Source: Lunatimonas salinarum
GTDB lineage: Bacteria > Bacteroidota > Bacteroidia > Cytophagales > Cyclobacteriaceae
NCBI RefSeq assembly: GCF_017811155.1
Contig: NZ_JACVCV010000009.1
Span: forward strand, 1-64,000
Length of the DNA stretch: 64,000 nucleotides
Reading direction: 5' to 3'
Shown here: positions 1 to 64,000 of the stretch, piece after piece
Position numbering within the stretch: the first letter of the stretch is position 1
Layout: each line of letters starts with the position of its first letter
Made by a program: the position numbers and the translations under genes
The notes under the pieces: model-generated
Seen by the model: only the letters and a program-made list of their open reading frames with translations
Database searches by the model: none
What the model was told of the DNA's origin: nothing

Positions 1-171
1 AAGAATTTTCAAAGATTTTTAACCGATTTTAAATTCCTACTGAATAATGCGGGTTAAAGTGATACTTCCCTCCCTACAGGTTGATTGCCATGCTTGTGAC
101 CTGCCTTACACCCTCATTGCTTCTATCTATGTAAAAATCAAATTGCCAAACAGTTTCACCCAAAGAATTTA
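1..171. other. Leading intergenic DNA, nothing recognised
   Basis: AT-rich DNA with no convincing gene. An 80-codon open frame (47-289, +) crosses it and continues through the promoter listed next. Its Cys/Phe-rich composition has no domain character and no ribosome-binding site precedes it, so I do not call it a gene. Confidence 0.5.
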
Positions 172-201
172 TTGCAACTTTGTTTCATTTTTTTATTTTT
201 G
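172..201 (+). promoter_or_regulatory. Bacteroidota-type promoter with a TGCAAC...TTTCA operator-like box
   Basis: A TTG at 172-174 and TATTTTTG at 194-201 fit the Bacteroidota -33/-7 elements with a 19-bp spacer. The -33 lies inside an imperfect palindrome (TGCAACTTTGTTTCA, 173-187). That box matches the core of the perfect palindrome at 43378-43414 at 12 of 15 positions. Transcription would start near 208 and lead into the small His-rich protein, the TonB-dependent receptor and the thioredoxin-fold gene. Seen: the motifs and spacing. Inferred: promoter activity and shared regulation. Confidence 0.5.
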
Positions 202-324
202 TGCATTCGATTGGTCCAAGGAGGGATTTCTCGGCAATCAAACGCTATTCCCATGGCCACCGCATCCAAGGTACCTTCAAACAATTTGAATTTTAACTAG
301 TTACCATAGCTTAAACCGGCAACT

Positions 325-726
325 GTGAAAAATGTACTTCCACTCCGTAGGCGAATTGGATTTGGCATATTCATGCTGGTTTACTTTTTGGCTCTGTGCA
401 ACAGCAGTTTCTTTTTACATTCCCATTGGAAAAACGGACGTTTGGTGGCGCTACATGCCCACCCTTCCGCTATAGGTTCGGCGGATGAAGACAACAAAGA
501 GCGGGATACCCATTCCAATGAGGAGTACGCATTATACGACCTAATCTACAATACTCCGGCACTGGAATTGGCTTTTTTTGAGTTTGGCATCCACAGAGAG
601 GGCTCGGAAGTTTTGAAGTATTTTCCTGGAAGTTTTAACTTTTTCCTAAGCGAGCATACATGCTTTCATGACGTCAGGGGTCCCCCCTGCTTTGCACCCC
701 ATTTTGAATATTCGATAAGCACCTAA
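325..726 (+). CDS. Small His-rich membrane-anchored or periplasmic protein of unknown function
   Basis: This 133-residue protein starts at GTG. A basic N-terminus (RRR near residue 9) leads into one hydrophobic segment (about residues 13-29). Then come an HSH motif (about residues 33-35), a HAHP motif (about 45-48) and further His/Cys residues near the C-terminus. Small proteins with HxH...HAHP patterns occur beside TonB-dependent receptors in Bacteroidota, from general recall. The His pairs suggest metal binding in the periplasm, but this is inference and no catalytic domain is recognised. It lies between the promoter at 172-201 and the receptor gene, so the three genes probably form one transcript. 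The GTG start is kept because the hydrophobic segment follows directly; no strong ribosome-binding site is visible. Confidence 0.6.
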   Translation: MKNVLPLRRRIGFGIFMLVYFLALCNSSFFLHSHWKNGRLVALHAHPSAIGSADEDNKERDTHSNEEYALYDLIYNTPALELAFFEFGIHREGSEVLKYFPGSFNFFLSEHTCFHDVRGPPCFAPHFEYSIST

Positions 727-846
727 TGGCAGCTTCGCTTGCTACCAATGCATTTTTCCGCATTGGTGCTGCTTAATTCCTACCCACTTACGATTCATCT
801 GGTAAGGTGAAACGTCACTTTGTATTACCTATTTACCAAAACGATC

Positions 847-3213
847 ATGGAAAGATATATTTTGATTATAAGCATGCTGTTAATCTCGGTTAGTTCATTA
901 ATGGCTCAACAAACCGGGAGTTTAAGAGGAATTTTAACCAGTCAGGAAGGTCCGGTCGTTCAGGCCACCCTGATGCTGCAAGGCACTAATTTGGGCGCAG
1001 TGACCGATTTTGACGGGAAATTCAGTATTGCAAATATTCCCGCAGGCAATTACAAGCTTCAGATTCGGGCACTGGGTTTTGCAACGACAGTCGTGGATCT
1101 ACGTGTCGAGGCTGGAGAAACCACAGAATTTTCCAAAGAAATAAACCAAGACAGAATAGGCCTTAACGAGGTAGTGGTCAGCAGCAGTCGCTACGAGTTG
1201 GACAGAGAGGACGCACCGAGTGTGGTATCGGTAGTAGGCTCAAAAATCCTGAATGCGACCCAATCGGTATCAATGGTCGAGGGACTGAGTTATCAGCCGG
1301 GCATACGGGTTGAGTCCAACTGCCAAAACTGTGGGTTTACCCAGTTGCGAATGAACGGCCTAGAGGGCCCATACTCACAAATTTTGATCAATAGCCGACC
1401 GATATTCAGTACCTTGACTGGCGTGTACGGGCTTGAAATGATTCCGGCCAATACCATAGAGCGTGTGGAGGTGGTTCGAAGTGGAGGTTCCGCATTGTTT
1501 GGTTCCAATGCCATTGCCGGTACCGTTAATATTATAACCAAAGAACCAGTAGAAAATTCCTGGCAGATTGGTTCAAACGTTGGATTGATGAGGGGAGATA
1601 TTCCGGACAATACCCTTAATTTTAATGGCTCGGTGGTAAGTGAAGACCTCAACAGCGGGGTGACGTTTTACGGAATGAAGCGGGATCGGGGTGGATTTGA
1701 TGCCGACGGTGATGGGTTCACCGAGATCGTTCAGTTAAAGAACCTAACCTTTGGTACCAAGGCGTTTTATAAGCCCACGGAACTCAGCAAGCTCACCCTG
1801 GATATCAATGCCATAGACGAATTCAGAAGAGGAGGTGATCAGCTCGATTTACCACCCCATTTAACGGATATCGCGGAGCAATTGGATCACCATATCGTCA
1901 ATGTGGGACTCACATACGATCAATTCAGTACAGATAGAAAGACAAAAGTGTCAACTTATGGTAGTTTGCTTTCGGGTGTTAGAAGGAGCTTTTATGGCGG
2001 CTTAGGTGGTGCACGAACACTGGAAGACAGTGTTGCGGCTGCCAGTGCGTATGGGCTTACAAATGATTTTGCAGGGGTTTTGGGAACCCAATTTACCCAC
2101 AACTTTACCGGCAGGAATGTTTTTGTGGGAGGCGTAGAATACCAAGGGAATTCGGTAAAGGATGAAATTGCGGGATACGAGAAGCTGATCGATCAGAATG
2201 TACATTCTGTTGGCTTTTATGGCCAGTTTGAGTGGAAGGCCATGGATCGGTTGACGCTTTTTATGGGAACAAGGTATGATGTAGTCGATGTGGATGGACT
2301 CTACGAGATCGGTGACCTCATCCGTGATGTGGATTTTAATCGAGGTATCTGGAGCCCAAGGTTTACCGTACTGTATGAGTTGATCCCTGGAGCACAATTG
2401 CGGGGGGGATACGCCAGAGGATTCAGGGCTCCTCAGGCCTTTGATGAGGATTTGCACATTTCCTCCGTTGGTGGAGAGCAGCGCTTTGTTATTTTATCTG
2501 ATGAACTTGGAATGGAGACTTCCGATGCGTTCACAGCCTCCCTTAATTTCGGAAGCAATACCGGACTTATCCAAAGTAATTTTCTTATCGAGGGATTTTA
2601 TACCAAGCTGAACAACCAATTTCAGCGGGTAAATATCGGACAGCAGGCTAATGGTTCCTTTTTGGAAGAAACGAGAAATGGAAGTGGGGCGACCGTTTCA
2701 GGTGTAAACCTGGAGTACACGATTTCGCCTTCCCGTTACCTATCTTTTCAGCTTGGCGGAACGCTTCAAAACGCCTTGTATGATGAGGATGAGGTCTTGT
2801 TCGAGCCAGAGGAAGGATCGGTGGAATTTCCCGCAATCACCGTTTCAGAATTTATTAGAACGCCCAATACTTACGGTTTTTTGGCAGCCAATTGGACCCC
2901 AAACAAGGCTTTTACGTTGGATGTCACTGGAACCTATACCGGCTCGATGGTAGCACCTTTGGTAGTCAACGACGACGCGTTCATCGAATTGACTGAAACC
3001 CCCACGTTTATCGATGCCAATTTAAGAATGGCCTATAAGTGGCAGCTCAAAAACAAATTCAGCTTGGAGCTTAATGGAGGAGTGCAAAATGTGTTCGATA
3101 GTTTCCAACGGGATTTTAGCACCGGACCGACGAGAGATTCAGATTATGTATTTGGGCCAATGAGGCCTAGAACGTTTTTTATGGGATTAAAAATCGGTAA
3201 TTTGCTTCCATGA
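847..3213 (+). CDS. TonB-dependent outer-membrane receptor with CarboxypepD_reg-like N-terminal domain
   Basis: This 788-residue receptor should import a scarce ligand across the outer membrane using TonB energy. I chose ATG 847 because it opens a clean Sec signal peptide ending in SLMAQ; an in-frame TTG at 820 would add nine residues before it. After the signal come a carboxypeptidase-regulatory-like beta-sandwich (about residues 25-105), a plug domain (about 110-230, with the phrases GLEGPYSQILINSRPI and SALFGSNAIAGTVNII), and a 22-strand-type barrel ending in an aromatic-rich C-terminus. The plug holds an unusual CQNC pair that could bind metal or form a disulphide. The substrate cannot be read from sequence; the His-rich neighbour and possible metalloregulator box make a metal ion or metal complex plausible. 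Its stop overlaps the start of the thioredoxin-fold gene (ATGA). Confidence 0.9.
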   Translation: MERYILIISMLLISVSSLMAQQTGSLRGILTSQEGPVVQATLMLQGTNLGAVTDFDGKFSIANIPAGNYKLQIRALGFATTVVDLRVEAGETTEFSKEINQDRIGLNEVVVSSSRYELDREDAPSVVSVVGSKILNATQSVSMVEGLSYQPGIRVESNCQNCGFTQLRMNGLEGPYSQILINSRPIFSTLTGVYGLEMIPANTIERVEVVRSGGSALFGSNAIAGTVNIITKEPVENSWQIGSNVGLMRGDIPDNTLNFNGSVVSEDLNSGVTFYGMKRDRGGFDADGDGFTEIVQLKNLTFGTKAFYKPTELSKLTLDINAIDEFRRGGDQLDLPPHLTDIAEQLDHHIVNVGLTYDQFSTDRKTKVSTYGSLLSGVRRSFYGGLGGARTLEDSVAAASAYGLTNDFAGVLGTQFTHNFTGRNVFVGGVEYQGNSVKDEIAGYEKLIDQNVHSVGFYGQFEWKAMDRLTLFMGTRYDVVDVDGLYEIGDLIRDVDFNRGIWSPRFTVLYELIPGAQLRGGYARGFRAPQAFDEDLHISSVGGEQRFVILSDELGMETSDAFTASLNFGSNTGLIQSNFLIEGFYTKLNNQFQRVNIGQQANGSFLEETRNGSGATVSGVNLEYTISPSRYLSFQLGGTLQNALYDEDEVLFEPEEGSVEFPAITVSEFIRTPNTYGFLAANWTPNKAFTLDVTGTYTGSMVAPLVVNDDAFIELTETPTFIDANLRMAYKWQLKNKFSLELNGGVQNVFDSFQRDFSTGPTRDSDYVFGPMRPRTFFMGLKIGNLLP

Positions 3214-3674
3214 AATCTGTTTTAATGACGTTGATGGTGTTGGTCCTGAGCAGGTATGTACCTGCTCAGGATTATTGGTTGGATTTTGAGCAACTGGAGG
3301 ATTCACTTCGGGCTAATCCAAAGCCGGTATTCCTCTATTTCCAAACCGATTGGTGCTCTTATTGTCGAAAGATGGAAGCCGAGGTGTTTACCAAAGAGAT
3401 CATCTCTACAGAACTTTCGGAGCATTATTATGCGGTGAAGTTTGATGCCGAATATCCGGAAGATGTGCTGTTTGACGGGAAGCGTTTTTCAAATCGGAAT
3501 TTAAAAAAATCGAGAACTCCCTTTCATGATATCGCCCTGTTATTTAGCGGAGAGCAAAAGGCATTCGCCCCTCCTCTCATCATTCTATTGGATGAGCGAT
3601 TTTTTATAAGAAAAAAAATTAATTCTTATTTGGATTCCAAGTCACTGTATACATTGTTATCGTCGCATAGGTAG
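3210..3674 (+). CDS. Secreted thioredoxin-fold protein (CxxC)
   Basis: The 154-residue protein has a short signal peptide (cleavage near the PAQ at residues 18-20) and a thioredoxin-like domain. Its redox motif is WCSYC (about residues 48-52), followed by KMEAEVF as in the DUF255/thioredoxin_7 group. The cis-proline region is PPLIILLD (about 127-134). It probably acts as a periplasmic thiol reductase or disulphide handler. ATG 3210 overlaps the receptor's TGA by four bases, so translation is likely coupled and the two products probably work together. One possibility is keeping the CQNC pair of the receptor, or a metal-binding partner, reduced. The partner is inference; the fold and coupling are visible. 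Confidence 0.8.
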   Translation: MKSVLMTLMVLVLSRYVPAQDYWLDFEQLEDSLRANPKPVFLYFQTDWCSYCRKMEAEVFTKEIISTELSEHYYAVKFDAEYPEDVLFDGKRFSNRNLKKSRTPFHDIALLFSGEQKAFAPPLIILLDERFFIRKKINSYLDSKSLYTLLSSHR

Positions 3675-3876
3675 GTCGTCGCTTTTTTAGTCCGTTTACG
3701 AAAAGAAGATTTATTCCCCTCAAGTCTATATTTTGTAACTCATGTCACTCGACCACCTGAATGAATCCGTTATATTTACCCGGACTCTTGAGAATGCAGC
3801 GCAACGATTCAAGTAAAACGCTTTTTTTTTGTTGGGTGAGCGAGTGGAACTAGGGCGTGATTTTGACAAATAGCTT

Positions 3877-5256
3877 ATGGATGTAGAAATTTTATCTCGT
3901 ATACAGTTTGCCTTTACCGTAGCCTTTCATTACATCTACCCTCCGCTAAGTATAGGTATAGGACTTTTGATGGTCGTTTTTGAAAGCATTTATTTCCGCA
4001 CCAAAAAAGTTGAGTACGAAGTATTGGCAAAATTTTGGACCAAGATTTTTGCGATCACCTTTGGGATTGGCGTAGTTACGGGGATTGTGATGGAATTTGA
4101 GTTTGGCACCAACTGGGCTACCTATTCCCGGTATGTAGGGGATATCTTTGGAAGCGCATTGGCTGCGGAAGGCATCTTTGCATTTGCACTGGAAAGCAGT
4201 GCATTAGGGGTACTGCTTTTTGGTTGGCATAAGGTAAAGCCGGCGATTCACCTCGTAGCCACATGGGCCGTTTTTCTGGGATCCATGTTTTCGGCTGTTT
4301 GGATTGTAGTAGCTAATTCTTGGCAGCAAACACCGGCTGGTTACCATATTGTTGGCGAAGGCCTGCAGGCACGAGCCGAAATCACAGATTTCTGGGCAAT
4401 GGTTTTTAATCCGTCTTCGGTAGACCGAATTACCCATGTCTGGCTTGGCGCTTTTCTTGCCGGTAGCTTTCTGATCCTAAGTGTGCATGCCTATTTCATA
4501 CTCAAAGGTCGGTTTGTTTTGATGTCCCAAAGGGCATTTAAAATCACGTTGGTTGTGGCTGCTGTAAGTTCGTTAGCGCAACTAGTTACCGGACATCATT
4601 CAGCAGAAGGTGTCTCCGTAAACCAACCTGCTAAGTTAGCGGCCATGGAAGGGCATTTTGATGCTAGCGCACCGGCAGATCTGTACCTGTTTGGGTGGGT
4701 AGATAAAAAAAGCCAAAAGGTAACCGGTCTCGGACTGCCTGGTGGTCTGTCATTTATGATCCACCAGGATTTCAACGCACCGGTTACGGGCCTCAACGCC
4801 TTTCCGGAAGCCGATAGACCCTCTCAGGTGAATGCCGTTTTTCAGTTTTATCACTTGATGGTCGCCATCGGAATGTTTTTAATTGCACTGAGTCTATTTG
4901 CGTTGCTGCAATGGAAACGGGGTAAACTCTTCGAGCGAAAATGGCTTTTATGGACCTTTGTTTTTACAGCCATTTTGCCTCAATTGGCCAATCAGTTTGG
5001 TTGGTTTGCCGCAGAAATGGGTCGGCAGCCGTGGGTGGTGTATGGACTACTTAGAACGTCAGATGCCCTCTCAAAAAGCGTTCAGGCCAATCAGGTTTTA
5101 TTTTCCTTGATACTGTTCTTTGTTGTATATGCTATCCTTTTTTTGCTTTTCCTGTATTTGATGAACAAAGCCATACAAAAAGGTCCTTCAAGCGAAATTG
5201 ATTTTGATGAAGGCAGTTTGAGCAACGAGATTGTAAAGGTAATTTCAAAAAACTAA
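3877..5256 (+). CDS. cydA: Cytochrome bd ubiquinol/menaquinol oxidase subunit I
   Basis: CydA oxidises quinol and carries haems b558, b595 and d in the inner membrane, reducing O2 to water with high affinity. The 459-residue protein has about nine membrane helices. Visible markers are the N-terminal His (residue 18, in [15 protein letters not shown]), the conserved acidic pair in [14 protein letters not shown] (about residues 98-111), the periplasmic quinol loop starting near GHHSAEGV and containing LFGWVD, and the Met in [10 protein letters not shown]. The length indicates the short Q-loop form. Typical bacterial CydA of this clade is 440-520 residues. cydB follows six bases after the stop, so the two form an operon. 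Confidence 0.95.
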
Positions 5257-5262
5257 GGAGCG

Positions 5263-6300
5263 ATGGAGACGTTATTTGGATTGGATTATCCTACCTGGTG
5301 GTTTTTGGTTGTTGGAGGACTGTTTTCTGGCTATGCGATTTTGGATGGCTTTGATTTCGGAGCCGGGGCATGGCATATGTTTTTTAAGAGAGACAGCAGT
5401 CGGGAGACCGCCTTAAAGGCGATAGACCCTACCTGGCATGGCAATGAGGTGTGGTTGGTTATAGGTGGTGGAACCTTGTTTGCTGGGTTTCCGGTTTTGT
5501 ATGGCACCTTGTTTTCAGCCATGTACACCCCGTTTATTTTATTCCTTTTATTTATCATTTTTAGAGGGATCTCCATCAAGTTTAGAAACATGGAAGAGAT
5601 GCTCTGGTGGAGAAGAATGTGGGATTGGGCTTATTCCATATCGAGTATCATGCTGGCCTTTTTACTCGGCGTAGTATTGGGAAACATACTCCACGGCATG
5701 CCATTGGATGAGAATTTTGAATACATCGGCAAAGGATTCTTTGAGTTCTTAAACCCTTTTTCTGTGTTAGTGGGTATGACCAGTCTTGCGCTCTTTATGA
5801 TGCATGGAGCCGTTTATTTATTGTTGAAAACCAAGGGGCAGTTATACAGCAGAGTTCAGGGGTTTTTGAATAAGGGGATGGCTTTCTTTATCGTCTCTTA
5901 TTTAATCACGACGGCCTACGGTTTATACACGCTCGATCATCTGCTATCGGAGTTTAAAGCAAACAAGGTCTTATTTACCATTCCCGTTTTGGCATTTTTA
6001 AGTATCGCCAACGTCCCTAGGCTTGCAAGCAGGGAAAAGTATGGTTGGGCCTTTGTTTTTACTAGTCTAACCATCGCCTTACTATTAGTGATCGTAGCTT
6101 TTGAACTGTATCCAACGTTGCTCTGGTCCAATGACGTGACTGAAAATAGTATCACTATCTACAACGCTGCTGCGTCAACAAAAACGCTTAAAATTATGAT
6201 GGGATTTGTAGCGGTAGGTGGGCCATTGGTGGCTTTATACAGCTATTTCGTGTACCGCACTTTCTGGGGAAGGGTGGATGCCGAGTCAGAAGGGTATTAG
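5263..6300 (+). CDS. cydB: Cytochrome bd oxidase subunit II
   Basis: CydB is the second membrane subunit of the bd oxidase and stabilises the haem-bearing CydA. The 345-residue protein has the family opening DYPTWWFLVVGGLFSGYAILDGFDFG (given here as residues 8-33; key parts YAILDGFDFG), then the WHGNEVWL motif (about 59-66) and roughly eight further hydrophobic helices. The length is normal. An AAGGAGCG ribosome-binding site precedes ATG 5263 directly after cydA. No cydX-like small ORF was recognised downstream. Confidence 0.95.
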   Translation: METLFGLDYPTWWFLVVGGLFSGYAILDGFDFGAGAWHMFFKRDSSRETALKAIDPTWHGNEVWLVIGGGTLFAGFPVLYGTLFSAMYTPFILFLLFIIFRGISIKFRNMEEMLWWRRMWDWAYSISSIMLAFLLGVVLGNILHGMPLDENFEYIGKGFFEFLNPFSVLVGMTSLALFMMHGAVYLLLKTKGQLYSRVQGFLNKGMAFFIVSYLITTAYGLYTLDHLLSEFKANKVLFTIPVLAFLSIANVPRLASREKYGWAFVFTSLTIALLLVIVAFELYPTLLWSNDVTENSITIYNAAASTKTLKIMMGFVAVGGPLVALYSYFVYRTFWGRVDAESEGY

Positions 6301-6390
6301 CGCGATCTTCGATAGCGCACTTATATAATCGAATCATCTGAGGAACAGATCCAGCTCGTGAAACGCCTCAAAAAAGCAAAAGGAACCCTC

Positions 6391-7158
6391 CTACCCTAAT
6401 CTAAACCGAATCGGAAGGTATAACCAGGCAGTTGTTGGATTCCCATAAATGGTACGGGCGGGAACGAAGCCCCCAGTGTACCGCTCCAATACCCGCTCCA
6501 CTTCTTTGACCAAACTAGGGTCTGAGGATTCACGGTTTAAAATGAAACGTTCCACTAATTTCCCCTCCTCATCAATTCTCAGTCCAATCCAGATTTCTCC
6601 TTCTGTCCGCGTATTTATGGCAGATTGGGGATAGGAAAGATTTTTGCCTAAAAATTCCTGCCAAACCTTAACGCTAGGTAAACTAGGTTTAAAAATATCT
6701 CTGTCTACCGTTTCCTCTTCTCCGCTAGGTGCTACAAAGGTACCTTCGCAGGGCATTGAACCATTACAAACCAGGTCCAGCACCACTATTTCTTCCACCA
6801 CTACTTTGGTATGTTTGGCATTGTCCTTCCTGTAGTTGAACTGCGTATAAACAGGGGCACCATCCACGGAATAATGGGTTTCTTCCTCCCAAAGCGGCTC
6901 ATCTGGTACCGACTCCTCGAAGAGTGATTTTTTCACCGAAACCAGCGCATAATTCAGGTCATAGGTTTTTTCTACCAATTCTCCTTCGGAGGAGACAGTC
7001 ACGATTTTGCTGTAGGTGTGATCATCCGCTCCAGATTCTGTGGGCAAAAAATGCATATCTAGGTGGATGATTTTTCTTTCCTGCGCTTCGGCGTTACCGG
7101 CAAACCCCAAAAATCCAAGGCATAATGCCAAGCCGAAAAATTTCCACGAACTAATCAT
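6391..7158 (-). CDS. Secreted protein with TonB C-terminal domain
   Basis: This 255-residue protein has a signal peptide (hydrophobic stretch from residue 6, cleavage after NAEAQ near residue 26) and no N-terminal anchor typical of true TonB. Its last 90 or so residues fit the TonB C-terminal (energy transducer) fold: a strand with YPQSAINTRTEGEIWIGLRIDEEGKL, then a helix with variable charge, then FVPARTIYGNPTTAWLYLPIRF (key residues listed, about 175-255). Such stand-alone domains in Bacteroidota are secreted proteins of unclear role that may contact receptors or cell-envelope components. A middle region contains CNGSMPC, a possible disulphide. It is transcribed alone, convergent to cydB. 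Confidence 0.75.
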   Translation of the reverse strand: MISSWKFFGLALCLGFLGFAGNAEAQERKIIHLDMHFLPTESGADDHTYSKIVTVSSEGELVEKTYDLNYALVSVKKSLFEESVPDEPLWEEETHYSVDGAPVYTQFNYRKDNAKHTKVVVEEIVVLDLVCNGSMPCEGTFVAPSGEEETVDRDIFKPSLPSVKVWQEFLGKNLSYPQSAINTRTEGEIWIGLRIDEEGKLVERFILNRESSDPSLVKEVERVLERYTGGFVPARTIYGNPTTAWLYLPIRFRLG

Positions 7159-7311
7159 ATCCCTAAACTAGTCCTAAAAGAACAAAATTCCAACTATAAA
7201 CTTATTTCTACCGCGTAGCCAATGCCTTCTGAAAGGGGTTCAGGATAGGGTTTCTTATTCGCAATTATTGGCAACGAGTAAGGTTTTGAAAAGCGTAAAT
7301 TTTCTACTAAA

Positions 7312-7343
7312 AATAAATATTTATTGTATTTTAATAAATATTT
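7312..7343. repeat. Two AATAAATATTT direct repeats 21 bp apart (candidate operator)
   Basis: AATAAATATTT occurs at 7312-7322 and 7333-7343, a spacing of 21 bp or two helical turns. The first copy is part of the 14-bp palindrome AATAAATATTTATT. The pair lies 34-65 bp before the DUF2975 start codon. The downstream XRE regulator is an obvious candidate ligand, but that is inference; AT-richness alone could also yield such repeats. Confidence 0.4.
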
Positions 7344-7376
7344 GCTGATATTTGTTTAATCAAAAAGCTAACGCAT

Positions 7377-7937
7377 ATGAACCGAAAAGAAGCTTGGAAA
7401 AGTAAATGGGAGAATCAACCCCTACTGATGTTGCTCACCGTTGTGATTTGGGGCATTTTTATCGGATTATGTATCAAGGCAGGGGCCTTGTTGTTCACCA
7501 CAGTATATAGCCTTTATGATCCCTTGGTGGCACAAAACCTGTACAAGGGCTTGGATATGTCGGTCCTTCGGGAATGGCATACGGGGTATTACCTAGCGGC
7601 CATGTCTTTACTGCTGGGAATTTTGGTGGCTAAAGCCTATATTTTCCTTTTGGTGATCCGTATTTTCCTGAAGATTGACCTGGTTCATCCCTTTAGCAGG
7701 GAGGTGTCTGTTCTTATTTCCCGAATTGGGGAAGTTACTGTACAGGTGGGCCTTTTGATTATCGTGACGTCAGGTTATCTAAAATGGTTATCGTCCCAAA
7801 CAATGCATAGCCCTGCTGTTGGCGGATTCTTGGGAGGTGCCTTTGAGTATTTAATCATGGGCGCAGTGATCTATGCCATTGCGTTGGTCTTCAAGCGGGG
7901 TGTAGAGATTCAGGCTGATAACGATTTAACAGTCTAA
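7377..7937 (+). CDS. DUF2975-family membrane protein
   Basis: The 186-residue protein has four predicted membrane helices (about residues 17-42, 65-95, 115-135 and 150-170). A positively charged cytosolic N-terminus (MNRKEAWKSKW) precedes the first. This layout and the pairing with a small YozG-like XRE protein are typical of DUF2975, a family of unknown function in Firmicutes and Bacteroidota. The family is often assumed to be a membrane sensor or anti-regulator for the paired DNA-binding protein; that role is not demonstrated here. ATG 7377 is preceded by a very AT-rich leader with repeated AATAAATATTT. The XRE gene begins two bases after the stop, indicating coupling. Confidence 0.75.
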   Translation: MNRKEAWKSKWENQPLLMLLTVVIWGIFIGLCIKAGALLFTTVYSLYDPLVAQNLYKGLDMSVLREWHTGYYLAAMSLLLGILVAKAYIFLLVIRIFLKIDLVHPFSREVSVLISRIGEVTVQVGLLIIVTSGYLKWLSSQTMHSPAVGGFLGGAFEYLIMGAVIYAIALVFKRGVEIQADNDLTV

Positions 7938-7939
7938 CT

Positions 7940-8146
7940 ATGCCGATAGTCGTAAATTTGGACGTCATGATGGCGAAACGGAAGATGTCTTTAAACGAGC
8001 TCTCCGAAAAGGTAGATATAACCCTCTCCAACCTATCCATCCTGAAAACAGGCAAAGCGAAGGCTGTCAGGTTTACCACCTTGGAAGCGATCTGTAAAGC
8101 ATTGGACTGCCAACCCGGTGATATATTGGAGTATATTGCAGAATAA
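7940..8146 (+). CDS. Small XRE (Cro/CI, YozG-like) transcriptional regulator
   Basis: This 68-residue protein is essentially one helix-turn-helix domain. It contains LNELSEKVDITLSNLSILKTGKAKAVRFTTL (key residues, about 19-49) and ends in LEAICKALDCQPGDILEYI, the hallmark of the YozG/Cro-like XRE subgroup. It should bind DNA as a dimer, most simply at the AT-rich region ahead of its own operon. It is co-transcribed with the DUF2975 membrane protein (two-base gap). Length and motif order are normal for the group; the regulated genes are unknown. Confidence 0.85.
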   Translation: MPIVVNLDVMMAKRKMSLNELSEKVDITLSNLSILKTGKAKAVRFTTLEAICKALDCQPGDILEYIAE

Positions 8147-8272
8147 GGGCACCCCTGTTCCATTCATGTCACCTACCGATTTGGTACTATGTGGTTAGCA
8201 AATACCGCAAAATAGCGTATGGACCCTTGCTAACAGACTAGTTACCCCAACACGATGAAGTCAAAAATCTTT

Positions 8273-8305
8273 TTTGATTTTTTAGAATTATTTCCTTTAC
8301 CTTTG
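8273..8305 (+). promoter_or_regulatory. Promoter of the small-protein/HAE1-RND operon
   Basis: TTTG at 8273-8276 and TACCTTTG at 8298-8305 fit the Bacteroidota -33/-7 consensus with a 21-bp spacer. The predicted transcription start is near 8312, some 20 bases before the gene at 8335. No clear operator repeat is visible around it. Confidence 0.55.
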
Positions 8306-8334
8306 CATTATATCGCCAAGGATATACCCTGTAG

Positions 8335-8739
8335 ATGAACCACTTAAAGCGTTTATTCCTTTCACTGATCACCACTTCGGGGGCGTGGCATATTTTTATC
8401 TTGGCCATGTTGATCGGATTGCCTGTCTCGGAAGGCAGTCTTTTTTCAGTGGATGCATTTAGTAATCAAGGCTATGTACTGATTTCTGCCCATGAATCAG
8501 AAGATCAATTTCCGTCTGACCTACCGGTCGGAAAGGAAAACGAAAGTCAGCAAGAAGGTGAGTCCGAGGTAGAAGATACCGAATCGCTTGACTACTTTTT
8601 ATCTTCCGGTCAGCTTCGTCTTAAACTATTAAATCAGGAATTTCAGGCTAGAAGCAATGCTATAAACCGGAAAGTCCTCTCGATTTTTAAACCCAAGCTG
8701 TATGTTCTCTTCCACACGTGGAGGAGCGAGTTAAGCTGA
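8335..8739 (+). CDS. Small single-pass membrane protein of unknown function
   Basis: The 134-residue protein has a basic N-terminus (MNHLKRLF), one hydrophobic segment (about residues 9-32), then a strongly acidic linker (EGESEVEDTESLD, about 75-88) and a basic C-terminal third ending in WRSELS. No family was recognised. It is the first gene behind the promoter at 8273-8305 and precedes the tripartite RND pump genes on the same strand, so it may be an accessory or leader-controlled protein of that operon. About 200 bp separate it from the adaptor start, so independent function is possible. Its shape (anchor plus polar tail) resembles the gene at 325, but without the His pairs; homology is not claimed. 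Confidence 0.5.
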   Translation: MNHLKRLFLSLITTSGAWHIFILAMLIGLPVSEGSLFSVDAFSNQGYVLISAHESEDQFPSDLPVGKENESQQEGESEVEDTESLDYFLSSGQLRLKLLNQEFQARSNAINRKVLSIFKPKLYVLFHTWRSELS

Positions 8740-8868
8740 ATTTTTCTTCCACCCTATTTTCTACTCCAGCAGTAGTTTTACAGTCATTCCCTTGCGAAGG
8801 TAACTTCCGGTGAGGTTGAATGCCCTTATTTCCCTTTTATCAATTAATCAACACACTAACGAAATCGG

Positions 8869-8891
8869 GCCTGCCTACAGAACAGGCAGGC
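8869..8891. repeat. REP-like GCCTGCCT hairpin
   Basis: Perfect 8-bp arms (GCCTGCCT and AGGCAGGC) flank a 7-base loop. No T-tract follows, so it is not a typical terminator. Similar GC-rich CCTGCC/GGCAGG palindromes are recalled as scattered repeats in Bacteroidota. It lies in the leader between the small membrane protein and the RND adaptor and could modulate transcript stability or readthrough. Confidence 0.5.
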
Positions 8892-8942
8892 ATTCCGATA
8901 AACCGGGATAAGTTGTGGCAACTTCAAAACAATTATAGAAAG

Positions 8943-10031
8943 ATGAAAATTTATTTTTCGCTCATTTGGATTATAGCAATCCAACTAACGAGCTGCAATC
9001 AGCATGCCCACACGGAAAAACACGAAGCGGGCAATTTCATGATTACCAGTCCTATCCAAAAGGATACTGTGATCCATCACGAATACGTCAGCCAAATCCG
9101 TTCCATTCAGCACATTGAATTGAGAGCCTTGGAGAAGGGATACCTTCAAAAGGTCTATGTAGATGAAGGACAAGCCGTTAAAAAAGGTCAGGTTCTCTTC
9201 CAGATCCTGCCGATCATTTACCAAGCCGAAAGAGCCAAGGCGGCGGCAGAAGTCTCCTTTGCGGATATTGAGTTCCAAAATACCAAAGCGCTCGCCGATA
9301 GTGGGATAGTTTCCAAAAATGAGCTTGCCTTGGCGAAGGCAACGCTTGAAGTCGCCAAAGCGGAGCTGGCATTAGCCAGTGCCCACTTAGGTTTTACCGA
9401 AGTAAAGGCTCCTTTTGACGGCATTGTAGGCAGATTCAATGAAGTCCGTTTGGGGAGTTTGGTAGACGAAGGGGAGTTACTGACCACCCTGTCTGACAAC
9501 CGGACCATTTGGGTGTATTTTAACGTGCCGGAGGCAGAATATTTTGATTACGCCACGAAACCCAAACCTTCAGCACCTACTCCGGTAAGCCTACGTCTTG
9601 CCAATAATCAACTTTACGAGCTAGATGGTAAAGTCGAAACCATCGAGGCGGACTTCAACAACGAAACCGGAAATATCGCTTTTAGGGCAACGTTTGAAAA
9701 CCCAAAAGGCATCTTGAGAAATGGGCAGACCGGAAATATCTTGATGCCCGTAGACCTGCCAAACGCCCTGCTAGTCCCCCAAAAGGCCACTTTTGAGGTT
9801 TTGGACAGAAAATATGTCTATGTAGTCGATGAGGATGGAATAGTCCAAGCCAGAGAAATCAAGGTGGGGTCGGAAATGCCCCATTTATATGTGGTTCGTG
9901 AAGGCCTCGCAGCAGGCGACAAGATTCTGGTTGAGGGACTTCGAAAAGTGAAGAGTGGGCAAAAAATTCATTTCCATTTTACGGAAATGTCCAAAATCAT
10001 TGCTGAACTGCATCAGCTATATGCCGAGTAA
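8943..10031 (+). CDS. RND efflux periplasmic adaptor lipoprotein (HAE1 system)
   Basis: This is the membrane-fusion subunit that bridges the inner-membrane pump and the outer-membrane channel. I chose ATG 8943 because it is followed by a lipoprotein signal (LTSC, Cys about residue 19); an upstream in-frame ATG at 8820 would place non-signal sequence first. The 362-residue mature protein shows the split lipoyl/barrel-sandwich motifs (ALEKGYLQKVYVDEGQAVKKGQ, key part VDEGQAVKKGQ, and VKAPFDGIVGR). Between them is an alpha-hairpin rich in Ala/Lys (about 95-150), and a beta-barrel and membrane-proximal domain follow. Length is normal. The RND pump begins 24 bp downstream. Confidence 0.9.
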   Translation: MKIYFSLIWIIAIQLTSCNQHAHTEKHEAGNFMITSPIQKDTVIHHEYVSQIRSIQHIELRALEKGYLQKVYVDEGQAVKKGQVLFQILPIIYQAERAKAAAEVSFADIEFQNTKALADSGIVSKNELALAKATLEVAKAELALASAHLGFTEVKAPFDGIVGRFNEVRLGSLVDEGELLTTLSDNRTIWVYFNVPEAEYFDYATKPKPSAPTPVSLRLANNQLYELDGKVETIEADFNNETGNIAFRATFENPKGILRNGQTGNILMPVDLPNALLVPQKATFEVLDRKYVYVVDEDGIVQAREIKVGSEMPHLYVVREGLAAGDKILVEGLRKVKSGQKIHFHFTEMSKIIAELHQLYAE

Positions 10032-10055
10032 GTAGGGCCCCTAAATCGAAACAAG

Positions 10056-13000
10056 ATGTTTGGTAAATTTATTCAACGACCTGTCCTGGCTATATCGATT
10101 TCTTTGGCGATCGTATTTCTGGGCATACTGGCCATCAACACAAGACCGGTCTCCCAGTTTCCAGATATTGCCCCTCCAAGGGTTAATATTTTCATCGCCT
10201 ATCCCGGTGCTAGCGCCCAGGTATTGGTAGAATCAACGCTGATTCCACTGGAGCGTGCCATCAATGGTGTGCAGGGTATGCAGTATATTACGTCTGATGC
10301 AACAAGCGCCGGTGAAGCCACGGTTCAAATTATCTTTGAACCGGGTACAGATCCCAATGCAGCAGTAGTGAACGTCAAAACCAGGGTGGATGCCATTATG
10401 AACAATCTACCTCCTTTGGTACAGCGGGAGGGGATCATCATTACGCCCATACAGCCTAGTATGTTGATGTATGTAAACCTCTACAGCACGGATAAAAACG
10501 CGGATGAAAAATTTCTCTATAACTATGCCAACGTCAACGTAATTCCGGAACTACAGCGGATAAGTGGCATGGGACGGGCGCAAATCCTCGGTAGCAGAAC
10601 GTATGCCATGCGTATTTGGCTAAAGCCAGATAGGATGCGGGCCTACAATGTATCTACAGAAGAGGTGTTGGAAGCTATGGAGGAGCAAAGTATCATCGGC
10701 CGTCCAGGACGATTAGGCCAAGCCTCTGGCAAAACCGCCCAATCCTTGGAGTTTACACTTACTTACAAAGGCAGATTTAATAAGCCGGAAGAGTATGAAA
10801 ACATCATTGTAAGAGCGACTCCGGAGGGAGAAATTTTGAAATTAAAAGAGCTGGCCGAGATAGAACTGGGCAGTGAATTCTTTGACATCTACTCCAACAA
10901 AGACGGGTATCCTTCTGCTTCTATTGTATTGAAACAAAACTTTGGGACAAACGCCAGTGCCGTAATTGCCAAGACTAAGGAAAAACTCGATGAGCTAAAA
11001 GCTGACTTTCCTCCCGGGATGGATTATGAAATCAATTATGACGTATCCAAGTTTGTAAATGCTTCCATCGACAAGGTCATGCATACCTTGATTGAGGCGT
11101 TCATCCTGGTAGCCTTGGTGGTGTTTATTTTCCTTGGGGATTGGAGGTCAACCTTAATTCCGATTATTGCCGTTCCGGTTTCCTTGATAGGCGCATTTGT
11201 ATTTATGCAGCTTTTTGGGCTGACGATCAACCTCATCACCCTATTTGCCTTGGTATTGGCGATTGGAATTGTGGTGGACGATGCCATCGTCGTGGTAGAG
11301 GCCGTGCATGCAAAAATGGAGGAGGAGCACCTGAAACCTTATCAAGCGGTCAAAAAAGTATTGGGTGAAATCAGTGGAGCTATCATAGCGATCACTTTAA
11401 TTATGACGGCTGTTTTTGTTCCAATTGCGTTTATGACCGGGCCAGTGGGGGTATTTTACAGGCAGTTTTCCATCACCATGGCCAGTGCGATTATTTTGTC
11501 CGGAATTGTAGCGCTTACCCTGACTCCTGTACTCTGTGCCATGATTTTGAAAAACACCCATGGTAAGCCAAAACGAAAAACCCCTATCAGCATTTTCATT
11601 GATTGGTTTAACAGAACCTTTGAAAAACTTACCGGCAGGTACAGCAGGCTTCTGGAACTAATCGTCAACAGACGGGTGGTGACTTTTGGGCTTTTGGCAG
11701 CGTTCGGTTTTGGCATTTTCGGTATTAACCAAGCCCTTCCAACGGGATTTATCCCCAACGAGGATCAGGGTCAGATATATGCCATCATACAAACTCCTCC
11801 GGGAAGTACCTTGGAACGAACCAACGATGTGTCCAAGCAATTGCAGGCCTTGGCCGAAGAAATTGAAGACATTCAATCAGTGACTTCTTTGGCAGGGTAT
11901 GAAATTTTGACCGAAGGTAGGGGTTCCAATGCCGGTACCTGTTTGATCAATTTGAAAGACTGGGACGATAGGAAGCATTCCGTTAAGGAAATCATCGAAG
12001 AACTGGAAGAAAAAACCCAAGATCTCGGCGCAGTAGTGGAATATTTTGAGCCACCCGCGGTTCCGGGCTATGGATCATCAGACGGGTTTTCCCTACGACT
12101 GTTGGATAAAAATCCTTCGGTTGATTACCAAGAGTTCGATCAGGTCAACATAGCATTCATGGATGCTTTGGGCAAGCGCAACGAACTGAGTGGTCTTTTC
12201 ACTTTCTATGCAGCCAATTATCCGCAGTATGAAATAGAAATAGACAATGAAAAGGCCATGCAAAAAGGCGTTTCTATCGGAACAGCGATGGAAAACCTGA
12301 ACGTCTTGATCGGTAGCACCTACGAACAGGGATTTACCCGTTTCAATACCTTCTTTAAGGTCTATACTCAGTCTAGCCCTGAATACCGAAAACTGCCCTC
12401 GGACATCCTGGATCTGTATGTAAAAAATGACAAGGAGGAAATGGTGCCTTATTCTTCATTTATTACCCTCAAAAAAACCCAAGGGCCGAATGAGATCACG
12501 CGTTTCAACCTATACACTTCTTCTTCCATTAGAGGGGTGCCGGCTCCGGGATATACGACTGGAGATGCCATAGACGCTATTCGGGAAGTTGCCGCACAAA
12601 ATCTGCCAGTGGGCTATGATATTGCTTGGGAGGGACTTTCTTACGATGAAGCAAGCAGGGGAAATGAGGCCATATACATTTTTGTGGTGGTGTTGATCTT
12701 CGTTTATCTCGTATTGGCCTCCCAATATGAAAGTTTCATCCTACCCCTATCTGTCGTGCTTTCACTTCCAGCGGGTGTGTTTGGGTCCTTCCTTTTGTTA
12801 AAGATGATGGGACTTGCCAATGATATCTACGCGCAGATTGGATTGATCATGCTGGTCGGTCTGCTGGGAAAAAACGCCGTGTTGATCGTAGAGTTCGCCG
12901 TTCAAAAACACAATCAGGGTGCAACGGTTTTGGCCGCGGCCATCGAAGGAGCCAAAGTGAGGTTTAGGCCCATCCTGATGACCTCCTTTGCCTTCATCGC

Positions 13001-13301
13001 AGGTTTGATACCACTTGTCCGTGCTACGGGCGCTGGTGCGATTGGAAATAGGACAATCGGCTCCTCCGCTTTGGGCGGCATGCTGTTGGGTACCATCTTC
13101 GGTGTCATCATAGTACCCGGACTTTACTATGTCTTCGGAAGAATGGCGGAGGGCCGAAAACTGATTCAGGGAGAGGATGAGAACCCGTTGTCTGAAGATT
13201 TTGTAGAAAACAGATCTGAAGCATCCCTGATCAAAAAAATCAAAAAACTCAGGGTAGTTCTTAACGCTGCACAACGAAAAAACAAGCAAGATGAAATTTA
13301 A
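10056..13301 (+). CDS. RND efflux pump, HAE1 (AcrB-like) family
   Basis: This 1081-residue inner-membrane pump exports hydrophobic or amphiphilic compounds by proton antiport. Two repeats of six helices and two periplasmic porter loops are visible. The N-terminus (FIQRPVLAISISLAIVFLGILA) and the motif GIVVDDAIVVVEAV (about residues 405-418), with the Asp pair of proton relay, assign it to the HAE1 (drug) and not the heavy-metal subfamily. Further signatures are TGPVGVFYRQFSITMASA and, in the second half, ASQYESFILPLSVVLSLPAG and GLLGKNAVLIVEFA. The C-terminal tail is Lys-rich. It sits between adaptor and TolC-like genes, overlapping the latter by 11 bp. Substrate unknown. Confidence 0.95.
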   Translation: MFGKFIQRPVLAISISLAIVFLGILAINTRPVSQFPDIAPPRVNIFIAYPGASAQVLVESTLIPLERAINGVQGMQYITSDATSAGEATVQIIFEPGTDPNAAVVNVKTRVDAIMNNLPPLVQREGIIITPIQPSMLMYVNLYSTDKNADEKFLYNYANVNVIPELQRISGMGRAQILGSRTYAMRIWLKPDRMRAYNVSTEEVLEAMEEQSIIGRPGRLGQASGKTAQSLEFTLTYKGRFNKPEEYENIIVRATPEGEILKLKELAEIELGSEFFDIYSNKDGYPSASIVLKQNFGTNASAVIAKTKEKLDELKADFPPGMDYEINYDVSKFVNASIDKVMHTLIEAFILVALVVFIFLGDWRSTLIPIIAVPVSLIGAFVFMQLFGLTINLITLFALVLAIGIVVDDAIVVVEAVHAKMEEEHLKPYQAVKKVLGEISGAIIAITLIMTAVFVPIAFMTGPVGVFYRQFSITMASAIILSGIVALTLTPVLCAMILKNTHGKPKRKTPISIFIDWFNRTFEKLTGRYSRLLELIVNRRVVTFGLLAAFGFGIFGINQALPTGFIPNEDQGQIYAIIQTPPGSTLERTNDVSKQLQALAEEIEDIQSVTSLAGYEILTEGRGSNAGTCLINLKDWDDRKHSVKEIIEELEEKTQDLGAVVEYFEPPAVPGYGSSDGFSLRLLDKNPSVDYQEFDQVNIAFMDALGKRNELSGLFTFYAANYPQYEIEIDNEKAMQKGVSIGTAMENLNVLIGSTYEQGFTRFNTFFKVYTQSSPEYRKLPSDILDLYVKNDKEEMVPYSSFITLKKTQGPNEITRFNLYTSSSIRGVPAPGYTTGDAIDAIREVAAQNLPVGYDIAWEGLSYDEASRGNEAIYIFVVVLIFVYLVLASQYESFILPLSVVLSLPAGVFGSFLLLKMMGLANDIYAQIGLIMLVGLLGKNAVLIVEFAVQKHNQGATVLAAAIEGAKVRFRPILMTSFAFIAGLIPLVRATGAGAIGNRTIGSSALGGMLLGTIFGVIIVPGLYYVFGRMAEGRKLIQGEDENPLSEDFVENRSEASLIKKIKKLRVVLNAAQRKNKQDEI

Positions 13302-14730
13302 GCCAAAAATCCTATTCATTTGGGGCGGAATACTGATGTTTGCCCTTTGGGGCTGTAAAACCCCGCAGATAGCCACCAAAACGGAAAATAAGTTTGTTCC
13401 GGAGAGCTATTTGGATTCCCTAAGTGCGCAAGGCGGTCTTTCCAGTACCAACTGGAGGGAATACTTTTCAGACCGGCACCTGATTGCACTGATTGACACC
13501 GCCTTGGCCAATAACCAGGAATTGAACATCCTGATGCAGGAAATTGAAATAAGCCGCAATGAAATCCGCACAAGGAAGGGAGAATATTTACCCTTTGTCC
13601 ACATTGGGGCGGGAACTGCTACAGATAAGGTAGGCCATTACACCCGATTTGGGGCCTTGGAGGAGCAACTTGAGATTAAACCGGGGAAAGCGTTTCCGGA
13701 ACCATTCTCCGACTTATGGCTAGGAGCTTCGGCAAGCTGGGAGGTGGACATTTGGAAACGGCTAAGGAATGCCAAAAAATCAGCATTGAACCGGTACCTG
13801 GCAAGTGTGGAAGGGAGAAACTTCATGGTAACCAACCTGATAGCCGAAATCGCAGATGCCTATTATGAATTGCTCGCATTGGATAACCTGCTGGAGATCA
13901 TCAACCAAAATAGGGATATTCAATCCAGTGCCTTAAGGGTAGTCCGGCAGCAGAAAGATGCCGCAAGGCTTACCCAATTGGCCGTAAACCGCTTTGAAGC
14001 TCAACTATTGAACACGCAGAACCTGCAATATGAGCTGAAGCAACGGATAGTTGAAACGGAGAACCGCATAAACTTCCTTACAGCGAGGTTCCCAAGCAAG
14101 GTAGCACGCAACGCAGCTGACTTTATGAATATCCAAGTAGAGGCCATTGAGACAGGATTACCAGCTGAGTTATTGACCAATCGGCCGGATATTAAACAGG
14201 CGGAATTTGAGTTGGCAGCTACCAAATTGGATGTAGAGGTAGCCCGTGCCAACTTCTATCCTTCTTTAGGCATATCCTCGGGAGTTGGTTTTCAGGCATT
14301 TAATCCCAAGTTCCTGATCAATCCGGAATCCCTCTTTTACAACTTGGCGGGAGATCTGATGGCACCACTCCTCAACAGAAATGCGATTAAAGCGGCCTAC
14401 TACAGTGCCAATGCCCAACAGCTGCAAGCGATATACCACTACGAACAAACCATCCTGAATGCCTATGTGGACGTATTGAACCAGGTTTCTAAATTGGCCA
14501 ACTTTTCCAAAAGTTATGAAACCAAAAACAGGGAGGTGGAACTGCTCAAGCAATCCATTGGGATCGCCAACAACCTATTCAACTCCGCAAGGGCGGACTA
14601 TGCAGAAGTATTGCTGACCCAGCGGGAGGCACTGGAGGCCAAAATAGAGTTGGTTGAAATCAAATCCAAGCAGCTAAATGCCAAAGTAAATATATACCGA
14701 GCTTTGGGAGGAGGATGGCAGCTGAATTGA
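13291..14730 (+). CDS. TolC-like outer-membrane efflux lipoprotein (NodT/OprM type)
   Basis: The 479-residue channel forms the outer-membrane exit of the HAE1 pump. A lipoprotein signal ends in LWGCK (Cys about residue 22), followed by two outer-membrane efflux protein (OEP) repeats rich in Ala/Gln helices. The NodT-type landmarks GASASWEVDIWKRLRN (about 146-161), RPDIKQAEFELAATKLDVEVARANFYPSLGIS (key parts LLTNRPDI and ANFYPSL) and DYAEVLLTQREAL are present. The start overlaps the pump gene by 11 bp. A strong terminator follows seven bases after the stop, closing the operon. Confidence 0.93.
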   Translation: MKFKPKILFIWGGILMFALWGCKTPQIATKTENKFVPESYLDSLSAQGGLSSTNWREYFSDRHLIALIDTALANNQELNILMQEIEISRNEIRTRKGEYLPFVHIGAGTATDKVGHYTRFGALEEQLEIKPGKAFPEPFSDLWLGASASWEVDIWKRLRNAKKSALNRYLASVEGRNFMVTNLIAEIADAYYELLALDNLLEIINQNRDIQSSALRVVRQQKDAARLTQLAVNRFEAQLLNTQNLQYELKQRIVETENRINFLTARFPSKVARNAADFMNIQVEAIETGLPAELLTNRPDIKQAEFELAATKLDVEVARANFYPSLGISSGVGFQAFNPKFLINPESLFYNLAGDLMAPLLNRNAIKAAYYSANAQQLQAIYHYEQTILNAYVDVLNQVSKLANFSKSYETKNREVELLKQSIGIANNLFNSARADYAEVLLTQREALEAKIELVEIKSKQLNAKVNIYRALGGGWQLN

Positions 14731-14737
14731 TCAAATG

Positions 14738-14776
14738 AAAAGCCAAGTAAGTTTTCTTTAACTTACTTGGCTTTTT
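14738..14776 (+). terminator. Rho-independent terminator after the HAE1-RND operon
   Basis: Perfect 14-bp arms (AAAAGCCAAGTAAG at 14738-14751 and its complement at 14762-14775) enclose a 10-base loop, with A-rich upstream and T-rich downstream ends. It separates the drug pump operon from the two-component genes. Confidence 0.9.
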
Positions 14777-14824
14777 AAAGTCGAAGCGGTAAATTATTTC
14801 GAAGAAAAAGCCATTTTTGATGAA

Positions 14825-15490
14825 ATGAAGATTCTAATTATTGAAGACGAGCCGGGGATTTCGGGTTTCCTTAAGCAGGGACTGGAAGAAGAGTCCTTTT
14901 CCGTAGATGTGGCTGAAAATGGAAACGAGGGACTGGAACTGGCCTTAAATGGAGATTATGATTTACTATTGGTGGACTGGATGCTTCCTGGAATCAGTGG
15001 AATTGAACTGATCAGAAATTTCAGAAAACAATTTCCACATACTCCGATCATCTTTCTAACGGCAAAAGATACACCTGAGGAAGCCGTTTTTGCGCTTCAG
15101 CAGGGCGCCAATGATTTCATTCGGAAACCGTTTCATTTTGAGGAACTTATAGCGAGGATAAGGGTGCAGCTCCGGTCCTCCACCGGAGAGCAATCCACCT
15201 TTACATTGGGGCCAATTACCTTATATACAGATCATCATAGAGTCGAAAAGGAAGGTAAGGAGATCGTACTTACCCAAAAGGAATTCGCTCTCTTGGAATA
15301 CTTGATCAGAAATAAGGGAAGAGCTTGCAGGCGAAGCAGAATCATAGAAACTGTCTGGGACATGCATTTTGATTACGATACCGGGGTGATTGACGTTTTT
15401 ATCAATTCTCTGCGAAAAAAACTGGGCTTCAATAAAGAGGACAATTATATTCAGACTATCCGAGGTATAGGCTACATGGCCCAAGAATAA
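14825..15490 (+). CDS. OmpR/PhoB-family response regulator (CusR/CopR-like)
   Basis: The 221-residue regulator has a receiver domain (residues 1-115). The acidic pocket is E7/D8, the phospho-acceptor D51 sits in LLLVDWMLPG, and the conserved Lys is in IRKPFHFEEL. The C-terminal winged helix (about 125-221) has LTQKEFALLEYLIRNKG and VIDVFINSLRKKLG. It is encoded immediately before a sensor kinase (TAATG, one-base overlap) and a heavy-metal RND operon, the usual arrangement for metal-responsive two-component systems. Proteins of this family bind direct repeats spaced about 11 bp; exactly such an array lies at 16877-16915. The inducing metal is not deducible. Confidence 0.93.
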   Translation: MKILIIEDEPGISGFLKQGLEEESFSVDVAENGNEGLELALNGDYDLLLVDWMLPGISGIELIRNFRKQFPHTPIIFLTAKDTPEEAVFALQQGANDFIRKPFHFEELIARIRVQLRSSTGEQSTFTLGPITLYTDHHRVEKEGKEIVLTQKEFALLEYLIRNKGRACRRSRIIETVWDMHFDYDTGVIDVFINSLRKKLGFNKEDNYIQTIRGIGYMAQE

Positions 15491-16881
15491 TGACACTGAA
15501 CTATAAAAACAGAATTTCACTCCGCCTTATCACGGCCTCTGCGTTGATTGTGCTGATGGCATTCCTGTTGATTTATTTGGTTGTTCATTGGACTATATTG
15601 AAAAGCGTTGATGAAAGCCTATCCAACGAAACCAAGGAGCACCAAGGTCAGATTTCCATTGTCGACCAAGCTGTGCGATTTATCCACAAGGGAGAGTGGG
15701 AAGAAAGAGAACATCAACAGGTCCAATTCAATCCCATTTTTATAGAAATTGTCAATGCACAAGGTGTTTCCTTGGACAAATCACCTAACCTGGGCAAGAA
15801 TCACCTTATTTTTAGGCCGGACTTTTCCAATCCAAACCAAGGCTATAACGTCAGATTTGATGAAATTGATGTCCGGCAAATGCAAATCGGCCTAAAAAGA
15901 AAAGAAGAAACGGTGGGATACCTGTTGGTAGCTACCTCTTTTGAAAATGAAAGCCGGCTATTGAGAAACCTCCAAAAGATTCTCTTTCTTTTATTCCCAT
16001 TTATCCTCCTATCCCTATTTCTGATTTTGAGATTTTTAGCCGGGAAAAGCATTCAGCCAATTCTTGATATCACGGAAAAGGCCAAAAATATTTCCCGTCA
16101 AAACCTGAATCAACGTATTCCTCAGCCCAAGCATCAGGATGAAATCATGGAATTGTCGGTTGCCATCAACAAACTTTTGGAAAGACTCGAGAACGCCATG
16201 GAGAGAGAGCAACAATTCACCTCAGATGCCTCGCACGAACTGCGCACGCCATTGGCTGTTCTGAAGGGAAACTTTGAGGTCTTGGTACGCAAACCAAGAA
16301 GCCCGGAAGAATATGTATCCAAAATCCATACAGGCTTGGATAAAATCAATGAAATGATTGATATACTAGACCAGTTATTGATACTGGCTAGACTGGAAAA
16401 GGAAAAGATAACGCTGCATGAAGTGGATCTGACCTACTTGATTCAGGATTCAGTGAGGCATATACAGGAAGTGCAAGCCAATCGAGAGATCCTTATTGAA
16501 AATCAGCTTGGGAAGCCAATCTATGTATTATCAAACGAAAAGGCACTTTCCATCATTTTTCACAATCTTTTCGAAAATGCCCTCAAATATTCTCCAAAGG
16601 AATTCCCTGTGCGGGTTCGATTGAAGGAATCGCCAAATGGCATTGAAGTTGACATTTGTGACGATGGGATCGGCATCGATGCAGCACAAGTAGCCATGGT
16701 TTTCAATCCGTTTTTCAGGGGAGACAGTACCCGGTTAGGAAGAATTCAAGGAGTCGGTCTGGGCCTATCGATAGTCAAAAAGCTATGCAATGACCTCAAA
16801 TTGGAAACCCGTATAAAGAGTCAAAAAGGAAATGGCACCACGTTCACGTTGCTTTTTTCTAAACCCCTTCTGCAATCTTAA
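15490..16881 (+). CDS. Membrane sensor histidine kinase (CusS-like) of the metal-efflux cluster
   Basis: This 463-residue kinase has an N-terminal helix (about residues 14-34), a periplasmic sensor segment (about 35-155) and a second helix (about 160-182). A HAMP domain follows (IQPILDITEKAKNIS onward), then HisKA with the phospho-acceptor in FTSDASHELRTPLAV (about residue 249). The HATPase domain contains NLFENALKYS, DDGIGID and GVGLGLSIVKKL. It should phosphorylate the preceding regulator on sensing an envelope metal or stress signal. No obvious Cys/His/Met metal cluster is visible in the periplasmic segment. Its stop codon lies at the first of the 11-bp repeats that precede the CzcA-like operon. 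Confidence 0.93.
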   Translation: MTLNYKNRISLRLITASALIVLMAFLLIYLVVHWTILKSVDESLSNETKEHQGQISIVDQAVRFIHKGEWEEREHQQVQFNPIFIEIVNAQGVSLDKSPNLGKNHLIFRPDFSNPNQGYNVRFDEIDVRQMQIGLKRKEETVGYLLVATSFENESRLLRNLQKILFLLFPFILLSLFLILRFLAGKSIQPILDITEKAKNISRQNLNQRIPQPKHQDEIMELSVAINKLLERLENAMEREQQFTSDASHELRTPLAVLKGNFEVLVRKPRSPEEYVSKIHTGLDKINEMIDILDQLLILARLEKEKITLHEVDLTYLIQDSVRHIQEVQANREILIENQLGKPIYVLSNEKALSIIFHNLFENALKYSPKEFPVRVRLKESPNGIEVDICDDGIGIDAAQVAMVFNPFFRGDSTRLGRIQGVGLGLSIVKKLCNDLKLETRIKSQKGNGTTFTLLFSKPLLQS

Positions 16882-16915
16882 GCAAATCTTAAGAATTCCT
16901 TAAGTTGCCCCTAAG
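16877..16915 (+). promoter_or_regulatory. Four CTTAAG-type direct repeats with exact 11-bp period (response-regulator site)
   Basis: CTTAAG occurs at 16877, 16888 and 16899, with CCTAAG at 16910, each start exactly 11 bp after the last. The array ends 10 bp before the -7 element and spans the -33 TTG (16905-16907). OmpR/PhoB-type regulators bind head-to-tail direct repeats of this period (established for the family). The adjacent regulator gene at 14825 is the natural ligand, by inference. Confidence 0.75.
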
Positions 16916-16933
16916 ATGCCTTGGTTAGCTTTG
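16905..16933 (+). promoter_or_regulatory. Promoter of the heavy-metal RND operon
   Basis: TTG at 16905-16907 and TAGCTTTG at 16926-16933 fit the Bacteroidota -33/-7 elements with an 18-bp spacer. The predicted start is about 16940, giving a leader of roughly 14 bases before ATG 16954. The operator repeats overlap the -33, consistent with class-II-like activation. Confidence 0.6.
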
Positions 16934-16953
16934 GTCTTCAGAACCAAGTCATC

Positions 16954-19900
16954 ATGTTAGACAACATCATACGCTGGAGTTTAGGGAATAAACTTATCGT
17001 ATTTCTCTTTATCCTTGGCCTTATTGGCTTTGGGACTTACTCACTGACACAGATTCCCATAGGCGCTGTTCCCGATGTAACCAATAATCAGGTGCAGGTA
17101 ATCACCACTTCCAGAAATCTTTCGACCGAAGATGTGGAAAAATACCTGACCTATCCTATTGAATTGGAAATGGTGAACCTTCCAGGGGTAAAGGAAATCC
17201 GCTCCATTTCCAAATTTGGACTTTCGGTAGTGACCATTGTTTTTGAAGATAAGGTAGGCACCTACCTGCCCAGGCAGTTGATCGCAGAAAAGATCAAAAC
17301 AGCCGAACAAAATATCCCTCCGGGCTTTGGGGAACCCTTTATGGGGCCCATCACCACCGGCCTTGGGGAAATATTCCAATACATCATCGATGTAAAGCCG
17401 GGATATGAGGATAAATACAGCTTAACAGACCTTCGAACCATTCAGGATTGGATCGTTAAGAGGCAGCTTTCCGGAATACCTGGGGTGGTAGAAGTAAATA
17501 CTTGGGGTGGTTTTTTGAAGCAATATGAAGTTGCCGTGAGCCCAGAGAGGCTAAAAGCCATGAATATTGACCTGACTCAGGTATACAGTGCGTTGGAAGA
17601 AAACAATGCCATTGCCGGAGGAGGGTACATAGAAAAAACCAACGAATCATTTTTTATACGGGCCGAAGGCCAGGTAAAAACCTTGGAAGAAGTCGGACTG
17701 ATTGTGGTAGATACCAGACAAGGGATGCCCATCTATGTACGTGACCTCGCAAAAGTAGGCTTTGGACATGCTAACCGCTTCGGAGCCATCACGGCAAATG
17801 GTCAGGGTGAAAAAGTACTTGGCCAGGTTATGATGCTCAAAGGCGCGGATTCCAAGGCTACCATAGACCGGGTCAAGGCTAAATTAGATCAGATTGCACC
17901 ATCGTTACCGGAGGGAATCGTTGTCAATGGTTTTTTGGATAGAAGTGACCTTATAGATAAGACCACTTTTACCATTGCGGAAAACCTGATACTGGGTTGT
18001 TTAATCGTGGTATTTGTGGTGGTTTTATTGCTTGGAAATTTTCGGTCGGGTTTGGTGGTTTCTTCCGTCATTCCCTTGAGCCTCTTTTTTGCACTGTCCA
18101 TGATGTATGTCTTTGGCGTCGACGCCAATTTGATGAGTTTGGGCGCGATTGATTTTGGGATCATCATTGACGGCGCGGTGATCATCGTTGAATTCATCGC
18201 TTTTCAGCTTAGCGCCAAGTATGGTTCATTTGTGGGACTATCCAAGAGAGAAGTACAGAAGCAGAAGGATAAGATCGCCATGGACAGTGCCTCCAAGATG
18301 ATGCATTCGGCTGTATTTGGTCAGATTATCATTATCATCGTTTTTATTCCCATACTTTCCTTATCCGGGGTAGAAGGAAAAATGTTCGGTCCCATGGCCC
18401 AGGTTTTCAGTTTTGCCTTATTGGGAACCATGCTGTTGGGCCTGACTTACGTGCCTGTCGTATCTTCGCTTTTCTTGAAGGCTACAGATCCGAACAAAAG
18501 AAATATTACCAATAGGCTGATCGATTGGATCAACAGCCTATATCAGCCCTCCATCGAGTGGGCATTGGAGCAGAAAAAGACCGTTTTGGCCATGGCCATA
18601 GCGCTTTTGACAGTCTCTTTTGGAATTTTTTCGAGAATGGGAGCAGAGTTTATTCCTACGCTGGATGAAGGCGACTTTGTCATTCAGCCGGTTCTCAAAA
18701 CCGGAACGACCTTGTCCAATACCATTGAAATTACCACAGAAATCGAAAGAATCCTCTTAGAGTTTCCAGAAGTAGACCAGGTAGTCAGCAGAATTGGAGC
18801 TGCTGAAATTCCTACCGATCCCATGTCCATGGAGGAGAGTGACATCATTGTAACCTTAAAACCCCGAAAAGAATGGACTACGGTATCTACCAAAGATGAG
18901 CTGGCAGATGCATTTAAAGAATCCCTCTCGGTAATTGCAGGACTGGAATTTGAATTTACCCAGCCCATAGAGATGCGATTTAATGAGCTGATTACTGGGG
19001 TTAGGGCCGACCTGGCGATCAAAGTCTTTGGGGAAGACCTCACGATTCTCAACCAAAAAGCGAAGGAAATCGAGGCTGCTATCCAAGGAGTGGAAGGAGC
19101 CGCAGATATTATTGTGGAAAAAACCGCGGGTCTGCCCCAAATGAAAATAGTGTATGACCGGGAAAAAGTCGCCAAATACGGCATCAATATCAGTACGCTT
19201 AATGATATTGTCACCATGGGATTTGCGGGAAAAACCGCCGGAACGGTGTTCGAAGGGGAGAAACAGTTTGACCTGGTTATCCGATTTGCCGGAGAATTCA
19301 GACAGGACCTCGAGAATATCCGGCAAGCAACCATTAACCTTCCAAACGGCAGTTCTCTGCCCTTAAGTGAATTTGCAGCCATTTACCTGGACAAAGGACC
19401 CGCAAAAATCTCGCGGGACGGATCCAGGAGGAGAGTGGTCATTGGCGTCAATGTAAGAAACCGGGATCTGCAGTCGGTAGTGACGGATATTCAACAAATT
19501 ATCCAATCGAAAGTGGAGCTACCGGAAGGCTATTTTATAGACTATGGAGGACAGTTTGAAAATCTCAACATGGCCAAGGCGAGGCTACTTATTGCCGTTC
19601 CGATCGCTCTTGGCCTGATATTTCTGCTTCTGTTTTTTGCCCTCTCCTCCATCAAAGAGGCACTGATGATTTACACCGCCATACCTTTCTCGGCGGTCGG
19701 AGGAATATTACTGCTTTATTTGAGGGGAATGCCTTTCAGTATTTCAGCAGGAGTTGGTTTTATCGCCCTGTTTGGGATGGCCGTTCTTAATGGCATCGTA
19801 TTGATAGAGCATTTCAAAGAACTCCAGAAAGAAGGCATTCAGGACATGAAATCCCTGATTTTAAGGGGAACAAAAGAAAGACTGAGACCCGTGCTGCTCA

Positions 19901-20091
19901 CCGCTGCAGCCGCAGCCATGGGTTTTTTGCCCATGGCTATCTCCACTTCTGCCGGAGCGGAGGTTCAGCGGCCTTTGGCAACCGTCGTGGTGGGAGGACT
20001 GATATCGGCCACTCTCCTTACCATGATTGTGCTGCCTGTATTATACACCATGTTCCACCCTAGCAAAAAGAACCATGAACTTCCTGTATAA
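16954..20091 (+). CDS. czcA: Heavy-metal efflux RND pump, CzcA-like (HME family)
   Basis: The 1045-residue inner-membrane pump should export divalent cations (Zn, Co or Cd type) from the periplasm or cytosol. ATG 16954 is chosen because it opens the family N-terminus MLDNIIRWSLGNKL; an in-frame TTG at 16921 lies inside the promoter. Helix IV carries DFGIIIDGAVIIVEF with D400, D406 and E413, which fits the HME1 (CzcA) signature DFGx3DGAx3VE and not the CusA pattern. The usual Asn after VE is Phe here. Other markers are LPEGIVVNGFLDRSDL, GAEFIPTLDEGDFVIQP and the C-terminal LTAAAAAMGFLPMA. It is followed by an overlapping TolC-like gene and an adaptor gene. Confidence 0.93.
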   Translation: MLDNIIRWSLGNKLIVFLFILGLIGFGTYSLTQIPIGAVPDVTNNQVQVITTSRNLSTEDVEKYLTYPIELEMVNLPGVKEIRSISKFGLSVVTIVFEDKVGTYLPRQLIAEKIKTAEQNIPPGFGEPFMGPITTGLGEIFQYIIDVKPGYEDKYSLTDLRTIQDWIVKRQLSGIPGVVEVNTWGGFLKQYEVAVSPERLKAMNIDLTQVYSALEENNAIAGGGYIEKTNESFFIRAEGQVKTLEEVGLIVVDTRQGMPIYVRDLAKVGFGHANRFGAITANGQGEKVLGQVMMLKGADSKATIDRVKAKLDQIAPSLPEGIVVNGFLDRSDLIDKTTFTIAENLILGCLIVVFVVVLLLGNFRSGLVVSSVIPLSLFFALSMMYVFGVDANLMSLGAIDFGIIIDGAVIIVEFIAFQLSAKYGSFVGLSKREVQKQKDKIAMDSASKMMHSAVFGQIIIIIVFIPILSLSGVEGKMFGPMAQVFSFALLGTMLLGLTYVPVVSSLFLKATDPNKRNITNRLIDWINSLYQPSIEWALEQKKTVLAMAIALLTVSFGIFSRMGAEFIPTLDEGDFVIQPVLKTGTTLSNTIEITTEIERILLEFPEVDQVVSRIGAAEIPTDPMSMEESDIIVTLKPRKEWTTVSTKDELADAFKESLSVIAGLEFEFTQPIEMRFNELITGVRADLAIKVFGEDLTILNQKAKEIEAAIQGVEGAADIIVEKTAGLPQMKIVYDREKVAKYGINISTLNDIVTMGFAGKTAGTVFEGEKQFDLVIRFAGEFRQDLENIRQATINLPNGSSLPLSEFAAIYLDKGPAKISRDGSRRRVVIGVNVRNRDLQSVVTDIQQIIQSKVELPEGYFIDYGGQFENLNMAKARLLIAVPIALGLIFLLLFFALSSIKEALMIYTAIPFSAVGGILLLYLRGMPFSISAGVGFIALFGMAVLNGIVLIEHFKELQKEGIQDMKSLILRGTKERLRPVLLTAAAAAMGFLPMAISTSAGAEVQRPLATVVVGGLISATLLTMIVLPVLYTMFHPSKKNHELPV

Positions 20092-21286
20092 GACAATCTA
20101 CCTCCTTTTGGCCTTAGTTCTTGCTTTTCCTGCCGATTCCTATGCCCAAACGGCTGCATTAAGCCTGAATGATGCCATCGAACAGGCCCTACTGCAAAAC
20201 CTCGGTCTGAAATCTGCTCAACAAAAAGTAGAAGCGGCCCGTGCAATGGTTCCTATGGGATTTAATTTGGATAAGACCGAGGTATTTTACCGCCATGACC
20301 AAAACGACATTGCCGAAAATGGCTATGCCAACCGAGTGCTGGGTATCGGTCAAAGCATGCAATTCCCCACCATTTACGCGAGTCAACGAAGGGTCTTTCA
20401 AGATATCCTATTGGTAGAGCAGCAGCAATTTTCCCTCACCCAAAACCAGATCATCAAGGAAGTCTCGCAGACCTACTATACCATCGTCTATCTGCAAAAA
20501 CTCGAAGACAATTACCGCTTTCTGGATAGCCTCTACCAGCAGTTTTCCCTTGCAGCGGAGCGAAGGTATGAGCTTGGGGAAACCAATTACCTGGAAAAAC
20601 TCACTGCCAGGAGCAAAATGCGTGAACTCGCTGTGAGGTTGGCACAAACAGGGGAAAGCAAGGCCCAAGCCTTTGTCAGGCTGGAACAATTGATCCAGAT
20701 GGGAAAGGATATCGAGATTCCAGAACAGGAACTTTTGCCCCTTCCTATCCAAACCATGGATTGGGAAAATCATCCCGGTATGCGGTATTTCCAGGAATCC
20801 GTTAATCTGAAAGAAGATAATCTGTACCTGGAAAAACAGCGCCTATTACCGGATCTCCATGGGGAGTTTTTTAGGGGAACAAATACCGGCCCAAATGCCA
20901 GGGTGTACCCCGGATTCCAGGTCGGGGTTTCGGTTCCGCTTTGGTTTGGTGCACAAAAAGCCAAAATCAACGCTTCCAAGTTTGAGCTCTCCGAGGTCAG
21001 TTTGGCATCTGAGAATTATTCCTTTCAACTTGAAAATAAAAGAAAGCAGCTTGAAATCGAACTACGCAAATTTCAGGAAGCCATATCCTTCTACAACGAC
21101 GAAGGGAAGCAGCTCAGCAGGCAGCTTGTTACACAGGGCGATCTGGCATACAGAGGAGGTGAAATCGACTTCTTCCAATACGTCCTACTCATCGAGAACT
21201 CAAGAAACATCGAAGTTGACTACCTGATCAATCTGCAAAGTTATAATATGACTGTTTTGGAGATCAATTACCTTATCAATCCCTGA
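20075..21286 (+). CDS. TolC/CzcC-like outer-membrane efflux protein
   Basis: This 403-residue channel partners the CzcA-like pump. ATG 20075 opens a signal peptide that ends in DSYAQ (about residue 22), and the gene overlaps the pump gene by 17 bp. The mature protein begins with the OEP-type phrase LSLNDAIEQALLQNLGLKSA (about 27-46) and has two long helical repeats. The second contains GVSVPLWFGAQKAKINASKFE, key part VPLWFGAQKAKI. The C-terminal helix has YRGGEIDFFQYVLLIENS, a motif common in CzcC-like proteins. It has no lipid-attachment Cys, unlike the NodT-type channel of the first pump. Confidence 0.88.
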   Translation: MNFLYKTIYLLLALVLAFPADSYAQTAALSLNDAIEQALLQNLGLKSAQQKVEAARAMVPMGFNLDKTEVFYRHDQNDIAENGYANRVLGIGQSMQFPTIYASQRRVFQDILLVEQQQFSLTQNQIIKEVSQTYYTIVYLQKLEDNYRFLDSLYQQFSLAAERRYELGETNYLEKLTARSKMRELAVRLAQTGESKAQAFVRLEQLIQMGKDIEIPEQELLPLPIQTMDWENHPGMRYFQESVNLKEDNLYLEKQRLLPDLHGEFFRGTNTGPNARVYPGFQVGVSVPLWFGAQKAKINASKFELSEVSLASENYSFQLENKRKQLEIELRKFQEAISFYNDEGKQLSRQLVTQGDLAYRGGEIDFFQYVLLIENSRNIEVDYLINLQSYNMTVLEINYLINP

Positions 21287-21289
21287 ACT

Positions 21290-22429
21290 ATGAAAACGCA
21301 TTCTCACCTATCCTTCCTTTTTGTTCTTTCCCTGCTTGTTTTATCGGCGTGTGGAAAAGGCAATGATCAATCCATTGAGATCGATCAGGAAGGAGACCCC
21401 AATGAAATCATCATCAACCAGGTGCAGTTTGAAAAGGCCAAGATGCAGTTGGATTCCCTTGCTGACCATGTTTTCGCGGATGCAATCCTCACCAATGGAA
21501 CGGTCAGTATCCCCGCCGAAGGGCGCTTTGAGGTAAGCTCCTATTTTGGCGGAAATATTGTTGTTTTCGATTTGTTGGTAGGACAAAAGATCCAAAAAGG
21601 ACAGGTTCTTTTTACGATTGAAAATCCGCAGTTTGTTCAAATGCAAAGGGACTATTTGGATGCCATGAGCCAACTCTCCTATCTTAAATCGGATTACGAG
21701 CGGCAAAAGACACTTAGGGCAGAAAACATTTCCTCCCAAAAGAACTTTGCAAAGGCAGAATCGGACTACAAAAGTACCTTGGCCATCACGGAAAGTTTAC
21801 GAAAGAAGCTCCAAATGGTGAACATCGCTACTACCGAATTGGATGCCTCCAAAATCACCTCCAGGGCAAATATCTATGCTCCCATTTCCGGCTATATTGA
21901 ATCCATCAACGTCAATCAGGGTACCTATTTAAACCCCTCCGACATTGCCCTGTCTATTATCAACAAGGACCATTTGCACATCAATCTCCATGTTTTCGAG
22001 CAGGATGCAGTCAGCCTGCAAGCCGATCAGCTGGTCACTTTCTACTTGCCTGACAATAAGTCCAGGGAGTTTAAGGGGAAAATTTTCCTTCTTGGTCAAT
22101 CCATCAATGAAAAAAGAATGCTCAATGTTCATGTTCACCTTGATAATGAAAAAGAGGGAGAATTGCTTGTTCCGGGAATGTTCATCGAAGCGAAAATTGG
22201 CATTAAGAGTAACAAAAAAACGGCACTGCCAACTTCTGCTGTCATTAATTCAGATGAGGTAAACTACGTACTTGTCTTGGACAAACAGGAAAATGACCTC
22301 TATTATTTCCAAAAGGTCAAGGTGGATATAGGCCTGCAGGATGACAAGATGGTGGAAATCCTTAATGCAAACGACTTTGATACCAACGCCCTCTTCCTTA
22401 CTAATGGGGGATTTCAGTTGATAAAATAA
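21290..22429 (+). CDS. Periplasmic adaptor lipoprotein of the heavy-metal RND pump (CzcB-like)
   Basis: The 379-residue membrane-fusion protein begins three bases after the channel gene. A lipoprotein signal ends in VLSACGKG (Cys about residue 21). It has a barrel-sandwich motif pair (DLLVGQKIQKGQVLFTIENP, about 94-113, and ANIYAPISGYIESINVNQG). Between them is a helical hairpin with many Lys/Gln (about 115-175), and a beta-barrel domain follows. No CzcB-type N-terminal His-rich metal region is visible. The gene order pump-channel-adaptor differs from the common adaptor-first order but all three parts are complete. Confidence 0.88.
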   Translation: MKTHSHLSFLFVLSLLVLSACGKGNDQSIEIDQEGDPNEIIINQVQFEKAKMQLDSLADHVFADAILTNGTVSIPAEGRFEVSSYFGGNIVVFDLLVGQKIQKGQVLFTIENPQFVQMQRDYLDAMSQLSYLKSDYERQKTLRAENISSQKNFAKAESDYKSTLAITESLRKKLQMVNIATTELDASKITSRANIYAPISGYIESINVNQGTYLNPSDIALSIINKDHLHINLHVFEQDAVSLQADQLVTFYLPDNKSREFKGKIFLLGQSINEKRMLNVHVHLDNEKEGELLVPGMFIEAKIGIKSNKKTALPTSAVINSDEVNYVLVLDKQENDLYYFQKVKVDIGLQDDKMVEILNANDFDTNALFLTNGGFQLIK

Positions 22430-22597
22430 GTCGTCCTGCACACATTCGATTCCCCGGCTATCACCTCCATTCGTCCCGTTGTTTACGCTATTCCGGCCAT
22501 CATCCCTTTTTCTGCAATAGGGAACCACTGCCGGCATTCGTAAATCTGAGAGGGTTTTATCCCGGACAAAGGCGAATAATCGAACAGTTTTTTTTAC

Positions 22598-22615
22598 ATT
22601 GTCAGGTATGACAAT
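22598..22615. promoter_or_regulatory. ATTGTCA-GGTA-TGACAAT palindrome before the P-type ATPase
   Basis: Seven-base perfect arms surround a four-base centre, 11 bp before ATG 22627. The symmetry resembles a dimeric regulator site (for example of the Crp/FNR or MarR type). It lies so near the start codon that a bound repressor, or an RNA hairpin, would affect initiation. The regulator is unknown. Confidence 0.5.
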
Positions 22616-22626
22616 TTTTAAAATAT

Positions 22627-25110
22627 ATGGATTACAAGGGTCTCAGTGATGAAGAAGTAATTGCCAGCCGAAACAGTTTCGGAACGAATGGCATGGGTGA
22701 TCAGGCTAAAAATCCGGTTTGGGGGATTCTACTTGAGATTATTAGCGAGCCCATGTTTATTCTTTTGGTCGTGGCGGCTACAATTTATTTTTTGGTAGGG
22801 GAAAGTACGGAGGGAATTATCATGTTGGTTGCCCTAGGCTTGGTTTCGGGAATTTCTTTGGTCCAGGAAAGAAAGAGCCGTAAGGCGGTGGATGCCTTAA
22901 GGATGTTGTCAAGCCCAAAAGCCCGGGTATATAGAAATGGTAAGCTGATAGAAATCCCAACCGACGAGATCGTGGTCAGGGACCTGATTCTGGTGGAAGA
23001 CGGTAACCTGATTCCAGCAGATGCCAGAATCATCGAAGCGCATGATTTTTCGGTAAATGAAAGTATCCTGACAGGGGAATCCCTTTCCGTTGCGAAGGAT
23101 CACCTTTCCGCGTCGCCCCTTATTTTTCAAGGAACTTTAGTAGACAGCGGAAACTGTATGGCCGAGGTTCAGGCTATCGGGAATAAGACCGAGCTGGGGA
23201 AAATCGGAACCAGTCTGGAACGTATCGAACAGACCAAAACACCCCTTCAAACCCAGATAAAGCGTTTTGTCAGGAATATGGTCGTATTCGGGGCCATCGC
23301 ATTTTTATTGGTATGGGGAATCAATTACCTTCTTTCAGAAGATATTCTAAGTGCGCTGATGCAAGGATTAACGCTGGCCATGTCCATCCTTCCTGAGGAA
23401 ATTCCGGTTGCCTTCAGCACATTTATGGCTTTGGGTGCCTACAGGTTGTATAAAAGCAGCATCATTGCCAAAAGCCCTTATACCGTCGAAACACTGGGGG
23501 CGGCCACCGTGATCTGTACCGACAAAACCGGCACCCTTACAGAGAACAGGATGGAACTTAGGGCTATCTTTGATTTCCATTCAGATAGCCTTCAGAACTT
23601 CACCGAAGGGAATCCGGTATTCAGTCCAGCCTTGGAGTATGCTTTATGGTCTTCGGAAATCCTTCCTTTTGACCCCATGGAAAAATCCATTCATTCTTTT
23701 TACAGGGACCTAGCTCCAATAGATGAAAGGGAGAATGCCAGCATGCTCCACGAATATCCGCTGAGTGGAAAGCCACCGATCATGACCCACGTATTCCGAA
23801 AGGGAAGTGGTGAGAAAGTAATTGCGGTCAAAGGAAGTGTGGAAGGAGTGATGCGCCAATGCCAACTGACGGAGTCGGAGAAACATCGGATTAATACCCG
23901 GGTGGAAAATTTTACAGCCCAAGGATATCGGGTGTTGGCCGTGGGAAAAGCCGATCCGGAAATCGCCCAATACCCCCAAACCCAACAGGAATTCGAATTT
24001 TCTTTCATTGGGTTACTGGCGTTTTATGATCCACCAAAAAAGAATATTCCCGAAGTCCTTCAAAGTTTCTACGACGCGGGAATTGATGTAAAAATGATCA
24101 CGGGAGATTATGCTCAAACCGCCTCTTCGATCGCTTCTCAGATTCGCCTGCATTCGCCTGATTCCGTGATTACCGGTGAAGAAATCATGTCCCTAGATCC
24201 TTCGGAATTGAAACAAAAGGTAAAGCAGTACACCGTTTTCGCCCGAATGTTTCCCGAAGCCAAATTCAGGATTGTGGAGGCTTTGAAGTCAAATGGCGAA
24301 GTAGTGGCGATGACGGGAGATGGAGTCAACGATGGTCCGGCGTTGAAAGCAGCGCATATTGGCATTGCGATGGGCAAGCGGGGAAGCGAAGTGGCGAAGG
24401 GTGCAGCAGCGCTGGTACTCATGGATGATGACCTTGGGCACATGACCGAGGCAGTGGCCCTGGGAAGAAGAATTTACGAAAACCTAAAAAAAGCCATCCA
24501 ATACATCGTATCGATCCATATCCCCATTATTCTGATTGTATTGCTGCCTTTGGTGCTTGGTTGGGAATACATCAATCTCTTCTCGCCCATCCATGTCATT
24601 TTCCTTGAATTGATCATGGGACCTACCTGCTCTATCGTTTTTGAAAATGAGCCGATTGAACCTGATTCCATGTCGAAGCCTCCCCGTAAGGTAACTCAGA
24701 CTTTTTTTTCCTGGCCCGAACTCTCGATTAGCGTATTACAAGGGCTCATGATTACAGGGGCCTGTCTGGGGCTGGGGTATTGGTTGATGAAGGGAGGGGA
24801 GTCGGAGGAGACTGTCCGCACAGTAGTCTTTGCTACGTTAGTATTCAGCAATATCTTTTTAACCTTGGTCAATAGGTCTTTCCATCATTCATTCCTAAAA
24901 ACCTTGAGGTATCCCAACAAGCTCATTCCGCTGATTCTCGCCACCTCACTTTTTTTGCTTGTGATTATCCTAACAGTGCCCTTGGTTCAATCTGTTTTCG
25001 ATTTTGAGGCTGTAGGTATGGATACCGTATTGCAAGCTTTGGTAGCTGCGATAGTCGGAGTTTTTTGGATTGAGGGTTGGAAGGCATGGAGAAGAAGGTC
25101 ACCCAACTAG
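22627..25110 (+). CDS. P-type cation-transporting ATPase (P2-like, PEEIP subgroup)
   Basis: The 827-residue ATPase transports a cation across the inner membrane at the cost of ATP. It contains TGES (149-152, actuator domain), PEEIP in the ion-binding helix 4 (256-260), the phosphorylation motif DKTGTLTEN with D299, MITGDYAQTA, and TGDGVNDGPAL in the hinge. Six C-terminal helices give the P2-type topology. There is no N-terminal heavy-metal-associated domain and no CPC motif, so it is not a CopA/ZntA-type pump. Ca2+, Mn2+ or another ion is possible; PEEIP replaces the PEGLP/PEGIP of characterised Ca2+ pumps and does not settle it. It follows the heavy-metal RND operon on the same strand but has a 197-bp leader with its own palindrome. 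Confidence 0.85.
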   Translation: MDYKGLSDEEVIASRNSFGTNGMGDQAKNPVWGILLEIISEPMFILLVVAATIYFLVGESTEGIIMLVALGLVSGISLVQERKSRKAVDALRMLSSPKARVYRNGKLIEIPTDEIVVRDLILVEDGNLIPADARIIEAHDFSVNESILTGESLSVAKDHLSASPLIFQGTLVDSGNCMAEVQAIGNKTELGKIGTSLERIEQTKTPLQTQIKRFVRNMVVFGAIAFLLVWGINYLLSEDILSALMQGLTLAMSILPEEIPVAFSTFMALGAYRLYKSSIIAKSPYTVETLGAATVICTDKTGTLTENRMELRAIFDFHSDSLQNFTEGNPVFSPALEYALWSSEILPFDPMEKSIHSFYRDLAPIDERENASMLHEYPLSGKPPIMTHVFRKGSGEKVIAVKGSVEGVMRQCQLTESEKHRINTRVENFTAQGYRVLAVGKADPEIAQYPQTQQEFEFSFIGLLAFYDPPKKNIPEVLQSFYDAGIDVKMITGDYAQTASSIASQIRLHSPDSVITGEEIMSLDPSELKQKVKQYTVFARMFPEAKFRIVEALKSNGEVVAMTGDGVNDGPALKAAHIGIAMGKRGSEVAKGAAALVLMDDDLGHMTEAVALGRRIYENLKKAIQYIVSIHIPIILIVLLPLVLGWEYINLFSPIHVIFLELIMGPTCSIVFENEPIEPDSMSKPPRKVTQTFFSWPELSISVLQGLMITGACLGLGYWLMKGGESEETVRTVVFATLVFSNIFLTLVNRSFHHSFLKTLRYPNKLIPLILATSLFLLVIILTVPLVQSVFDFEAVGMDTVLQALVAAIVGVFWIEGWKAWRRRSPN

Positions 25111-25225
25111 CTTACCCACTCAAACGAGGAAACCGCTTCCCTCCCCAAATACCTCGACTTCCTGTGCGGTGTTCGCTTTTTTACTTGTCTATAATTGATT
25201 TTCAATGGTCAGAACACGTAGCCAA

Positions 25226-27103
25226 TCAGGATGATTTTTGGGCAGTTGGATGATAATTTTTTACATGAGGTCCCAAAAACAGGCGCGCATAGATGCGCAC
25301 TAAGGCGATACCTCCGAAAATAAAGCTAACGGCCTGTATGGACGCCAAAACATACTGATCTGCATGTATATGACTGAATAATAAATCCACTCCAACAAAA
25401 GTGGGACTAATCGGAAATCCCATGACACCTAATGTCGTCAACAGCAGGAGCAAGGCAAGCTTGGGATATTCATACACATGGCCATAGTATTGGTTTAGGT
25501 CGAAATAGGCAGGCTCGTGCTTCCGTAGTCGATCGATAGCCCAATAACCGACAATCCCGGCGGCGACCACACCGCTGAGGTAAATCATCGTTTGGCTATA
25601 ATCAAAACTTTCATTGAATGATACGGCTAATGCCATCCAAAAGTGGTGCGCCATCACTAGCATCCACGCCAGCCTAGGGTATTTCCTTTCAGAGAAGGCC
25701 TTGAAAACCATCATCAATGCCATCAGGCCGAAGAATCCCGGCAGAAATCCAAGGATTGGCGCGGGGATCCGTTCCTGATGGAAGTAGGCGATCAGGCCCA
25801 CCCCATAGAGGGGCAGGAAATACAAAGAGAGATTCTTGGGAGTCAGGAAATCCAGTTTTCGTCCAAGACGTTTAGCTGGGTTGAACACAAGGCTATTCAA
25901 CATTTTATCCAGATGCCATTCTTTGAGTGATAAAACATAGAGGCTTAATTCCAACCTTTTGGGGAACGTATCTTCCAAGGTGACCTCACGAGGTTTGAAA
26001 TGGTAAAACTGGTCCCGTATCAGGTAAGCAACTACCGAAGGTGATACCAAAAGCTGATACGTGCGCAAGAACGCATTGCCTGCAAAGTGGATCATGGCCA
26101 AGGCCTGCAAGCCCAAGGCCACTTCCACAAACATGATTCCTATCTGTGCAATGGAAGCATAAGCAATCTGGGTTTTGATGGTGGACTGAACCCTCGCAAT
26201 CGGATAAGCGATAATGGCTGTCCCCAATCCCAAAAGGCCAATAAAGATCCTGGCTGCAAGTTGGTGTTCCCAAAAGGGAAAGGTCCTCAACAGCAAAAAT
26301 ACCCCAAAATGTACCGATAGCGATCCATAAAAAATAGCAGAGGATGGGGTAGGTCCTTCCATGGCCCGAGGCAACCAAGAGGAAAAGGGAAGTTGTGCGG
26401 ATTTGGCCGCAGCGGCTATGCCCAGGGAGATAGCGATAAATAGCCCAATGCCCTCATGCGAGGCCAATTGGTCTGAAACCAACGCTGTATCTAACAGCTT
26501 GATAAATGTGATGTTCTCGTGCCATAGGTGATGACTCGCCCACATCGCCAAGATGATACCGATATCCCCAATACGGTAAATGGAAAAAACCTTTACGGCA
26601 TTTCTGACCGGCAAATACCGATCCCGGTAAAAAGCAATCAAAAGGAAAGAAGAAATGCCCAACATTTCCCATCCCAAAAACAAGGTTTCAAAATTTCCGG
26701 CCAACACTGTCAGATTATAGGCAAGGAAGAAGAAAAGCAGCGTATTGAAAAACCGCTTGTATCCCTCCTCCATATGCATATAAAACCGGCTGTATCGGGT
26801 GATCAAGAAAGTAACGAATGCTCCCACCCAAAGGTAAACGGCCGAAAGGGAATCAAAATAGAAGTCTAGCAAGAACTGGTAGCTCCCGTTGTTGTATAGC
26901 TCCAATTCAGCGATATTGACCGGCACCATTCCTTCGAAAATCCAATAGATGGTGTAGCCGGTTATTCCCAGCAGCTGCAAACTTACCGCGGCGAATGCCA
27001 GTCTGGAAAAATGATTTTCCCCGTTATCCGGCAGTATCAGAGAGATCACAAATGCCAACAAAGGCAATAAGACGAATATGCTCATCATCACTTGATGTTC
27101 CAC
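25226..27103 (-). CDS. dabB: DabB: proton-conducting (NuoL/MrpA-like) subunit of an inorganic carbon pump
   Basis: DabB belongs to the proton-conducting antiporter family (PF00361) and is thought to couple the proton gradient to DabA. The 625-residue protein has about 14 helices. It shows the conserved Glu in FLGWEMLGISSFLLIAFYRDR (key part GWEMLG, about 144-149) and the Lys-rich signature AAAKSAQLPFSSWLPRAMEGPTP (key part KSAQLPFSSWLPRAMEG). It follows dabA with three bases between stop and start. It is not part of a complex I operon: no nuo neighbours are present. NDH-1 subunit annotation would be misleading; pairing with dabA decides the call. Confidence 0.88.
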   Translation of the reverse strand: MEHQVMMSIFVLLPLLAFVISLILPDNGENHFSRLAFAAVSLQLLGITGYTIYWIFEGMVPVNIAELELYNNGSYQFLLDFYFDSLSAVYLWVGAFVTFLITRYSRFYMHMEEGYKRFFNTLLFFFLAYNLTVLAGNFETLFLGWEMLGISSFLLIAFYRDRYLPVRNAVKVFSIYRIGDIGIILAMWASHHLWHENITFIKLLDTALVSDQLASHEGIGLFIAISLGIAAAAKSAQLPFSSWLPRAMEGPTPSSAIFYGSLSVHFGVFLLLRTFPFWEHQLAARIFIGLLGLGTAIIAYPIARVQSTIKTQIAYASIAQIGIMFVEVALGLQALAMIHFAGNAFLRTYQLLVSPSVVAYLIRDQFYHFKPREVTLEDTFPKRLELSLYVLSLKEWHLDKMLNSLVFNPAKRLGRKLDFLTPKNLSLYFLPLYGVGLIAYFHQERIPAPILGFLPGFFGLMALMMVFKAFSERKYPRLAWMLVMAHHFWMALAVSFNESFDYSQTMIYLSGVVAAGIVGYWAIDRLRKHEPAYFDLNQYYGHVYEYPKLALLLLLTTLGVMGFPISPTFVGVDLLFSHIHADQYVLASIQAVSFIFGGIALVRIYARLFLGPHVKNYHPTAQKSS

Positions 27104-27106
27104 GGC

Positions 27107-29596
27107 TTAAGCGATTAGGTAGACGGGAAGGTTTTCAGCGGTGGATTCCAGCACTTTTTCTAGGTTGTCAACATACGCTATGTCCGAAGTAATGGGCTGA
27201 TATTCCACAAATGCCCCTGCTTTAAATACGTACGCTTGTTTATTCTCCGGATGGATACACACTAGTTTCACCCATTCATTCACAAACCATTCATAGGTAG
27301 GGTCATGCCTTTGGATGGTTTTTAGAAGTACCTCCGGGTAGTGTTCTACCGTTATCAAAATTCGGAGTGGGTCGTGGATATTGACCATCTGAAGGGGCAA
27401 TCCTGTGCGCAGATCGCCATCCATACCATTCGCTACACCGATCAATCCCATTACATTGTGGGGCAATTTACTTCCCGCACCCAATCGGTGATTGTCTACT
27501 TTTGAAAAATAATATTCTAAATTAATTCCCCCACATACGGGAGCCACTGCTTTGAGAATGCCAAAAAGGTAGGCTCCCTCTGGATCAATAAGGTGATCGT
27601 ATGAATTCAGAAAGGCGCGTTTATCAAGAAAGAGATGTCGGTTATTTTCCCTTTTGCCTACCACACAGAGCGCATTGGTGGCGTGGTTCCATTCAGGTCT
27701 GGTTACAAAGAGCGACAAAGCCCTCTTTTTTACCTGCTCATGAATCCTCTTCGCATCTTGCGTGGAATCTATGGTATGGAAACGTCTGGATCTTTCTTTC
27801 GCGTTGTAATCAAGGGCAATTTCGAACGTCTGTAGATTTCTCTCATGAAGTACTTTATTGGACGCAGATAATGCTTCCAGATCATAAAACTCCATTTCAT
27901 CGCGGGTGGTATCATGTAGCCCTCCGATAAATTGGGTACTTTCAGGAATATGGAGACCTCTTTTTGCCAGAATTTCTCTTACTTCTGATTGGTTTCCAAT
28001 AGCTGCGGCTACACGGGCGTTGACCGAACCGGATCGGCCGGAACAGGCCCCACAATCGTATCCGGCGTAATGCGTATTGTTTAGTGAGCTGGCACCATGT
28101 CCTATCACGTAAATCAGTGGTGCAAAATCCCGCACCAAACCGATACTTTTCAGCAATCCTTCTACTGCATCGGCCATTTCGGAAACGGTAAAACCTACCT
28201 GCATACCGTGATGGGTGTGTTCAGGATCGGTGCAGGAAATGCTCAGCTTTCCGTTAGGATCCATATGGTGAAAAGATGATACCATTGCAGGTGTCTCAGA
28301 AGGGTAAAAGATGCTTTTTGCCATTTTTAAAGCAGACCAAAAGCCCATCGTTTGTGAGATCGCCCAGCCGCCAAAGATTCCTTTGGAATGCTTGCTAAAG
28401 TGGGCATCCTTTTTATGCCTGATTTTCGATGCGGTTTCTTTGATCACATGTCTTGGGGTCACCGGTGCAGGGCATACTTTGGTCATAAATTTGCCGTGTT
28501 CCGGCTGGAAGAAAAAAGGCAGGTTGAAGAAGCCTGCTGTTCCGTAGGTTTGGGCATCAGGGGCAAATCGTTCGACATACCTTCTGATGGAACAGGATCG
28601 GTCATCGATACAGAACATAGCCTGAAACGAAGGTGCTTTATTGAAGTCGGCCGCATGGCTTAGCTGTAGGCCTCTGATGACCTGATCATAGTAGGACCAT
28701 TCCATGGCCTCCTGCCAAATTTTGTGTATTTCAAACCATTCACTATTTTCGACTGGCGCAAAAAGTGGGCTCATGGCTTCGTCAATATACTTTCCTAGGG
28801 CAAACCATTTTTCTCCCCTTTTCCGATCCAATGCATCGATTTCCAAGATGCACTCTAAAAAAATCAAGTCATGAAGGCTCACTTTTCGCTTATCCAAAAG
28901 CGACTGTTCTTGGTGTTCCAACACCGCCACCATTCCAGACCAGCCTGGATGGGCGAATTGTTGGTCAAACAGGTACTGGGCGAACCATTTTTCGTCGCCG
29001 ACCAACAGGTGGAGTAAATCCGATAACTTGGTGTTTTTTCCAAGAAGTAGGTTTCTTGCTCGTTCACTCTTGACGATTGTGCTGAAACTGTTTTTTTCCA
29101 AAGACCTGACAGCCGAAAGTAAGCCCTTTGATTCTACCGGAAATTTCCAAATCGCAATTCCCTGATCCAAGTAGGAACTCACAAGTCGAAAGAGTAACTC
29201 GTGTACCTCTTTATCTAAGTTTAGGTTGAATACATCTTTCCACAGTTTTCGGATTCTGCCAACCTTCGGCTCAGGATATTCCTGTACCGGACTGTTCAAT
29301 AAGAGGTTGCTCCAATAGGCCAGCTCGTCCTTGCCTTTGTGTTCGGTGATCACCCGCTCTAGAATTAACGGGTTGATTTTATGTTGGGCATAGAGTTGCC
29401 GGAAGGTAGCTAGGTTCCAGTAAACCTTATATCCAAAATTTTCAGCAGCCAATTGTAACGCTTGATGGAAAGGCAGATGTTGAAAAGCATGCAGGGTATT
29501 GTGATGCACAAAGTCTTTTAGTGGAGACTGCGCTGGAAGATAGTGACTTAGCTCATGCAAAACGTGATCTAAATCGAATGACACGGATTGCGCCAT
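27107..29596 (-). CDS. dabA: DabA (DUF2309/UPF0753): carbonic-anhydrase-like subunit of an inorganic carbon pump
   Basis: DabA is the cytosolic zinc subunit of the DAB system, which hydrates CO2 vectorially and so accumulates bicarbonate. The 829-residue protein begins at ATG 29596 (a TTG at 29632 would add 12 residues). Candidate zinc and catalytic residues are C329 and D331 in FCIDDRSCSIRRY, H500 in VIGHGASS and C515 in YDCGACSGRSG. Their spacing (2, 169, 15) closely matches the described Halothiobacillus set C351/D353/H524/C539. The N-terminal HHNTLHAF box of the family is present (about 31-38). It is the first gene of a two-gene operon with dabB. Confidence 0.92.
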   Translation of the reverse strand: MAQSVSFDLDHVLHELSHYLPAQSPLKDFVHHNTLHAFQHLPFHQALQLAAENFGYKVYWNLATFRQLYAQHKINPLILERVITEHKGKDELAYWSNLLLNSPVQEYPEPKVGRIRKLWKDVFNLNLDKEVHELLFRLVSSYLDQGIAIWKFPVESKGLLSAVRSLEKNSFSTIVKSERARNLLLGKNTKLSDLLHLLVGDEKWFAQYLFDQQFAHPGWSGMVAVLEHQEQSLLDKRKVSLHDLIFLECILEIDALDRKRGEKWFALGKYIDEAMSPLFAPVENSEWFEIHKIWQEAMEWSYYDQVIRGLQLSHAADFNKAPSFQAMFCIDDRSCSIRRYVERFAPDAQTYGTAGFFNLPFFFQPEHGKFMTKVCPAPVTPRHVIKETASKIRHKKDAHFSKHSKGIFGGWAISQTMGFWSALKMAKSIFYPSETPAMVSSFHHMDPNGKLSISCTDPEHTHHGMQVGFTVSEMADAVEGLLKSIGLVRDFAPLIYVIGHGASSLNNTHYAGYDCGACSGRSGSVNARVAAAIGNQSEVREILAKRGLHIPESTQFIGGLHDTTRDEMEFYDLEALSASNKVLHERNLQTFEIALDYNAKERSRRFHTIDSTQDAKRIHEQVKKRALSLFVTRPEWNHATNALCVVGKRENNRHLFLDKRAFLNSYDHLIDPEGAYLFGILKAVAPVCGGINLEYYFSKVDNHRLGAGSKLPHNVMGLIGVANGMDGDLRTGLPLQMVNIHDPLRILITVEHYPEVLLKTIQRHDPTYEWFVNEWVKLVCIHPENKQAYVFKAGAFVEYQPITSDIAYVDNLEKVLESTAENLPVYLIA

Positions 29597-29918
29597 AGGG
29601 GTTGCGTTTACATAATTTGAATAATAAACCAAGGAGACATTTGGATACTCCCTCTGTCATGTAGATGGTTAGGATTGTGTCCCCTGCCAGCCACTATTTT
29701 TTGTGGTCGATAGGTTCTCTCATCCTGTACACTAAAGCATGAATGAGCCTCATCGTTAGATACCCATCCATTCCAGTACGTTAGTAATTACTGACTTTGC
29801 CGGAAAATGAGCTTAGAAGCAAGCTTTCAATCCCGGAGTACAAAGGTAGTGGCAAGCCATTGGATTTCATTGTGATTGAGATCACAGGAGCCGCCTATTC
29901 TAAATTTGGTTCAGGCTT
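29597..29918. other. Divergent intergenic region between dabA and the giant kinase
   Basis: About 320 bp with no coding potential that I can support. CAAAGGTA at 29841-29848 reads TACCTTTG on the minus strand and could be a -7 element for dabA, but no matching -33 TTG is visible upstream of it. No RNA gene or repeat recognised. Confidence 0.4.
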
Positions 29919-29919
29919 T

Positions 29920-29950
29920 TTGTACGTACCCGAATTTTCAGCTATCTTTC
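29920..29950 (+). promoter_or_regulatory. Promoter of the PAS/GAF kinase and response regulator
   Basis: TTG at 29920-29922 and TATCTTTC at 29943-29950 approximate the Bacteroidota -33/-7 pattern with a 20-bp spacer. The start would be about 40 bases ahead of ATG 29997. One mismatch in the -7 element lowers confidence. Confidence 0.45.
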
Positions 29951-29996
29951 ACTAATAAACAAATCGAAGCAAAAGTGCCACCTTTGATATAACCTA

Positions 29997-32900
29997 ATGC
30001 AGCATTCCAACGACTACAGCAGTTTATTTTTTCTTAGTCCTTTGCCTGCGTTTGTCTACGATGCAAAGACTTTTCAGCTGATTGATGTCAATCCCGCAGC
30101 CCTTTCCCACTATGGATACACCAAGGAGGAATTTCTTTCAATGAGCCTCAAGGATTTGCATGCGTTCCAAGAAGGGGCGGCCCACTTGCCCGTTCCGGGG
30201 GAAACCGACAATTCGCATGAAAATATTTATTTTGGGGTATTTACTCATCAAAAGAAGGATGGTAAACTAATCAAGATGGATATCAATGGGCACCGGCTGG
30301 AAGTGGCCGGACGGCCCTGTGTCATGTTGCTCGCCCAAGATGTCACCCAACGGGAAGCTGAAATCCTGGCGATCAAAATGTCACAAGGAAAGCTAGAGGC
30401 TGCTTCGGATATTGCCAATATTGGATATTGGAAGCTCGAGATGGATGCCGACACGTTGACTTGGTCCGATAAGGTTTATGAAATTTGGGGCAGAAAGAAG
30501 GAAACGTTTACGTTAAATTTTGATTCTTTCTATGCGACCATACATCCCGATGATCTAGCGCAATTTGACAGGGAGCAGGAGGAAACCTTCTCGGGAAGAA
30601 AGGACTTGAATTTTGCCCATCGAATTCTATTGCCGGATGGCAGGGTGCGGTGGGTCAGCGAAATAGGCAGGTTGAATAGGGATTCAGAAGGCCAGCCAAT
30701 TGCGTTTGAAGGCATCGTCAGGGACATTACCGACGAGATGAACGAGAACATCGAAAAAGACCTATTGAGCCGGATAGGGGCGGTTTTTGGTAAGTTTGAT
30801 GATTTGAAGGAGGCGTTATATGAGATATGCCAACTGATTAATCGGGTAGGCGGGTTTAGTTTTACAGAGGTCTGGCTTCCAACGATTCACGGGGATAAAT
30901 TGAAGATGTCGGCAAACGCGGCGGGAGACGATGCCGGATCACTTTTTTACCGATCGAATTTCAAAGGCTATGAGTTTGCCTTGGGTCAGGGATTACCGGG
31001 AAAAGTTTGGGAGGATTTATCTGCCATCTATTCTGATAAGCCGATTGAAGCACCTTTCTTCGTCAGAAGGAGGGAAGCACAAGAAGCAGGAATAAAGACA
31101 GTATTAGGCATCCCCTTGCTTCAGAAGGGCGATTTAATTGGCGTGCTGATGATAGGCAGCGCACAGCAATTGTCCAATGTACAGCAGTATCAGCCTATTT
31201 TGAAAAGATTGGAGGTATACCTGGGATCAGAGATTCTGCGAAAGCGTATGGAAAACGAGCGCTTACACGTGGTCGAGTCCTTGCCAGACCTAGTTGGCGT
31301 TTTGGATTTCAACGGCATGATCCTACAAATAAATTCCGCTGGTCGGCACATCATGGGTTATTCGAATCAGGAGATTTTGGGAAACCCGCTCTTGAATTTT
31401 TTGCATCCTGAAGACAGGGAAAGGCTTTTGGGTGAATTGCAACGGGTGCAGCTTGGCGAGTCAGCTTTTAGATTTGAGGCCCGAATCATCCGGCAATCCG
31501 GGCAGATAGCCTGGCTTGCGTGGAATGGAAGCGTATTTTTTGACGACGGAATTATCTTTACATCTGCAAAAGACGTCACTGAAGAGAAAGATTTAAGGGA
31601 ATTAATCAGCAATGCGTCTGAACTTGCTCAAATTGGGGGGTGGTCCATAGACTTGTTAAACTCCAAGCTTGTGTGGTCAAAGGAAATCCACCATATTTTT
31701 GATACAGACCCAAACACCTACCAACCGGACTTTGAATCGTCCATTATCTTTTACCGCAAGGACTACATAGACCATGTCAACAAGGCGTTCGAACAGGCTA
31801 CTGTTGATGGTCTCCCCTTTGATATCGTGGCGGCCATTGTCAGTGCTGCCGGCGCGGAGAAGTGGGTAAGAATTATCGGAAAGCCGGAAATACTGGATGG
31901 TAGATGTGTGCGATTGTTTGGTAGTTTTCAAGACATTACCAGCCTAAAGGCTGTCCAACAGCGGCTGGAAGACATCAACAACGACCTTCCCGGTGTCACT
32001 TTTCAGTATTTTTTATTTCCGGACGGTAGTGGTAAGCTGGAATCGGTGAGTCGTGCCAGTGAGGACATTTGGCAGATGACGCCGGCTCAATGCGAAGCGA
32101 ATAGTAATTTGGTATGGGATCAAATTAGAAAAGGTGGTGACTTCGAAAAGCTTACCCAAGATATTCGGCATTCTATGCTAAACCTTACCCAATGGCATAG
32201 CCGGTGGCGCAATGTGTTGCCTAATGGAAAGTTGCGCTGGCATGAAGGGTTTGGTACTCCCTACAGGCTGTCTGATGGAACCATTTTGTTTAATTCGATG
32301 ATATTCGATATCACCGAAGAAGTGAAATCGGCGAGGCTTTCAGATGAGATGGCTGAGCTGGCAAAAATAGGTAGCTGGGAAATGGGCCTAACAGCCGAAG
32401 ATGGTTCCGAATCCATGTACTGGTCTCCGATGGTGAAACGCTTACTGGAGGTAGGTGACGATTATCAACCCTCGCTGACCGGAGGCTTTGAATTCTATAC
32501 AAAGGAAAGTGAGGAAACGATCCGTTCGGCAATAAGCCGGCTGATAGAAGAAGGGGTGGAATTCGATGAGGAACTGCTACTCATTACGGCATCTGGAAAG
32601 GAAAAATGGATACGCTGTATCGGAAAGAGTGAAGTGGTAGACGGAAAGCGAACAAAAATATTTGGAAGCTTTCAAGACATCCATAGCATGAAGACGACCC
32701 AACTGCAGGTCAAGGAGATCCTCGGCAGTATCTCCGATGCGTTCTACGCTGTAGACAGGGATTGGAATTTTACCTACTTCAACCGGGAGGCTGAAAATTT
32801 ACTTGGCAGAAAATCCGAAGAGCTTATCGGAAGGAATATTTGGGAAGAGTTTGCACCCGCAAAAGGCACCTATATCGAAACCATTTACCGCCGGGTGGCG

Positions 32901-35390
32901 CAAAGCGGAAAGTCAGAGAGATTTGAATATTTTTATCCAGGAAATACTTCCTGGTATGAAGTCACCACCTATCCATCGGGAGGGGGTATCTCCAGTTACT
33001 TCAAGAATATTGATGAGCGCTTAAATAGCGAGCAGTTGCTTCGTCACGCATACGAGGAAAAAAACCGAATTCTGGAAAGCATCGGAGATGCCTTCTTTGC
33101 CTTGGATCAAGACTGGCAAATTACGTATTGGAACAGCAAGGCAGAGACGTTGACCGGATTGCCGCGTGAATCGATGGTAGGAAATGACTTTTGGGAAAAG
33201 TTACCGGAGGTGAACAAATTGCCGTTTCTAAGCGAATACAAGGATTCACTGTTAGCCAAACGCCCGTTGTCAGTAGTGGAATATATTGCTTCTTTTGACC
33301 AATGGTATGAGGTGAATATGTATCCCACTCCTGACGGAGTCAGTGTTTTTTTTAGGAATATAACCGAACAGAAAAAGGCGGACGAAAGACTGCTTTTGAA
33401 AAGCAAGCAGCTGGACATCATTGCGGAAATGAACAGTGAATTGCTGAGTTATGACGATTGGTATGAAGTCATTGCACGGGCATTTGAAAGAATTTGCAAC
33501 ACTGTTCATGTAGACCGAATATATTATTTCCAAAATGCCCGGAACGAAAATTCCGGAGAAATGGAAACGAGTCAGCGCATGGAATGGGCTAAAGCAGGCG
33601 TAAGTGCCCAAATTGACAACCCTGCCCTTCAGAATATACCTTTTTCCTCGATCGAAGATGTAATAGCCCCACTTACCAATGGCCAGCCCTACCAGGCGAT
33701 TGTGCGAACGATGCCGGAAACTAACGCCAAGTCGTTGCTGAATGACCAGGAGATCAAGTCCATTCTGGTGCTCCCTATTTTTCTGAAAAACAGCTTTTGG
33801 GGCTTTATCGGATTTGATGATTGCCACGAGGAGCGGCAGTGGAGTGTAGATCAGATTATTTTTCTTAAGACGATAACCGCTAACTTGTCGTCAGCGATCG
33901 AGTCTAACCAAGCGCATTTGGAGCTAGCACGTGCCTATGAGGAGCGGAGCCTTATCTTAGAGTCCATCGGGGACGCTTTTTTTGCAGTTGACAATCAATG
34001 GAGGGTAACCTACTGGAATGCTCAGGCCGAGCGCTTTTTGGATAAGCCTAGAGAGGATATTGTAGGGAAGATTCTGTGGGAGGAGTATGCAGATGCGTTG
34101 GGTACGAAATTCTACCGCATGTATTACGAAGCGAAGAATACAGGGAAAGTGGTGTCTTTTGAAGAGTATTTTGAACCCATAGACCGGTGGTTTGACGTTA
34201 CGGCCTATCCGAATGAATTGGGGCTTTCAGTATTCTTTAAGGATGTCACCTTCCGAAAGAAAACGGATATTCGGGTTAGAGAGGCCAACGAGCGTTTCGA
34301 AAAGGTGGCGCAGGCCACTACCGATGCCATCTGGGATTGGAATATTGCCGAAGACATCTATTTCCGTGGCGAAGGATTTGAAAAGCTGTTTGGGTATCAG
34401 GTAAAGCGAAGTCTCCGGGAGCGGGATTTTTGGAAGGACAGCTTCCACCCCGATGATCTTCCTTTGATTAAAGACAGCTTGGCAGCCGCCTTGGCCGATC
34501 CTACCCGGGAATTTTGGCAAGCAGACTACCGCATCATCCACGCCAGCGGGGAGTTGAAATATGTGACAGACAAGGGAATCATTATTCGAAACGCGGCGGG
34601 TGAACCTACGCGCATGGTGGGAGCTACAACCGATATTTCGGACAGCAAAAAGCATGAGATTGAACTGCGGGAAGTCAATGAACGGCTGGTAAAATATGCG
34701 AGGGAACTGGAGATTTCAAACGAACAGCTTGAGCATTTTGCATTTATCACCTCGCATGATCTGCAAGAGCCATTACGGATGATAACCAGCTTTTTAAATC
34801 AACTCCAAAAGAAATACCAGCATCAACTGGATGAAAAAGCGCATCAATATATTTATTTTGCCGTGGATGGCGCCCGGCGGATGAAGCAAATAATATTGGA
34901 CGTGCTAGAGTTTTCGCAGGCGGGGAAGCTGGAAGAAACAAAAGAGCTTGTCAGCTTGAATGAATTGATGGAAGAATACCGGGCCTTACGGAGAAAGTTG
35001 CTGGAAGACAGGGATGCCAAGATTGATGCAGATAATCTTCCGACTGTCCTGTGTTACAAGGCACCCATTACCCAAACATTGCACTGCCTGATTGACAATG
35101 CGATTAAGTATGCCCGAGAAGGTGTGCCCCCACAAGTCACCGTTTCGGCGCTGGATATGGGTGGTTTCTGGCAAATTTCGGTGCAAGACAACGGAATTGG
35201 TATCGAGCCTAGGTTTTTCGATAAAATATTTGTTATTTTTCAACGCTTACACAACCGGAACGCCGAGAGTGGAAGCGGAATTGGGCTGTCCATCGCCAAG
35301 AAACAGGTGGAATCATGGGGAGGCAAAATATGGGTAGAGTCTCGGCCCGGTTTTGGAAGTACGTTTTACTTTACGGTGAATAAAAAATAG
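29997..35390 (+). CDS. Giant soluble multi-PAS/GAF sensor histidine kinase
   Basis: This 1797-residue protein has no membrane helix and should act in the cytosol. I read two PAS domains (about residues 12-115 and 130-245), a GAF (255-410), six PAS domains (425-1140), a second GAF (1150-1310) and two more PAS domains (1320-1560), about ten PAS in all. A coiled segment, HisKA with FAFITSHDLQEPLRM (about 1580-1595) and HATPase with LIDNAIKYA, DNGIGIE and GSGIGLSIAKK follow. The H-box HDLQEPLR is the phytochrome-like type. Three PAS units share the phrase ESIGDAFFA.D..W..TYWN, pointing to recent internal duplication. The CheY-like gene starts at the very next base, so it is the probable phosphotransfer partner. 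Signal unknown. Confidence 0.9.
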   Translation: MQHSNDYSSLFFLSPLPAFVYDAKTFQLIDVNPAALSHYGYTKEEFLSMSLKDLHAFQEGAAHLPVPGETDNSHENIYFGVFTHQKKDGKLIKMDINGHRLEVAGRPCVMLLAQDVTQREAEILAIKMSQGKLEAASDIANIGYWKLEMDADTLTWSDKVYEIWGRKKETFTLNFDSFYATIHPDDLAQFDREQEETFSGRKDLNFAHRILLPDGRVRWVSEIGRLNRDSEGQPIAFEGIVRDITDEMNENIEKDLLSRIGAVFGKFDDLKEALYEICQLINRVGGFSFTEVWLPTIHGDKLKMSANAAGDDAGSLFYRSNFKGYEFALGQGLPGKVWEDLSAIYSDKPIEAPFFVRRREAQEAGIKTVLGIPLLQKGDLIGVLMIGSAQQLSNVQQYQPILKRLEVYLGSEILRKRMENERLHVVESLPDLVGVLDFNGMILQINSAGRHIMGYSNQEILGNPLLNFLHPEDRERLLGELQRVQLGESAFRFEARIIRQSGQIAWLAWNGSVFFDDGIIFTSAKDVTEEKDLRELISNASELAQIGGWSIDLLNSKLVWSKEIHHIFDTDPNTYQPDFESSIIFYRKDYIDHVNKAFEQATVDGLPFDIVAAIVSAAGAEKWVRIIGKPEILDGRCVRLFGSFQDITSLKAVQQRLEDINNDLPGVTFQYFLFPDGSGKLESVSRASEDIWQMTPAQCEANSNLVWDQIRKGGDFEKLTQDIRHSMLNLTQWHSRWRNVLPNGKLRWHEGFGTPYRLSDGTILFNSMIFDITEEVKSARLSDEMAELAKIGSWEMGLTAEDGSESMYWSPMVKRLLEVGDDYQPSLTGGFEFYTKESEETIRSAISRLIEEGVEFDEELLLITASGKEKWIRCIGKSEVVDGKRTKIFGSFQDIHSMKTTQLQVKEILGSISDAFYAVDRDWNFTYFNREAENLLGRKSEELIGRNIWEEFAPAKGTYIETIYRRVAQSGKSERFEYFYPGNTSWYEVTTYPSGGGISSYFKNIDERLNSEQLLRHAYEEKNRILESIGDAFFALDQDWQITYWNSKAETLTGLPRESMVGNDFWEKLPEVNKLPFLSEYKDSLLAKRPLSVVEYIASFDQWYEVNMYPTPDGVSVFFRNITEQKKADERLLLKSKQLDIIAEMNSELLSYDDWYEVIARAFERICNTVHVDRIYYFQNARNENSGEMETSQRMEWAKAGVSAQIDNPALQNIPFSSIEDVIAPLTNGQPYQAIVRTMPETNAKSLLNDQEIKSILVLPIFLKNSFWGFIGFDDCHEERQWSVDQIIFLKTITANLSSAIESNQAHLELARAYEERSLILESIGDAFFAVDNQWRVTYWNAQAERFLDKPREDIVGKILWEEYADALGTKFYRMYYEAKNTGKVVSFEEYFEPIDRWFDVTAYPNELGLSVFFKDVTFRKKTDIRVREANERFEKVAQATTDAIWDWNIAEDIYFRGEGFEKLFGYQVKRSLRERDFWKDSFHPDDLPLIKDSLAAALADPTREFWQADYRIIHASGELKYVTDKGIIIRNAAGEPTRMVGATTDISDSKKHEIELREVNERLVKYARELEISNEQLEHFAFITSHDLQEPLRMITSFLNQLQKKYQHQLDEKAHQYIYFAVDGARRMKQIILDVLEFSQAGKLEETKELVSLNELMEEYRALRRKLLEDRDAKIDADNLPTVLCYKAPITQTLHCLIDNAIKYAREGVPPQVTVSALDMGGFWQISVQDNGIGIEPRFFDKIFVIFQRLHNRNAESGSGIGLSIAKKQVESWGGKIWVESRPGFGSTFYFTVNKK

Positions 35391-35816
35391 ATGAAGAAGG
35401 CACATATTTTATTGGTAGAGGACAACGAAGGGGATATCGTCCTCACGCTAGAGGCTTTTGAGGAGAGTAAGCTCCTAACGGATGTCAGTGTGGTAAAGAA
35501 CGGAAAGGATGCGTTGGACTTCCTGTATAAGCGAGGTGCGTATATTAGCGCAGAGCGACCGGATCTTATTTTGTTGGACATCAATCTACCAATATTGAAC
35601 GGACACGAAGTGCTTCAGGAAATCAAACAAGACCATGATCTTCGGACTATTCCGGTGATCATGCTTACCACCTCTTCTAACCGAAGAGATATCAACAAAG
35701 CGTATGAGAATTACTCCAACAGCTATGTGACCAAGCCCATTTCCATGGATGAGTTTTTAAAGGCGATTTTGCAGATTGAGGAGTTTTGGCTTCAGCTGTG
35801 CAAACTGCCAACTTGA
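35391..35816 (+). CDS. CheY-like single-domain response regulator (Rcp1-like)
   Basis: The 141-residue protein is a receiver domain with no output module. The acidic pocket is E10/D11 in LLVEDNEGD; the phospho-acceptor Asp sits in LILLDINLPILNGHEVL (about residue 62); the conserved Thr is in MLTTSS and the Lys in YVTKPIS. The VEDNEGD opening and overall spacing match Rcp1-type regulators that partner HDLQEPLR-type kinases. The start abuts the kinase stop with no gap, implying coupled translation. It probably relays the signal by protein-protein contact. Confidence 0.92.
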   Translation: MKKAHILLVEDNEGDIVLTLEAFEESKLLTDVSVVKNGKDALDFLYKRGAYISAERPDLILLDINLPILNGHEVLQEIKQDHDLRTIPVIMLTTSSNRRDINKAYENYSNSYVTKPISMDEFLKAILQIEEFWLQLCKLPT

Positions 35817-35889
35817 CCTTTACGTGGAATGGAGCCTTTGGTCGTGTATGGCATTCATTATGTGTCGATTACTAAAATTATGGTAGGCT

Positions 35890-36333
35890 ATGAATGTAGA
35901 TGATTTTTATTTGGCGGCGTTCCAAGAGGCTGAAAAAGGCTATTCCGAAGGAGGCATTCCCATCGGATCTGTGCTGGTACATCAAGGGCGAATAGTAGGT
36001 CGGGGGCATAATCGGCGGGTACAAAACGGCAGTGCCATCTTGCACGGGGAAATGGATGCGCTAGAGAATGCCGGGCGATTGTCTGCTTCCGTGTACCGAG
36101 AATCTGTACTCTATACGACGTTGTCTCCATGCCCTATGTGTACCGGCGCGATTTTGCTGTATAAAATTCCCAAGGTAATCATTGGTGAGAACCAAAGTTT
36201 TATGGGCTCAGAGGATTATTTGAGGGCTCAAGGTGTGATTGTAGAAGTCCTAAATCATGCACCAAGCATTGCACTGATGGAGAAATTTATCAAGGAGCGT
36301 CCCACATTGTGGAATGAAGATATAGGTGTATGA
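35890..36333 (+). CDS. Cytosine deaminase of the yeast Fcy1 type (CMP/dCMP-deaminase fold)
   Basis: The 147-residue zinc deaminase most likely converts cytosine to uracil for pyrimidine salvage. The zinc motif is HGEMDALENAGRL (His ligand and catalytic Glu, about residues 53-55) with PCPMCTGAILLYKIPKVIIGEN (Cys ligands in PCPMC). The protein closely follows the recalled yeast Fcy1 sequence: the EGG(I/V)PIG opening, the RGHN motif, LYTTLSPC.MCTGAI and the ending ERPxxWxEDIG. That ending is the region that closes the Fcy1 active site. A tRNA adenosine deaminase (TadA) is less likely because TadA lacks this tail and the ENAGRL segment. It stands alone, 70 bp after the response regulator. Confidence 0.85.
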   Translation: MNVDDFYLAAFQEAEKGYSEGGIPIGSVLVHQGRIVGRGHNRRVQNGSAILHGEMDALENAGRLSASVYRESVLYTTLSPCPMCTGAILLYKIPKVIIGENQSFMGSEDYLRAQGVIVEVLNHAPSIALMEKFIKERPTLWNEDIGV

Positions 36334-36503
36334 ACCGAAACAACAACCGAAACAACAACAGAGGCATAGTACAATCCTTGAATTAGCCGTACATCACTGA
36401 TGGAGGGAAATTTCTACCGGGTACCTCGGAAGATTACATGCAAAAAACCTGAGTAGAATCGGTCCCCTTTGCCGATGCGATCAAAGGGCGCAAATTGGAT
36501 TTC

Positions 36504-38096
36504 ATGATACAACAATTACGGGAGAGGATGCTTCCCTTGCTTATTGGAGGCATTTTAAGTGTAAGTATATATTCTTGTGGAAATAAACAAGAAGAACAAA
36601 CGCAGCAGGCCAAAAGAGAGATCATTTCCGTTCCTGACCGCATTGAGGATATTCCTAGCCTAACTGGGGCTGAGTTAGCTGAAAGGTATTGTTCCAGTTG
36701 CCATCTTTTTCCTGAGCCTGGCCTGCTTGATAAGAAGACCTGGGGAGAATATATTATCCATCGTATGGGCCATTATTATGGCATTTATGAGGCAGCAGAT
36801 ACGCGCGCCGGTATCCTCGAAGGTGGCAGGGCAGGCCAGTTTGTGGAGCAGGCCAATTTGTTTCCGTTGCAGCCGACCATTGACACGCTGCTTTTTGAGA
36901 AGATTCGAACCTACTATTTACAGAACGCACCTGAAGCCTTGCCTATACCTACTAGGGAAGCAATCACGGTTGGTCTACCGTATTTCACCGTGAAAAAGCC
37001 CCCTTATCGAGCCAACAGCCCAATGACTTCATTGGTTAAGATAGCGGCACCAAATAAGGTTTACATCAGCGATGTAGGCCGTTCCAGTTTGTCAGTGATG
37101 GATCGGAATTTTTCAATCAAACGCAATGCACCGGCGAGAGAAGGGGTGTCCTGGGTTTTCGAATCGGGAGGTGAAAGCATGGCGTTGGTAATGGGGACTT
37201 TTAATCCTACCGATATGAATATTGGGTATTTGATGACGTTGCCCCAAGAACGTGGAGGAGACGCACGAATACTTGCGCAGGATTTGCAACGACCTGTTCA
37301 CGTTGATTTGGGAGATTTGGATGGAGATGGGCAGCTAGAAATCGTTATTTGCGAATATGGCAAACACACCGGTGCCCTCTCCTGGTGGAATATGGATCCT
37401 ACCGGGGTATATCGCAAAAAAGTACTAAGAGCGCAACCGGGCGCCACGAAGGCGTATGTGGTGGATTGGACCGGCAATGGCCGCAAGGATATCGTGGCGT
37501 TGTTTGGTCAGGGTGATGAAGGAATTTTTGTCTACCATAATCAAGGCAACGGAAATTTTGTCGAAGAGCGGTTGCTCTCCTTTCCACCCAGTTATGGGTC
37601 CAGTTACTTTGAATTGGTGGACCTGAATGCCGATAATCATTTGGACATTCTTTATACGGCCGGAGATAATGCCGATTACGACCCCATTTTAAAAGACTAT
37701 CACGGGATACGGATTTTTGAAAACGATGGGACAAATCACTTCACAGAGACGTATTTTTATCCGCTAAACGGTGCTTACAAGGCCATGGCGGCAGACTTTG
37801 ATGAAGATGGGGACTTGGATATTGCAGCGATTTCGTTTTTTCCCGATTACAAAGACCGGCCAGCAGAGAGCTTCGTTTTTCTGGAAAATGATGGGAATGG
37901 AGCGTACTCGGCTGCTACCTTTCAGGATGCTGCGCAAGGGCGTTGGATTGCCATGGATGTGGGGGATGTAGATGGAGACGGGGATATGGACATTATCTTG
38001 GGATCTATGGTTTTTGGAACAGACTTTACGACGTATTTTGACCGCTGGGCTAAGAACGGCGTACCTTACCTGATTTTGGAAAACACCACCAAATAA
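36504..38096 (+). CDS. Lipoprotein with a c-type haem motif and FG-GAP/VCBS repeats
   Basis: This protein of about 530 residues has a lipoprotein signal ending in IYSCGNK (Cys about residue 24-25 from ATG 36504). It then carries one CSSCH haem-attachment motif within LAERYCSSCHLFPEPG (about residues 56-70). The rest holds several Asp-rich calcium-loop repeats of the FG-GAP/integrin type (DLDGDGQLEI, DLNADNHLDI, DFDEDGDLDI, DVDGDGDMDI), which form a beta-propeller. A Met in HRMGHYYG is a possible axial ligand. It probably lies on the periplasmic or outer face and could pass electrons or bind a ligand; function unknown. ATG 36528 is an alternative start with a weaker n-region. Confidence 0.8.
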   Translation: MIQQLRERMLPLLIGGILSVSIYSCGNKQEEQTQQAKREIISVPDRIEDIPSLTGAELAERYCSSCHLFPEPGLLDKKTWGEYIIHRMGHYYGIYEAADTRAGILEGGRAGQFVEQANLFPLQPTIDTLLFEKIRTYYLQNAPEALPIPTREAITVGLPYFTVKKPPYRANSPMTSLVKIAAPNKVYISDVGRSSLSVMDRNFSIKRNAPAREGVSWVFESGGESMALVMGTFNPTDMNIGYLMTLPQERGGDARILAQDLQRPVHVDLGDLDGDGQLEIVICEYGKHTGALSWWNMDPTGVYRKKVLRAQPGATKAYVVDWTGNGRKDIVALFGQGDEGIFVYHNQGNGNFVEERLLSFPPSYGSSYFELVDLNADNHLDILYTAGDNADYDPILKDYHGIRIFENDGTNHFTETYFYPLNGAYKAMAADFDEDGDLDIAAISFFPDYKDRPAESFVFLENDGNGAYSAATFQDAAQGRWIAMDVGDVDGDGDMDIILGSMVFGTDFTTYFDRWAKNGVPYLILENTTK

Positions 38097-38105
38097 ACTG
38101 CCAGA

Positions 38106-38684
38106 TCAAAGGCTCGTCTCGTAGAGGATTAAGGCGTATACAAAGTACCTCACGATTCTCCAAAGACTATTGATATAGTAGGTTCGGGAATCGACATTGC
38201 CCGCCCCACTGAGAAGTGCGATAGCGGAAAACGGCAGTGGCGTCAATGCGGCCACCACGATTAGGTAACCGCCATAGCGCTGCAATTGAAGCAACGAGTT
38301 TTGTAGCCAGGTTCTTCGAATTCTGACAAAGAACCTGGTGTTGCGGATCCATCTCCCCAAGTTAAAATTGAACGCCCCGGCCAAATAGGAGATCAGCGAA
38401 AGGATGCCTATAGCGATGAAGTATTGCCCGAGATGGCCGGTGCGTAGTGCCCATAGCATAAATACTTCCGGTGGGATTATCCCGAAAAGTACTTCTGAGG
38501 TGATAAAGATAGACAGCACCAAGGATATATTGTCGTAGATGCTTCCAAACCAAACTTCCCGTTCGTTGGCAGGAAATGCTTTTTCGAAAACCAAGAATCC
38601 GATAATCAAAACAGCCAAAAAAAATAGGCCTTTAAGAATTTGTCGTATCAAAAATGTCCGCCTCTCCTGTTTTGATATTTCCAT
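38106..38684 (-). CDS. VTT/DedA-like membrane protein
   Basis: The 192-residue protein has about five hydrophobic helices. The segment TSEVLFGIIPPEVFMLWALRTG (key part GIIPPEVFM) and the later AALTPLPFSAIALLSGAGN (P-rich re-entrant phrase) fit the VTT (SNARE-associated/DedA) superfamily. That superfamily is linked to lipid scrambling and membrane homeostasis. The N-terminus is basic and polar (MEISKQERRTFLIRQ). It is convergent with the FG-GAP lipoprotein gene and transcribed alone. Family assignment is from motif pattern only. Confidence 0.65.
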   Translation of the reverse strand: MEISKQERRTFLIRQILKGLFFLAVLIIGFLVFEKAFPANEREVWFGSIYDNISLVLSIFITSEVLFGIIPPEVFMLWALRTGHLGQYFIAIGILSLISYLAGAFNFNLGRWIRNTRFFVRIRRTWLQNSLLQLQRYGGYLIVVAALTPLPFSAIALLSGAGNVDSRTYYINSLWRIVRYFVYALILYETSL

Positions 38685-38880
38685 CTGGTAAAGCTATAAA
38701 TTCTGCTTGCATCTGCCAAAAGCAACCTCCGAGCGGCAAAAATCTATTCGTTTGAAATGGGCAAGTTAACGGGATTTTTTGTGGCTTTTATTTGTCAGGT
38801 TCTGCAAAGGCCCTCAGATCACATTTAATTTTTGGTTTGATTTGGTTACCTTCGTTCTTTCATCATAACATAAAACAAAC

Positions 38881-39234
38881 ATGGAAGTTAACGGAAAAGT
38901 TATACAGGCATTGGATGAGCAATCAGGAAATGGGCGCAATGGTGTCTGGAGGAAGAGGGAGTATATCATAGAAACAGGGGGTAACTATCCCAAGAAAGTC
39001 TGTGTAGCAGTATGGGGAGATAAAATCGATCAGTTCGGCATGCAGGTTGGCGATCAGGTAAGCCTGGGTGTAGAACTCGAAAGTAGGGAGTATAACAGCA
39101 AATGGTATACAGATGTAAAAGTTTGGAAAGCGACCAAGAATGGTGGCCCTTCCACAAAGGAATCGGCGAGTGCATCCCAGCCTGACGTGACTAGCTTTCA
39201 CGATGAAAGTGGAGACGATATTTTACCCTTTTAG
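38881..39234 (+). CDS. DUF3127 OB-fold-like protein with SSB-type C-terminal tail
   Basis: The 117-residue protein matches the Bacteroidota DUF3127 family: MEVNGKVIQALDEQSG, WRKREYIIETGGNYPKKV and a beta-rich core to about residue 90. A flexible Ser/Thr-rich linker leads to the terminal residues DDILPF. Single-stranded-DNA-binding proteins end in a nearly identical acidic-hydrophobic tip (DDDIPF) that docks replication and repair enzymes. This suggests, as inference, that the protein binds single-stranded nucleic acid or competes for SSB partners. It is monocistronic, with a possible hairpin terminator at 39254-39291. Confidence 0.8.
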   Translation: MEVNGKVIQALDEQSGNGRNGVWRKREYIIETGGNYPKKVCVAVWGDKIDQFGMQVGDQVSLGVELESREYNSKWYTDVKVWKATKNGGPSTKESASASQPDVTSFHDESGDDILPF

Positions 39235-39253
39235 TTTAAAAGTATACTTGCTC

Positions 39254-39291
39254 ACCTTTCCCATTTCACTTGGCAGCGGAATGGGGAAGGT
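39254..39291 (+). terminator. Possible terminator after the DUF3127 gene
   Basis: Twelve-base arms with one mismatch (ACCTTTCCCATT and AATGGGGAAGGT) enclose a 14-base loop. Only a weak T-rich stretch follows, so termination strength is uncertain. Confidence 0.5.
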
Positions 39292-39396
39292 TTATCCATC
39301 TTTTCAAAATCACTTTTTATGGAGGTGTTCCCTTAGGCCATACTCGTATTTGATTCCCTAAGTAAGCAATAGGAGTTGGTGTATATTTAAACAGGC

Positions 39397-39903
39397 TTAT
39401 ATTTCCTTCCAGCCTTTTTCCTCGATTTCGCGTGCGCTTTCTTCTACTTTAGCTTTCAGGTTATGCTTAAAATGTTCCAGATTTTCAGAGACAGTGGCGT
39501 CATAGGCACCGACGATAGAGGCTGCCAAAATCCCGGCATTTCTGCCGCCGTTCAGGGCCACCGTGGCGACAGGTATTCCTGCGGGCATTTGAAGAATGGA
39601 CAGGATGCTGTCCCAGCCGTCTATGGAGTTGGAAGATTTCACAGGCACTCCGATGACGGGCAGCGTAGTCAGCGAGGCAACCATGCCTGGTAGGTGCGCT
39701 GCACCGCCTGCGCCTGCCACGATGGTTTTTAGCCCACGCTCCTTGGCCGTCTTGGCGTATTCTATCATCCGAATAGGTGTTCGATGTGCCGAAACCACCG
39801 TAAGTTCATAGCTTACTCCCAGTTCTTCCAGTACCTTGGCTGCTTCTGCCATGATGGGTAGGTCTGATTTGCTTCCCATGATAATACCTACGTCTACGCT
39901 CAT
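39397..39903 (-). CDS. purE: N5-carboxyaminoimidazole ribonucleotide mutase
   Basis: PurE moves the carboxyl group of N5-CAIR to give CAIR in purine synthesis. The 168-residue protein is a class I enzyme: it opens with [14 protein letters not shown] (nucleotide/phosphate loop), has the catalytic SAHRTP (about residues 40-45) and the later [14 protein letters not shown] and LPVIGVPV segments. The class I assignment agrees with the purK gene directly upstream, since class I PurE uses N5-CAIR made by PurK. One base separates the purK stop from its start, so they are one operon. Length is normal. Confidence 0.96.
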
Positions 39904-39904
39904 A

Positions 39905-41047
39905 TCAGGCTTTGATTTTAACGGTTTCTTTTAAGCGGAGTGCTTTTTCTTTTAACAAGGATCTGTTCTCTTCCAAGATGGTCAAATGGCCCATTTTTCG
40001 AAATGGCTTGGTTGTTTTTTTACCATAAAGGTGCATAAAAACTCCTTTTTCGGCTAATACAGCATCCATGCCTTCTACGATCGCGTCTCCGGTAAACCCT
40101 GCTTCTCCGAGTAAGTTTACCATGGCGGCAGGGCAACGGGCTTCCGTATTCCCTAGCGGCATATTGAGTACGGAACGTAGGTGCTGCTCAAATTGCGAAG
40201 TAAAGTTTGCTTCGATGGTATGATGCCCGCTGTTGTGTGGTCTCGGGGCTATTTCATTGATTAGCAATTCCCCCGTCTTGGTGACAAACATTTCCACCGC
40301 AAGAATTCCCACCATGCCCAAATTCTGTATGGTTGCGATAGCAAGTTGCTCCGCTTCAGTGGCAATCTTCACAGAAATATCTGCTGGAGAAAAGAGGAAC
40401 TCGACCAGATTTTGCTCGGGGTGAAAGGCACACTCGACCGGGGGAAATGTACTTATCGCGCCTGCCTCGTTTCTGGCTACAATTACAGCCAGTTCCTTTT
40501 CAAAGTCCACGTACTTTTCCAGCAGACCGGGCGCATCAAAAGCTTTTTCCAGATCCTCCGCGGACTTTAGCAGTTGTACGCCCCTGCCGTCATACCCCTC
40601 TTTGCCTAATTTGTTTACGGCAGGCAGAAAATGTGACTGCTTGTGAATGTCTTCCTTATCCGCTACTAGTACAAAGTCTGCGGTGGGAAGGTTTTTTTGC
40701 TTATAAAACTGCTTCTGGCTGCGCTTATCTTGAATGAGTTCTATGATGTGGGGCTGAGGAAATACCTTTTTTCCTTCTGATTCCAATCGTTTGAGCGCTT
40801 CGGTGTTTACGTGCTCAATCTCGATGGTGATCACGTCGCAGTTTTTTCCGAATTCGTATACCGCATCAAAGTCTTTCAGGTTGCCTTGGGTAAATTGCTG
40901 GCAAATATGTCTGCAAGGCGCATTTGCGTCTGGATCCAAGATGTGGATCGTGAGGTTATAATTGATGGCCGATTGGATGACCATCCGGCCGAGTTGACCT
41001 CCCCCCAATATCCCCAAGGTCTTTTGTTGGTAATTTTCCTGTACCAT
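39905..41047 (-). CDS. purK: 5-(carboxyamino)imidazole ribonucleotide synthase
   Basis: PurK carboxylates AIR with ATP and bicarbonate to give N5-CAIR. The 380-residue ATP-grasp protein begins with [17 protein letters not shown] (preATP-grasp domain), then LDPDANAPC. Its central ATP-grasp region contains [17 protein letters not shown] and [13 protein letters not shown], and the metal-binding [21 protein letters not shown] lies near residue 270. It uses bicarbonate, so the DAB inorganic carbon pump elsewhere in the window could feed it, by inference. It is the promoter-proximal gene of purK-purE. Confidence 0.96.
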
Positions 41048-41142
41048 GCGCTGATTATTCTTCCAAATGCCACAAAAATAAGTATATAAATGGAAATGAC
41101 CACCCGAATTCGGTCTCCTCTCAGCTATTTCGAGCTTATCTC

Positions 41143-42906
41143 CTACTGATCGAATGTTATCCCCATGAGTTCCATCAGTTTGTGGGCATTGAAATTCGGA
41201 CAGCTTCCAGATTTTATTTTATAGTCAAACCGAATCTCTTCCTGCTCTATGGTGTGGTGAAAACTCCTGTTCATGATGCCTTTTAGCTCGTTTTCAAGCA
41301 GGGTCAACTCCATATCATGTGTGGAGATTACGCCCTTTGAGGAGGTTTTTAACAGCTGTTTGATCAACGCCCGACTTCCCGTAACCCGGTCATCGGTATT
41401 GGTACCCTTGAGGATTTCGTCCAATAAGAAGAAAACAGGCTGCTCTTTGGCTGTCTCTCGCAGGAGTCCTTGTATGCGGCGGAGTTCTGCATAAAAAGAA
41501 CTGACACTTTCACCCAGATTATCCGAATTTCGCATGCTCGTATAAAGCTGAAAGGGCCCACAAATGAACACATCTGCAAGGGGGTTGAGCCCGATGTTGG
41601 CCATCACCAAGTTGATCCCTAAGGTACGCATGAAGGTGGTTTTCCCGGACATATTGGAGCCGGTCAGTAACACGATTTGTTGCCCGTCAGAGAGCGCAAA
41701 ATCATTTCCTATACACGCACTGGGACGAATTAGTGGGTGGCGTATATTTCTTACTTCCAAGGTTTCGGATTCGATCCATTGGATGCTTGCAGCGTTGCCT
41801 TCTGATGCAGTGAACGCGGCAAGAGAAATCAAGGCTTCCCATTCGCAGAATGCCTCCTCCCAACGTTTAACGTGATTTCCATAGGTGTTTTTCCAGTTTT
41901 CTAACCGGTAAAGGACCCAAAAGTCTACCCAAAATAAGAGGTTAAATATCAAATACAGTAAGTTGGAGCGGTTTTGTACGATGAAGCTTTGCTTCTCCAG
42001 AGATTCCAACGCTTGAGAAGCTTTAACTTGGGTATCCGAAATGGGTGCTTGCAACTCCTTCAGGTAAGGATGCGAAAAGGAAGCTTCTTCCAGTAGGTAG
42101 GCCCATGACTGATAGGTTTTGAGGTCGCTTTCGCTTGGTATGACCTTCATGGAAAGCATCAATGGTTTAAAAATCAATCCCAGCATTAAAATCCCTGCTA
42201 AGATGAACATGCCTAGGTAGGCGAAGGGAAGATTGAACCATAATACGGCTATAAGCAAGGTGGATCCTAACAACGGCCCTAAAATAGCAGGTAGCCAGTA
42301 CAGGTTTTTCCAATAGTTTGGATGGGATAGCCATTTGAAAAGGCCCGTCTTTGGTTTTTCTTGGGAGAGAAACGCCCTGCCAAGTCCTTCAAATTTGGTA
42401 AGAAATTCCGGAAGGCGGCTTAACTCAGCCACGGCACCATGGCGGTAGGTAGCAGTTTGCGGATTCGTAGGGGCTTTTAACCAAGTTGCCAGCAGGTTTT
42501 TCCCCCCCTTGGAAACCGTGTGGTTAAGTAGCTGAAATAGCGAATGGGGGCCAAAAATATCTAAATCTGCTGCAAATGGGTGGTCTTTTTCCAAAAATTC
42601 CTCACCGCGGTAAAAGGAGCGCAGATCCCGCTTTGCCCGTAATTCCGATTCTCCCTGCATTTGGCTCAATGCCTGTAGGAATAGCTCCTTGTCCTTTTCT
42701 TGGTTGTGCTTTTTTATCAAAAAGATAAAGATGAAACTCAACGGTACAGATAGCATCAAAATGGTGGATCTATCGGTAATCCCTACGACCAAGGTTGCTA
42801 CCAAGCCCAAAAACACGAACACACGCAAAATACTAAGAAGGAAAAGCGTTTTTCGGCAACGTGTAAGTTGACTTCCCGGGTCAAAAAGGCTAAAGTCTAT
42901 TTTCAT
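41143..42906 (-). CDS. Membrane-anchored MutS-like ATPase
   Basis: The 587-residue protein has a MutS-type C-terminal ABC ATPase but no mismatch-recognition domains. Walker A is TGSNMSGKTTFMRTLG (about residues 413-428); the signature region is NLGESVSSFYAEL; Walker B is PVFFLLDEILKGTNT; and the His switch is VISTHDMEL. Two pairs of hydrophobic helices (about 25-65 and 205-255) imply inner-membrane anchoring. Such proteins are common and uncharacterised in Bacteroidota and are often misnamed DNA mismatch repair protein MutS. It is not the canonical MutS, and its DNA role is unproven. It is monocistronic. Confidence 0.85.
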   Translation of the reverse strand: MKIDFSLFDPGSQLTRCRKTLFLLSILRVFVFLGLVATLVVGITDRSTILMLSVPLSFIFIFLIKKHNQEKDKELFLQALSQMQGESELRAKRDLRSFYRGEEFLEKDHPFAADLDIFGPHSLFQLLNHTVSKGGKNLLATWLKAPTNPQTATYRHGAVAELSRLPEFLTKFEGLGRAFLSQEKPKTGLFKWLSHPNYWKNLYWLPAILGPLLGSTLLIAVLWFNLPFAYLGMFILAGILMLGLIFKPLMLSMKVIPSESDLKTYQSWAYLLEEASFSHPYLKELQAPISDTQVKASQALESLEKQSFIVQNRSNLLYLIFNLLFWVDFWVLYRLENWKNTYGNHVKRWEEAFCEWEALISLAAFTASEGNAASIQWIESETLEVRNIRHPLIRPSACIGNDFALSDGQQIVLLTGSNMSGKTTFMRTLGINLVMANIGLNPLADVFICGPFQLYTSMRNSDNLGESVSSFYAELRRIQGLLRETAKEQPVFFLLDEILKGTNTDDRVTGSRALIKQLLKTSSKGVISTHDMELTLLENELKGIMNRSFHHTIEQEEIRFDYKIKSGSCPNFNAHKLMELMGITFDQ

Positions 42907-43023
42907 CTGTTTATAATTTGTTCTTTAGCGGTCAGATGGAATCTCGCACGAATTTCAATCGTCCCTCCGTGTGTCGCTTGCGTCGTGCTCGATTTCATGT
43001 GTTTATGATTGATTTTTTAGCGG
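42901..43023. repeat. 31-bp imperfect direct repeat at the MutS-like gene's start
   Basis: Bases 42901-42931 and 42993-43023 match at 26 of 31 positions, each running from TTTCAT to TTTAGCGG. The first copy contains the start codon and ribosome-binding region of the MutS-like gene (minus strand); the second is a duplicate leader 92 bp upstream. It suggests a local duplication. Confidence 0.6.
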
Positions 43024-43377
43024 CACAAGCTGCGCCGGTTTATCTGTATGCCCCCCCCAATACAGACTGGAGATGATACCCAGTATTCCCTGCAAACCCA
43101 ATACATCTACCAAAGAATGGCATCGACTCCTTTTCCGAAACGTATTCAAAAGGCATTAAATGCATCAGAAAGGAATCGCAAGGTAACGATATTCATTCAT
43201 CTGTTGTTGCTTTTTGGTATCCATAACGTATTTCTCCTCCCTGCCTACATTAAATGGGTCCCGAGTAGATAAAAGGGAAACCATATTTCTTGGAAAACTG
43301 GTTTTATCGTTTTTAATCATTCACCTGCATGGTGATTTCATAAAGGCTACCCGCTGTTGGAAGGTTCAATTTAGTGC
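43024..43377. other. Intergenic, nothing recognised
   Basis: About 350 bp between the MutS-like leader and the palindromic operator. It contains a run of eight or nine C near 43052 and short open frames without domain character or ribosome-binding site. No RNA gene or known element was recognised. Confidence 0.45.
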
Positions 43378-43414
43378 GGTTTATTTAATGCAACAATGTT
43401 GCATTAAATAAACC
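43378..43414. promoter_or_regulatory. 37-bp perfect palindrome (candidate metalloregulator operator)
   Basis: Two perfect 18-base arms (left arm GGTTTATTTAATGCAACA, 43378-43395) surround a single central A at 43396. The core TGCAACA-A-TGTTGCA contains the promoter's -33 TTG (43399-43401), so a bound protein would block RNA polymerase. No T-tract or coding function explains it; a hairpin terminator is unlikely because the transcript starts downstream. Fur/Zur-family operators are AT-rich palindromes of similar size, so a metalloregulator is the leading inference. Confidence 0.75.
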
Positions 43415-43428
43415 TTTAGCTATCTTTG
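43399..43428 (+). promoter_or_regulatory. Promoter of the periplasmic CxxC protein
   Basis: TTG at 43399-43401 and TATCTTTG at 43421-43428 fit the Bacteroidota consensus exactly with a 19-bp spacer. The expected start near 43435 leaves about 30 bases of leader before ATG 43465. Confidence 0.7.
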
Positions 43429-43464
43429 TGTCGCTTACCGAGTCGTACTGTTATCCTCTTGATT

Positions 43465-43923
43465 ATGCATAAAAAGGTAATATTGTTTATGCTCCTTTTT
43501 TGGGGAGCATTGTCCGTTTTGGGCCAATCTCCCAACACCGCTAACCTTTGGGGCGTTTTTGGACAGACGCGTTTTGTAGAAAAACTAAATAGAGAGCACA
43601 ACTTATACTATTTGTATCCGACCTTTCAGCAGTCGCTTAGGGATTTGGAAGGCAAAGAACTGGTGCTATCAGGTTTTTATATACCGCTGGAGGTAGGTCC
43701 AACCGAAGCACTTATCCTTTCCAAATTTCCTATGGCAGAATGCTTTTTTTGCGGTCAATCTGGTCCAGAAAGTGTTGCTGTGGTGTATTTAAAAGAAAAA
43801 TCTTCAAAGAGATTGAAGATGGATCAAATAATTACGGTAAAGGGCACGCTAATACTGAATGAGTCGGATGTAAACGAGCTATGCTTTATCCTAAAAGAGG
43901 CAAAAATAATCGGATATGAATAA
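43465..43923 (+). CDS. Periplasmic protein with CxxC motif, DUF3299-like
   Basis: The 152-residue protein starts at ATG 43465, which opens a signal peptide (MHKKVILFMLLFWGALSVLGQ). The core reads like an OB-type domain: LEGKELVLSGFYIPLEV (key part SGFYIPLE), then FPMAECFFCGQSGPESVAVVY with a CFFC motif (about residues 93-96), and ITVKGTLILN. The layout resembles DUF3299-type lipoproteins that carry a metal- or redox-active Cys pair; the assignment is by pattern and uncertain. The 37-bp operator over its promoter implies tight control, plausibly by metal status. It is monocistronic. Confidence 0.65.
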   Translation: MHKKVILFMLLFWGALSVLGQSPNTANLWGVFGQTRFVEKLNREHNLYYLYPTFQQSLRDLEGKELVLSGFYIPLEVGPTEALILSKFPMAECFFCGQSGPESVAVVYLKEKSSKRLKMDQIITVKGTLILNESDVNELCFILKEAKIIGYE

Positions 43924-44409
43924 GGTAAATAGGTTTAGGAATCTGCTAGTAACAAGGTGTAGTCAGGTTACTTTCATACTGTCTGCTTAATCCATTTATT
44001 ATTGCCCTCACAGGGATTGCAGCCATCCATTAATTCTCATGTTTTCAAAATTGTTTCTTACCGGGCACAACTTGTCCTAGTTTATCAAGAGGCTTGTTCG
44101 ATATGCAGGCTCGATTTCTTCATTTCAAAACAGTACGATAGCAAGAAATCATTTTGTTATTTATGCCCATTTTTGAAGTATGCCTCCTGTTTGACATTAT
44201 AAATAAAAATAACAGACATTTTATTTGGTAGGAACGACATAAAATAAGCTATTTAAAAATTCCGAATATAATTTTTTGTATTTCGAAAACACTTATATGT
44301 TTTGTTAATTTTTAGAACAAAATACCTTCTTATTTTTTATGAAATTAGGTTTTTCTCCGCTAATTTCATAATGAAAATAAACGGTAAACGCCTTTCAAAG
44401 GGTAAGGTG
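43924..44409. other. AT-rich intergenic region, nothing recognised
   Basis: About 490 bp of low-GC DNA. A 66-codon frame at 44002-44202 is Cys/Ser-rich with no ribosome-binding site and is not supported. No palindrome, RNA gene or repeat stood out. The last 200 bp probably contain the promoter of the following lipoprotein, but no element fits the consensus cleanly. Confidence 0.4.
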
Positions 44410-45195
44410 ATGAAAGCTTTCCTAACATATTTCGGTACCGGAATTGTACTTTTCTCATTTCTGCTAATGGCGTCCTGTCAGACAGCAGAAGGAGATTTGA
44501 TCAGTCCCCCGGATATGATTCCGGCCGAAAGAGGCACGGAAGTTTTGATGATCTTCGAAGAGGTAGACTTGATTGCACTTTCATTGGTACAACAAGAGGT
44601 AGCAAACGGACGGAAGATTCAGCCTACACTGGAACACTACGGAGATAAGGTGACCCTTTCCAGAAATACCGCTGAAAGGTCGGTAACCGTTGAGTTTGGA
44701 GAGGGCAGTGAAAGCGATCGGGGCGTTAAATTCAGGGGCGTATTCAAGATGTATCATCCCCTTAATTTTTGGGCCAAAGGCAGTTTTTCGCACATTGAGT
44801 TAATTGATTTTTACGTAGATGGCGTGCGAATCACTGGAGATAGGATGTTGAACAATATGGGCTTTGAGGTGAGTAACAAGACACTTACGTTCGAAGCCAA
44901 TATGGAGAATGGTACGGTCACTTGGCCGGGAGAAGAAGCCGTTGATCTCGACTATCATCATAGGCGAAATCTGGAAGTAGCTTCTGTAAGTGGGAAGTTA
45001 AGATTCCATCTGACCGGCAGGACAGAATTGAAAGACCGATACGGGCGTCGATTGATCGCTGAGGTAGTCAAGCCCATGGTTTTTCAGGAAGACTGTATGG
45101 TGTATGGAAAGCCAGACCCATCGAGCGGAAGTCTCTTGGTCTCTAGAGGGAATGAAGAAAAGATGGTCAAAGACTTCTTCAAAGATTGTAACTAG
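44410..45195 (+). CDS. Lipoprotein of unknown function
   Basis: The 261-residue protein starts at ATG 44410 behind a GGTAAGG-type ribosome-binding site and opens with a lipoprotein signal (LLMASCQTAEG, Cys about residue 23). ATG 44371 is an alternative adding 13 basic residues. The mature part is beta-rich with alternating polar/hydrophobic stretches and two late cysteines (FQEDCMVYG and the C-terminal FKDCN) that could pair. No family was recognised. It is monocistronic and ends before a strong hairpin at 45398-45434. Confidence 0.7.
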   Translation: MKAFLTYFGTGIVLFSFLLMASCQTAEGDLISPPDMIPAERGTEVLMIFEEVDLIALSLVQQEVANGRKIQPTLEHYGDKVTLSRNTAERSVTVEFGEGSESDRGVKFRGVFKMYHPLNFWAKGSFSHIELIDFYVDGVRITGDRMLNNMGFEVSNKTLTFEANMENGTVTWPGEEAVDLDYHHRRNLEVASVSGKLRFHLTGRTELKDRYGRRLIAEVVKPMVFQEDCMVYGKPDPSSGSLLVSRGNEEKMVKDFFKDCN

Positions 45196-45397
45196 ACGGT
45201 TGGTTGGTGATTGGTAAAGACAGCTTACTTTTTGAATCATTTTTAGTAAAAACTATCGTGCAGGAGGTTGTGGCGATGTGTAGTTGGCAGGGCAGTAGGC
45301 AGAGGCGGAGTAGGAGTCGGACTTGTGAAGTGGAGGGAAGTGAAGATGTATTGGAAAGATAGTTTGATAGTTGGTTATTTTTTTAAGTAGGGTTTAT

Positions 45398-45441
45398 CCG
45401 GAGCCTCTTAAACGTGGTAGTGTGGAGGCTCCGGTACTTTT
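45398..45441 (+). terminator. Hairpin terminator between the unknown lipoprotein and mscS
   Basis: Perfect 10-bp GC-rich arms (CCGGAGCCTC, 45398-45407, and its complement, 45425-45434) are followed by TACTTTTT on the plus strand. It lies 200 bp after the lipoprotein stop and just before the 3' end of the convergent mscS gene. Confidence 0.7.
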
Positions 45442-45457
45442 TCCTAATTCTTACAGG

Positions 45458-46330
45458 TTACTTCTCCCGCTGTTGGGTTTCCACCTTCAGCTTGCCCTCT
45501 GGAAAGATATGATGAACGTCTCGCTGTGGAAATGGAATTTCAATCCCTTGTTCGATAAATACCTCATTGAGTCGCTCCATATTGTCCCAATAGACAGGCC
45601 AAAGGTTTTGGGTATCTGTCCAACATCGAATGGTAAGATCCAACGAACTGTCACCAAAGTTGGTGAAAACAACGATAGGTTCGGGATCTGAATGAATGCG
45701 CTCATCTTCGGCGAGGGTATCCAAAATAATTTTCCGGACCTTTTTGATATCTGATCCATAGGCAATGCCGACAGCCATATCCACTCGCCTAGTTTCTTTT
45801 TCTGAAAAGTTGGTGATATTATTGTTTGCTAGTGTCCCGTTCGGGATCGTGACTACTTTGTTGTCAAAGTTACGGATCGTCGTATAGAGTATATCAATCC
45901 GCTCTACTGACCCAAGGGTGTTTTGGGCTTCAATGGTATCGCCTACTTTAAAAGGTTTGAATACCAGAATAAGAACCCCTCCTGCAAAGTTTGACAAGGA
46001 TCCCTGTAAGGCCAAACCAACCGCCAAACCTGCTGCACCTAAGACAGCGATGAAAGCAGTGACTTCAACGCCTACCGTCGACAATACCGCCAAGATTAAC
46101 AATACGTAGAGTACACCATTTAGGAAGCTACCTAAAAAGCTCGCCAAAGAAGGCTCTATTTCATATTTGACAAACAATTTGTTCACTGCCCGAATGACAA
46201 ACCGGATAACATATTTACCGATAAAGTAGGTAAGCAGCGCTAATAGGGCTTTTGGAATAGCGATTTTTGCAAAGGCGATGCCTTCTTTGATCAGCGTTTC
46301 CATCGTAGATAGGTCTAAAACTTCTTCCAT
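45458..46330 (-). CDS. mscS: Small-conductance mechanosensitive channel (MscS family)
   Basis: The 290-residue channel opens under membrane tension to release solutes during hypo-osmotic shock. Three N-terminal helices are visible. The pore-lining third helix is Gly/Ala-rich (AVLGAAGLAVGLALQGSLSNFAGGVLILVFKPF, key part GLAVGLALQGSLSNFAGG, about residues 98-115). The cytosolic beta domain (VGDTIEAQNTLGSVERID) and an alpha/beta cage follow, containing IEIPFPQRDVHH. Length matches E. coli MscS (286). It is transcribed alone. Confidence 0.93.
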   Translation of the reverse strand: MEEVLDLSTMETLIKEGIAFAKIAIPKALLALLTYFIGKYVIRFVIRAVNKLFVKYEIEPSLASFLGSFLNGVLYVLLILAVLSTVGVEVTAFIAVLGAAGLAVGLALQGSLSNFAGGVLILVFKPFKVGDTIEAQNTLGSVERIDILYTTIRNFDNKVVTIPNGTLANNNITNFSEKETRRVDMAVGIAYGSDIKKVRKIILDTLAEDERIHSDPEPIVVFTNFGDSSLDLTIRCWTDTQNLWPVYWDNMERLNEVFIEQGIEIPFPQRDVHHIFPEGKLKVETQQREK

Positions 46331-46492
46331 AAATATGTGTATTAAGGTTTAACAATTTAAAACTGCGCCCGCTGAAGGAAGCTAGTTCATTTTTATTCTC
46401 TTACAACAAACAGCCTGCCACTAAGACGCCCCTGCCCAAATGGATCCAATTTTGAGTAGCATATGAGAGAATGGACGATATGCCGCGTGGTG

Positions 46493-47278
46493 CTAAATAG
46501 CTTGATCCTCCATGGTTTTTGCCAAAAATTGCTCCAAGTACACGAGTGTTTCATTTGGTTTTTCAAACATTCCCATGTGCCCAGTTCCTTTTAATTCAAG
46601 GTAATGGTCTACCCAATCGCTGTGTTTTCGACTATTCTCCAAGGGCACGGCAATGTCCCATTCTCCTGCAATCATTCCCTTCTTAGCGGCAATATTTTTC
46701 AACACTTCGGTGTTATCAGATCTATCCCTCATCGCTTTCGTATAGGCGATCAACACTTCCACGGGGATTTTTCGGGCTTCTGCTACTAGTTTCGCTATCG
46801 TTTCCGAAAGCTCTTCCTGTTTTTCCTCAGGGAACAATTGTGGTAGAAAGGAATCGACAAACACCCTGGATCCATGTTTTTCCAAAAACACTACCGTTTT
46901 ATTACGCGTCTTCTTTTTTTCCTCATTGTCGGGAAAGGCGGTAGAGTGAAAGAGACAAAGACCTTTCAGGCGATTGCCTAACTGCTGCGCCAACGCCAAG
47001 GAAACATAGCCTCCCAGAGAATGTCCGATCAAAACCGGATCGGTAATAGGGACGTTTTCCATCCATTCTCTTAGTTGGCTTGCTACCGCTTCCAACGAAA
47101 ATTCATCAGTCCCGCCTAATGGCGAATCACCAAAACCAGGCAAGTCAGGACAATACACCGTGTAAGCGGTTGATAAGGAAGATTGGAAGGATTCCCACAT
47201 TTCCTTCGACTCACAGAATCCATGAAGCAAAACAACCGCAGGACCGTTTCCTTTTTTTGTATAAGCGAGATCAGGCAT
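46493..47278 (-). CDS. Alpha/beta hydrolase
   Basis: The 261-residue protein has the alpha/beta-hydrolase fold. The oxyanion region is VVLLHGFCESKEMW (about residues 15-28), the nucleophile Ser lies in GHSLGGYV (about 87-94), and the catalytic His is in GTGHMGMFEKP near the C-terminus. Candidate substrates (an ester, lactone or similar) cannot be named. Its start overlaps the GH5 gene's stop by eight bases, so the two genes are co-transcribed. A role in trimming ester-decorated polysaccharide is possible, but no signal peptide is present, so it acts in the cytosol. Confidence 0.85.
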   Translation of the reverse strand: MPDLAYTKKGNGPAVVLLHGFCESKEMWESFQSSLSTAYTVYCPDLPGFGDSPLGGTDEFSLEAVASQLREWMENVPITDPVLIGHSLGGYVSLALAQQLGNRLKGLCLFHSTAFPDNEEKKKTRNKTVVFLEKHGSRVFVDSFLPQLFPEEKQEELSETIAKLVAEARKIPVEVLIAYTKAMRDRSDNTEVLKNIAAKKGMIAGEWDIAVPLENSRKHSDWVDHYLELKGTGHMGMFEKPNETLVYLEQFLAKTMEDQAI

Positions 47279-48431
47279 ATTTCATGAGAAGGTTCAACAT
47301 GGCGCGGTCTAACTTTTCCCCGTACCAATCTTCGTAGGTAATATCCGTTCGTCCTGAGTTGAGTACCCCGAAAGTACCCGAGAACTCCCATATTCCAAAT
47401 CCAATGCCGTTTTCATGCAGGATATCCAGCACGTCACCAAACCAAGCCAAAAAAACCTTGTGGGGTGTTTTGTTGTAACAGCCACATTCTCCGCAATGAA
47501 CGCCCACACCCTGTTTAAGGAGTTCGATCCAAGGGGCGTAGTGTTTTTCCAACTGTTCCCGTCCATAATAACTGGTATTATGCTCTCCGGGCCAAATCGG
47601 ATCAATCAGCGCATCTGGGTCTTTGTATACCCAAGAGGCTTTGTGGTGTGATATGTGCATAGGAAAGTAGCCTCGGCAGCTTTGGGAAAGGTCCAAATCG
47701 GCAAATTCCGGAACGGCCATCCCGCCGCCGCCATTACCGTCTGCGATGACCAACCGCTTTTTGTTGACTCCCTTGATGGTTGCCAAAGCGGCCTTTGCGA
47801 CTTTCCGATATTCATCTACCGGGACTGGCCCGCCCGGTGAATGCTGGTCATTTGGATTTTGCCGTTTATAGGGTTCGTTTACCAAATCAAAACTCAACTT
47901 CTTCGAAGAAATATTTTTGTACCTTTTGGACCACATTTCCCAGTGTGCGCAAAACGCCTCTAAGGCTTCTTCGTCCTCCCAGAGATTAAAGGGCTCTATA
48001 AATCCCGCATTGATGCAAAATCCAGGCGCCCGGTGCAGGTTTAAGCTGACGTGCAGGCCATATTTATGACTCAAATCCACCAATCGGTCTATTTCAGCCA
48101 ATCGCTCCTCGTCAAAGTTTAGCACCTCATCGGGCCGAATGGGCCTAGATCGGTCAAACTGTAGGTAGCTGGGGTAGGATATAGGTATTCGGACGAAATC
48201 AAAGCCCCAATCAGCCATCCATTTGAGGTATTCTTCTTTGTTTTTTCGACCACGCTCCATCTCAGGAGAAAAAAAGTCCAACAAATTAAAGCCGCGCCAT
48301 CTGGGGAGTTTGTTTTTTGGCTTTCTGGCAGCCTGTGCAAAGGAATTGCTCGTTAGGCCAAGTCCTATTGCCGTGGTGGCAACGGCTGCTTTTTTGAAAA
48401 AAACTCTACGGTTATTGGGTTGCGATTTCAT
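47271..48431 (-). CDS. Tat-exported glycoside hydrolase family 5 (cellulase-like)
   Basis: The 386-residue enzyme carries a twin-arginine signal (NRRVFFKKAAVATTA, about residues 7-21) and then a GH5 TIM barrel. The acid/base Glu is in FDLVNEPYKRQN (about residue 186), and the nucleophile Glu is in GFGIWEFSGTFG near the C-terminus. RGFNLLDFF and WGFDFVRIPISY are typical strand 1-2 motifs. It should cleave beta-linked glucan or mannan, possibly in the periplasm. The alpha/beta hydrolase gene overlaps its end. It has no carbohydrate-binding module. Confidence 0.88.
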   Translation of the reverse strand: MKSQPNNRRVFFKKAAVATTAIGLGLTSNSFAQAARKPKNKLPRWRGFNLLDFFSPEMERGRKNKEEYLKWMADWGFDFVRIPISYPSYLQFDRSRPIRPDEVLNFDEERLAEIDRLVDLSHKYGLHVSLNLHRAPGFCINAGFIEPFNLWEDEEALEAFCAHWEMWSKRYKNISSKKLSFDLVNEPYKRQNPNDQHSPGGPVPVDEYRKVAKAALATIKGVNKKRLVIADGNGGGGMAVPEFADLDLSQSCRGYFPMHISHHKASWVYKDPDALIDPIWPGEHNTSYYGREQLEKHYAPWIELLKQGVGVHCGECGCYNKTPHKVFLAWFGDVLDILHENGIGFGIWEFSGTFGVLNSGRTDITYEDWYGEKLDRAMLNLLMKYA

Positions 48432-48563
48432 GAGGATAAAGTGGTTAGCTTAACATAAGTTCTAACGAAAATAATAAAAAAACCCATAACCGGCTAAACC
48501 CGATGAAAGTGCGGAATACACCCTCAAAGAGCCCTGCATTAGGTTGTACCTAGCGATCTTTTC

Positions 48564-50480
48564 CTAGTGCCTGGAAGCAACAGGCTCCAATAACTTCTTG
48601 ACCGAAGCTGCTATCCCTTTGGCATCGAATCCGCATTCCTCGTGCAATTGTTCTTGTTCGCCGTGTTCGATCACCTTGTCCGGAATACCCAACCGAACTA
48701 CTTGGCTGTGGTAATCGTGATCCGCCATCCACTCCAATATCGCCGAACCAAAACCACCTTGCAGGCAGCCATCTTCCACCGTCACCACCTTGCTGAATTT
48801 CCGGAAAATTTCGTGCAGCAGCGTTTCGTCCAACGGTTTCACAAAGCGCATGTCATAGTGTGCGGGGGTAATGCCCTCTTTTGCTAAGATTTCGGAGGCA
48901 CTGGAGACGTAATTTCCGATGTGTCCGATGGTTAGAATGGCAACATCTTCCCCCTCTTGTAAGCATCTGCCCTGTCCTAGGGGAATTTGCTCCAGCGGTG
49001 TTCTCCAATCCGTCATGACACCCTGCCCTCTGGGATAGCGAATTGAATAGGGGCCGTTGTACAGCGTCGCTGAGTACATCAGGTTTCGAAGATCCTGTTC
49101 GTTCATGGGTGCGCTGACCACCAAGTTAGGTATGCAGCGGAAAAAAGCCAGGTCGTAGGCACCGTGGTGGGTAGGACCATCTGCCCCGGCGAATCCTGCT
49201 CTATCTAAACAGAAGATAACCGGTAATTCTTGTAGACATACATCGTGAATTACCTGGTCGTAGGCACGTTGCATAAAGGTACTATAAATATTGCAGAAGG
49301 GTTTAAGCCCCTGAGTAGCCAATCCTGCGGAAAAGGTCACGGCATGCTGTTCAGCGATGCCCACATCAAAGGATCTTTCCGGAAAAGCATTCATCATCAG
49401 GTTCATAGAGGAACCGGATGGCATCGCGGGAGTCACCCCAACGATTTTATCGTCTAGCTTTGCCAGTTCGACCAGCGTATGGCCAAAGACATCTTGGTAT
49501 TTGGGAGGCTGCGGGGTGGTATGCACTTTTTTTGCAATGACACCGGTAATCTTATCAAACTTGCCAGGGGCGTGCCATTTGGTTTGATCCTTTTCGGCTG
49601 GTCCGTATCCTTTTCCCTTCACGGTTACGCAATGGAGAATTTTGGGTCCGGGAATGTGCTTCAAGTCATTTAGGATTTCTACAAGGTGGTTTACATCGTG
49701 TCCGTCTACCGGGCCGAAATACCTAAGATTTAGCGATTCAAACAGGTTACTTTGTTTTAAGAGAGCGGATTTCACCGCTCCTTCCACTTTCGACACCACG
49801 TCTTGGGCACTAAAACCAAATTTACTGACCTTTCCTAGTAGATTCCAAACTTCGTCTTTCACCTTATTATAGGTACGGGAAGTCGTAATGTCTGTAAGGT
49901 AATCTTTGAGCGCACCCACATTGGGATCTATGGACATGCAATTGTCATTGAGAATGATGATCAGGTTGCTATCAGACACTCCGGCATGGTTCATCGCTTC
50001 AAATGCCATTCCTCCCGTGAGCGCTCCGTCTCCGATCACAGCGACATGTTGGCGGTGGCTTTCACCTTTGTATTTGGATGCCATGGCCATGCCAAGGGCG
50101 GCGGATATAGACGTGCTGGAATGTCCCACACCGAAGGAGTCATATTCACTTTCTTTGCGCTTCGGGAATCCTGACAGGCCGTTATAAAGGCGGTTTGTGT
50201 GAAACCTGTCCCTTCGCCCGGTTAGAATTTTGTGACCGTACGCTTGGTGACCCACATCCCAAATCAGTTGATCGTCCGGCGTGTTTAGCACATAGTGCAA
50301 AGCCACGGTCAATTCCACTACACCCAGTCCCGCACCAAAATGTCCGCCATATACGGAAACCTGATCGATAATAAACTGCCGGAGTTCATCACAAATTTGA
50401 ACCAATTGATCCTTGCTGAACTTCTTAAGGTCATCGGGAGTTTTTATTTGGGCGAGTAGCTTTCCAGGTTGAATTTGCAT
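48564..50480 (-). CDS. dxs: 1-deoxy-D-xylulose-5-phosphate synthase
   Basis: Dxs condenses pyruvate and glyceraldehyde 3-phosphate to DXP, the first step of the MEP isoprenoid pathway and the source of the thiamine thiazole. The 638-residue enzyme shows the TPP-binding domain (GHQAYGHKILTGRR, then VIGDGALTGGMAFEAMNHAG with the GDG...N motif ending in ILNDNCMSI). The Pyr domain has VGIAEQHAVTFSAGLA (catalytic Glu) and DRAGFAGADGPTHHG. A C-terminal transketolase-type domain follows. Length is normal. It needs TPP, which the thi operon at the window's end supplies. Confidence 0.96.
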   Translation of the reverse strand: MQIQPGKLLAQIKTPDDLKKFSKDQLVQICDELRQFIIDQVSVYGGHFGAGLGVVELTVALHYVLNTPDDQLIWDVGHQAYGHKILTGRRDRFHTNRLYNGLSGFPKRKESEYDSFGVGHSSTSISAALGMAMASKYKGESHRQHVAVIGDGALTGGMAFEAMNHAGVSDSNLIIILNDNCMSIDPNVGALKDYLTDITTSRTYNKVKDEVWNLLGKVSKFGFSAQDVVSKVEGAVKSALLKQSNLFESLNLRYFGPVDGHDVNHLVEILNDLKHIPGPKILHCVTVKGKGYGPAEKDQTKWHAPGKFDKITGVIAKKVHTTPQPPKYQDVFGHTLVELAKLDDKIVGVTPAMPSGSSMNLMMNAFPERSFDVGIAEQHAVTFSAGLATQGLKPFCNIYSTFMQRAYDQVIHDVCLQELPVIFCLDRAGFAGADGPTHHGAYDLAFFRCIPNLVVSAPMNEQDLRNLMYSATLYNGPYSIRYPRGQGVMTDWRTPLEQIPLGQGRCLQEGEDVAILTIGHIGNYVSSASEILAKEGITPAHYDMRFVKPLDETLLHEIFRKFSKVVTVEDGCLQGGFGSAILEWMADHDYHSQVVRLGIPDKVIEHGEQEQLHEECGFDAKGIAASVKKLLEPVASRH

Positions 50481-50615
50481 GCTAGCGAAAGTTCTTAGTA
50501 AAAATTATTAACTTCTATCATCGGTTAATGTTTTTCGTTTCAGGGCAAAAGACATGAAATCCCAAGCCGATGCTGTAATTTAATCAGAAGAACGCATATT
50601 TAGCTAGATATATGA

Positions 50616-50623
50616 TATCTTTG
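50616..50623 (+). promoter_or_regulatory. Possible -7 promoter element of scpA
   Basis: TATCTTTG matches the Bacteroidota -7 consensus, about 45 bases before GTG 50668. No TTG is found at the proper -33 distance, so this is a partial promoter call. Confidence 0.4.
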
Positions 50624-50667
50624 ATTCTAAATCTACGCACAAAATTAGCAATTTATTAGAGTATCCA

Positions 50668-51414
50668 GTGAGTTTTGAAATCAAATTACCGCTTTTTGAG
50701 GGGCCTTTCGATCTGATGCTGTTCTTTATAGAGCGGGATGAGTTGGATATCTATGATATTCCCATTTCAAAAATTACACAGGATTTTCTCGATTATATCC
50801 ACGCACTGGAAAAAATGGAAATCGAAGTAGCCAGTGAGTTTATCCTCTTTGCGGCTACCTTGATGAAGATCAAGTCCAAGATGTTATTGCCCCGACCCGA
50901 ACTGAACGAAGATGGCGAGGAAGTAGACCCGAGGGAAGAGCTAATTCGGCATTTGCTGGAGTACAAAAAGTACAAATCGGTAGTGGGTGAATTGGCGGAG
51001 TTAGAGGAAAAGCGGCTTTCCAAGTGGAGCCGTGGAAACGTCTTGCCAGAATTAAAAAAGCTGGCAAAGGTGGACGATGTCGACGCGGAGTTGCAGGATC
51101 TGGATCTCTTCAAATTGCTAAAGGTCTACCAGAAGCTCATGTTTCGGTATTCCGCAAGGGCAGACGACACCAAACACACGGTGATCCAGTATCCCTACAC
51201 GATCGAACAGCAAAAGAATCTAGTTTTAGATCAACTCGTGCAGCGTCCTCGAATTCCTTTCAGTGAGTTTATCGAGATGAAACCAGATAAAATATTTGTC
51301 ATCTACACCTTCTTAGCTATTTTGGAACTGCTTCAACTGTCTTTGGTCACGATTACGATTGGTGAGGGGTTTAATAACTTTTGGGTAAAAAAGTTAGAAG
51401 CTATTCCCGCATAA
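50668..51414 (+). CDS. scpA: Segregation and condensation protein A
   Basis: ScpA is the kleisin that joins SMC and ScpB in chromosome condensation. The 248-residue protein starts at GTG and shows the family N-terminus FEIKLPLFEGPFDLMLFFIERDELDIYDIPISKITQDFL (key parts LPLFEGPFDLML and DIYDIPISKIT). It then has a helical SMC-neck-binding region, an acidic linker (LNEDGEEVDPREELIRHLLEYKKYK) and a C-terminal winged helix (FSEFIEMKPDKIFVIYTFLAILELLQL). No scpB is present nearby. The UPF0104 gene follows after seven bases. Confidence 0.94.
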   Translation: MSFEIKLPLFEGPFDLMLFFIERDELDIYDIPISKITQDFLDYIHALEKMEIEVASEFILFAATLMKIKSKMLLPRPELNEDGEEVDPREELIRHLLEYKKYKSVVGELAELEEKRLSKWSRGNVLPELKKLAKVDDVDAELQDLDLFKLLKVYQKLMFRYSARADDTKHTVIQYPYTIEQQKNLVLDQLVQRPRIPFSEFIEMKPDKIFVIYTFLAILELLQLSLVTITIGEGFNNFWVKKLEAIPA

Positions 51415-51421
51415 ATTCCCT

Positions 51422-52522
51422 ATGAAAATAGACAATAAGGAAATTTTTAAGACGCTGAATCCAAACAAAGTCTGGGTACCAGTATTCATCGGGTTGCTGA
51501 TCGTATTCTTGATGTTTTACCTGGATCCTAATGTCAATTCCCAAAATTTACGGGGTGTTTTTGACGCATCCATCCCATTTCTGCTGTTAGCCGGGCTATT
51601 CATCTTCCTACGGGATGCCGGATATGTCTATCGAATACGCGAGGTCACCGATAAGCACCTGACCTGGACCCGAGCTATTTACGTCATCATTCTGTGGGAA
51701 TTTGCCTCAGCAGTTACCCCGTCGATCGTCGGAGGTACGGCAGTTGCGGTGTTCATTCTCCATAAGGAGGGGATTCCGCTGGGCAAGGCACTGGCATTTA
51801 CCATGCTTACTGCCATCATGGACAACCTGTTTTTTGTGATCGGTGCGCCGATCATCCTGTTTTTTGCACAGGGGCACATTTTCCCAGAAAGCAGGGTCTT
51901 GGAGATGCGCCTTGGCAATAGCCTTCAGTTTTTGTTTTGGGCTAGTTACGGACTCTATGCCGTATACTCCCTGCTGATGGCCCTGGCCTTGTTTTATCGA
52001 CCAAGGGTATTCAAGTGGATTCTGCTAAGGCTTTTCTCCATCAGGTGGATCCGCAGATGGAAATACAACGCCCACCAATACGGAGATCAGATTATTGAAG
52101 CTTCCAAAGAATTAAAGGGTAAAAACTTAAAGTATTGGCTCATCATTATCTTTTCTACTTTATTCATTTGGTCTTCTAGGTATTTGATGCTGAATGCGCT
52201 GATATCCGCGTATGAACACTTGGACGCCTTTGAGCATATCATCGTTTTTGCACGTCAGATTATCATGTGGATCGTGATGATGATTTCCCCTACGCCGGGC
52301 AGCAGTGGAACCGCAGAGTTTTTCTTTTCCCAGTTTTTCAAAGAGTTCCTGACCGGTTACACCTTTGTGACGAGTATTCTTTGGCGGATGTTTTCCTATT
52401 ATCCCTACCTAATTATGGGTGCCATCTTCCTGCCCCGTTGGGTCAGGCAGGTGTTTTTTTTCAAGAAGAAAGAAGGTAAAACGAAAAAGTCCCCGAATAA
52501 AAATCCCGATCGGAAAATCTGA
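51422..52522 (+). CDS. UPF0104/YbhN-like integral membrane protein
   Basis: The 366-residue protein belongs to the lysylphosphatidylglycerol synthase TM-like (UPF0104, flippase-like) family. It has about eight hydrophobic helices with the conserved region ALAFTMLTAIMDNLFFVIGAP (key part TAIMDNLFF) and, later, MMISPTPGSSGTAEFFF, a family-typical PTPGGSG-like loop. The C-terminus is a Lys-rich tail. Some relatives flip lipids; the substrate here is unknown. It is seven bases after scpA, but a functional link is not evident. Confidence 0.82.
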   Translation: MKIDNKEIFKTLNPNKVWVPVFIGLLIVFLMFYLDPNVNSQNLRGVFDASIPFLLLAGLFIFLRDAGYVYRIREVTDKHLTWTRAIYVIILWEFASAVTPSIVGGTAVAVFILHKEGIPLGKALAFTMLTAIMDNLFFVIGAPIILFFAQGHIFPESRVLEMRLGNSLQFLFWASYGLYAVYSLLMALALFYRPRVFKWILLRLFSIRWIRRWKYNAHQYGDQIIEASKELKGKNLKYWLIIIFSTLFIWSSRYLMLNALISAYEHLDAFEHIIVFARQIIMWIVMMISPTPGSSGTAEFFFSQFFKEFLTGYTFVTSILWRMFSYYPYLIMGAIFLPRWVRQVFFFKKKEGKTKKSPNKNPDRKI

Positions 52523-52549
52523 CCGGAGGCTGCCTGATTTATGGTTGTT

Positions 52550-52720
52550 AAAAAATGGGAACGATATAAGGGGTATTAGAACATGAAAGATTTGCGGGTT
52601 TCCTTCTATGCACTTATATGGCTTATATGGTTTAAAAAAAAGGAACCATATAAGGGATATAAGGACATATAAGATTTGGTTTTTTTCTTCTATTCTCTCA
52701 TGTGTCTTATGTGGTTCAAA
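52550..52720. repeat. 84-bp imperfect tandem duplication of a semi-palindromic repeat
   Basis: Two units, 52550-52633 and 52634-52720, align along their length at roughly three-quarters identity. Shared blocks are GGAAC.ATATAAGG at the start and CTTAT.TGGTT at the end. Each unit has complementary ends (for example ACCATATAAG and CTTATATGGT), so it can fold as a hairpin. It borders the flavoprotein remnant immediately. It looks like a small mobile or REP-like repeat, not a gene. Confidence 0.65.
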
Positions 52721-52810
52721 TTATTTTCGTCCAAATCCGGCTTGGTGAAGCGCTCTGCATATAGCCAAACCACCAATGCCTGCGCCTACGATAATGGCTG
52801 TTTTCTTCAT
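52721..52810 (-). pseudogene. Remnant of an FAD-dependent oxidoreductase (first 29 codons)
   Basis: Reading on the minus strand from ATG 52810, 29 codons encode MKKTAIIVGAGIGGLAIC followed by RALHQAGFGRK, then TAA. This is a textbook FAD/NAD-binding Rossmann N-terminus (GxGxxG, then a helix ending in AGF), cut off before the rest of the protein. It starts six bases after the stop of the DUF5690 transporter gene, so it was once the next gene of that operon. The 84-bp tandem repeat begins at the break point. No further coding match to the missing part remains. Parent enzyme class (monooxygenase or amine/phosphonate oxidase) cannot be decided from the fragment. Confidence 0.8.
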
Positions 52811-52816
52811 AGTAGG

Positions 52817-54145
52817 CTAGTTGGTAGAAACTGGGTGGGTGATCGGTGTGGATACGTTCGAACGCTCGCTGTGGGTCAGTTTTCGATAGAAATACAGCCC
52901 GTTGATTAGCATAAACACGATGCCCAGACTGAGTAAAATCAACAGACTATCGCCATAGAACTGCAACCAGCTAAGCTCCTGCACGTTTCCAAACTGCTTG
53001 AACACCATAATCCCGGCCGAACCGAGATACCCAAAGCTATCGATGAGGTACATCAGGTAACCCACATTTCCCACGTATTTAAAAGCCGCCAAGAGTCGGT
53101 CAAACAGCAGGCAGTTGAAAGGTATATACGCCATGTAAATTCCCGTACCGGTAGCCACTACCCACCAAAATGGTGCGATTAATTCCCCACGTACCAGTAC
53201 CGTGGTTCCTACGCACAGTAATAGTCCACCGATGATGATGCCATGGTACAGAAACAGCGCTTTTTGATTGTTCTTGACCAAGACCAGGAGGCTCATCATC
53301 AGCAATAGTATCAAGGTGATGGGGATCTCTGTTTGGGTGAGCAGTTCGGGATTCACCTCGATATTTAGCCCTTCCCATATCTCAACCGCAAAATTATCTC
53401 TGATGTCTCTCAGTGCGGTCAGCATCATGTACACCAAAATCAACAAGATGATGCCCGGGCGAAAATTGCGAAAAAACGCCCGCCGCTCTTTTTTGGACAT
53501 GGGCAGTCGCTCTGTTTTGAGCGCAATATCGTCTCCACTGGGTTCAGGCGTTTGGTTTAGCATGAGCACCGCAAAAGCCAACAGAGGCATAAACAGGGCT
53601 CCTGTCCAGAATGGCATCCAGTAGGGGTTTACTTCCACGGTGTCCAACAGGAATTTACCGACCGTTTTGACAAATCCGGAAGAAAAAACAAAACTTACCG
53701 CCAAGATACTGCCCATCATCTCGGTAAACCTGCGTCCTTCCAAGTAGTGAAATACCAACCCCCAAATTAAGCCCAGCGGAAAGCCGTTGAGCAAAAAGCA
53801 TAGAATATTCAGTGGGGCCGGTAGTATAGCAAAGCCCAGCAAAGCCAACCAGGAGACACCGATCAACCCAAGAATAAGGATGGCACGTCGTTCCTTGGTT
53901 AGTTCGGAGATCATCTTGATTCCATAAAATTTACTCGCCATGTAGCCGAGGGTTTGGGCCAGGATCAGCCAAACCTTCAGATCCATACCCCAGAGGCTCT
54001 CCCCGTCAAAAGTGGCCGCGGCAAAGGGTTTGCGAAAGGCATACATGCTGCTGTATGTCAAAAATGCCATGCAGGCCGCGAAGAGGCTCATGGCGAAAGG
54101 CCCGCTGGAGGATAGCTTGTTCGAAACGGATGGAATTCGGAGCAT
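52817..54145 (-). CDS. DUF5690-family MFS-like transporter
   Basis: The 442-residue protein has twelve predicted helices in two halves with a cytosolic basic loop (LKTERLPMSKKERRAFFRNFRPG, about residues 228-250), the major-facilitator layout. SMYAFRKPFAAATFDG (about 32-47) and the long hydrophobic segments fit DUF5690, a Bacteroidota family of putative transporters. The substrate is unknown. It is followed by the flavoprotein remnant and is divergent from a PhnZ/TmpB-like HD gene. As an inference, the three may once have served uptake and oxidation of an organophosphonate. Confidence 0.8.
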   Translation of the reverse strand: MLRIPSVSNKLSSSGPFAMSLFAACMAFLTYSSMYAFRKPFAAATFDGESLWGMDLKVWLILAQTLGYMASKFYGIKMISELTKERRAILILGLIGVSWLALLGFAILPAPLNILCFLLNGFPLGLIWGLVFHYLEGRRFTEMMGSILAVSFVFSSGFVKTVGKFLLDTVEVNPYWMPFWTGALFMPLLAFAVLMLNQTPEPSGDDIALKTERLPMSKKERRAFFRNFRPGIILLILVYMMLTALRDIRDNFAVEIWEGLNIEVNPELLTQTEIPITLILLLMMSLLVLVKNNQKALFLYHGIIIGGLLLCVGTTVLVRGELIAPFWWVVATGTGIYMAYIPFNCLLFDRLLAAFKYVGNVGYLMYLIDSFGYLGSAGIMVFKQFGNVQELSWLQFYGDSLLILLSLGIVFMLINGLYFYRKLTHSERSNVSTPITHPVSTN

Positions 54146-54448
54146 GTGTAGTGGTCAGGCCTATGGTTTGGTTCAGAAGGCAGGATTTGGCTTAGTAGTC
54201 AATGCCCCTGGGGTGTGCAGGAGATGGTTGTGGGAAAGCCAATCTCCGAGTAGCCCCCAGTTGGTCATTCGATGCGCTAAAAATAAATAAACAAACGGAC
54301 TTGCACGGATCACGAAAGTAAAATATTTGTTATTTTTAGCAGATGATTTTCTGCTTCGCAGATTTGACCCCTCCATAAGGAGGATCTTTTGCTCTAGCCG
54401 CAGAAGATGCAATTTTGTTTTACCACCATCTAATAGTCCCCGCCGAAT
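54146..54448. other. Divergent intergenic region
   Basis: About 300 bp between the DUF5690 transporter and the HD-domain gene. It contains a short CCTCC-ATA-AGGAGG palindrome (about 54370) and an AT-rich stretch (about 54280-54345) likely to hold promoters in both directions, although neither fits the -33/-7 pattern fully. No coding sequence supported. Confidence 0.4.
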
Positions 54449-55033
54449 ATGAGAAAAGATTATTCCTCCCTGAATACCGAAGATCGGATTCAGGAAGCGT
54501 TCAAACTATACGAATCCTTTGGCGATGCCGACTATATCGGCGAGCCCGTGTCCCAAATGGAACACATGTGTCAGGCAGCGCAGTTGGCTGAAGCAGAAGG
54601 GTACAATGACACCGTTGTGTTGGCAGCCTTATTTCACGACATTGGTCACCTTTTTGCCCAGCAAGAACAGCTGGAGGAAATGGGAGGCTTCGGTGTGCTG
54701 GATCACGAAAAGATAGGCGCAGATTTTTTAAGAGATCTGGGTTTTCCGGAATTAATGGCCAAGCTGGTGGAAAGCCATGTGGAGGCGAAGCGCTACCTCA
54801 CCTTTAGGTATCCCGAATACTTCAAGAAGCTCTCCGAAGCAAGTAAACAAACGCTTAGCTATCAAGGAGGCGTCATGACAGCAGAAGAGGCGGCGGCATT
54901 TGAGGCCGACCCGGACCATCCGTTGATCCTTAAAATGAGGGAATGGGACGAGAAAGCAAAGGAAACGTCGGTACCCTTACCAGACCTGGATGCCTATAAG
55001 TCCATGGCCCGAAACATCTTATCTTCCAATTAG
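54449..55033 (+). CDS. HD-domain diiron oxygenase-like protein (PhnZ/TmpB-like)
   Basis: The 194-residue protein resembles the HD-domain mixed-valence diiron oxygenases that cleave alpha-hydroxyphosphonates. It has the metal-binding His/HD set: H39 in SQMEHMCQAA, H63/D64 in ALFHDIGH, H in LDHEKIGADFL and H in VESHVEAKRYL. It also retains Y29 and E32 in DYIGEPVSQ, a Tyr-x-x-Glu pair that matches the recalled PhnZ Y24/E27 lid. PhnZ itself releases glycine and phosphate from (R)-2-amino-1-hydroxyethylphosphonate. A 2-oxoglutarate oxygenase partner (PhnY/TmpA) is not in the window. A generic HD phosphohydrolase is the alternative. Confidence 0.7.
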   Translation: MRKDYSSLNTEDRIQEAFKLYESFGDADYIGEPVSQMEHMCQAAQLAEAEGYNDTVVLAALFHDIGHLFAQQEQLEEMGGFGVLDHEKIGADFLRDLGFPELMAKLVESHVEAKRYLTFRYPEYFKKLSEASKQTLSYQGGVMTAEEAAAFEADPDHPLILKMREWDEKAKETSVPLPDLDAYKSMARNILSSN

Positions 55034-55083
55034 CTAACTGTCCGAAAGCTGTAAGTTTCTCCGGGCATGAATACACTTAGTTT

Positions 55084-56658
55084 ATGAAATCGACCCTACT
55101 CTTTTGCTTCGGATGTTTGATGGCCATTGCCTGCAAAAGCCCTCAGGCAGAACCGGTTGATGAGTCTGGGAGGTTTTCCAGTACCCCCGCCTATGTGGTT
55201 CCATCCTTTGAGGACAGTACTTCCTTTCATCGATTGACGGACGCATATCCCCTGGTACAGCAGATGTTTTTTGATTTCGCCGAGAAGAATCACTATCCCT
55301 CGTTGAGTTTCGGCATCATTGCGGGAGGACGGTTGCAATACAGCGCCAGCATGGGCACGGCCAACTTGGAAACAAGTGAGAAGGCCAGCAGCCAAACGCT
55401 GTACCGCATCGCTTCTATGAGCAAAAGCTTTACAGCCCTGGCGATTTTGAAATTGAGGGACGAGGGGAAGCTGGATCTAATGGATCCGGTAGTCAACTAC
55501 CTCCCGGAGATGGAAAAAGCCGGTAGACTTACCACCGACGCGCCGGAGATCACCTTACAGCATTTGTTGACCATGTCTGCCGGGTTTCCAGAAGACAACC
55601 CTTGGGGGGACCGGCAGTTGGACGTCTCGGACGAGCAGCTATTGGATGTGCTGAGGCAGGGCCTATCGCTTTCCAACGTGCCTGGAATAACCTACGAGTA
55701 CAGTAATTTGGGCTATGCCCTTTTGGGAAAGGTCATACACGTGGTAAGTGGAAGAACCTATCAGCAGTATATTACGGAAGAAATCCTGATTCCATTGGGG
55801 ATGAATGACACCAAATGGGAATACACGGATATTCCGGATGAGATACTGGCTTGGGGATATCGGTGGACAGGCGGCACATGGGAACCCGAACCCTACCTGC
55901 ACGATGGGGCCTATGGAGCCATGGGAGGGCTGATCAGTTCGATTGATGATTTCAGCAAATATGTGGCTTTTCACCTAGATGCTTGGCCGCCTAGAAACGA
56001 TCCGGAGACGGGACCTGTAAAACGCAGTACCATCCGGGAAATGCACCAACCGGTTCGGTTTAACAGCCTGCTGGTTAATGCCAAGACACCCTTTGGAACA
56101 GACTGTGCATCCGCAACTGCCTACGGCTACGGGTTGAGTTGGCTGAAGGATTGCAGGGAGCGGGTGAGGATCGCCCATAGTGGAGGACTGCCGGGTTTCG
56201 GTAGCGAATGGCGTATGTATCCGGAATATGGTATCGGCATTGTTTCGTTTAGTAACCGGACCTACGGGTCGCCCGGCGCCTTGAATGCACAGGCATTGGA
56301 TACGTTGATTGCCCTAGCGAACCTAAAGCCTCGAAAATTGAAGCCATCACCCCTGCTGGAGCAACGGAAATCCGAATTGCTGGACGTCATCACCGGCGCT
56401 TGGCCGGAGGATCAGCTGGGTATTTTTGCGGATAATTTCTTTCTCGACAGCTCATATGACAGCAGAAAGGCCCATGCGACCCAACTATTGGAGCAGGTCG
56501 GACCCATCCTGCGTACATCAGAGCTCACAGCACTGAATCAGTTAAGGGGATACTTCGTATTGGAATGTACCAACGGCAACGTAGAAGTTTTTTTCACGCT
56601 GAATCCGCAGAAGGAAGGATTTATTCAGCAGGTAAATTTGACGTTGCTTGATTCCTGA
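55084..56658 (+). CDS. Lipoprotein serine hydrolase (beta-lactamase class C/PBP4-like)
   Basis: The 524-residue protein has a lipoprotein signal (LMAIACKSPQ, Cys about residue 18). The serine beta-lactamase-like domain has the nucleophile in IASMSKSFTALAIL (S-x-x-K, about residues 109-112), the second motif YEYSNLGYALLG (Y-x-N, about 205-212) and the third motif HSGGLPGFGSE (HxG). An additional C-terminal region of about 130 residues follows. Likely substrates are peptidoglycan peptides or D-amino acid esters; beta-lactam resistance is not implied. It is 51 bp after the HD gene. Confidence 0.87.
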   Translation: MKSTLLFCFGCLMAIACKSPQAEPVDESGRFSSTPAYVVPSFEDSTSFHRLTDAYPLVQQMFFDFAEKNHYPSLSFGIIAGGRLQYSASMGTANLETSEKASSQTLYRIASMSKSFTALAILKLRDEGKLDLMDPVVNYLPEMEKAGRLTTDAPEITLQHLLTMSAGFPEDNPWGDRQLDVSDEQLLDVLRQGLSLSNVPGITYEYSNLGYALLGKVIHVVSGRTYQQYITEEILIPLGMNDTKWEYTDIPDEILAWGYRWTGGTWEPEPYLHDGAYGAMGGLISSIDDFSKYVAFHLDAWPPRNDPETGPVKRSTIREMHQPVRFNSLLVNAKTPFGTDCASATAYGYGLSWLKDCRERVRIAHSGGLPGFGSEWRMYPEYGIGIVSFSNRTYGSPGALNAQALDTLIALANLKPRKLKPSPLLEQRKSELLDVITGAWPEDQLGIFADNFFLDSSYDSRKAHATQLLEQVGPILRTSELTALNQLRGYFVLECTNGNVEVFFTLNPQKEGFIQQVNLTLLDS

Positions 56659-56716
56659 CGACCTTTGGGGAGTGAGTGGCAGTTGTTTTTTGATGAGGAC
56701 TTGACCAATTAACATT

Positions 56717-57313
56717 ATGAGTGACCGAGCGAGCATACTGAAAACAGAGATTCTTTCAGACAACTACTATACACTGAAAAAGGTAACCTATGCCTATCGG
56801 CGTACCGATGGGATCACCGAAGAGGTGGTCCGAGAGGCCTTTGATCGGGGTAACGGCGCCGCCCTGCTGTTATATCATGAAAAGCGGCAAACCGTGGTGT
56901 TAACCAAGCAATTCAGGCTTCCCGCGTTTATAAGTGGGCATCCAAGCGGATTCTTGATAGAGGTGTGTGCCGGTATGATCGACGAGGGCAATCCGGAGGA
57001 AACCATTAAACGGGAGGCGATGGAAGAGACAGGGTACCAGGTCGCCAATGTTAGGAAGGTATTTGAAGCCTTTTCCTCTCCCGGTGCGGTTACAGAAAAG
57101 ATGCATTTTTTTGTAGCCGCCTATGACGAAAAAATGAAGGTGGAGGATGGCGGAGGCCGCGACGAGGAACAGGAGGACATCGAACTGCTGGAAGTCTCCA
57201 TAAAGGAGGCCATGGAAATGGTCTACACCGGTGAAATTCAGGATGCCAAAACCATTTTGCTGCTTCAGCATTACGCGCTGAAGCTAGCAGGTGCTGGTGT
57301 GCCTGGATGGTGA
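56717..57313 (+). CDS. nudK: GDP-mannose pyrophosphatase (Nudix hydrolase)
   Basis: NudK hydrolyses GDP-mannose to GMP and mannose 1-phosphate. The 198-residue protein aligns closely in recall with E. coli NudK (191 residues): TEILSDNYYTLKKVTY, REAFDRGNGAALLLY and GEIQDAKTILLLQHY are matching segments. The Nudix helix reads GMIDEGNPEETIKREAMEETGYQV (about residues 95-118). The catalytic REAMEE core is intact; the first Glu of the box is Asn (N101), which is a structural and less essential position. It lies 58 bp after the serine hydrolase gene. Confidence 0.88.
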   Translation: MSDRASILKTEILSDNYYTLKKVTYAYRRTDGITEEVVREAFDRGNGAALLLYHEKRQTVVLTKQFRLPAFISGHPSGFLIEVCAGMIDEGNPEETIKREAMEETGYQVANVRKVFEAFSSPGAVTEKMHFFVAAYDEKMKVEDGGGRDEEQEDIELLEVSIKEAMEMVYTGEIQDAKTILLLQHYALKLAGAGVPGW

Positions 57314-57410
57314 AATTACCGAATATCCGTGAGACATAGGGTATTTTGAATTGGTTGCGAGCGTAAAATGGTGTATTTTGGTTCTTCAAACCTATTTAGA
57401 CCAAAATACA

Positions 57411-59570
57411 ATGATGAATTCCTATCGCAATTACTTGTGGGCGATTTGCCTATTTCTCGTTTTCCAGCTTCCCTTTAAAGCGTCTGCGAATGAAGGCTAC
57501 AAGCTATGGCTGCAATATGCACCCATAGAGGATTCCAAGGAGCGGGAAAGTTACTGGGCATTTTTTAGCCAAATCAAGGTGCCAGGCAATTCCGCTACGG
57601 ATGCCGTGATCCGAAAGGAGCTACAGATAGCCGGAAGAGGATTTTTTCCCGGAGAAGACTTCTCCTCGGTTGGTGCATCCACCGATCCCAAGATTTGGAT
57701 TGGAAAGGCAGCCTCACTGCCCAGCTCGGCTGCTGATGCCATGGCCAACAAGCTCGCCTCACTTACCAAAGACGGCTATGCCTTGTTTGTACGGGATGGC
57801 CGAGTGTATGTCACTTCCCAGACAGATACCGGGCTGCTATATGGTACTTTTGGGTTGCTGAAAGCAATGCAAACCAGGCAGCCATTGGCCTCGCTGGATG
57901 TGACGGAAAACCCGAAGATTCAGACCCGCATGCTCAATCACTGGGATAACCTGAACCGCACGGTGGAACGTGGCTATGCGGGATTCAGCATTTGGAACTG
58001 GCATCGATTGCCCAAGCACATAGACCAACAATACATAGATTATGCCCGTGCCAACGCCTCCATCGGTGTAAACGCCACCTCCATCACCAATGTCAATGCG
58101 AATGCGTTGGTGTTGACGCCGGTTTATTTGGAAAAGGCGGCGGCGCTTGCCGATGCCTTTAGGCCCTACGGCATCAGGGTGTTTCTCACGGCCCGTTTCA
58201 ACGCTCCCATGCAGCTCGATGGGTTGGAAACAGCCGATCCCTTGGATCCAGCTGTGCAGGAATGGTGGAAGAGGAAAGCCGACGAGATTTACCAATACAT
58301 CCCTGACTTTGGCGGTTTTCTGGTTAAAGCCGATTCAGAGGGACAGCCCGGTCCCCATAACTACGGACGAACACAGGCTGACGGAGCGAATCTACTGGCG
58401 GAGGCGCTTAAACCGCACGGAGGGTTAGTGATGTGGAGGGCTTTTGTATACAGCGAAAACACGCCCACAGACCGCACCAAGCAGGCATACGACGAATTCA
58501 AGCCCTTGGACGGAAAATTCAAGGATAATGTGATCGTGCAGGTAAAGAATGGCCCCTTGGACTTTCAGCCCAGAGAGCCCTTCCATCCGCTTTTTGGCGC
58601 CATGCCAGAAACGCCTTTGATGATGGAGTTTCAGATCACAAAGGAATACTTGGGCCAGGACACCCATTGGGTAAATCTAGCGTCTATGTGGAAAGAGGTG
58701 CTACAGGCAGACACCTATGCCAACGGGGCTGGGAGCACGGTTAGCAGGGTATTGGATGGCACCCTACATGGATATAATCATACCGCCATAGCAGGTGTGG
58801 CTAATATTGGAACAGATCGAAATTGGACCGGGCATCCTATGGCCCAGGCAGATTGGTATAGCTTCGGCCGGCTGGCTTGGAATCCCGACGCTGACATCCA
58901 AGAAATTGCGAAGGATTGGTTGAAGATGACCTTCACGAACAATCCGTCCTTTGTGGAACCGGTAATGGATGTGATGATGAAGTCTTATGGTATATTGGTA
59001 GATTACATGACGCCGCTTGGTCTTCACCATATTATGGCCCGAAGCCACCATTGGGGGCCTGGGCCTTGGGTGACTGGTGGAAGGAGGGATGATTGGACGG
59101 CCACTTATTACCACCGTGCATCCGAAGATGGCATAGGCTTTGATCGGACGGAGGCCGGTAGTAATGCGCTGGAGCAATATGCGCCTGAGGTAAGAGAACA
59201 ATGGCGGAATCTGGACACCATCTCTTTGGATTACCTACTGTGGTTTCACCGAGTCGCCTGGGACAAAGAGCTGGCTACAGGAAATACCCTTTGGGAGGAA
59301 ATGGCGATTAGGTATCAGCGTGGGGTGGAAGGAGCCCGATGGATGGAGCAGACTTGGTTAGCGCAAGAGGGCCATATCGATGAGGAGCGATTTGAGCATA
59401 TGCGGTCGTTCTTGGCTATTCAAGTCTCAGAAGCCGAATGGTGGAGGGATGCCTGTCTATTGTACTTCCAGCAGTTTTCTCGGCAGCCGCTGCCCCTAGG
59501 CGTTGAAAAACCGAAGCATGATTTAGCGTATTACCAAGATTTTAGACGGTTTTTTGTGCCGGGCATTTGA
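57411..59570 (+). CDS. aguA: Alpha-glucuronidase (GH67)
   Basis: This 719-residue enzyme should release 4-O-methylglucuronic acid from xylo-oligosaccharides during xylan breakdown. ATG 57411 opens a signal peptide ending in FKASANEG (about residue 25). An N-terminal small domain precedes the TIM barrel. Catalytic acid Glu lies in FLVKADSEGQPGPHNYGRTQADGAN (key KADSEGQ, about 327-333); further acidic residues lie in VQVKNGPLDFQPREPFHP and in MMEFQITKEYLGQ, matching GH67 positions. Length is typical (about 700). It is monocistronic and consistent with a xylan user. Confidence 0.92.
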   Translation: MMNSYRNYLWAICLFLVFQLPFKASANEGYKLWLQYAPIEDSKERESYWAFFSQIKVPGNSATDAVIRKELQIAGRGFFPGEDFSSVGASTDPKIWIGKAASLPSSAADAMANKLASLTKDGYALFVRDGRVYVTSQTDTGLLYGTFGLLKAMQTRQPLASLDVTENPKIQTRMLNHWDNLNRTVERGYAGFSIWNWHRLPKHIDQQYIDYARANASIGVNATSITNVNANALVLTPVYLEKAAALADAFRPYGIRVFLTARFNAPMQLDGLETADPLDPAVQEWWKRKADEIYQYIPDFGGFLVKADSEGQPGPHNYGRTQADGANLLAEALKPHGGLVMWRAFVYSENTPTDRTKQAYDEFKPLDGKFKDNVIVQVKNGPLDFQPREPFHPLFGAMPETPLMMEFQITKEYLGQDTHWVNLASMWKEVLQADTYANGAGSTVSRVLDGTLHGYNHTAIAGVANIGTDRNWTGHPMAQADWYSFGRLAWNPDADIQEIAKDWLKMTFTNNPSFVEPVMDVMMKSYGILVDYMTPLGLHHIMARSHHWGPGPWVTGGRRDDWTATYYHRASEDGIGFDRTEAGSNALEQYAPEVREQWRNLDTISLDYLLWFHRVAWDKELATGNTLWEEMAIRYQRGVEGARWMEQTWLAQEGHIDEERFEHMRSFLAIQVSEAEWWRDACLLYFQQFSRQPLPLGVEKPKHDLAYYQDFRRFFVPGI

Positions 59571-59733
59571 AATCGATCAAACCAACTCTAATCGTTTAGA
59601 ACCTGTCCAATTATGGGCCGTGTCAGGCCATTGCAAATGGCCATTTGGCACTTTCGGCTTTTAATAATAAACCGCTTTAATTCGGGTACGAGGCAATCGG
59701 AATCTTTCAATAGGCCGGCGAATATTCTCAAGT

Positions 59734-59771
59734 CGAAGCAATCCCTTTAACCGCATGTGGAGATTGCTTCG
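59734..59771. repeat. CGAAGCAATC / GATTGCTTCG inverted repeat
   Basis: Perfect 10-bp arms enclose an 18-base loop. The GATTGCTTCG-CTCCT phrase is widely seen in scattered repeat elements of Bacteroidota. A second palindrome, CAAATGGCCATTTG, lies nearby at about 59636. The intergenic region holds no gene. Confidence 0.5.
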
Positions 59772-59840
59772 CTCCTGCTGCACTACCTATGACGAGCCCA
59801 ACCTCGAAAGGGTGGCATCTTTATCGCACAAGCAATTGAA

Positions 59841-60764
59841 CTACCCCAACGGAATATACTGGCTCAAATAATTTCTAGCGGTCAGAATGGCCATACGGAC
59901 ATCTTCGGGGGATTTTTCGAAGGCTTTGTCTTCTACCTCGATGCAACAGGCTCCTCTATACCCTACATCGGTCAGGGCTGCTATGAAACGACCCCAGTTT
60001 ACATCTCCCAGTCCGGGGATTTTGGGGGAGTGGTACTCCAAGGGATTCGCCAAAATACCTACCCGATCCAGCTTCTCCTTATATACTTTCACATCTTTCA
60101 AATGGATATGGTGTAGCCGTTCTTTGTAGTCATAAATGGGCCGGATGGGATCCATCTGCATCCAAACCAAGTGAGAAGGGTCATAATTCAAGCCAAAATG
60201 GGCATCGGGAATAATGGAGAATAGCTGATCCCAGACTGCCGGTGAGATTGCCAGATTTTTGCCTCCCGGCCATTCGTCGTTGGTGAAAAACATGGGGCAG
60301 TTTTCAATGGCCACCTTGACCCCTAGATCACCTGCATGTCCTACGATTTCGGGAAAACGCTCTGCAAACATAGCTAAATTATCAGGGATATTTCGGGAGG
60401 GATTCCGACCTACAAAGGTATTAACCACCGGAATGCCCAGTTTGGCAGCAGCGCTGATCACCTTCTTGATATGCTCGATTGCTAAAGCCGCTTTTTCCTC
60501 ATCCGGATCCATGGGATTGGGGTAATAACCTAGACCGGAGATGAAAACCTTCTTATCTCGTTGAACTGCCTGAATATGCGCGATGGCATCCTCGTCCAAG
60601 GTTTCCACGTCGATATGGGTGACTCCGGCATACCTGCGCTCGGCCTTACCTTTGGGCCAGCACATCATCTCCACGCAGCCGAAACCCTGTTCAGAAGCAA
60701 AATCCATCACTTCTTCAAAACGATTATCCGCCAGGATGGCGCTGACAAATCCCAACTTTAGCAT
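59841..60764 (-). CDS. Sugar phosphate isomerase/epimerase-like TIM barrel
   Basis: The 307-residue protein has the xylose-isomerase-like TIM barrel (AP endonuclease family 2). Strands and metal-binding residues appear in order: CVEMMCWPKG, FISGLGYYPN, VNTFVGRN, VKVAIENCPMF (Glu), FGLNYDPSHLVWMQ (Asp/His), LHHIHLKDVK (His) and CCIEVEDKAF (Glu). Glu, Asp, His and Glu ligands make a divalent-metal-dependent isomerase or epimerase likely. The substrate is unknown. It is separated from tenA by 110 bp on the same strand and is probably the next transcription unit. Confidence 0.85.
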   Translation of the reverse strand: MLKLGFVSAILADNRFEEVMDFASEQGFGCVEMMCWPKGKAERRYAGVTHIDVETLDEDAIAHIQAVQRDKKVFISGLGYYPNPMDPDEEKAALAIEHIKKVISAAAKLGIPVVNTFVGRNPSRNIPDNLAMFAERFPEIVGHAGDLGVKVAIENCPMFFTNDEWPGGKNLAISPAVWDQLFSIIPDAHFGLNYDPSHLVWMQMDPIRPIYDYKERLHHIHLKDVKVYKEKLDRVGILANPLEYHSPKIPGLGDVNWGRFIAALTDVGYRGACCIEVEDKAFEKSPEDVRMAILTARNYLSQYIPLG

Positions 60765-60873
60765 AGATGTTTTTTGTTTTTGGTATTTCCGAAAGAATCA
60801 GCTAAAATTAACGAAATATCGGGTAGTGACCGAACAACCGCCTACTTTTTTGGGATAATTTGGTCTACCGAAC

Positions 60874-61533
60874 CTACAACTCCCATATCTCCAACCTATA
60901 GGCAGAGTCCCAAAACATCCATTCCAGCTTGGTAGCCATCAGAAAGGCCTCCGTCATGGCCGCTTGCTGTGCTGGGGAAGCGTCCTCTGCCAGTTCATCG
61001 GAAATCGCCAGTGCTTTCCTCACCGATGTGGCAAAGGCTTCGCCGGCGTAGGTATCGATCCATTCCCGATAGGGATTATCCATCGAAGCTTGTTGGTTGG
61101 CATAGATGTGATCTCCTACTTTCTTATAAATCCAAAAACAAGGTAACACAGCTCCCACCGCCTCCTCTATGGGTGCGATCGCCGCCTTGGCCAGCAGGTA
61201 GCTGGTGTACAGCGCACAGGTTGGTGAGGGCTGTACGGTATCTTCATCTACCCCAAAAATTTTGAAATAACCGGTATGCAAGGCTCGCTCCACCACAATG
61301 GCCCCGGAAGCAAATTCGCTGAATGCAAGCGTATGCTCCCTCTTGGTTAATCTCCCGCCAATCAACGCCAATGCCCTGCCAAATTCCCTCAGATAAAAGG
61401 CATCCTGGGCCATGTAAAACTTGAATTTTTCCAGGGGCAACGTGCCTTTCATCAATTCCTGATTAAAAGGCATGGCCAGTATCTTTTCATATAGCGGAGT
61501 TGCCTGCTCCCAGACCTTAGTTGTCCAATTCAT
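60874..61533 (-). CDS. tenA: Aminopyrimidine aminohydrolase / thiaminase II (TenA)
   Basis: TenA hydrolyses aminopyrimidine breakdown products of thiamine back to HMP for salvage. The 219-residue all-helical protein shows ATPLYEKILAMPFNQELMKGTLPLEKFKFYMAQDAFYL (key parts HPF-like FNQELMKGTL and YMAQDAFYLREF) and the late DTYAGEAF region; residue order fits TenA class I. The conserved catalytic Cys of the C135-type is represented by PCFWIY (about residues 127-132). Start overlaps the thiD end by 17 bp, so it closes the thiM-thiE-thiD-tenA operon. Confidence 0.9.
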   Translation of the reverse strand: MNWTTKVWEQATPLYEKILAMPFNQELMKGTLPLEKFKFYMAQDAFYLREFGRALALIGGRLTKREHTLAFSEFASGAIVVERALHTGYFKIFGVDEDTVQPSPTCALYTSYLLAKAAIAPIEEAVGAVLPCFWIYKKVGDHIYANQQASMDNPYREWIDTYAGEAFATSVRKALAISDELAEDASPAQQAAMTEAFLMATKLEWMFWDSAYRLEIWEL

Positions 61534-62350
61534 ACGTAATTAGTTTATTAGGTGTGTGAAAATGGTTTAATGGTCCATATCCCCTGCCAGTGACCACGTC
61601 CTTTCCGGCATGCAAAGCCTGCCAGACATATTCCGACGCTTGGGCGACCGCCGATTCGAGATCATTTCCCAAGGCCAATTTCACGGCAATCGCGGAGGAA
61701 AGTGTGCAGCCGGTCCCGTGCCCATTCTTGGTCTGAATAAACGGTTTCTCAAACACCCGATATCGATCGTATTCCCAGAGTAAAAGGTCTGCTGCCACCT
61801 CGCCTTTGAGATGACCACCTTTTACCAATACCCCATTGGCGCCTTGATCAAAAATGTCCAATGCGGCATCCAATAATTCATCCTTTTCTAAAATAGACCT
61901 ATTGATCAACAAGGCAGTCTCGTCCAAGTTCGGTGTCACCAACGCCACTCGGGGAAAGAGCAAATCTACCAAGGTAGACACCGTTTCCTTTGCGATCAGC
62001 CTGTCTCCACTGGTAGCAACCATTACCGGATCCAATACCACGGGAATATCCGGATAGCCATCTAGGCAATCGGCAACTAGCTGCACGACCGCCGGCCGAT
62101 CCAACATGCCAATCTTGATCGCATCCGGTATGATATCTTCCATGACCGCATCCAGTTGGGACTTGATCACGTCTATGGGCATGGGGTGAATAGCTCTTAC
62201 TCCTACCGTGTTCTGTGCAGTTACTGCGGTGATCACGGAGGTCGCATAGCAGCCTAATGCGGAAATGGTTTTGATGTCTGCTTGTATACCCGCACCGCCT
62301 CCACTGTCAGAACCGGCGATAGTCAGTACGCTTTTGTATTTCGTTTGCAT
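61517..62350 (-). CDS. thiD: Hydroxymethylpyrimidine/phosphomethylpyrimidine kinase
   Basis: ThiD phosphorylates HMP twice to HMP-PP. The 277-residue ribokinase-fold protein opens with VLTIAGSDSGGGAGIQADIKTISALGCYATSVITAVTAQN (key parts AGSDSGGGAGIQAD and TAVTAQNT). PVVLDPVMVATSG and VTPNLDETALL follow, then the anion-hole/catalytic motif KNGHGTGCTLSSAIA near the C-terminus. Length is normal. Its ATG follows the thiE stop without a gap (TAAATG). Confidence 0.95.
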   Translation of the reverse strand: MQTKYKSVLTIAGSDSGGGAGIQADIKTISALGCYATSVITAVTAQNTVGVRAIHPMPIDVIKSQLDAVMEDIIPDAIKIGMLDRPAVVQLVADCLDGYPDIPVVLDPVMVATSGDRLIAKETVSTLVDLLFPRVALVTPNLDETALLINRSILEKDELLDAALDIFDQGANGVLVKGGHLKGEVAADLLLWEYDRYRVFEKPFIQTKNGHGTGCTLSSAIAVKLALGNDLESAVAQASEYVWQALHAGKDVVTGRGYGPLNHFHTPNKLITYELDN

Positions 62351-63007
62351 TTACTTTTCGTTGATTCCTTTTACTATCTCGCTTAGAAATTCCTCCGCAG
62401 CTCTTGCGGGACTATCGGCACTGCATATTCCGGATACGACAGCAAGACAATCCGCCCCCTGCGATATCACGCTGGCTGCATTGGAGGTTTTGATATTTCC
62501 GATGGCCACTAGTGGTTTGGCTGTGCGATCCCGCAGCCAGCGAAGTCCCTCCAAGCCCCAAGCATCGTAGGTGTCCGGCTTGGTTGGTGTGGGGTAGATG
62601 GGGCTTACCCCAAAGTACCAAGCTTCATTTGCACCCGCTTCGGCGAGGTTTTCTTTGCGATCCAACGACAAACCGATAGGCACATTCCCGAGCTGCCGCT
62701 TTGCCAAATGCAGCCTAATGTCCTGCTGCCCCAGATGGAGTCCATGTGCACCGACCAACTTGGCCACATCCACCGCATCGTTAATGATGAGAGGAACTCC
62801 GTATTTTTCGCAGACATCTTTGGTACGTAGTGCTTTTTCGATAAAGGCTTGCCTGTCAATGGTCTTCTCCCGAAGCTGAACCAACTCAACGCCTCCCTTC
62901 AAAGCCTCTTCCAGCACCCAGAAGAAATCCCGACCCAAACACGCTGCCTGATCAGTCACCAAATAAAGTTGGTAAGGAAAATCAGGGTCTCGCATCACGG
63001 GTGACAT
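62351..63007 (-). CDS. thiE: Thiamine-phosphate synthase
   Basis: ThiE joins HMP-PP and thiazole phosphate to thiamine phosphate. The 218-residue protein (start at ATG 63007; ATG 62995 is equally possible) has the TIM-barrel motifs YLVTDQAACLGRD, VQLREK, VPLIINDAVDVAKLVGAHGLHLGQQD (key parts INDAVDVA and GLHLGQQD), GVSPIYPTPTKPD and VAIGNI. Its start region overlaps the thiM end by 14-26 bp. The first ten or so codons upstream of 63007 are not needed for any family feature. Confidence 0.93.
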   Translation of the reverse strand: MSPVMRDPDFPYQLYLVTDQAACLGRDFFWVLEEALKGGVELVQLREKTIDRQAFIEKALRTKDVCEKYGVPLIINDAVDVAKLVGAHGLHLGQQDIRLHLAKRQLGNVPIGLSLDRKENLAEAGANEAWYFGVSPIYPTPTKPDTYDAWGLEGLRWLRDRTAKPLVAIGNIKTSNAASVISQGADCLAVVSGICSADSPARAAEEFLSEIVKGINEK

Positions 63008-63773
63008 TTGCAAATTCGACCAACTGTATGTCGGACAGGGAAAACAGGGCATCGTAAAAATGGAGTTGTAAGCTGCCGGGACCTTCTGATTTTTGCGCAG
63101 CCTGCTCTCCCGCTACACCCATTACGGTCATGGCAGCCAACGTAGCCTCAAAGGGATCCTTTTCTACTCCCAGAAAGGCTCCTACCATCGCCGAAGCGGT
63201 ACATCCCATCCCAGTAATCCGAGGCATCCACTCGTGACCGTTACCTACGCCGGCTACTCGGGTAGCATCCATGATGTAATCTGTTGCACCGGAAATACAC
63301 ACTACGCAGCCTAACTGGGTGGCAAGCTGCTTGCCTGCCTCCAAGGCCTCTTCGGGTCGATGGGCACTGTCCACCCCACGGGAGGCTACGGCTACATTTG
63401 CAAGGGAAAGGATTTCGGAGGCATTACCTCGTATCACTGTAGGCTTAAATCCGATTAAATGCTTTAGTGTTTCATTTCTGTAGGGAGTGGCTCCGGCACC
63501 AACCGGATCCAATACCCAGGGCTTTCCAAGTTCCAGGGCACGCTGCGAGGCGAGGGCCATGCTTTCCGTCCAATATTCATCCAATGTCCCTATGTTCACT
63601 ACCAATGCGTGAACGATGCCCACCATATCAGCGACTTCCTTGTGGGCATGAGCCATAATGGGTGAAGCCCCTACAGCCAGTAATGCATTGGCTGTATTAT
63701 TCATCACCACATAATTGGTAATACTCTGCACCAATGGTGCGATTTTGCGTAATTTTTCAAGTTGGTTATTCAT
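62982..63773 (-). CDS. thiM: Hydroxyethylthiazole kinase
   Basis: ThiM phosphorylates the thiazole alcohol for salvage. The 263-residue protein has the family marks LVQSITNYVVMNNTANALLAVGASPIMAHAHKE (key parts SITNYVVMNNTANALLA and GASPIMAHA), VLDPVGAGATPYRNE and the catalytic-loop RITGMGCTASAMVGAF. Length is normal. It is the first gene of the operon and begins five bases after the AGGAG ribosome-binding site that the upstream riboswitch can mask. Confidence 0.95.
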   Translation of the reverse strand: MNNQLEKLRKIAPLVQSITNYVVMNNTANALLAVGASPIMAHAHKEVADMVGIVHALVVNIGTLDEYWTESMALASQRALELGKPWVLDPVGAGATPYRNETLKHLIGFKPTVIRGNASEILSLANVAVASRGVDSAHRPEEALEAGKQLATQLGCVVCISGATDYIMDATRVAGVGNGHEWMPRITGMGCTASAMVGAFLGVEKDPFEATLAAMTVMGVAGEQAAQKSEGPGSLQLHFYDALFSLSDIQLVEFANVTRDARP

Positions 63774-63909
63774 CAGCTCCTAGGATTATGCTAAAAAACT
63801 TTAGGAGCCGCCCTCGTGTGGAGTCAGAAACTTTTTCCTTCGCCGGCATGACCCGTGGCAGGTTCAAAGGGTATAATCTCAGTCCCGGTTTGGGACACCC
63901 CTAAAGCTT
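63774..63909 (-). promoter_or_regulatory. TPP riboswitch (THI element) controlling thiMED-tenA
   Basis: On the minus strand the conserved aptamer pieces read in order AGGGGTGTCCC, ACTGAGATTATACCC, GAACCTG and ATGCCGGCGAAGGAAAAAG. P1 forms between 63903-63909 and 63828-63834. After the aptamer, 63799-63808 can pair with the thiM ribosome-binding site (63776-63782) or with the 5' P1 strand (63898-63906). This predicts translational shut-off when TPP binds. Aptamer identity is very secure; the switching model is read from complementarity. Confidence 0.92.
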
Positions 63910-63939
63910 ATTATTTGAACGATAAAGTTAGCAGAAATC

Positions 63940-64000
63940 TTATAACTTACAAAGAATCTCTCCGGCCCTATCCAACATGTCGTCATCTTTAGCGAAGCAA
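63940..64000 (-). CDS. C-terminus of an aminotransferase (partial)
   Basis: The last 19 codons of a minus-strand gene encode CFAKDDDMLDRAGEILCKL before a TAA stop. The phrase resembles the (R)(F)CFAK..E.L..A ending of class I/II PLP aminotransferases of the methionine/kynurenine aminotransferase type. Only this tail is in the window, so the assignment is tentative. It lies just upstream of the riboswitch, but its transcript ends before it. Confidence 0.55.
   Translation of the reverse strand, partial: CFAKDDDMLDRAGEILCKL

Follow-up and report, generated by a model that had tools for sequence, protein, structure and literature searches.

The DNA analysed here, a stretch of 64,000 nucleotides from Lunatimonas salinarum (hereafter the window), contains a long perfect palindrome that lies directly on the promoter of a gene for a predicted secreted protein with a CFFC motif. 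The locus raises the questions of which part of the palindrome serves as operator, which protein binds there, and to what signal that protein responds. A sequence-only reading had proposed a site for a Fur/Zur-like dimeric metalloregulator. On the comparisons described below, we consider it very probable that a Zur-type zinc repressor, the product of a gene termed F3, acts on the central 15 bp to block RNA polymerase and that zinc starvation releases this block; zinc is favoured over iron as the signal.

Palindrome and promoter

The palindrome occupies positions 43378-43414 (37 bp, assigned to neither strand), with arms at 43378-43395 and 43397-43414 about a central A at 43396, and an inverted-repeat search returned exactly the 18-bp arms that the sequence-only reading had described. 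That reading gave the span as 43378-43428, of which the start stands, whilst the palindrome itself ends at 43414 and the extension to 43428 takes in the -7 promoter element. This is the longest perfect inverted repeat in the window (loop of 8 or less), and in 15 surrogates generated from the window by a first-order Markov model the arms never exceeded 11 bp, as against the 18 bp observed, so that a repeat of this length is beyond chance. Two more perfect inverted repeats in the window, at 14738-14775 (16-bp arms) and 3244-3271 (13-bp arms), also exceed the 15 surrogates.

Bacteroidota promoters typically carry TTG near -33 and TAnnTTTG near -7, separated by a gap of 19 bp. On the forward strand of the window, a TTG at 43399-43401 lies within the right half-site and is followed, after exactly 19 bp, by TATCTTTG at 43421-43428, an element of the TAnnTTTG type; both elements and the gap can be read directly, as had been claimed, and the window promoter thus has all three features of a Bacteroidota housekeeping promoter. 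The portion of the palindrome that is conserved among relatives is the core TGCAACAATGTTGCA at 43389-43403 (neither strand), a putative Zur-type box of 7-1-7 form. Accordingly, the earlier proposal of an operator holds as regards a palindromic site on the promoter, with the conserved unit being the central 15 bp and not all 37 bp.

Conservation at orthologous loci

The controlled gene begins at an ATG at 43465, runs to 43923 on the forward strand and encodes a 152-aa predicted secreted OB-fold protein, the nearest named records to which come from a Lunatimonas MAG (72% identity) and L. lonarensis (63%). This protein was used to search 98 genomes, including the 5.46-Mb genome to which the window belongs, of which 52 matched at E 0.001. 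In all 16 loci at identities of at least 49% (L020-L035, L020 being the window), a box with at most 2 changes is present immediately upstream of the gene. Addition of 13 named loci, five of which duplicated members of this set, gave 24 distinct orthologous loci, and the box is found upstream of the gene in 22 of these, being absent from L071 and L075. Amongst 14 lower-identity loci that were fetched (L036-L049, 47% or less), two (L041 and L046) contain an exact box, within 3.4 kb.

The promoter geometry is likewise preserved at 16 of the 22 orthologous sites, where TAnnTTTG starts 31-35 nt from the start of the site; it is missing at L024, L026, L027, L073, L076 and L077, with a near miss in the first three. 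The retention of site, spacing and gene while the flanking DNA differs is the pattern characteristic of a promoter-borne operator, and the preserved position of the promoter is consistent with the earlier suggestion that a bound repressor would exclude RNA polymerase. A COG0523 GTPase is encoded by the adjoining downstream gene, in the same orientation and at a gap of -25 to +8 nt, at 13 of the 24 loci; L032 is cut off by the end of its contig, and the other ten loci, L071 and L075 among them, have a different neighbour.

Sites in related genomes and candidate regulon

A scan of the genome and its relatives for the motif had been suggested by the sequence-only reading, and sites were found to recur before zinc genes. 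The relaxed pattern TGCAAYNNNRTTGCA, scanned in 16 genomes that were chosen by their CFFC gene, gave 78 matches as against 3 for a reversed-pattern control (a control of different composition; totals summed by hand). With identical contexts counted once and two matches in G032 left out, these comprise 74 distinct sites, of which 62 flank recurrent gene families (30 of 31 for the strict pattern), whilst of the other 12, six are flanked by RuvB and ApbE genes, four are inside ORFs and two are elsewhere. As the seed families were picked from the same list of sites, the figure of 62 out of 74 measures recurrence, and it is from what the target genes encode that the connection with zinc is drawn.

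The families at the 62 sites, with a single site sometimes counting for two, are the CFFC protein (15, ascertained), COG0523 proteins of two kinds (12), MerC-like proteins (7), DUF4625 proteins (7), an ESEWIRL lipoprotein (6), a small lipoprotein often beside ZIP (5), TonB receptors (5), ZIP transporters (4), MogA-like proteins (3), FAD oxidoreductases (3), HisI (1) and a P-type ATPase (1). Profile searches identified cobW/CobW_C, ZIP, HisI (PRA-CH; a HisI paralogue), TonB plug, MerC and DUF4625 among the targets; the COG0523 target scored 534 bits against the ZigA model without reaching its cut-off of 600, and is hence termed ZigA-like. In the Lunatimonas salinarum genome itself the box, or a variant with one or two changes, is present at the CFFC gene and at genes for a ZigA-like GTPase (C144), a ZIP transporter (C89), a lipoprotein (C100) and a DUF4625 protein (C78). 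Palindromic boxes are thus found at zinc genes; the check for overlap between box and promoter covered the CFFC gene, where 16 of the 22 sites show it. The MogA-like gene, the P-type ATPase and the RuvB/ApbE pair are no obvious zinc-uptake targets.

Matches with one or two mismatches in the same genome also include chance sites, which were set aside: L008 is intragenic and L011 looks like a hairpin followed by a T-run. The palindrome between the RuvB and ApbE genes, TGCAAY-N3-RTTGCA, occurs in six genomes (L111, L114, L115, L116 and L122, near 4001; L126, near 1897) and, having no evident zinc link, may be a different type of site. Three loci of one relative, G044 (L084, L085 and L088), share the start of a TonB-receptor gene, as far as it was printed, together with the operator, and perhaps represent recent multiplication of a zinc-regulated receptor. 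In another relative, G001, an ORF that by eye resembles Cas9 (L092:5658-8015) starts ~800 bp past a box-bearing ZIP gene.

Candidate regulator

The sequence-only reading had placed the regulator outside the window, and the F3 gene is indeed located on a different contig of the same genome (C155:226377). F3 is one of three Fur-family genes in this genome, and its product matches the Fur-family fold (PF01475, E 5e-10, 41.6 bits, cut-off 23.1); F1 and F2 also exceed the Pfam cut-off and are nearer than F3 to Fur models. The best sequence matches of F3 in the PDB are M. tuberculosis FurB/Zur (1.7e-6), a Fur (2.7e-6) and, third, E. coli Zur (4.9e-5). Against the NCBI Zur model F3 scores 38.8 bits, and slightly higher (39.3) against a Fur model; the cut-off of 167 for the NCBIfam Zur equivalog is the curated threshold of one model rather than a trait of every Zur, and on this score we term F3 Zur-type and not a curated equivalog.

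Orthologues of F3 are present in all 16 genomes (15 relatives and its own), and each contains HKV, [YF]ALC and two CxxC motifs (counted by script in 15 genomes and, for L168, from its printed sequence). These motifs align to His77, Cys88 and the structural zinc site A of E. coli Zur (4mtd), Cys88 being named in PMC4219657 as the B-site residue that is best conserved across Zur proteins. In the same alignment F3 has a His at or near His96, and the position of Glu111 falls in or beside a gap. The Zur-type Cys motif occurs in none of 15 F1-type and none of 13 F2-type proteins; the string HKV is also present in three of the 15 F1-type proteins.

The distribution of F3 follows that of the site. Of 118 genomes of the family, 105 encode F3 or a relative (E 1e-10, a level that includes relatives of 30-45% identity) and 87 have the strict site, the latter occurring in 85 of the 105 genomes with F3 as against two of the 13 without (G025 and G148, one each; Fisher P 4.7e-6, with shared ancestry ignored). 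The strict box is absent from 20 of the 105 F3-bearing genomes. In six of 15 relatives (L170-L173, L175 and L178) the distance between the F3 and CFFC genes is 6-9 kb, and inspection of the 16 F3 loci revealed no box preceding F3 itself. In a sample of the phylum the exact site is found in nine of 198 genomes, its own included, and in three of the eight others an F3-like gene (34-37% identity) adjoins the site or is one gene away: the site lies between F3-like and MerC genes in L214, between F3-like and ZIP genes in L215, and one gene before an F3-like gene in L212. In G313 (L210 and L218) the exact site precedes regulon members known from the family; beside the exact sites of L211, L213, L216 and L217 there was no match to the seed families, and the L219 site is 38 bp from L216. 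Separately, at L109:3580-6089 an F3-like gene is found directly before a gene for a His-rich P-type ATPase; a weak site marks the point where the two meet, and this pair is possibly an efflux counterpart.

Alternative explanations

The identity of the regulator could be read otherwise. The 7-1-7 form is not exclusive to Zur, as Fur and PerR proteins also use such palindromes, and the site might serve a Fur-family protein that senses iron or manganese, i.e. the Fur/PerR-like F1 or F2, which surpass the Pfam cut-off and stand closer than F3 to Fur models. Yet 12 of the 13 genomes without F3 retain another Fur-family protein whilst 11 of these 13 do not have the strict site, and this failure of other Fur-family proteins to track the site argues against an iron-sensing Fur; moreover, the targets include ZIP, ZigA-like GTPases and HisI, all 28 F1/F2-type proteins are without the Zur-type Cys motif, and it is F3-like genes, not F1 or F2, that stand beside the site in three other genomes. 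We therefore judge control by F1 or F2 to be very unlikely. Symmetry by itself names no regulator, so that a homodimeric repressor of another family (e.g. TetR or MerR), the regulon of which holds metal genes incidentally, might be invoked; co-occurrence of the site with F3-like genes, their proximity to it and a Zur-like set of targets make this scarcely credible.

A different question is posed by the length of the arms. The view that the operator spans all 37 bp was rejected, as the symmetry of the flanks across 84 sites is near that given by composition: over the 11 positions beyond the 15-mer the mean symmetry is 0.44, compared with 0.41 for shuffled flanks (P 0.018), and in 45 of the 84 sites no symmetric base adjoins the 15-mer, which is retained nonetheless. 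In three of the 84 sites at least 11 further bases are symmetric, as against 0.05 such sites expected from between-site pairs, these outliers being the window site, its orthologue in the sister species (L021) and L120. Such an excess, together with arms that are perfect to 18 bp and with flank letters in the sister species that differ from those of the window, as they would in a selected hairpin, could suggest that the palindrome is an RNA or cruciform hairpin (an attenuator or bidirectional terminator) rather than a protein-binding site. Against this, the palindrome is upstream of the -7 element and hence no part of the CFFC transcript, a terminator search at the site gave no terminator-like match, and the 15-mer is kept at the many sites without adjoining symmetry; we regard a hairpin as extremely improbable. 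Either a mutation process that corrects palindromes or additional contacts made by the repressor could account for the extended arms.

Proposed mechanism

From the Zur-type ligands of F3, the zinc-gene regulon and the co-occurrence of F3 with the site, all of which accord with the metalloregulator site first proposed, together with the position of the core on the promoter, we infer binding, zinc dependence and repression by F3. When zinc is sufficient, a zinc-loaded F3 dimer would occupy TGCAACANTGTTGCA and cover the -33 element, rendering the promoter unusable by RNA polymerase. When zinc is short, F3 would lose its zinc and depart, and the CFFC protein would be made. The ZigA-like GTPase would be released together with it (in most relatives from the same operon, in the genome studied here from a box of its own), as would the ZIP transporter and periplasmic or outer-membrane proteins from further box-bearing loci.

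The CFFC motif noted by the sequence-only reading is encoded at 43741-43752 on the forward strand (Cys93 and Cys96) and is invariant across 14 aligned orthologues, and the N-terminus of the protein appears, by eye, to be signal-like. Remote likeness was found to DUF3299 (ZrgE), DUF1980_C/DUF1980 and TIGR03943, all under curated cut-offs; the score against DUF3299 is 12.1 bits where Pfam sets 22, and we do not count the protein as a member. Its AlphaFold model is mostly beta (mean pLDDT 82.6), and a fold search of the PDB with this model returned nothing at E 0.001 and weak matches only (best 6.5e-3), to proteins that we take to have OB folds; as these matches are weak, we assign to the CFFC protein a fold only and no function. 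The earlier expectation that the operator controls a metal-handling protein is in keeping with a box shared with zinc genes and with a co-operonic ZigA-like GTPase at 13 of the 24 loci. Most likely, the CFFC protein would handle zinc or pass it on in the periplasm, or keep thiols reduced there, and the DUF3299 subunit of Zrg transporters may act likewise in this compartment. A paralogue in the same genome, which has no Pfam match at E 0.01, sits in an ATPase-FtsX permease-CFFC operon (L135), with no box within the 8.3 kb read.

Candidate leader RNA in relatives

The mRNA leader starts with a stem at 14 of the 24 orthologous loci, followed by GGUUGACA (except in L025) and then by a terminator-like hairpin. 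It is a candidate structured RNA in the 5' leader of the CFFC gene, located at L029:1401-1482 (forward strand), with equivalents in L023-L027, L030-L033, L035, L072, L078 and L079. A model was built from ten of the 14 rows, L023, L024, L025 and L078 having been misplaced by MAFFT and dropped beforehand, and it recovers all four omitted rows. In the ten loci, eight of 17 pairs are changed on both sides (seven in the second stem, one in the first); the covariation score was matched by none of 500 shuffles, whilst the count of further pair types was no better than shuffled (275/500). Over the 118 family genomes the model finds 22 places in 21 genomes, and the CFFC gene follows the match in each of the 14 strong cases (at least 76 bits) and in four of the eight weak ones. 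In the nine loci scanned against Rfam, eight of which have the leader, no family reached its gathering score, and the model has no match in the window or its two genus mates. For the window site, too, an RNA element was considered and rejected, the one Rfam match (snoRNA, E 0.99) being under gathering score and not overlapping the palindrome.

As a speculation that we think rather unlikely as it stands, the CFFC protein and its ZigA-like partner might form the core of an undescribed Bacteroidota zinc-delivery route, gated twice in many relatives, by the Zur-type operator and by a new leader RNA that senses zinc or a zinc-linked signal, with the RNA missing from the Lunatimonas lineage, of whose three genomes two have the extended palindrome instead.

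Comparison with known systems

The Zur operator is, as a kind of thing, already known. The 7-1-7 form is one of the listed forms of Zur box (PMC6103462), Zur site profiles of Actinobacteria, Bacilli and Proteobacteria have been used (PMC3087516), and putative Zur sites precede genes for COG0523 zinc chaperones (Haas et al. 2009, PMC2770081); of the taxon names looked for in the last of these papers, Cytophaga appears only in a UreG table, and Bacteroides and Flavobacteri- are absent. We found no operator, regulator or regulon of a Bacteroidota zinc repressor in the open-licence PMC literature searched, including passages of PMC2770081, PMC6103462, PMC9817125, PMC9976891 and PMC3087516. For this phylum the analysis supplies a concrete operator sequence, a candidate regulator and a list of targets, all immediately testable, and it places proteins of unknown function (the CFFC OB-fold protein, DUF4625, the MerC-like protein and two lipoprotein families) in the putative response to zinc starvation.

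Like Zur of E. coli and B. subtilis, F3 is a Fur-family protein with two CxxC motifs and equivalents of Cys88 and His77, and, as in Zur regulons, a palindromic box is found at promoters of COG0523, ZIP, HisI-like and TonB genes. It differs in scoring far under the cut-off of the NCBI Zur model, and its box, TGCAACANTGTTGCA, differs both from the motif quoted in PMC6103462 and from the putative Zur site of V. parahaemolyticus, TGAGTGTTATATTATAACACCCG, named in PMC9817125. The latter paper describes the V. parahaemolyticus ZrgABCDE operon as Zur-repressed, with ZrgE a DUF3299 protein. Whereas the window gene adjoins no transporter, and a COG0523 GTPase gene is next to its orthologues at 13 of the 24 loci, the CFFC paralogue of the same genome resembles the Vibrio ZrgABCDE zinc transporter in its operon with an ATPase and an FtsX permease (L135).
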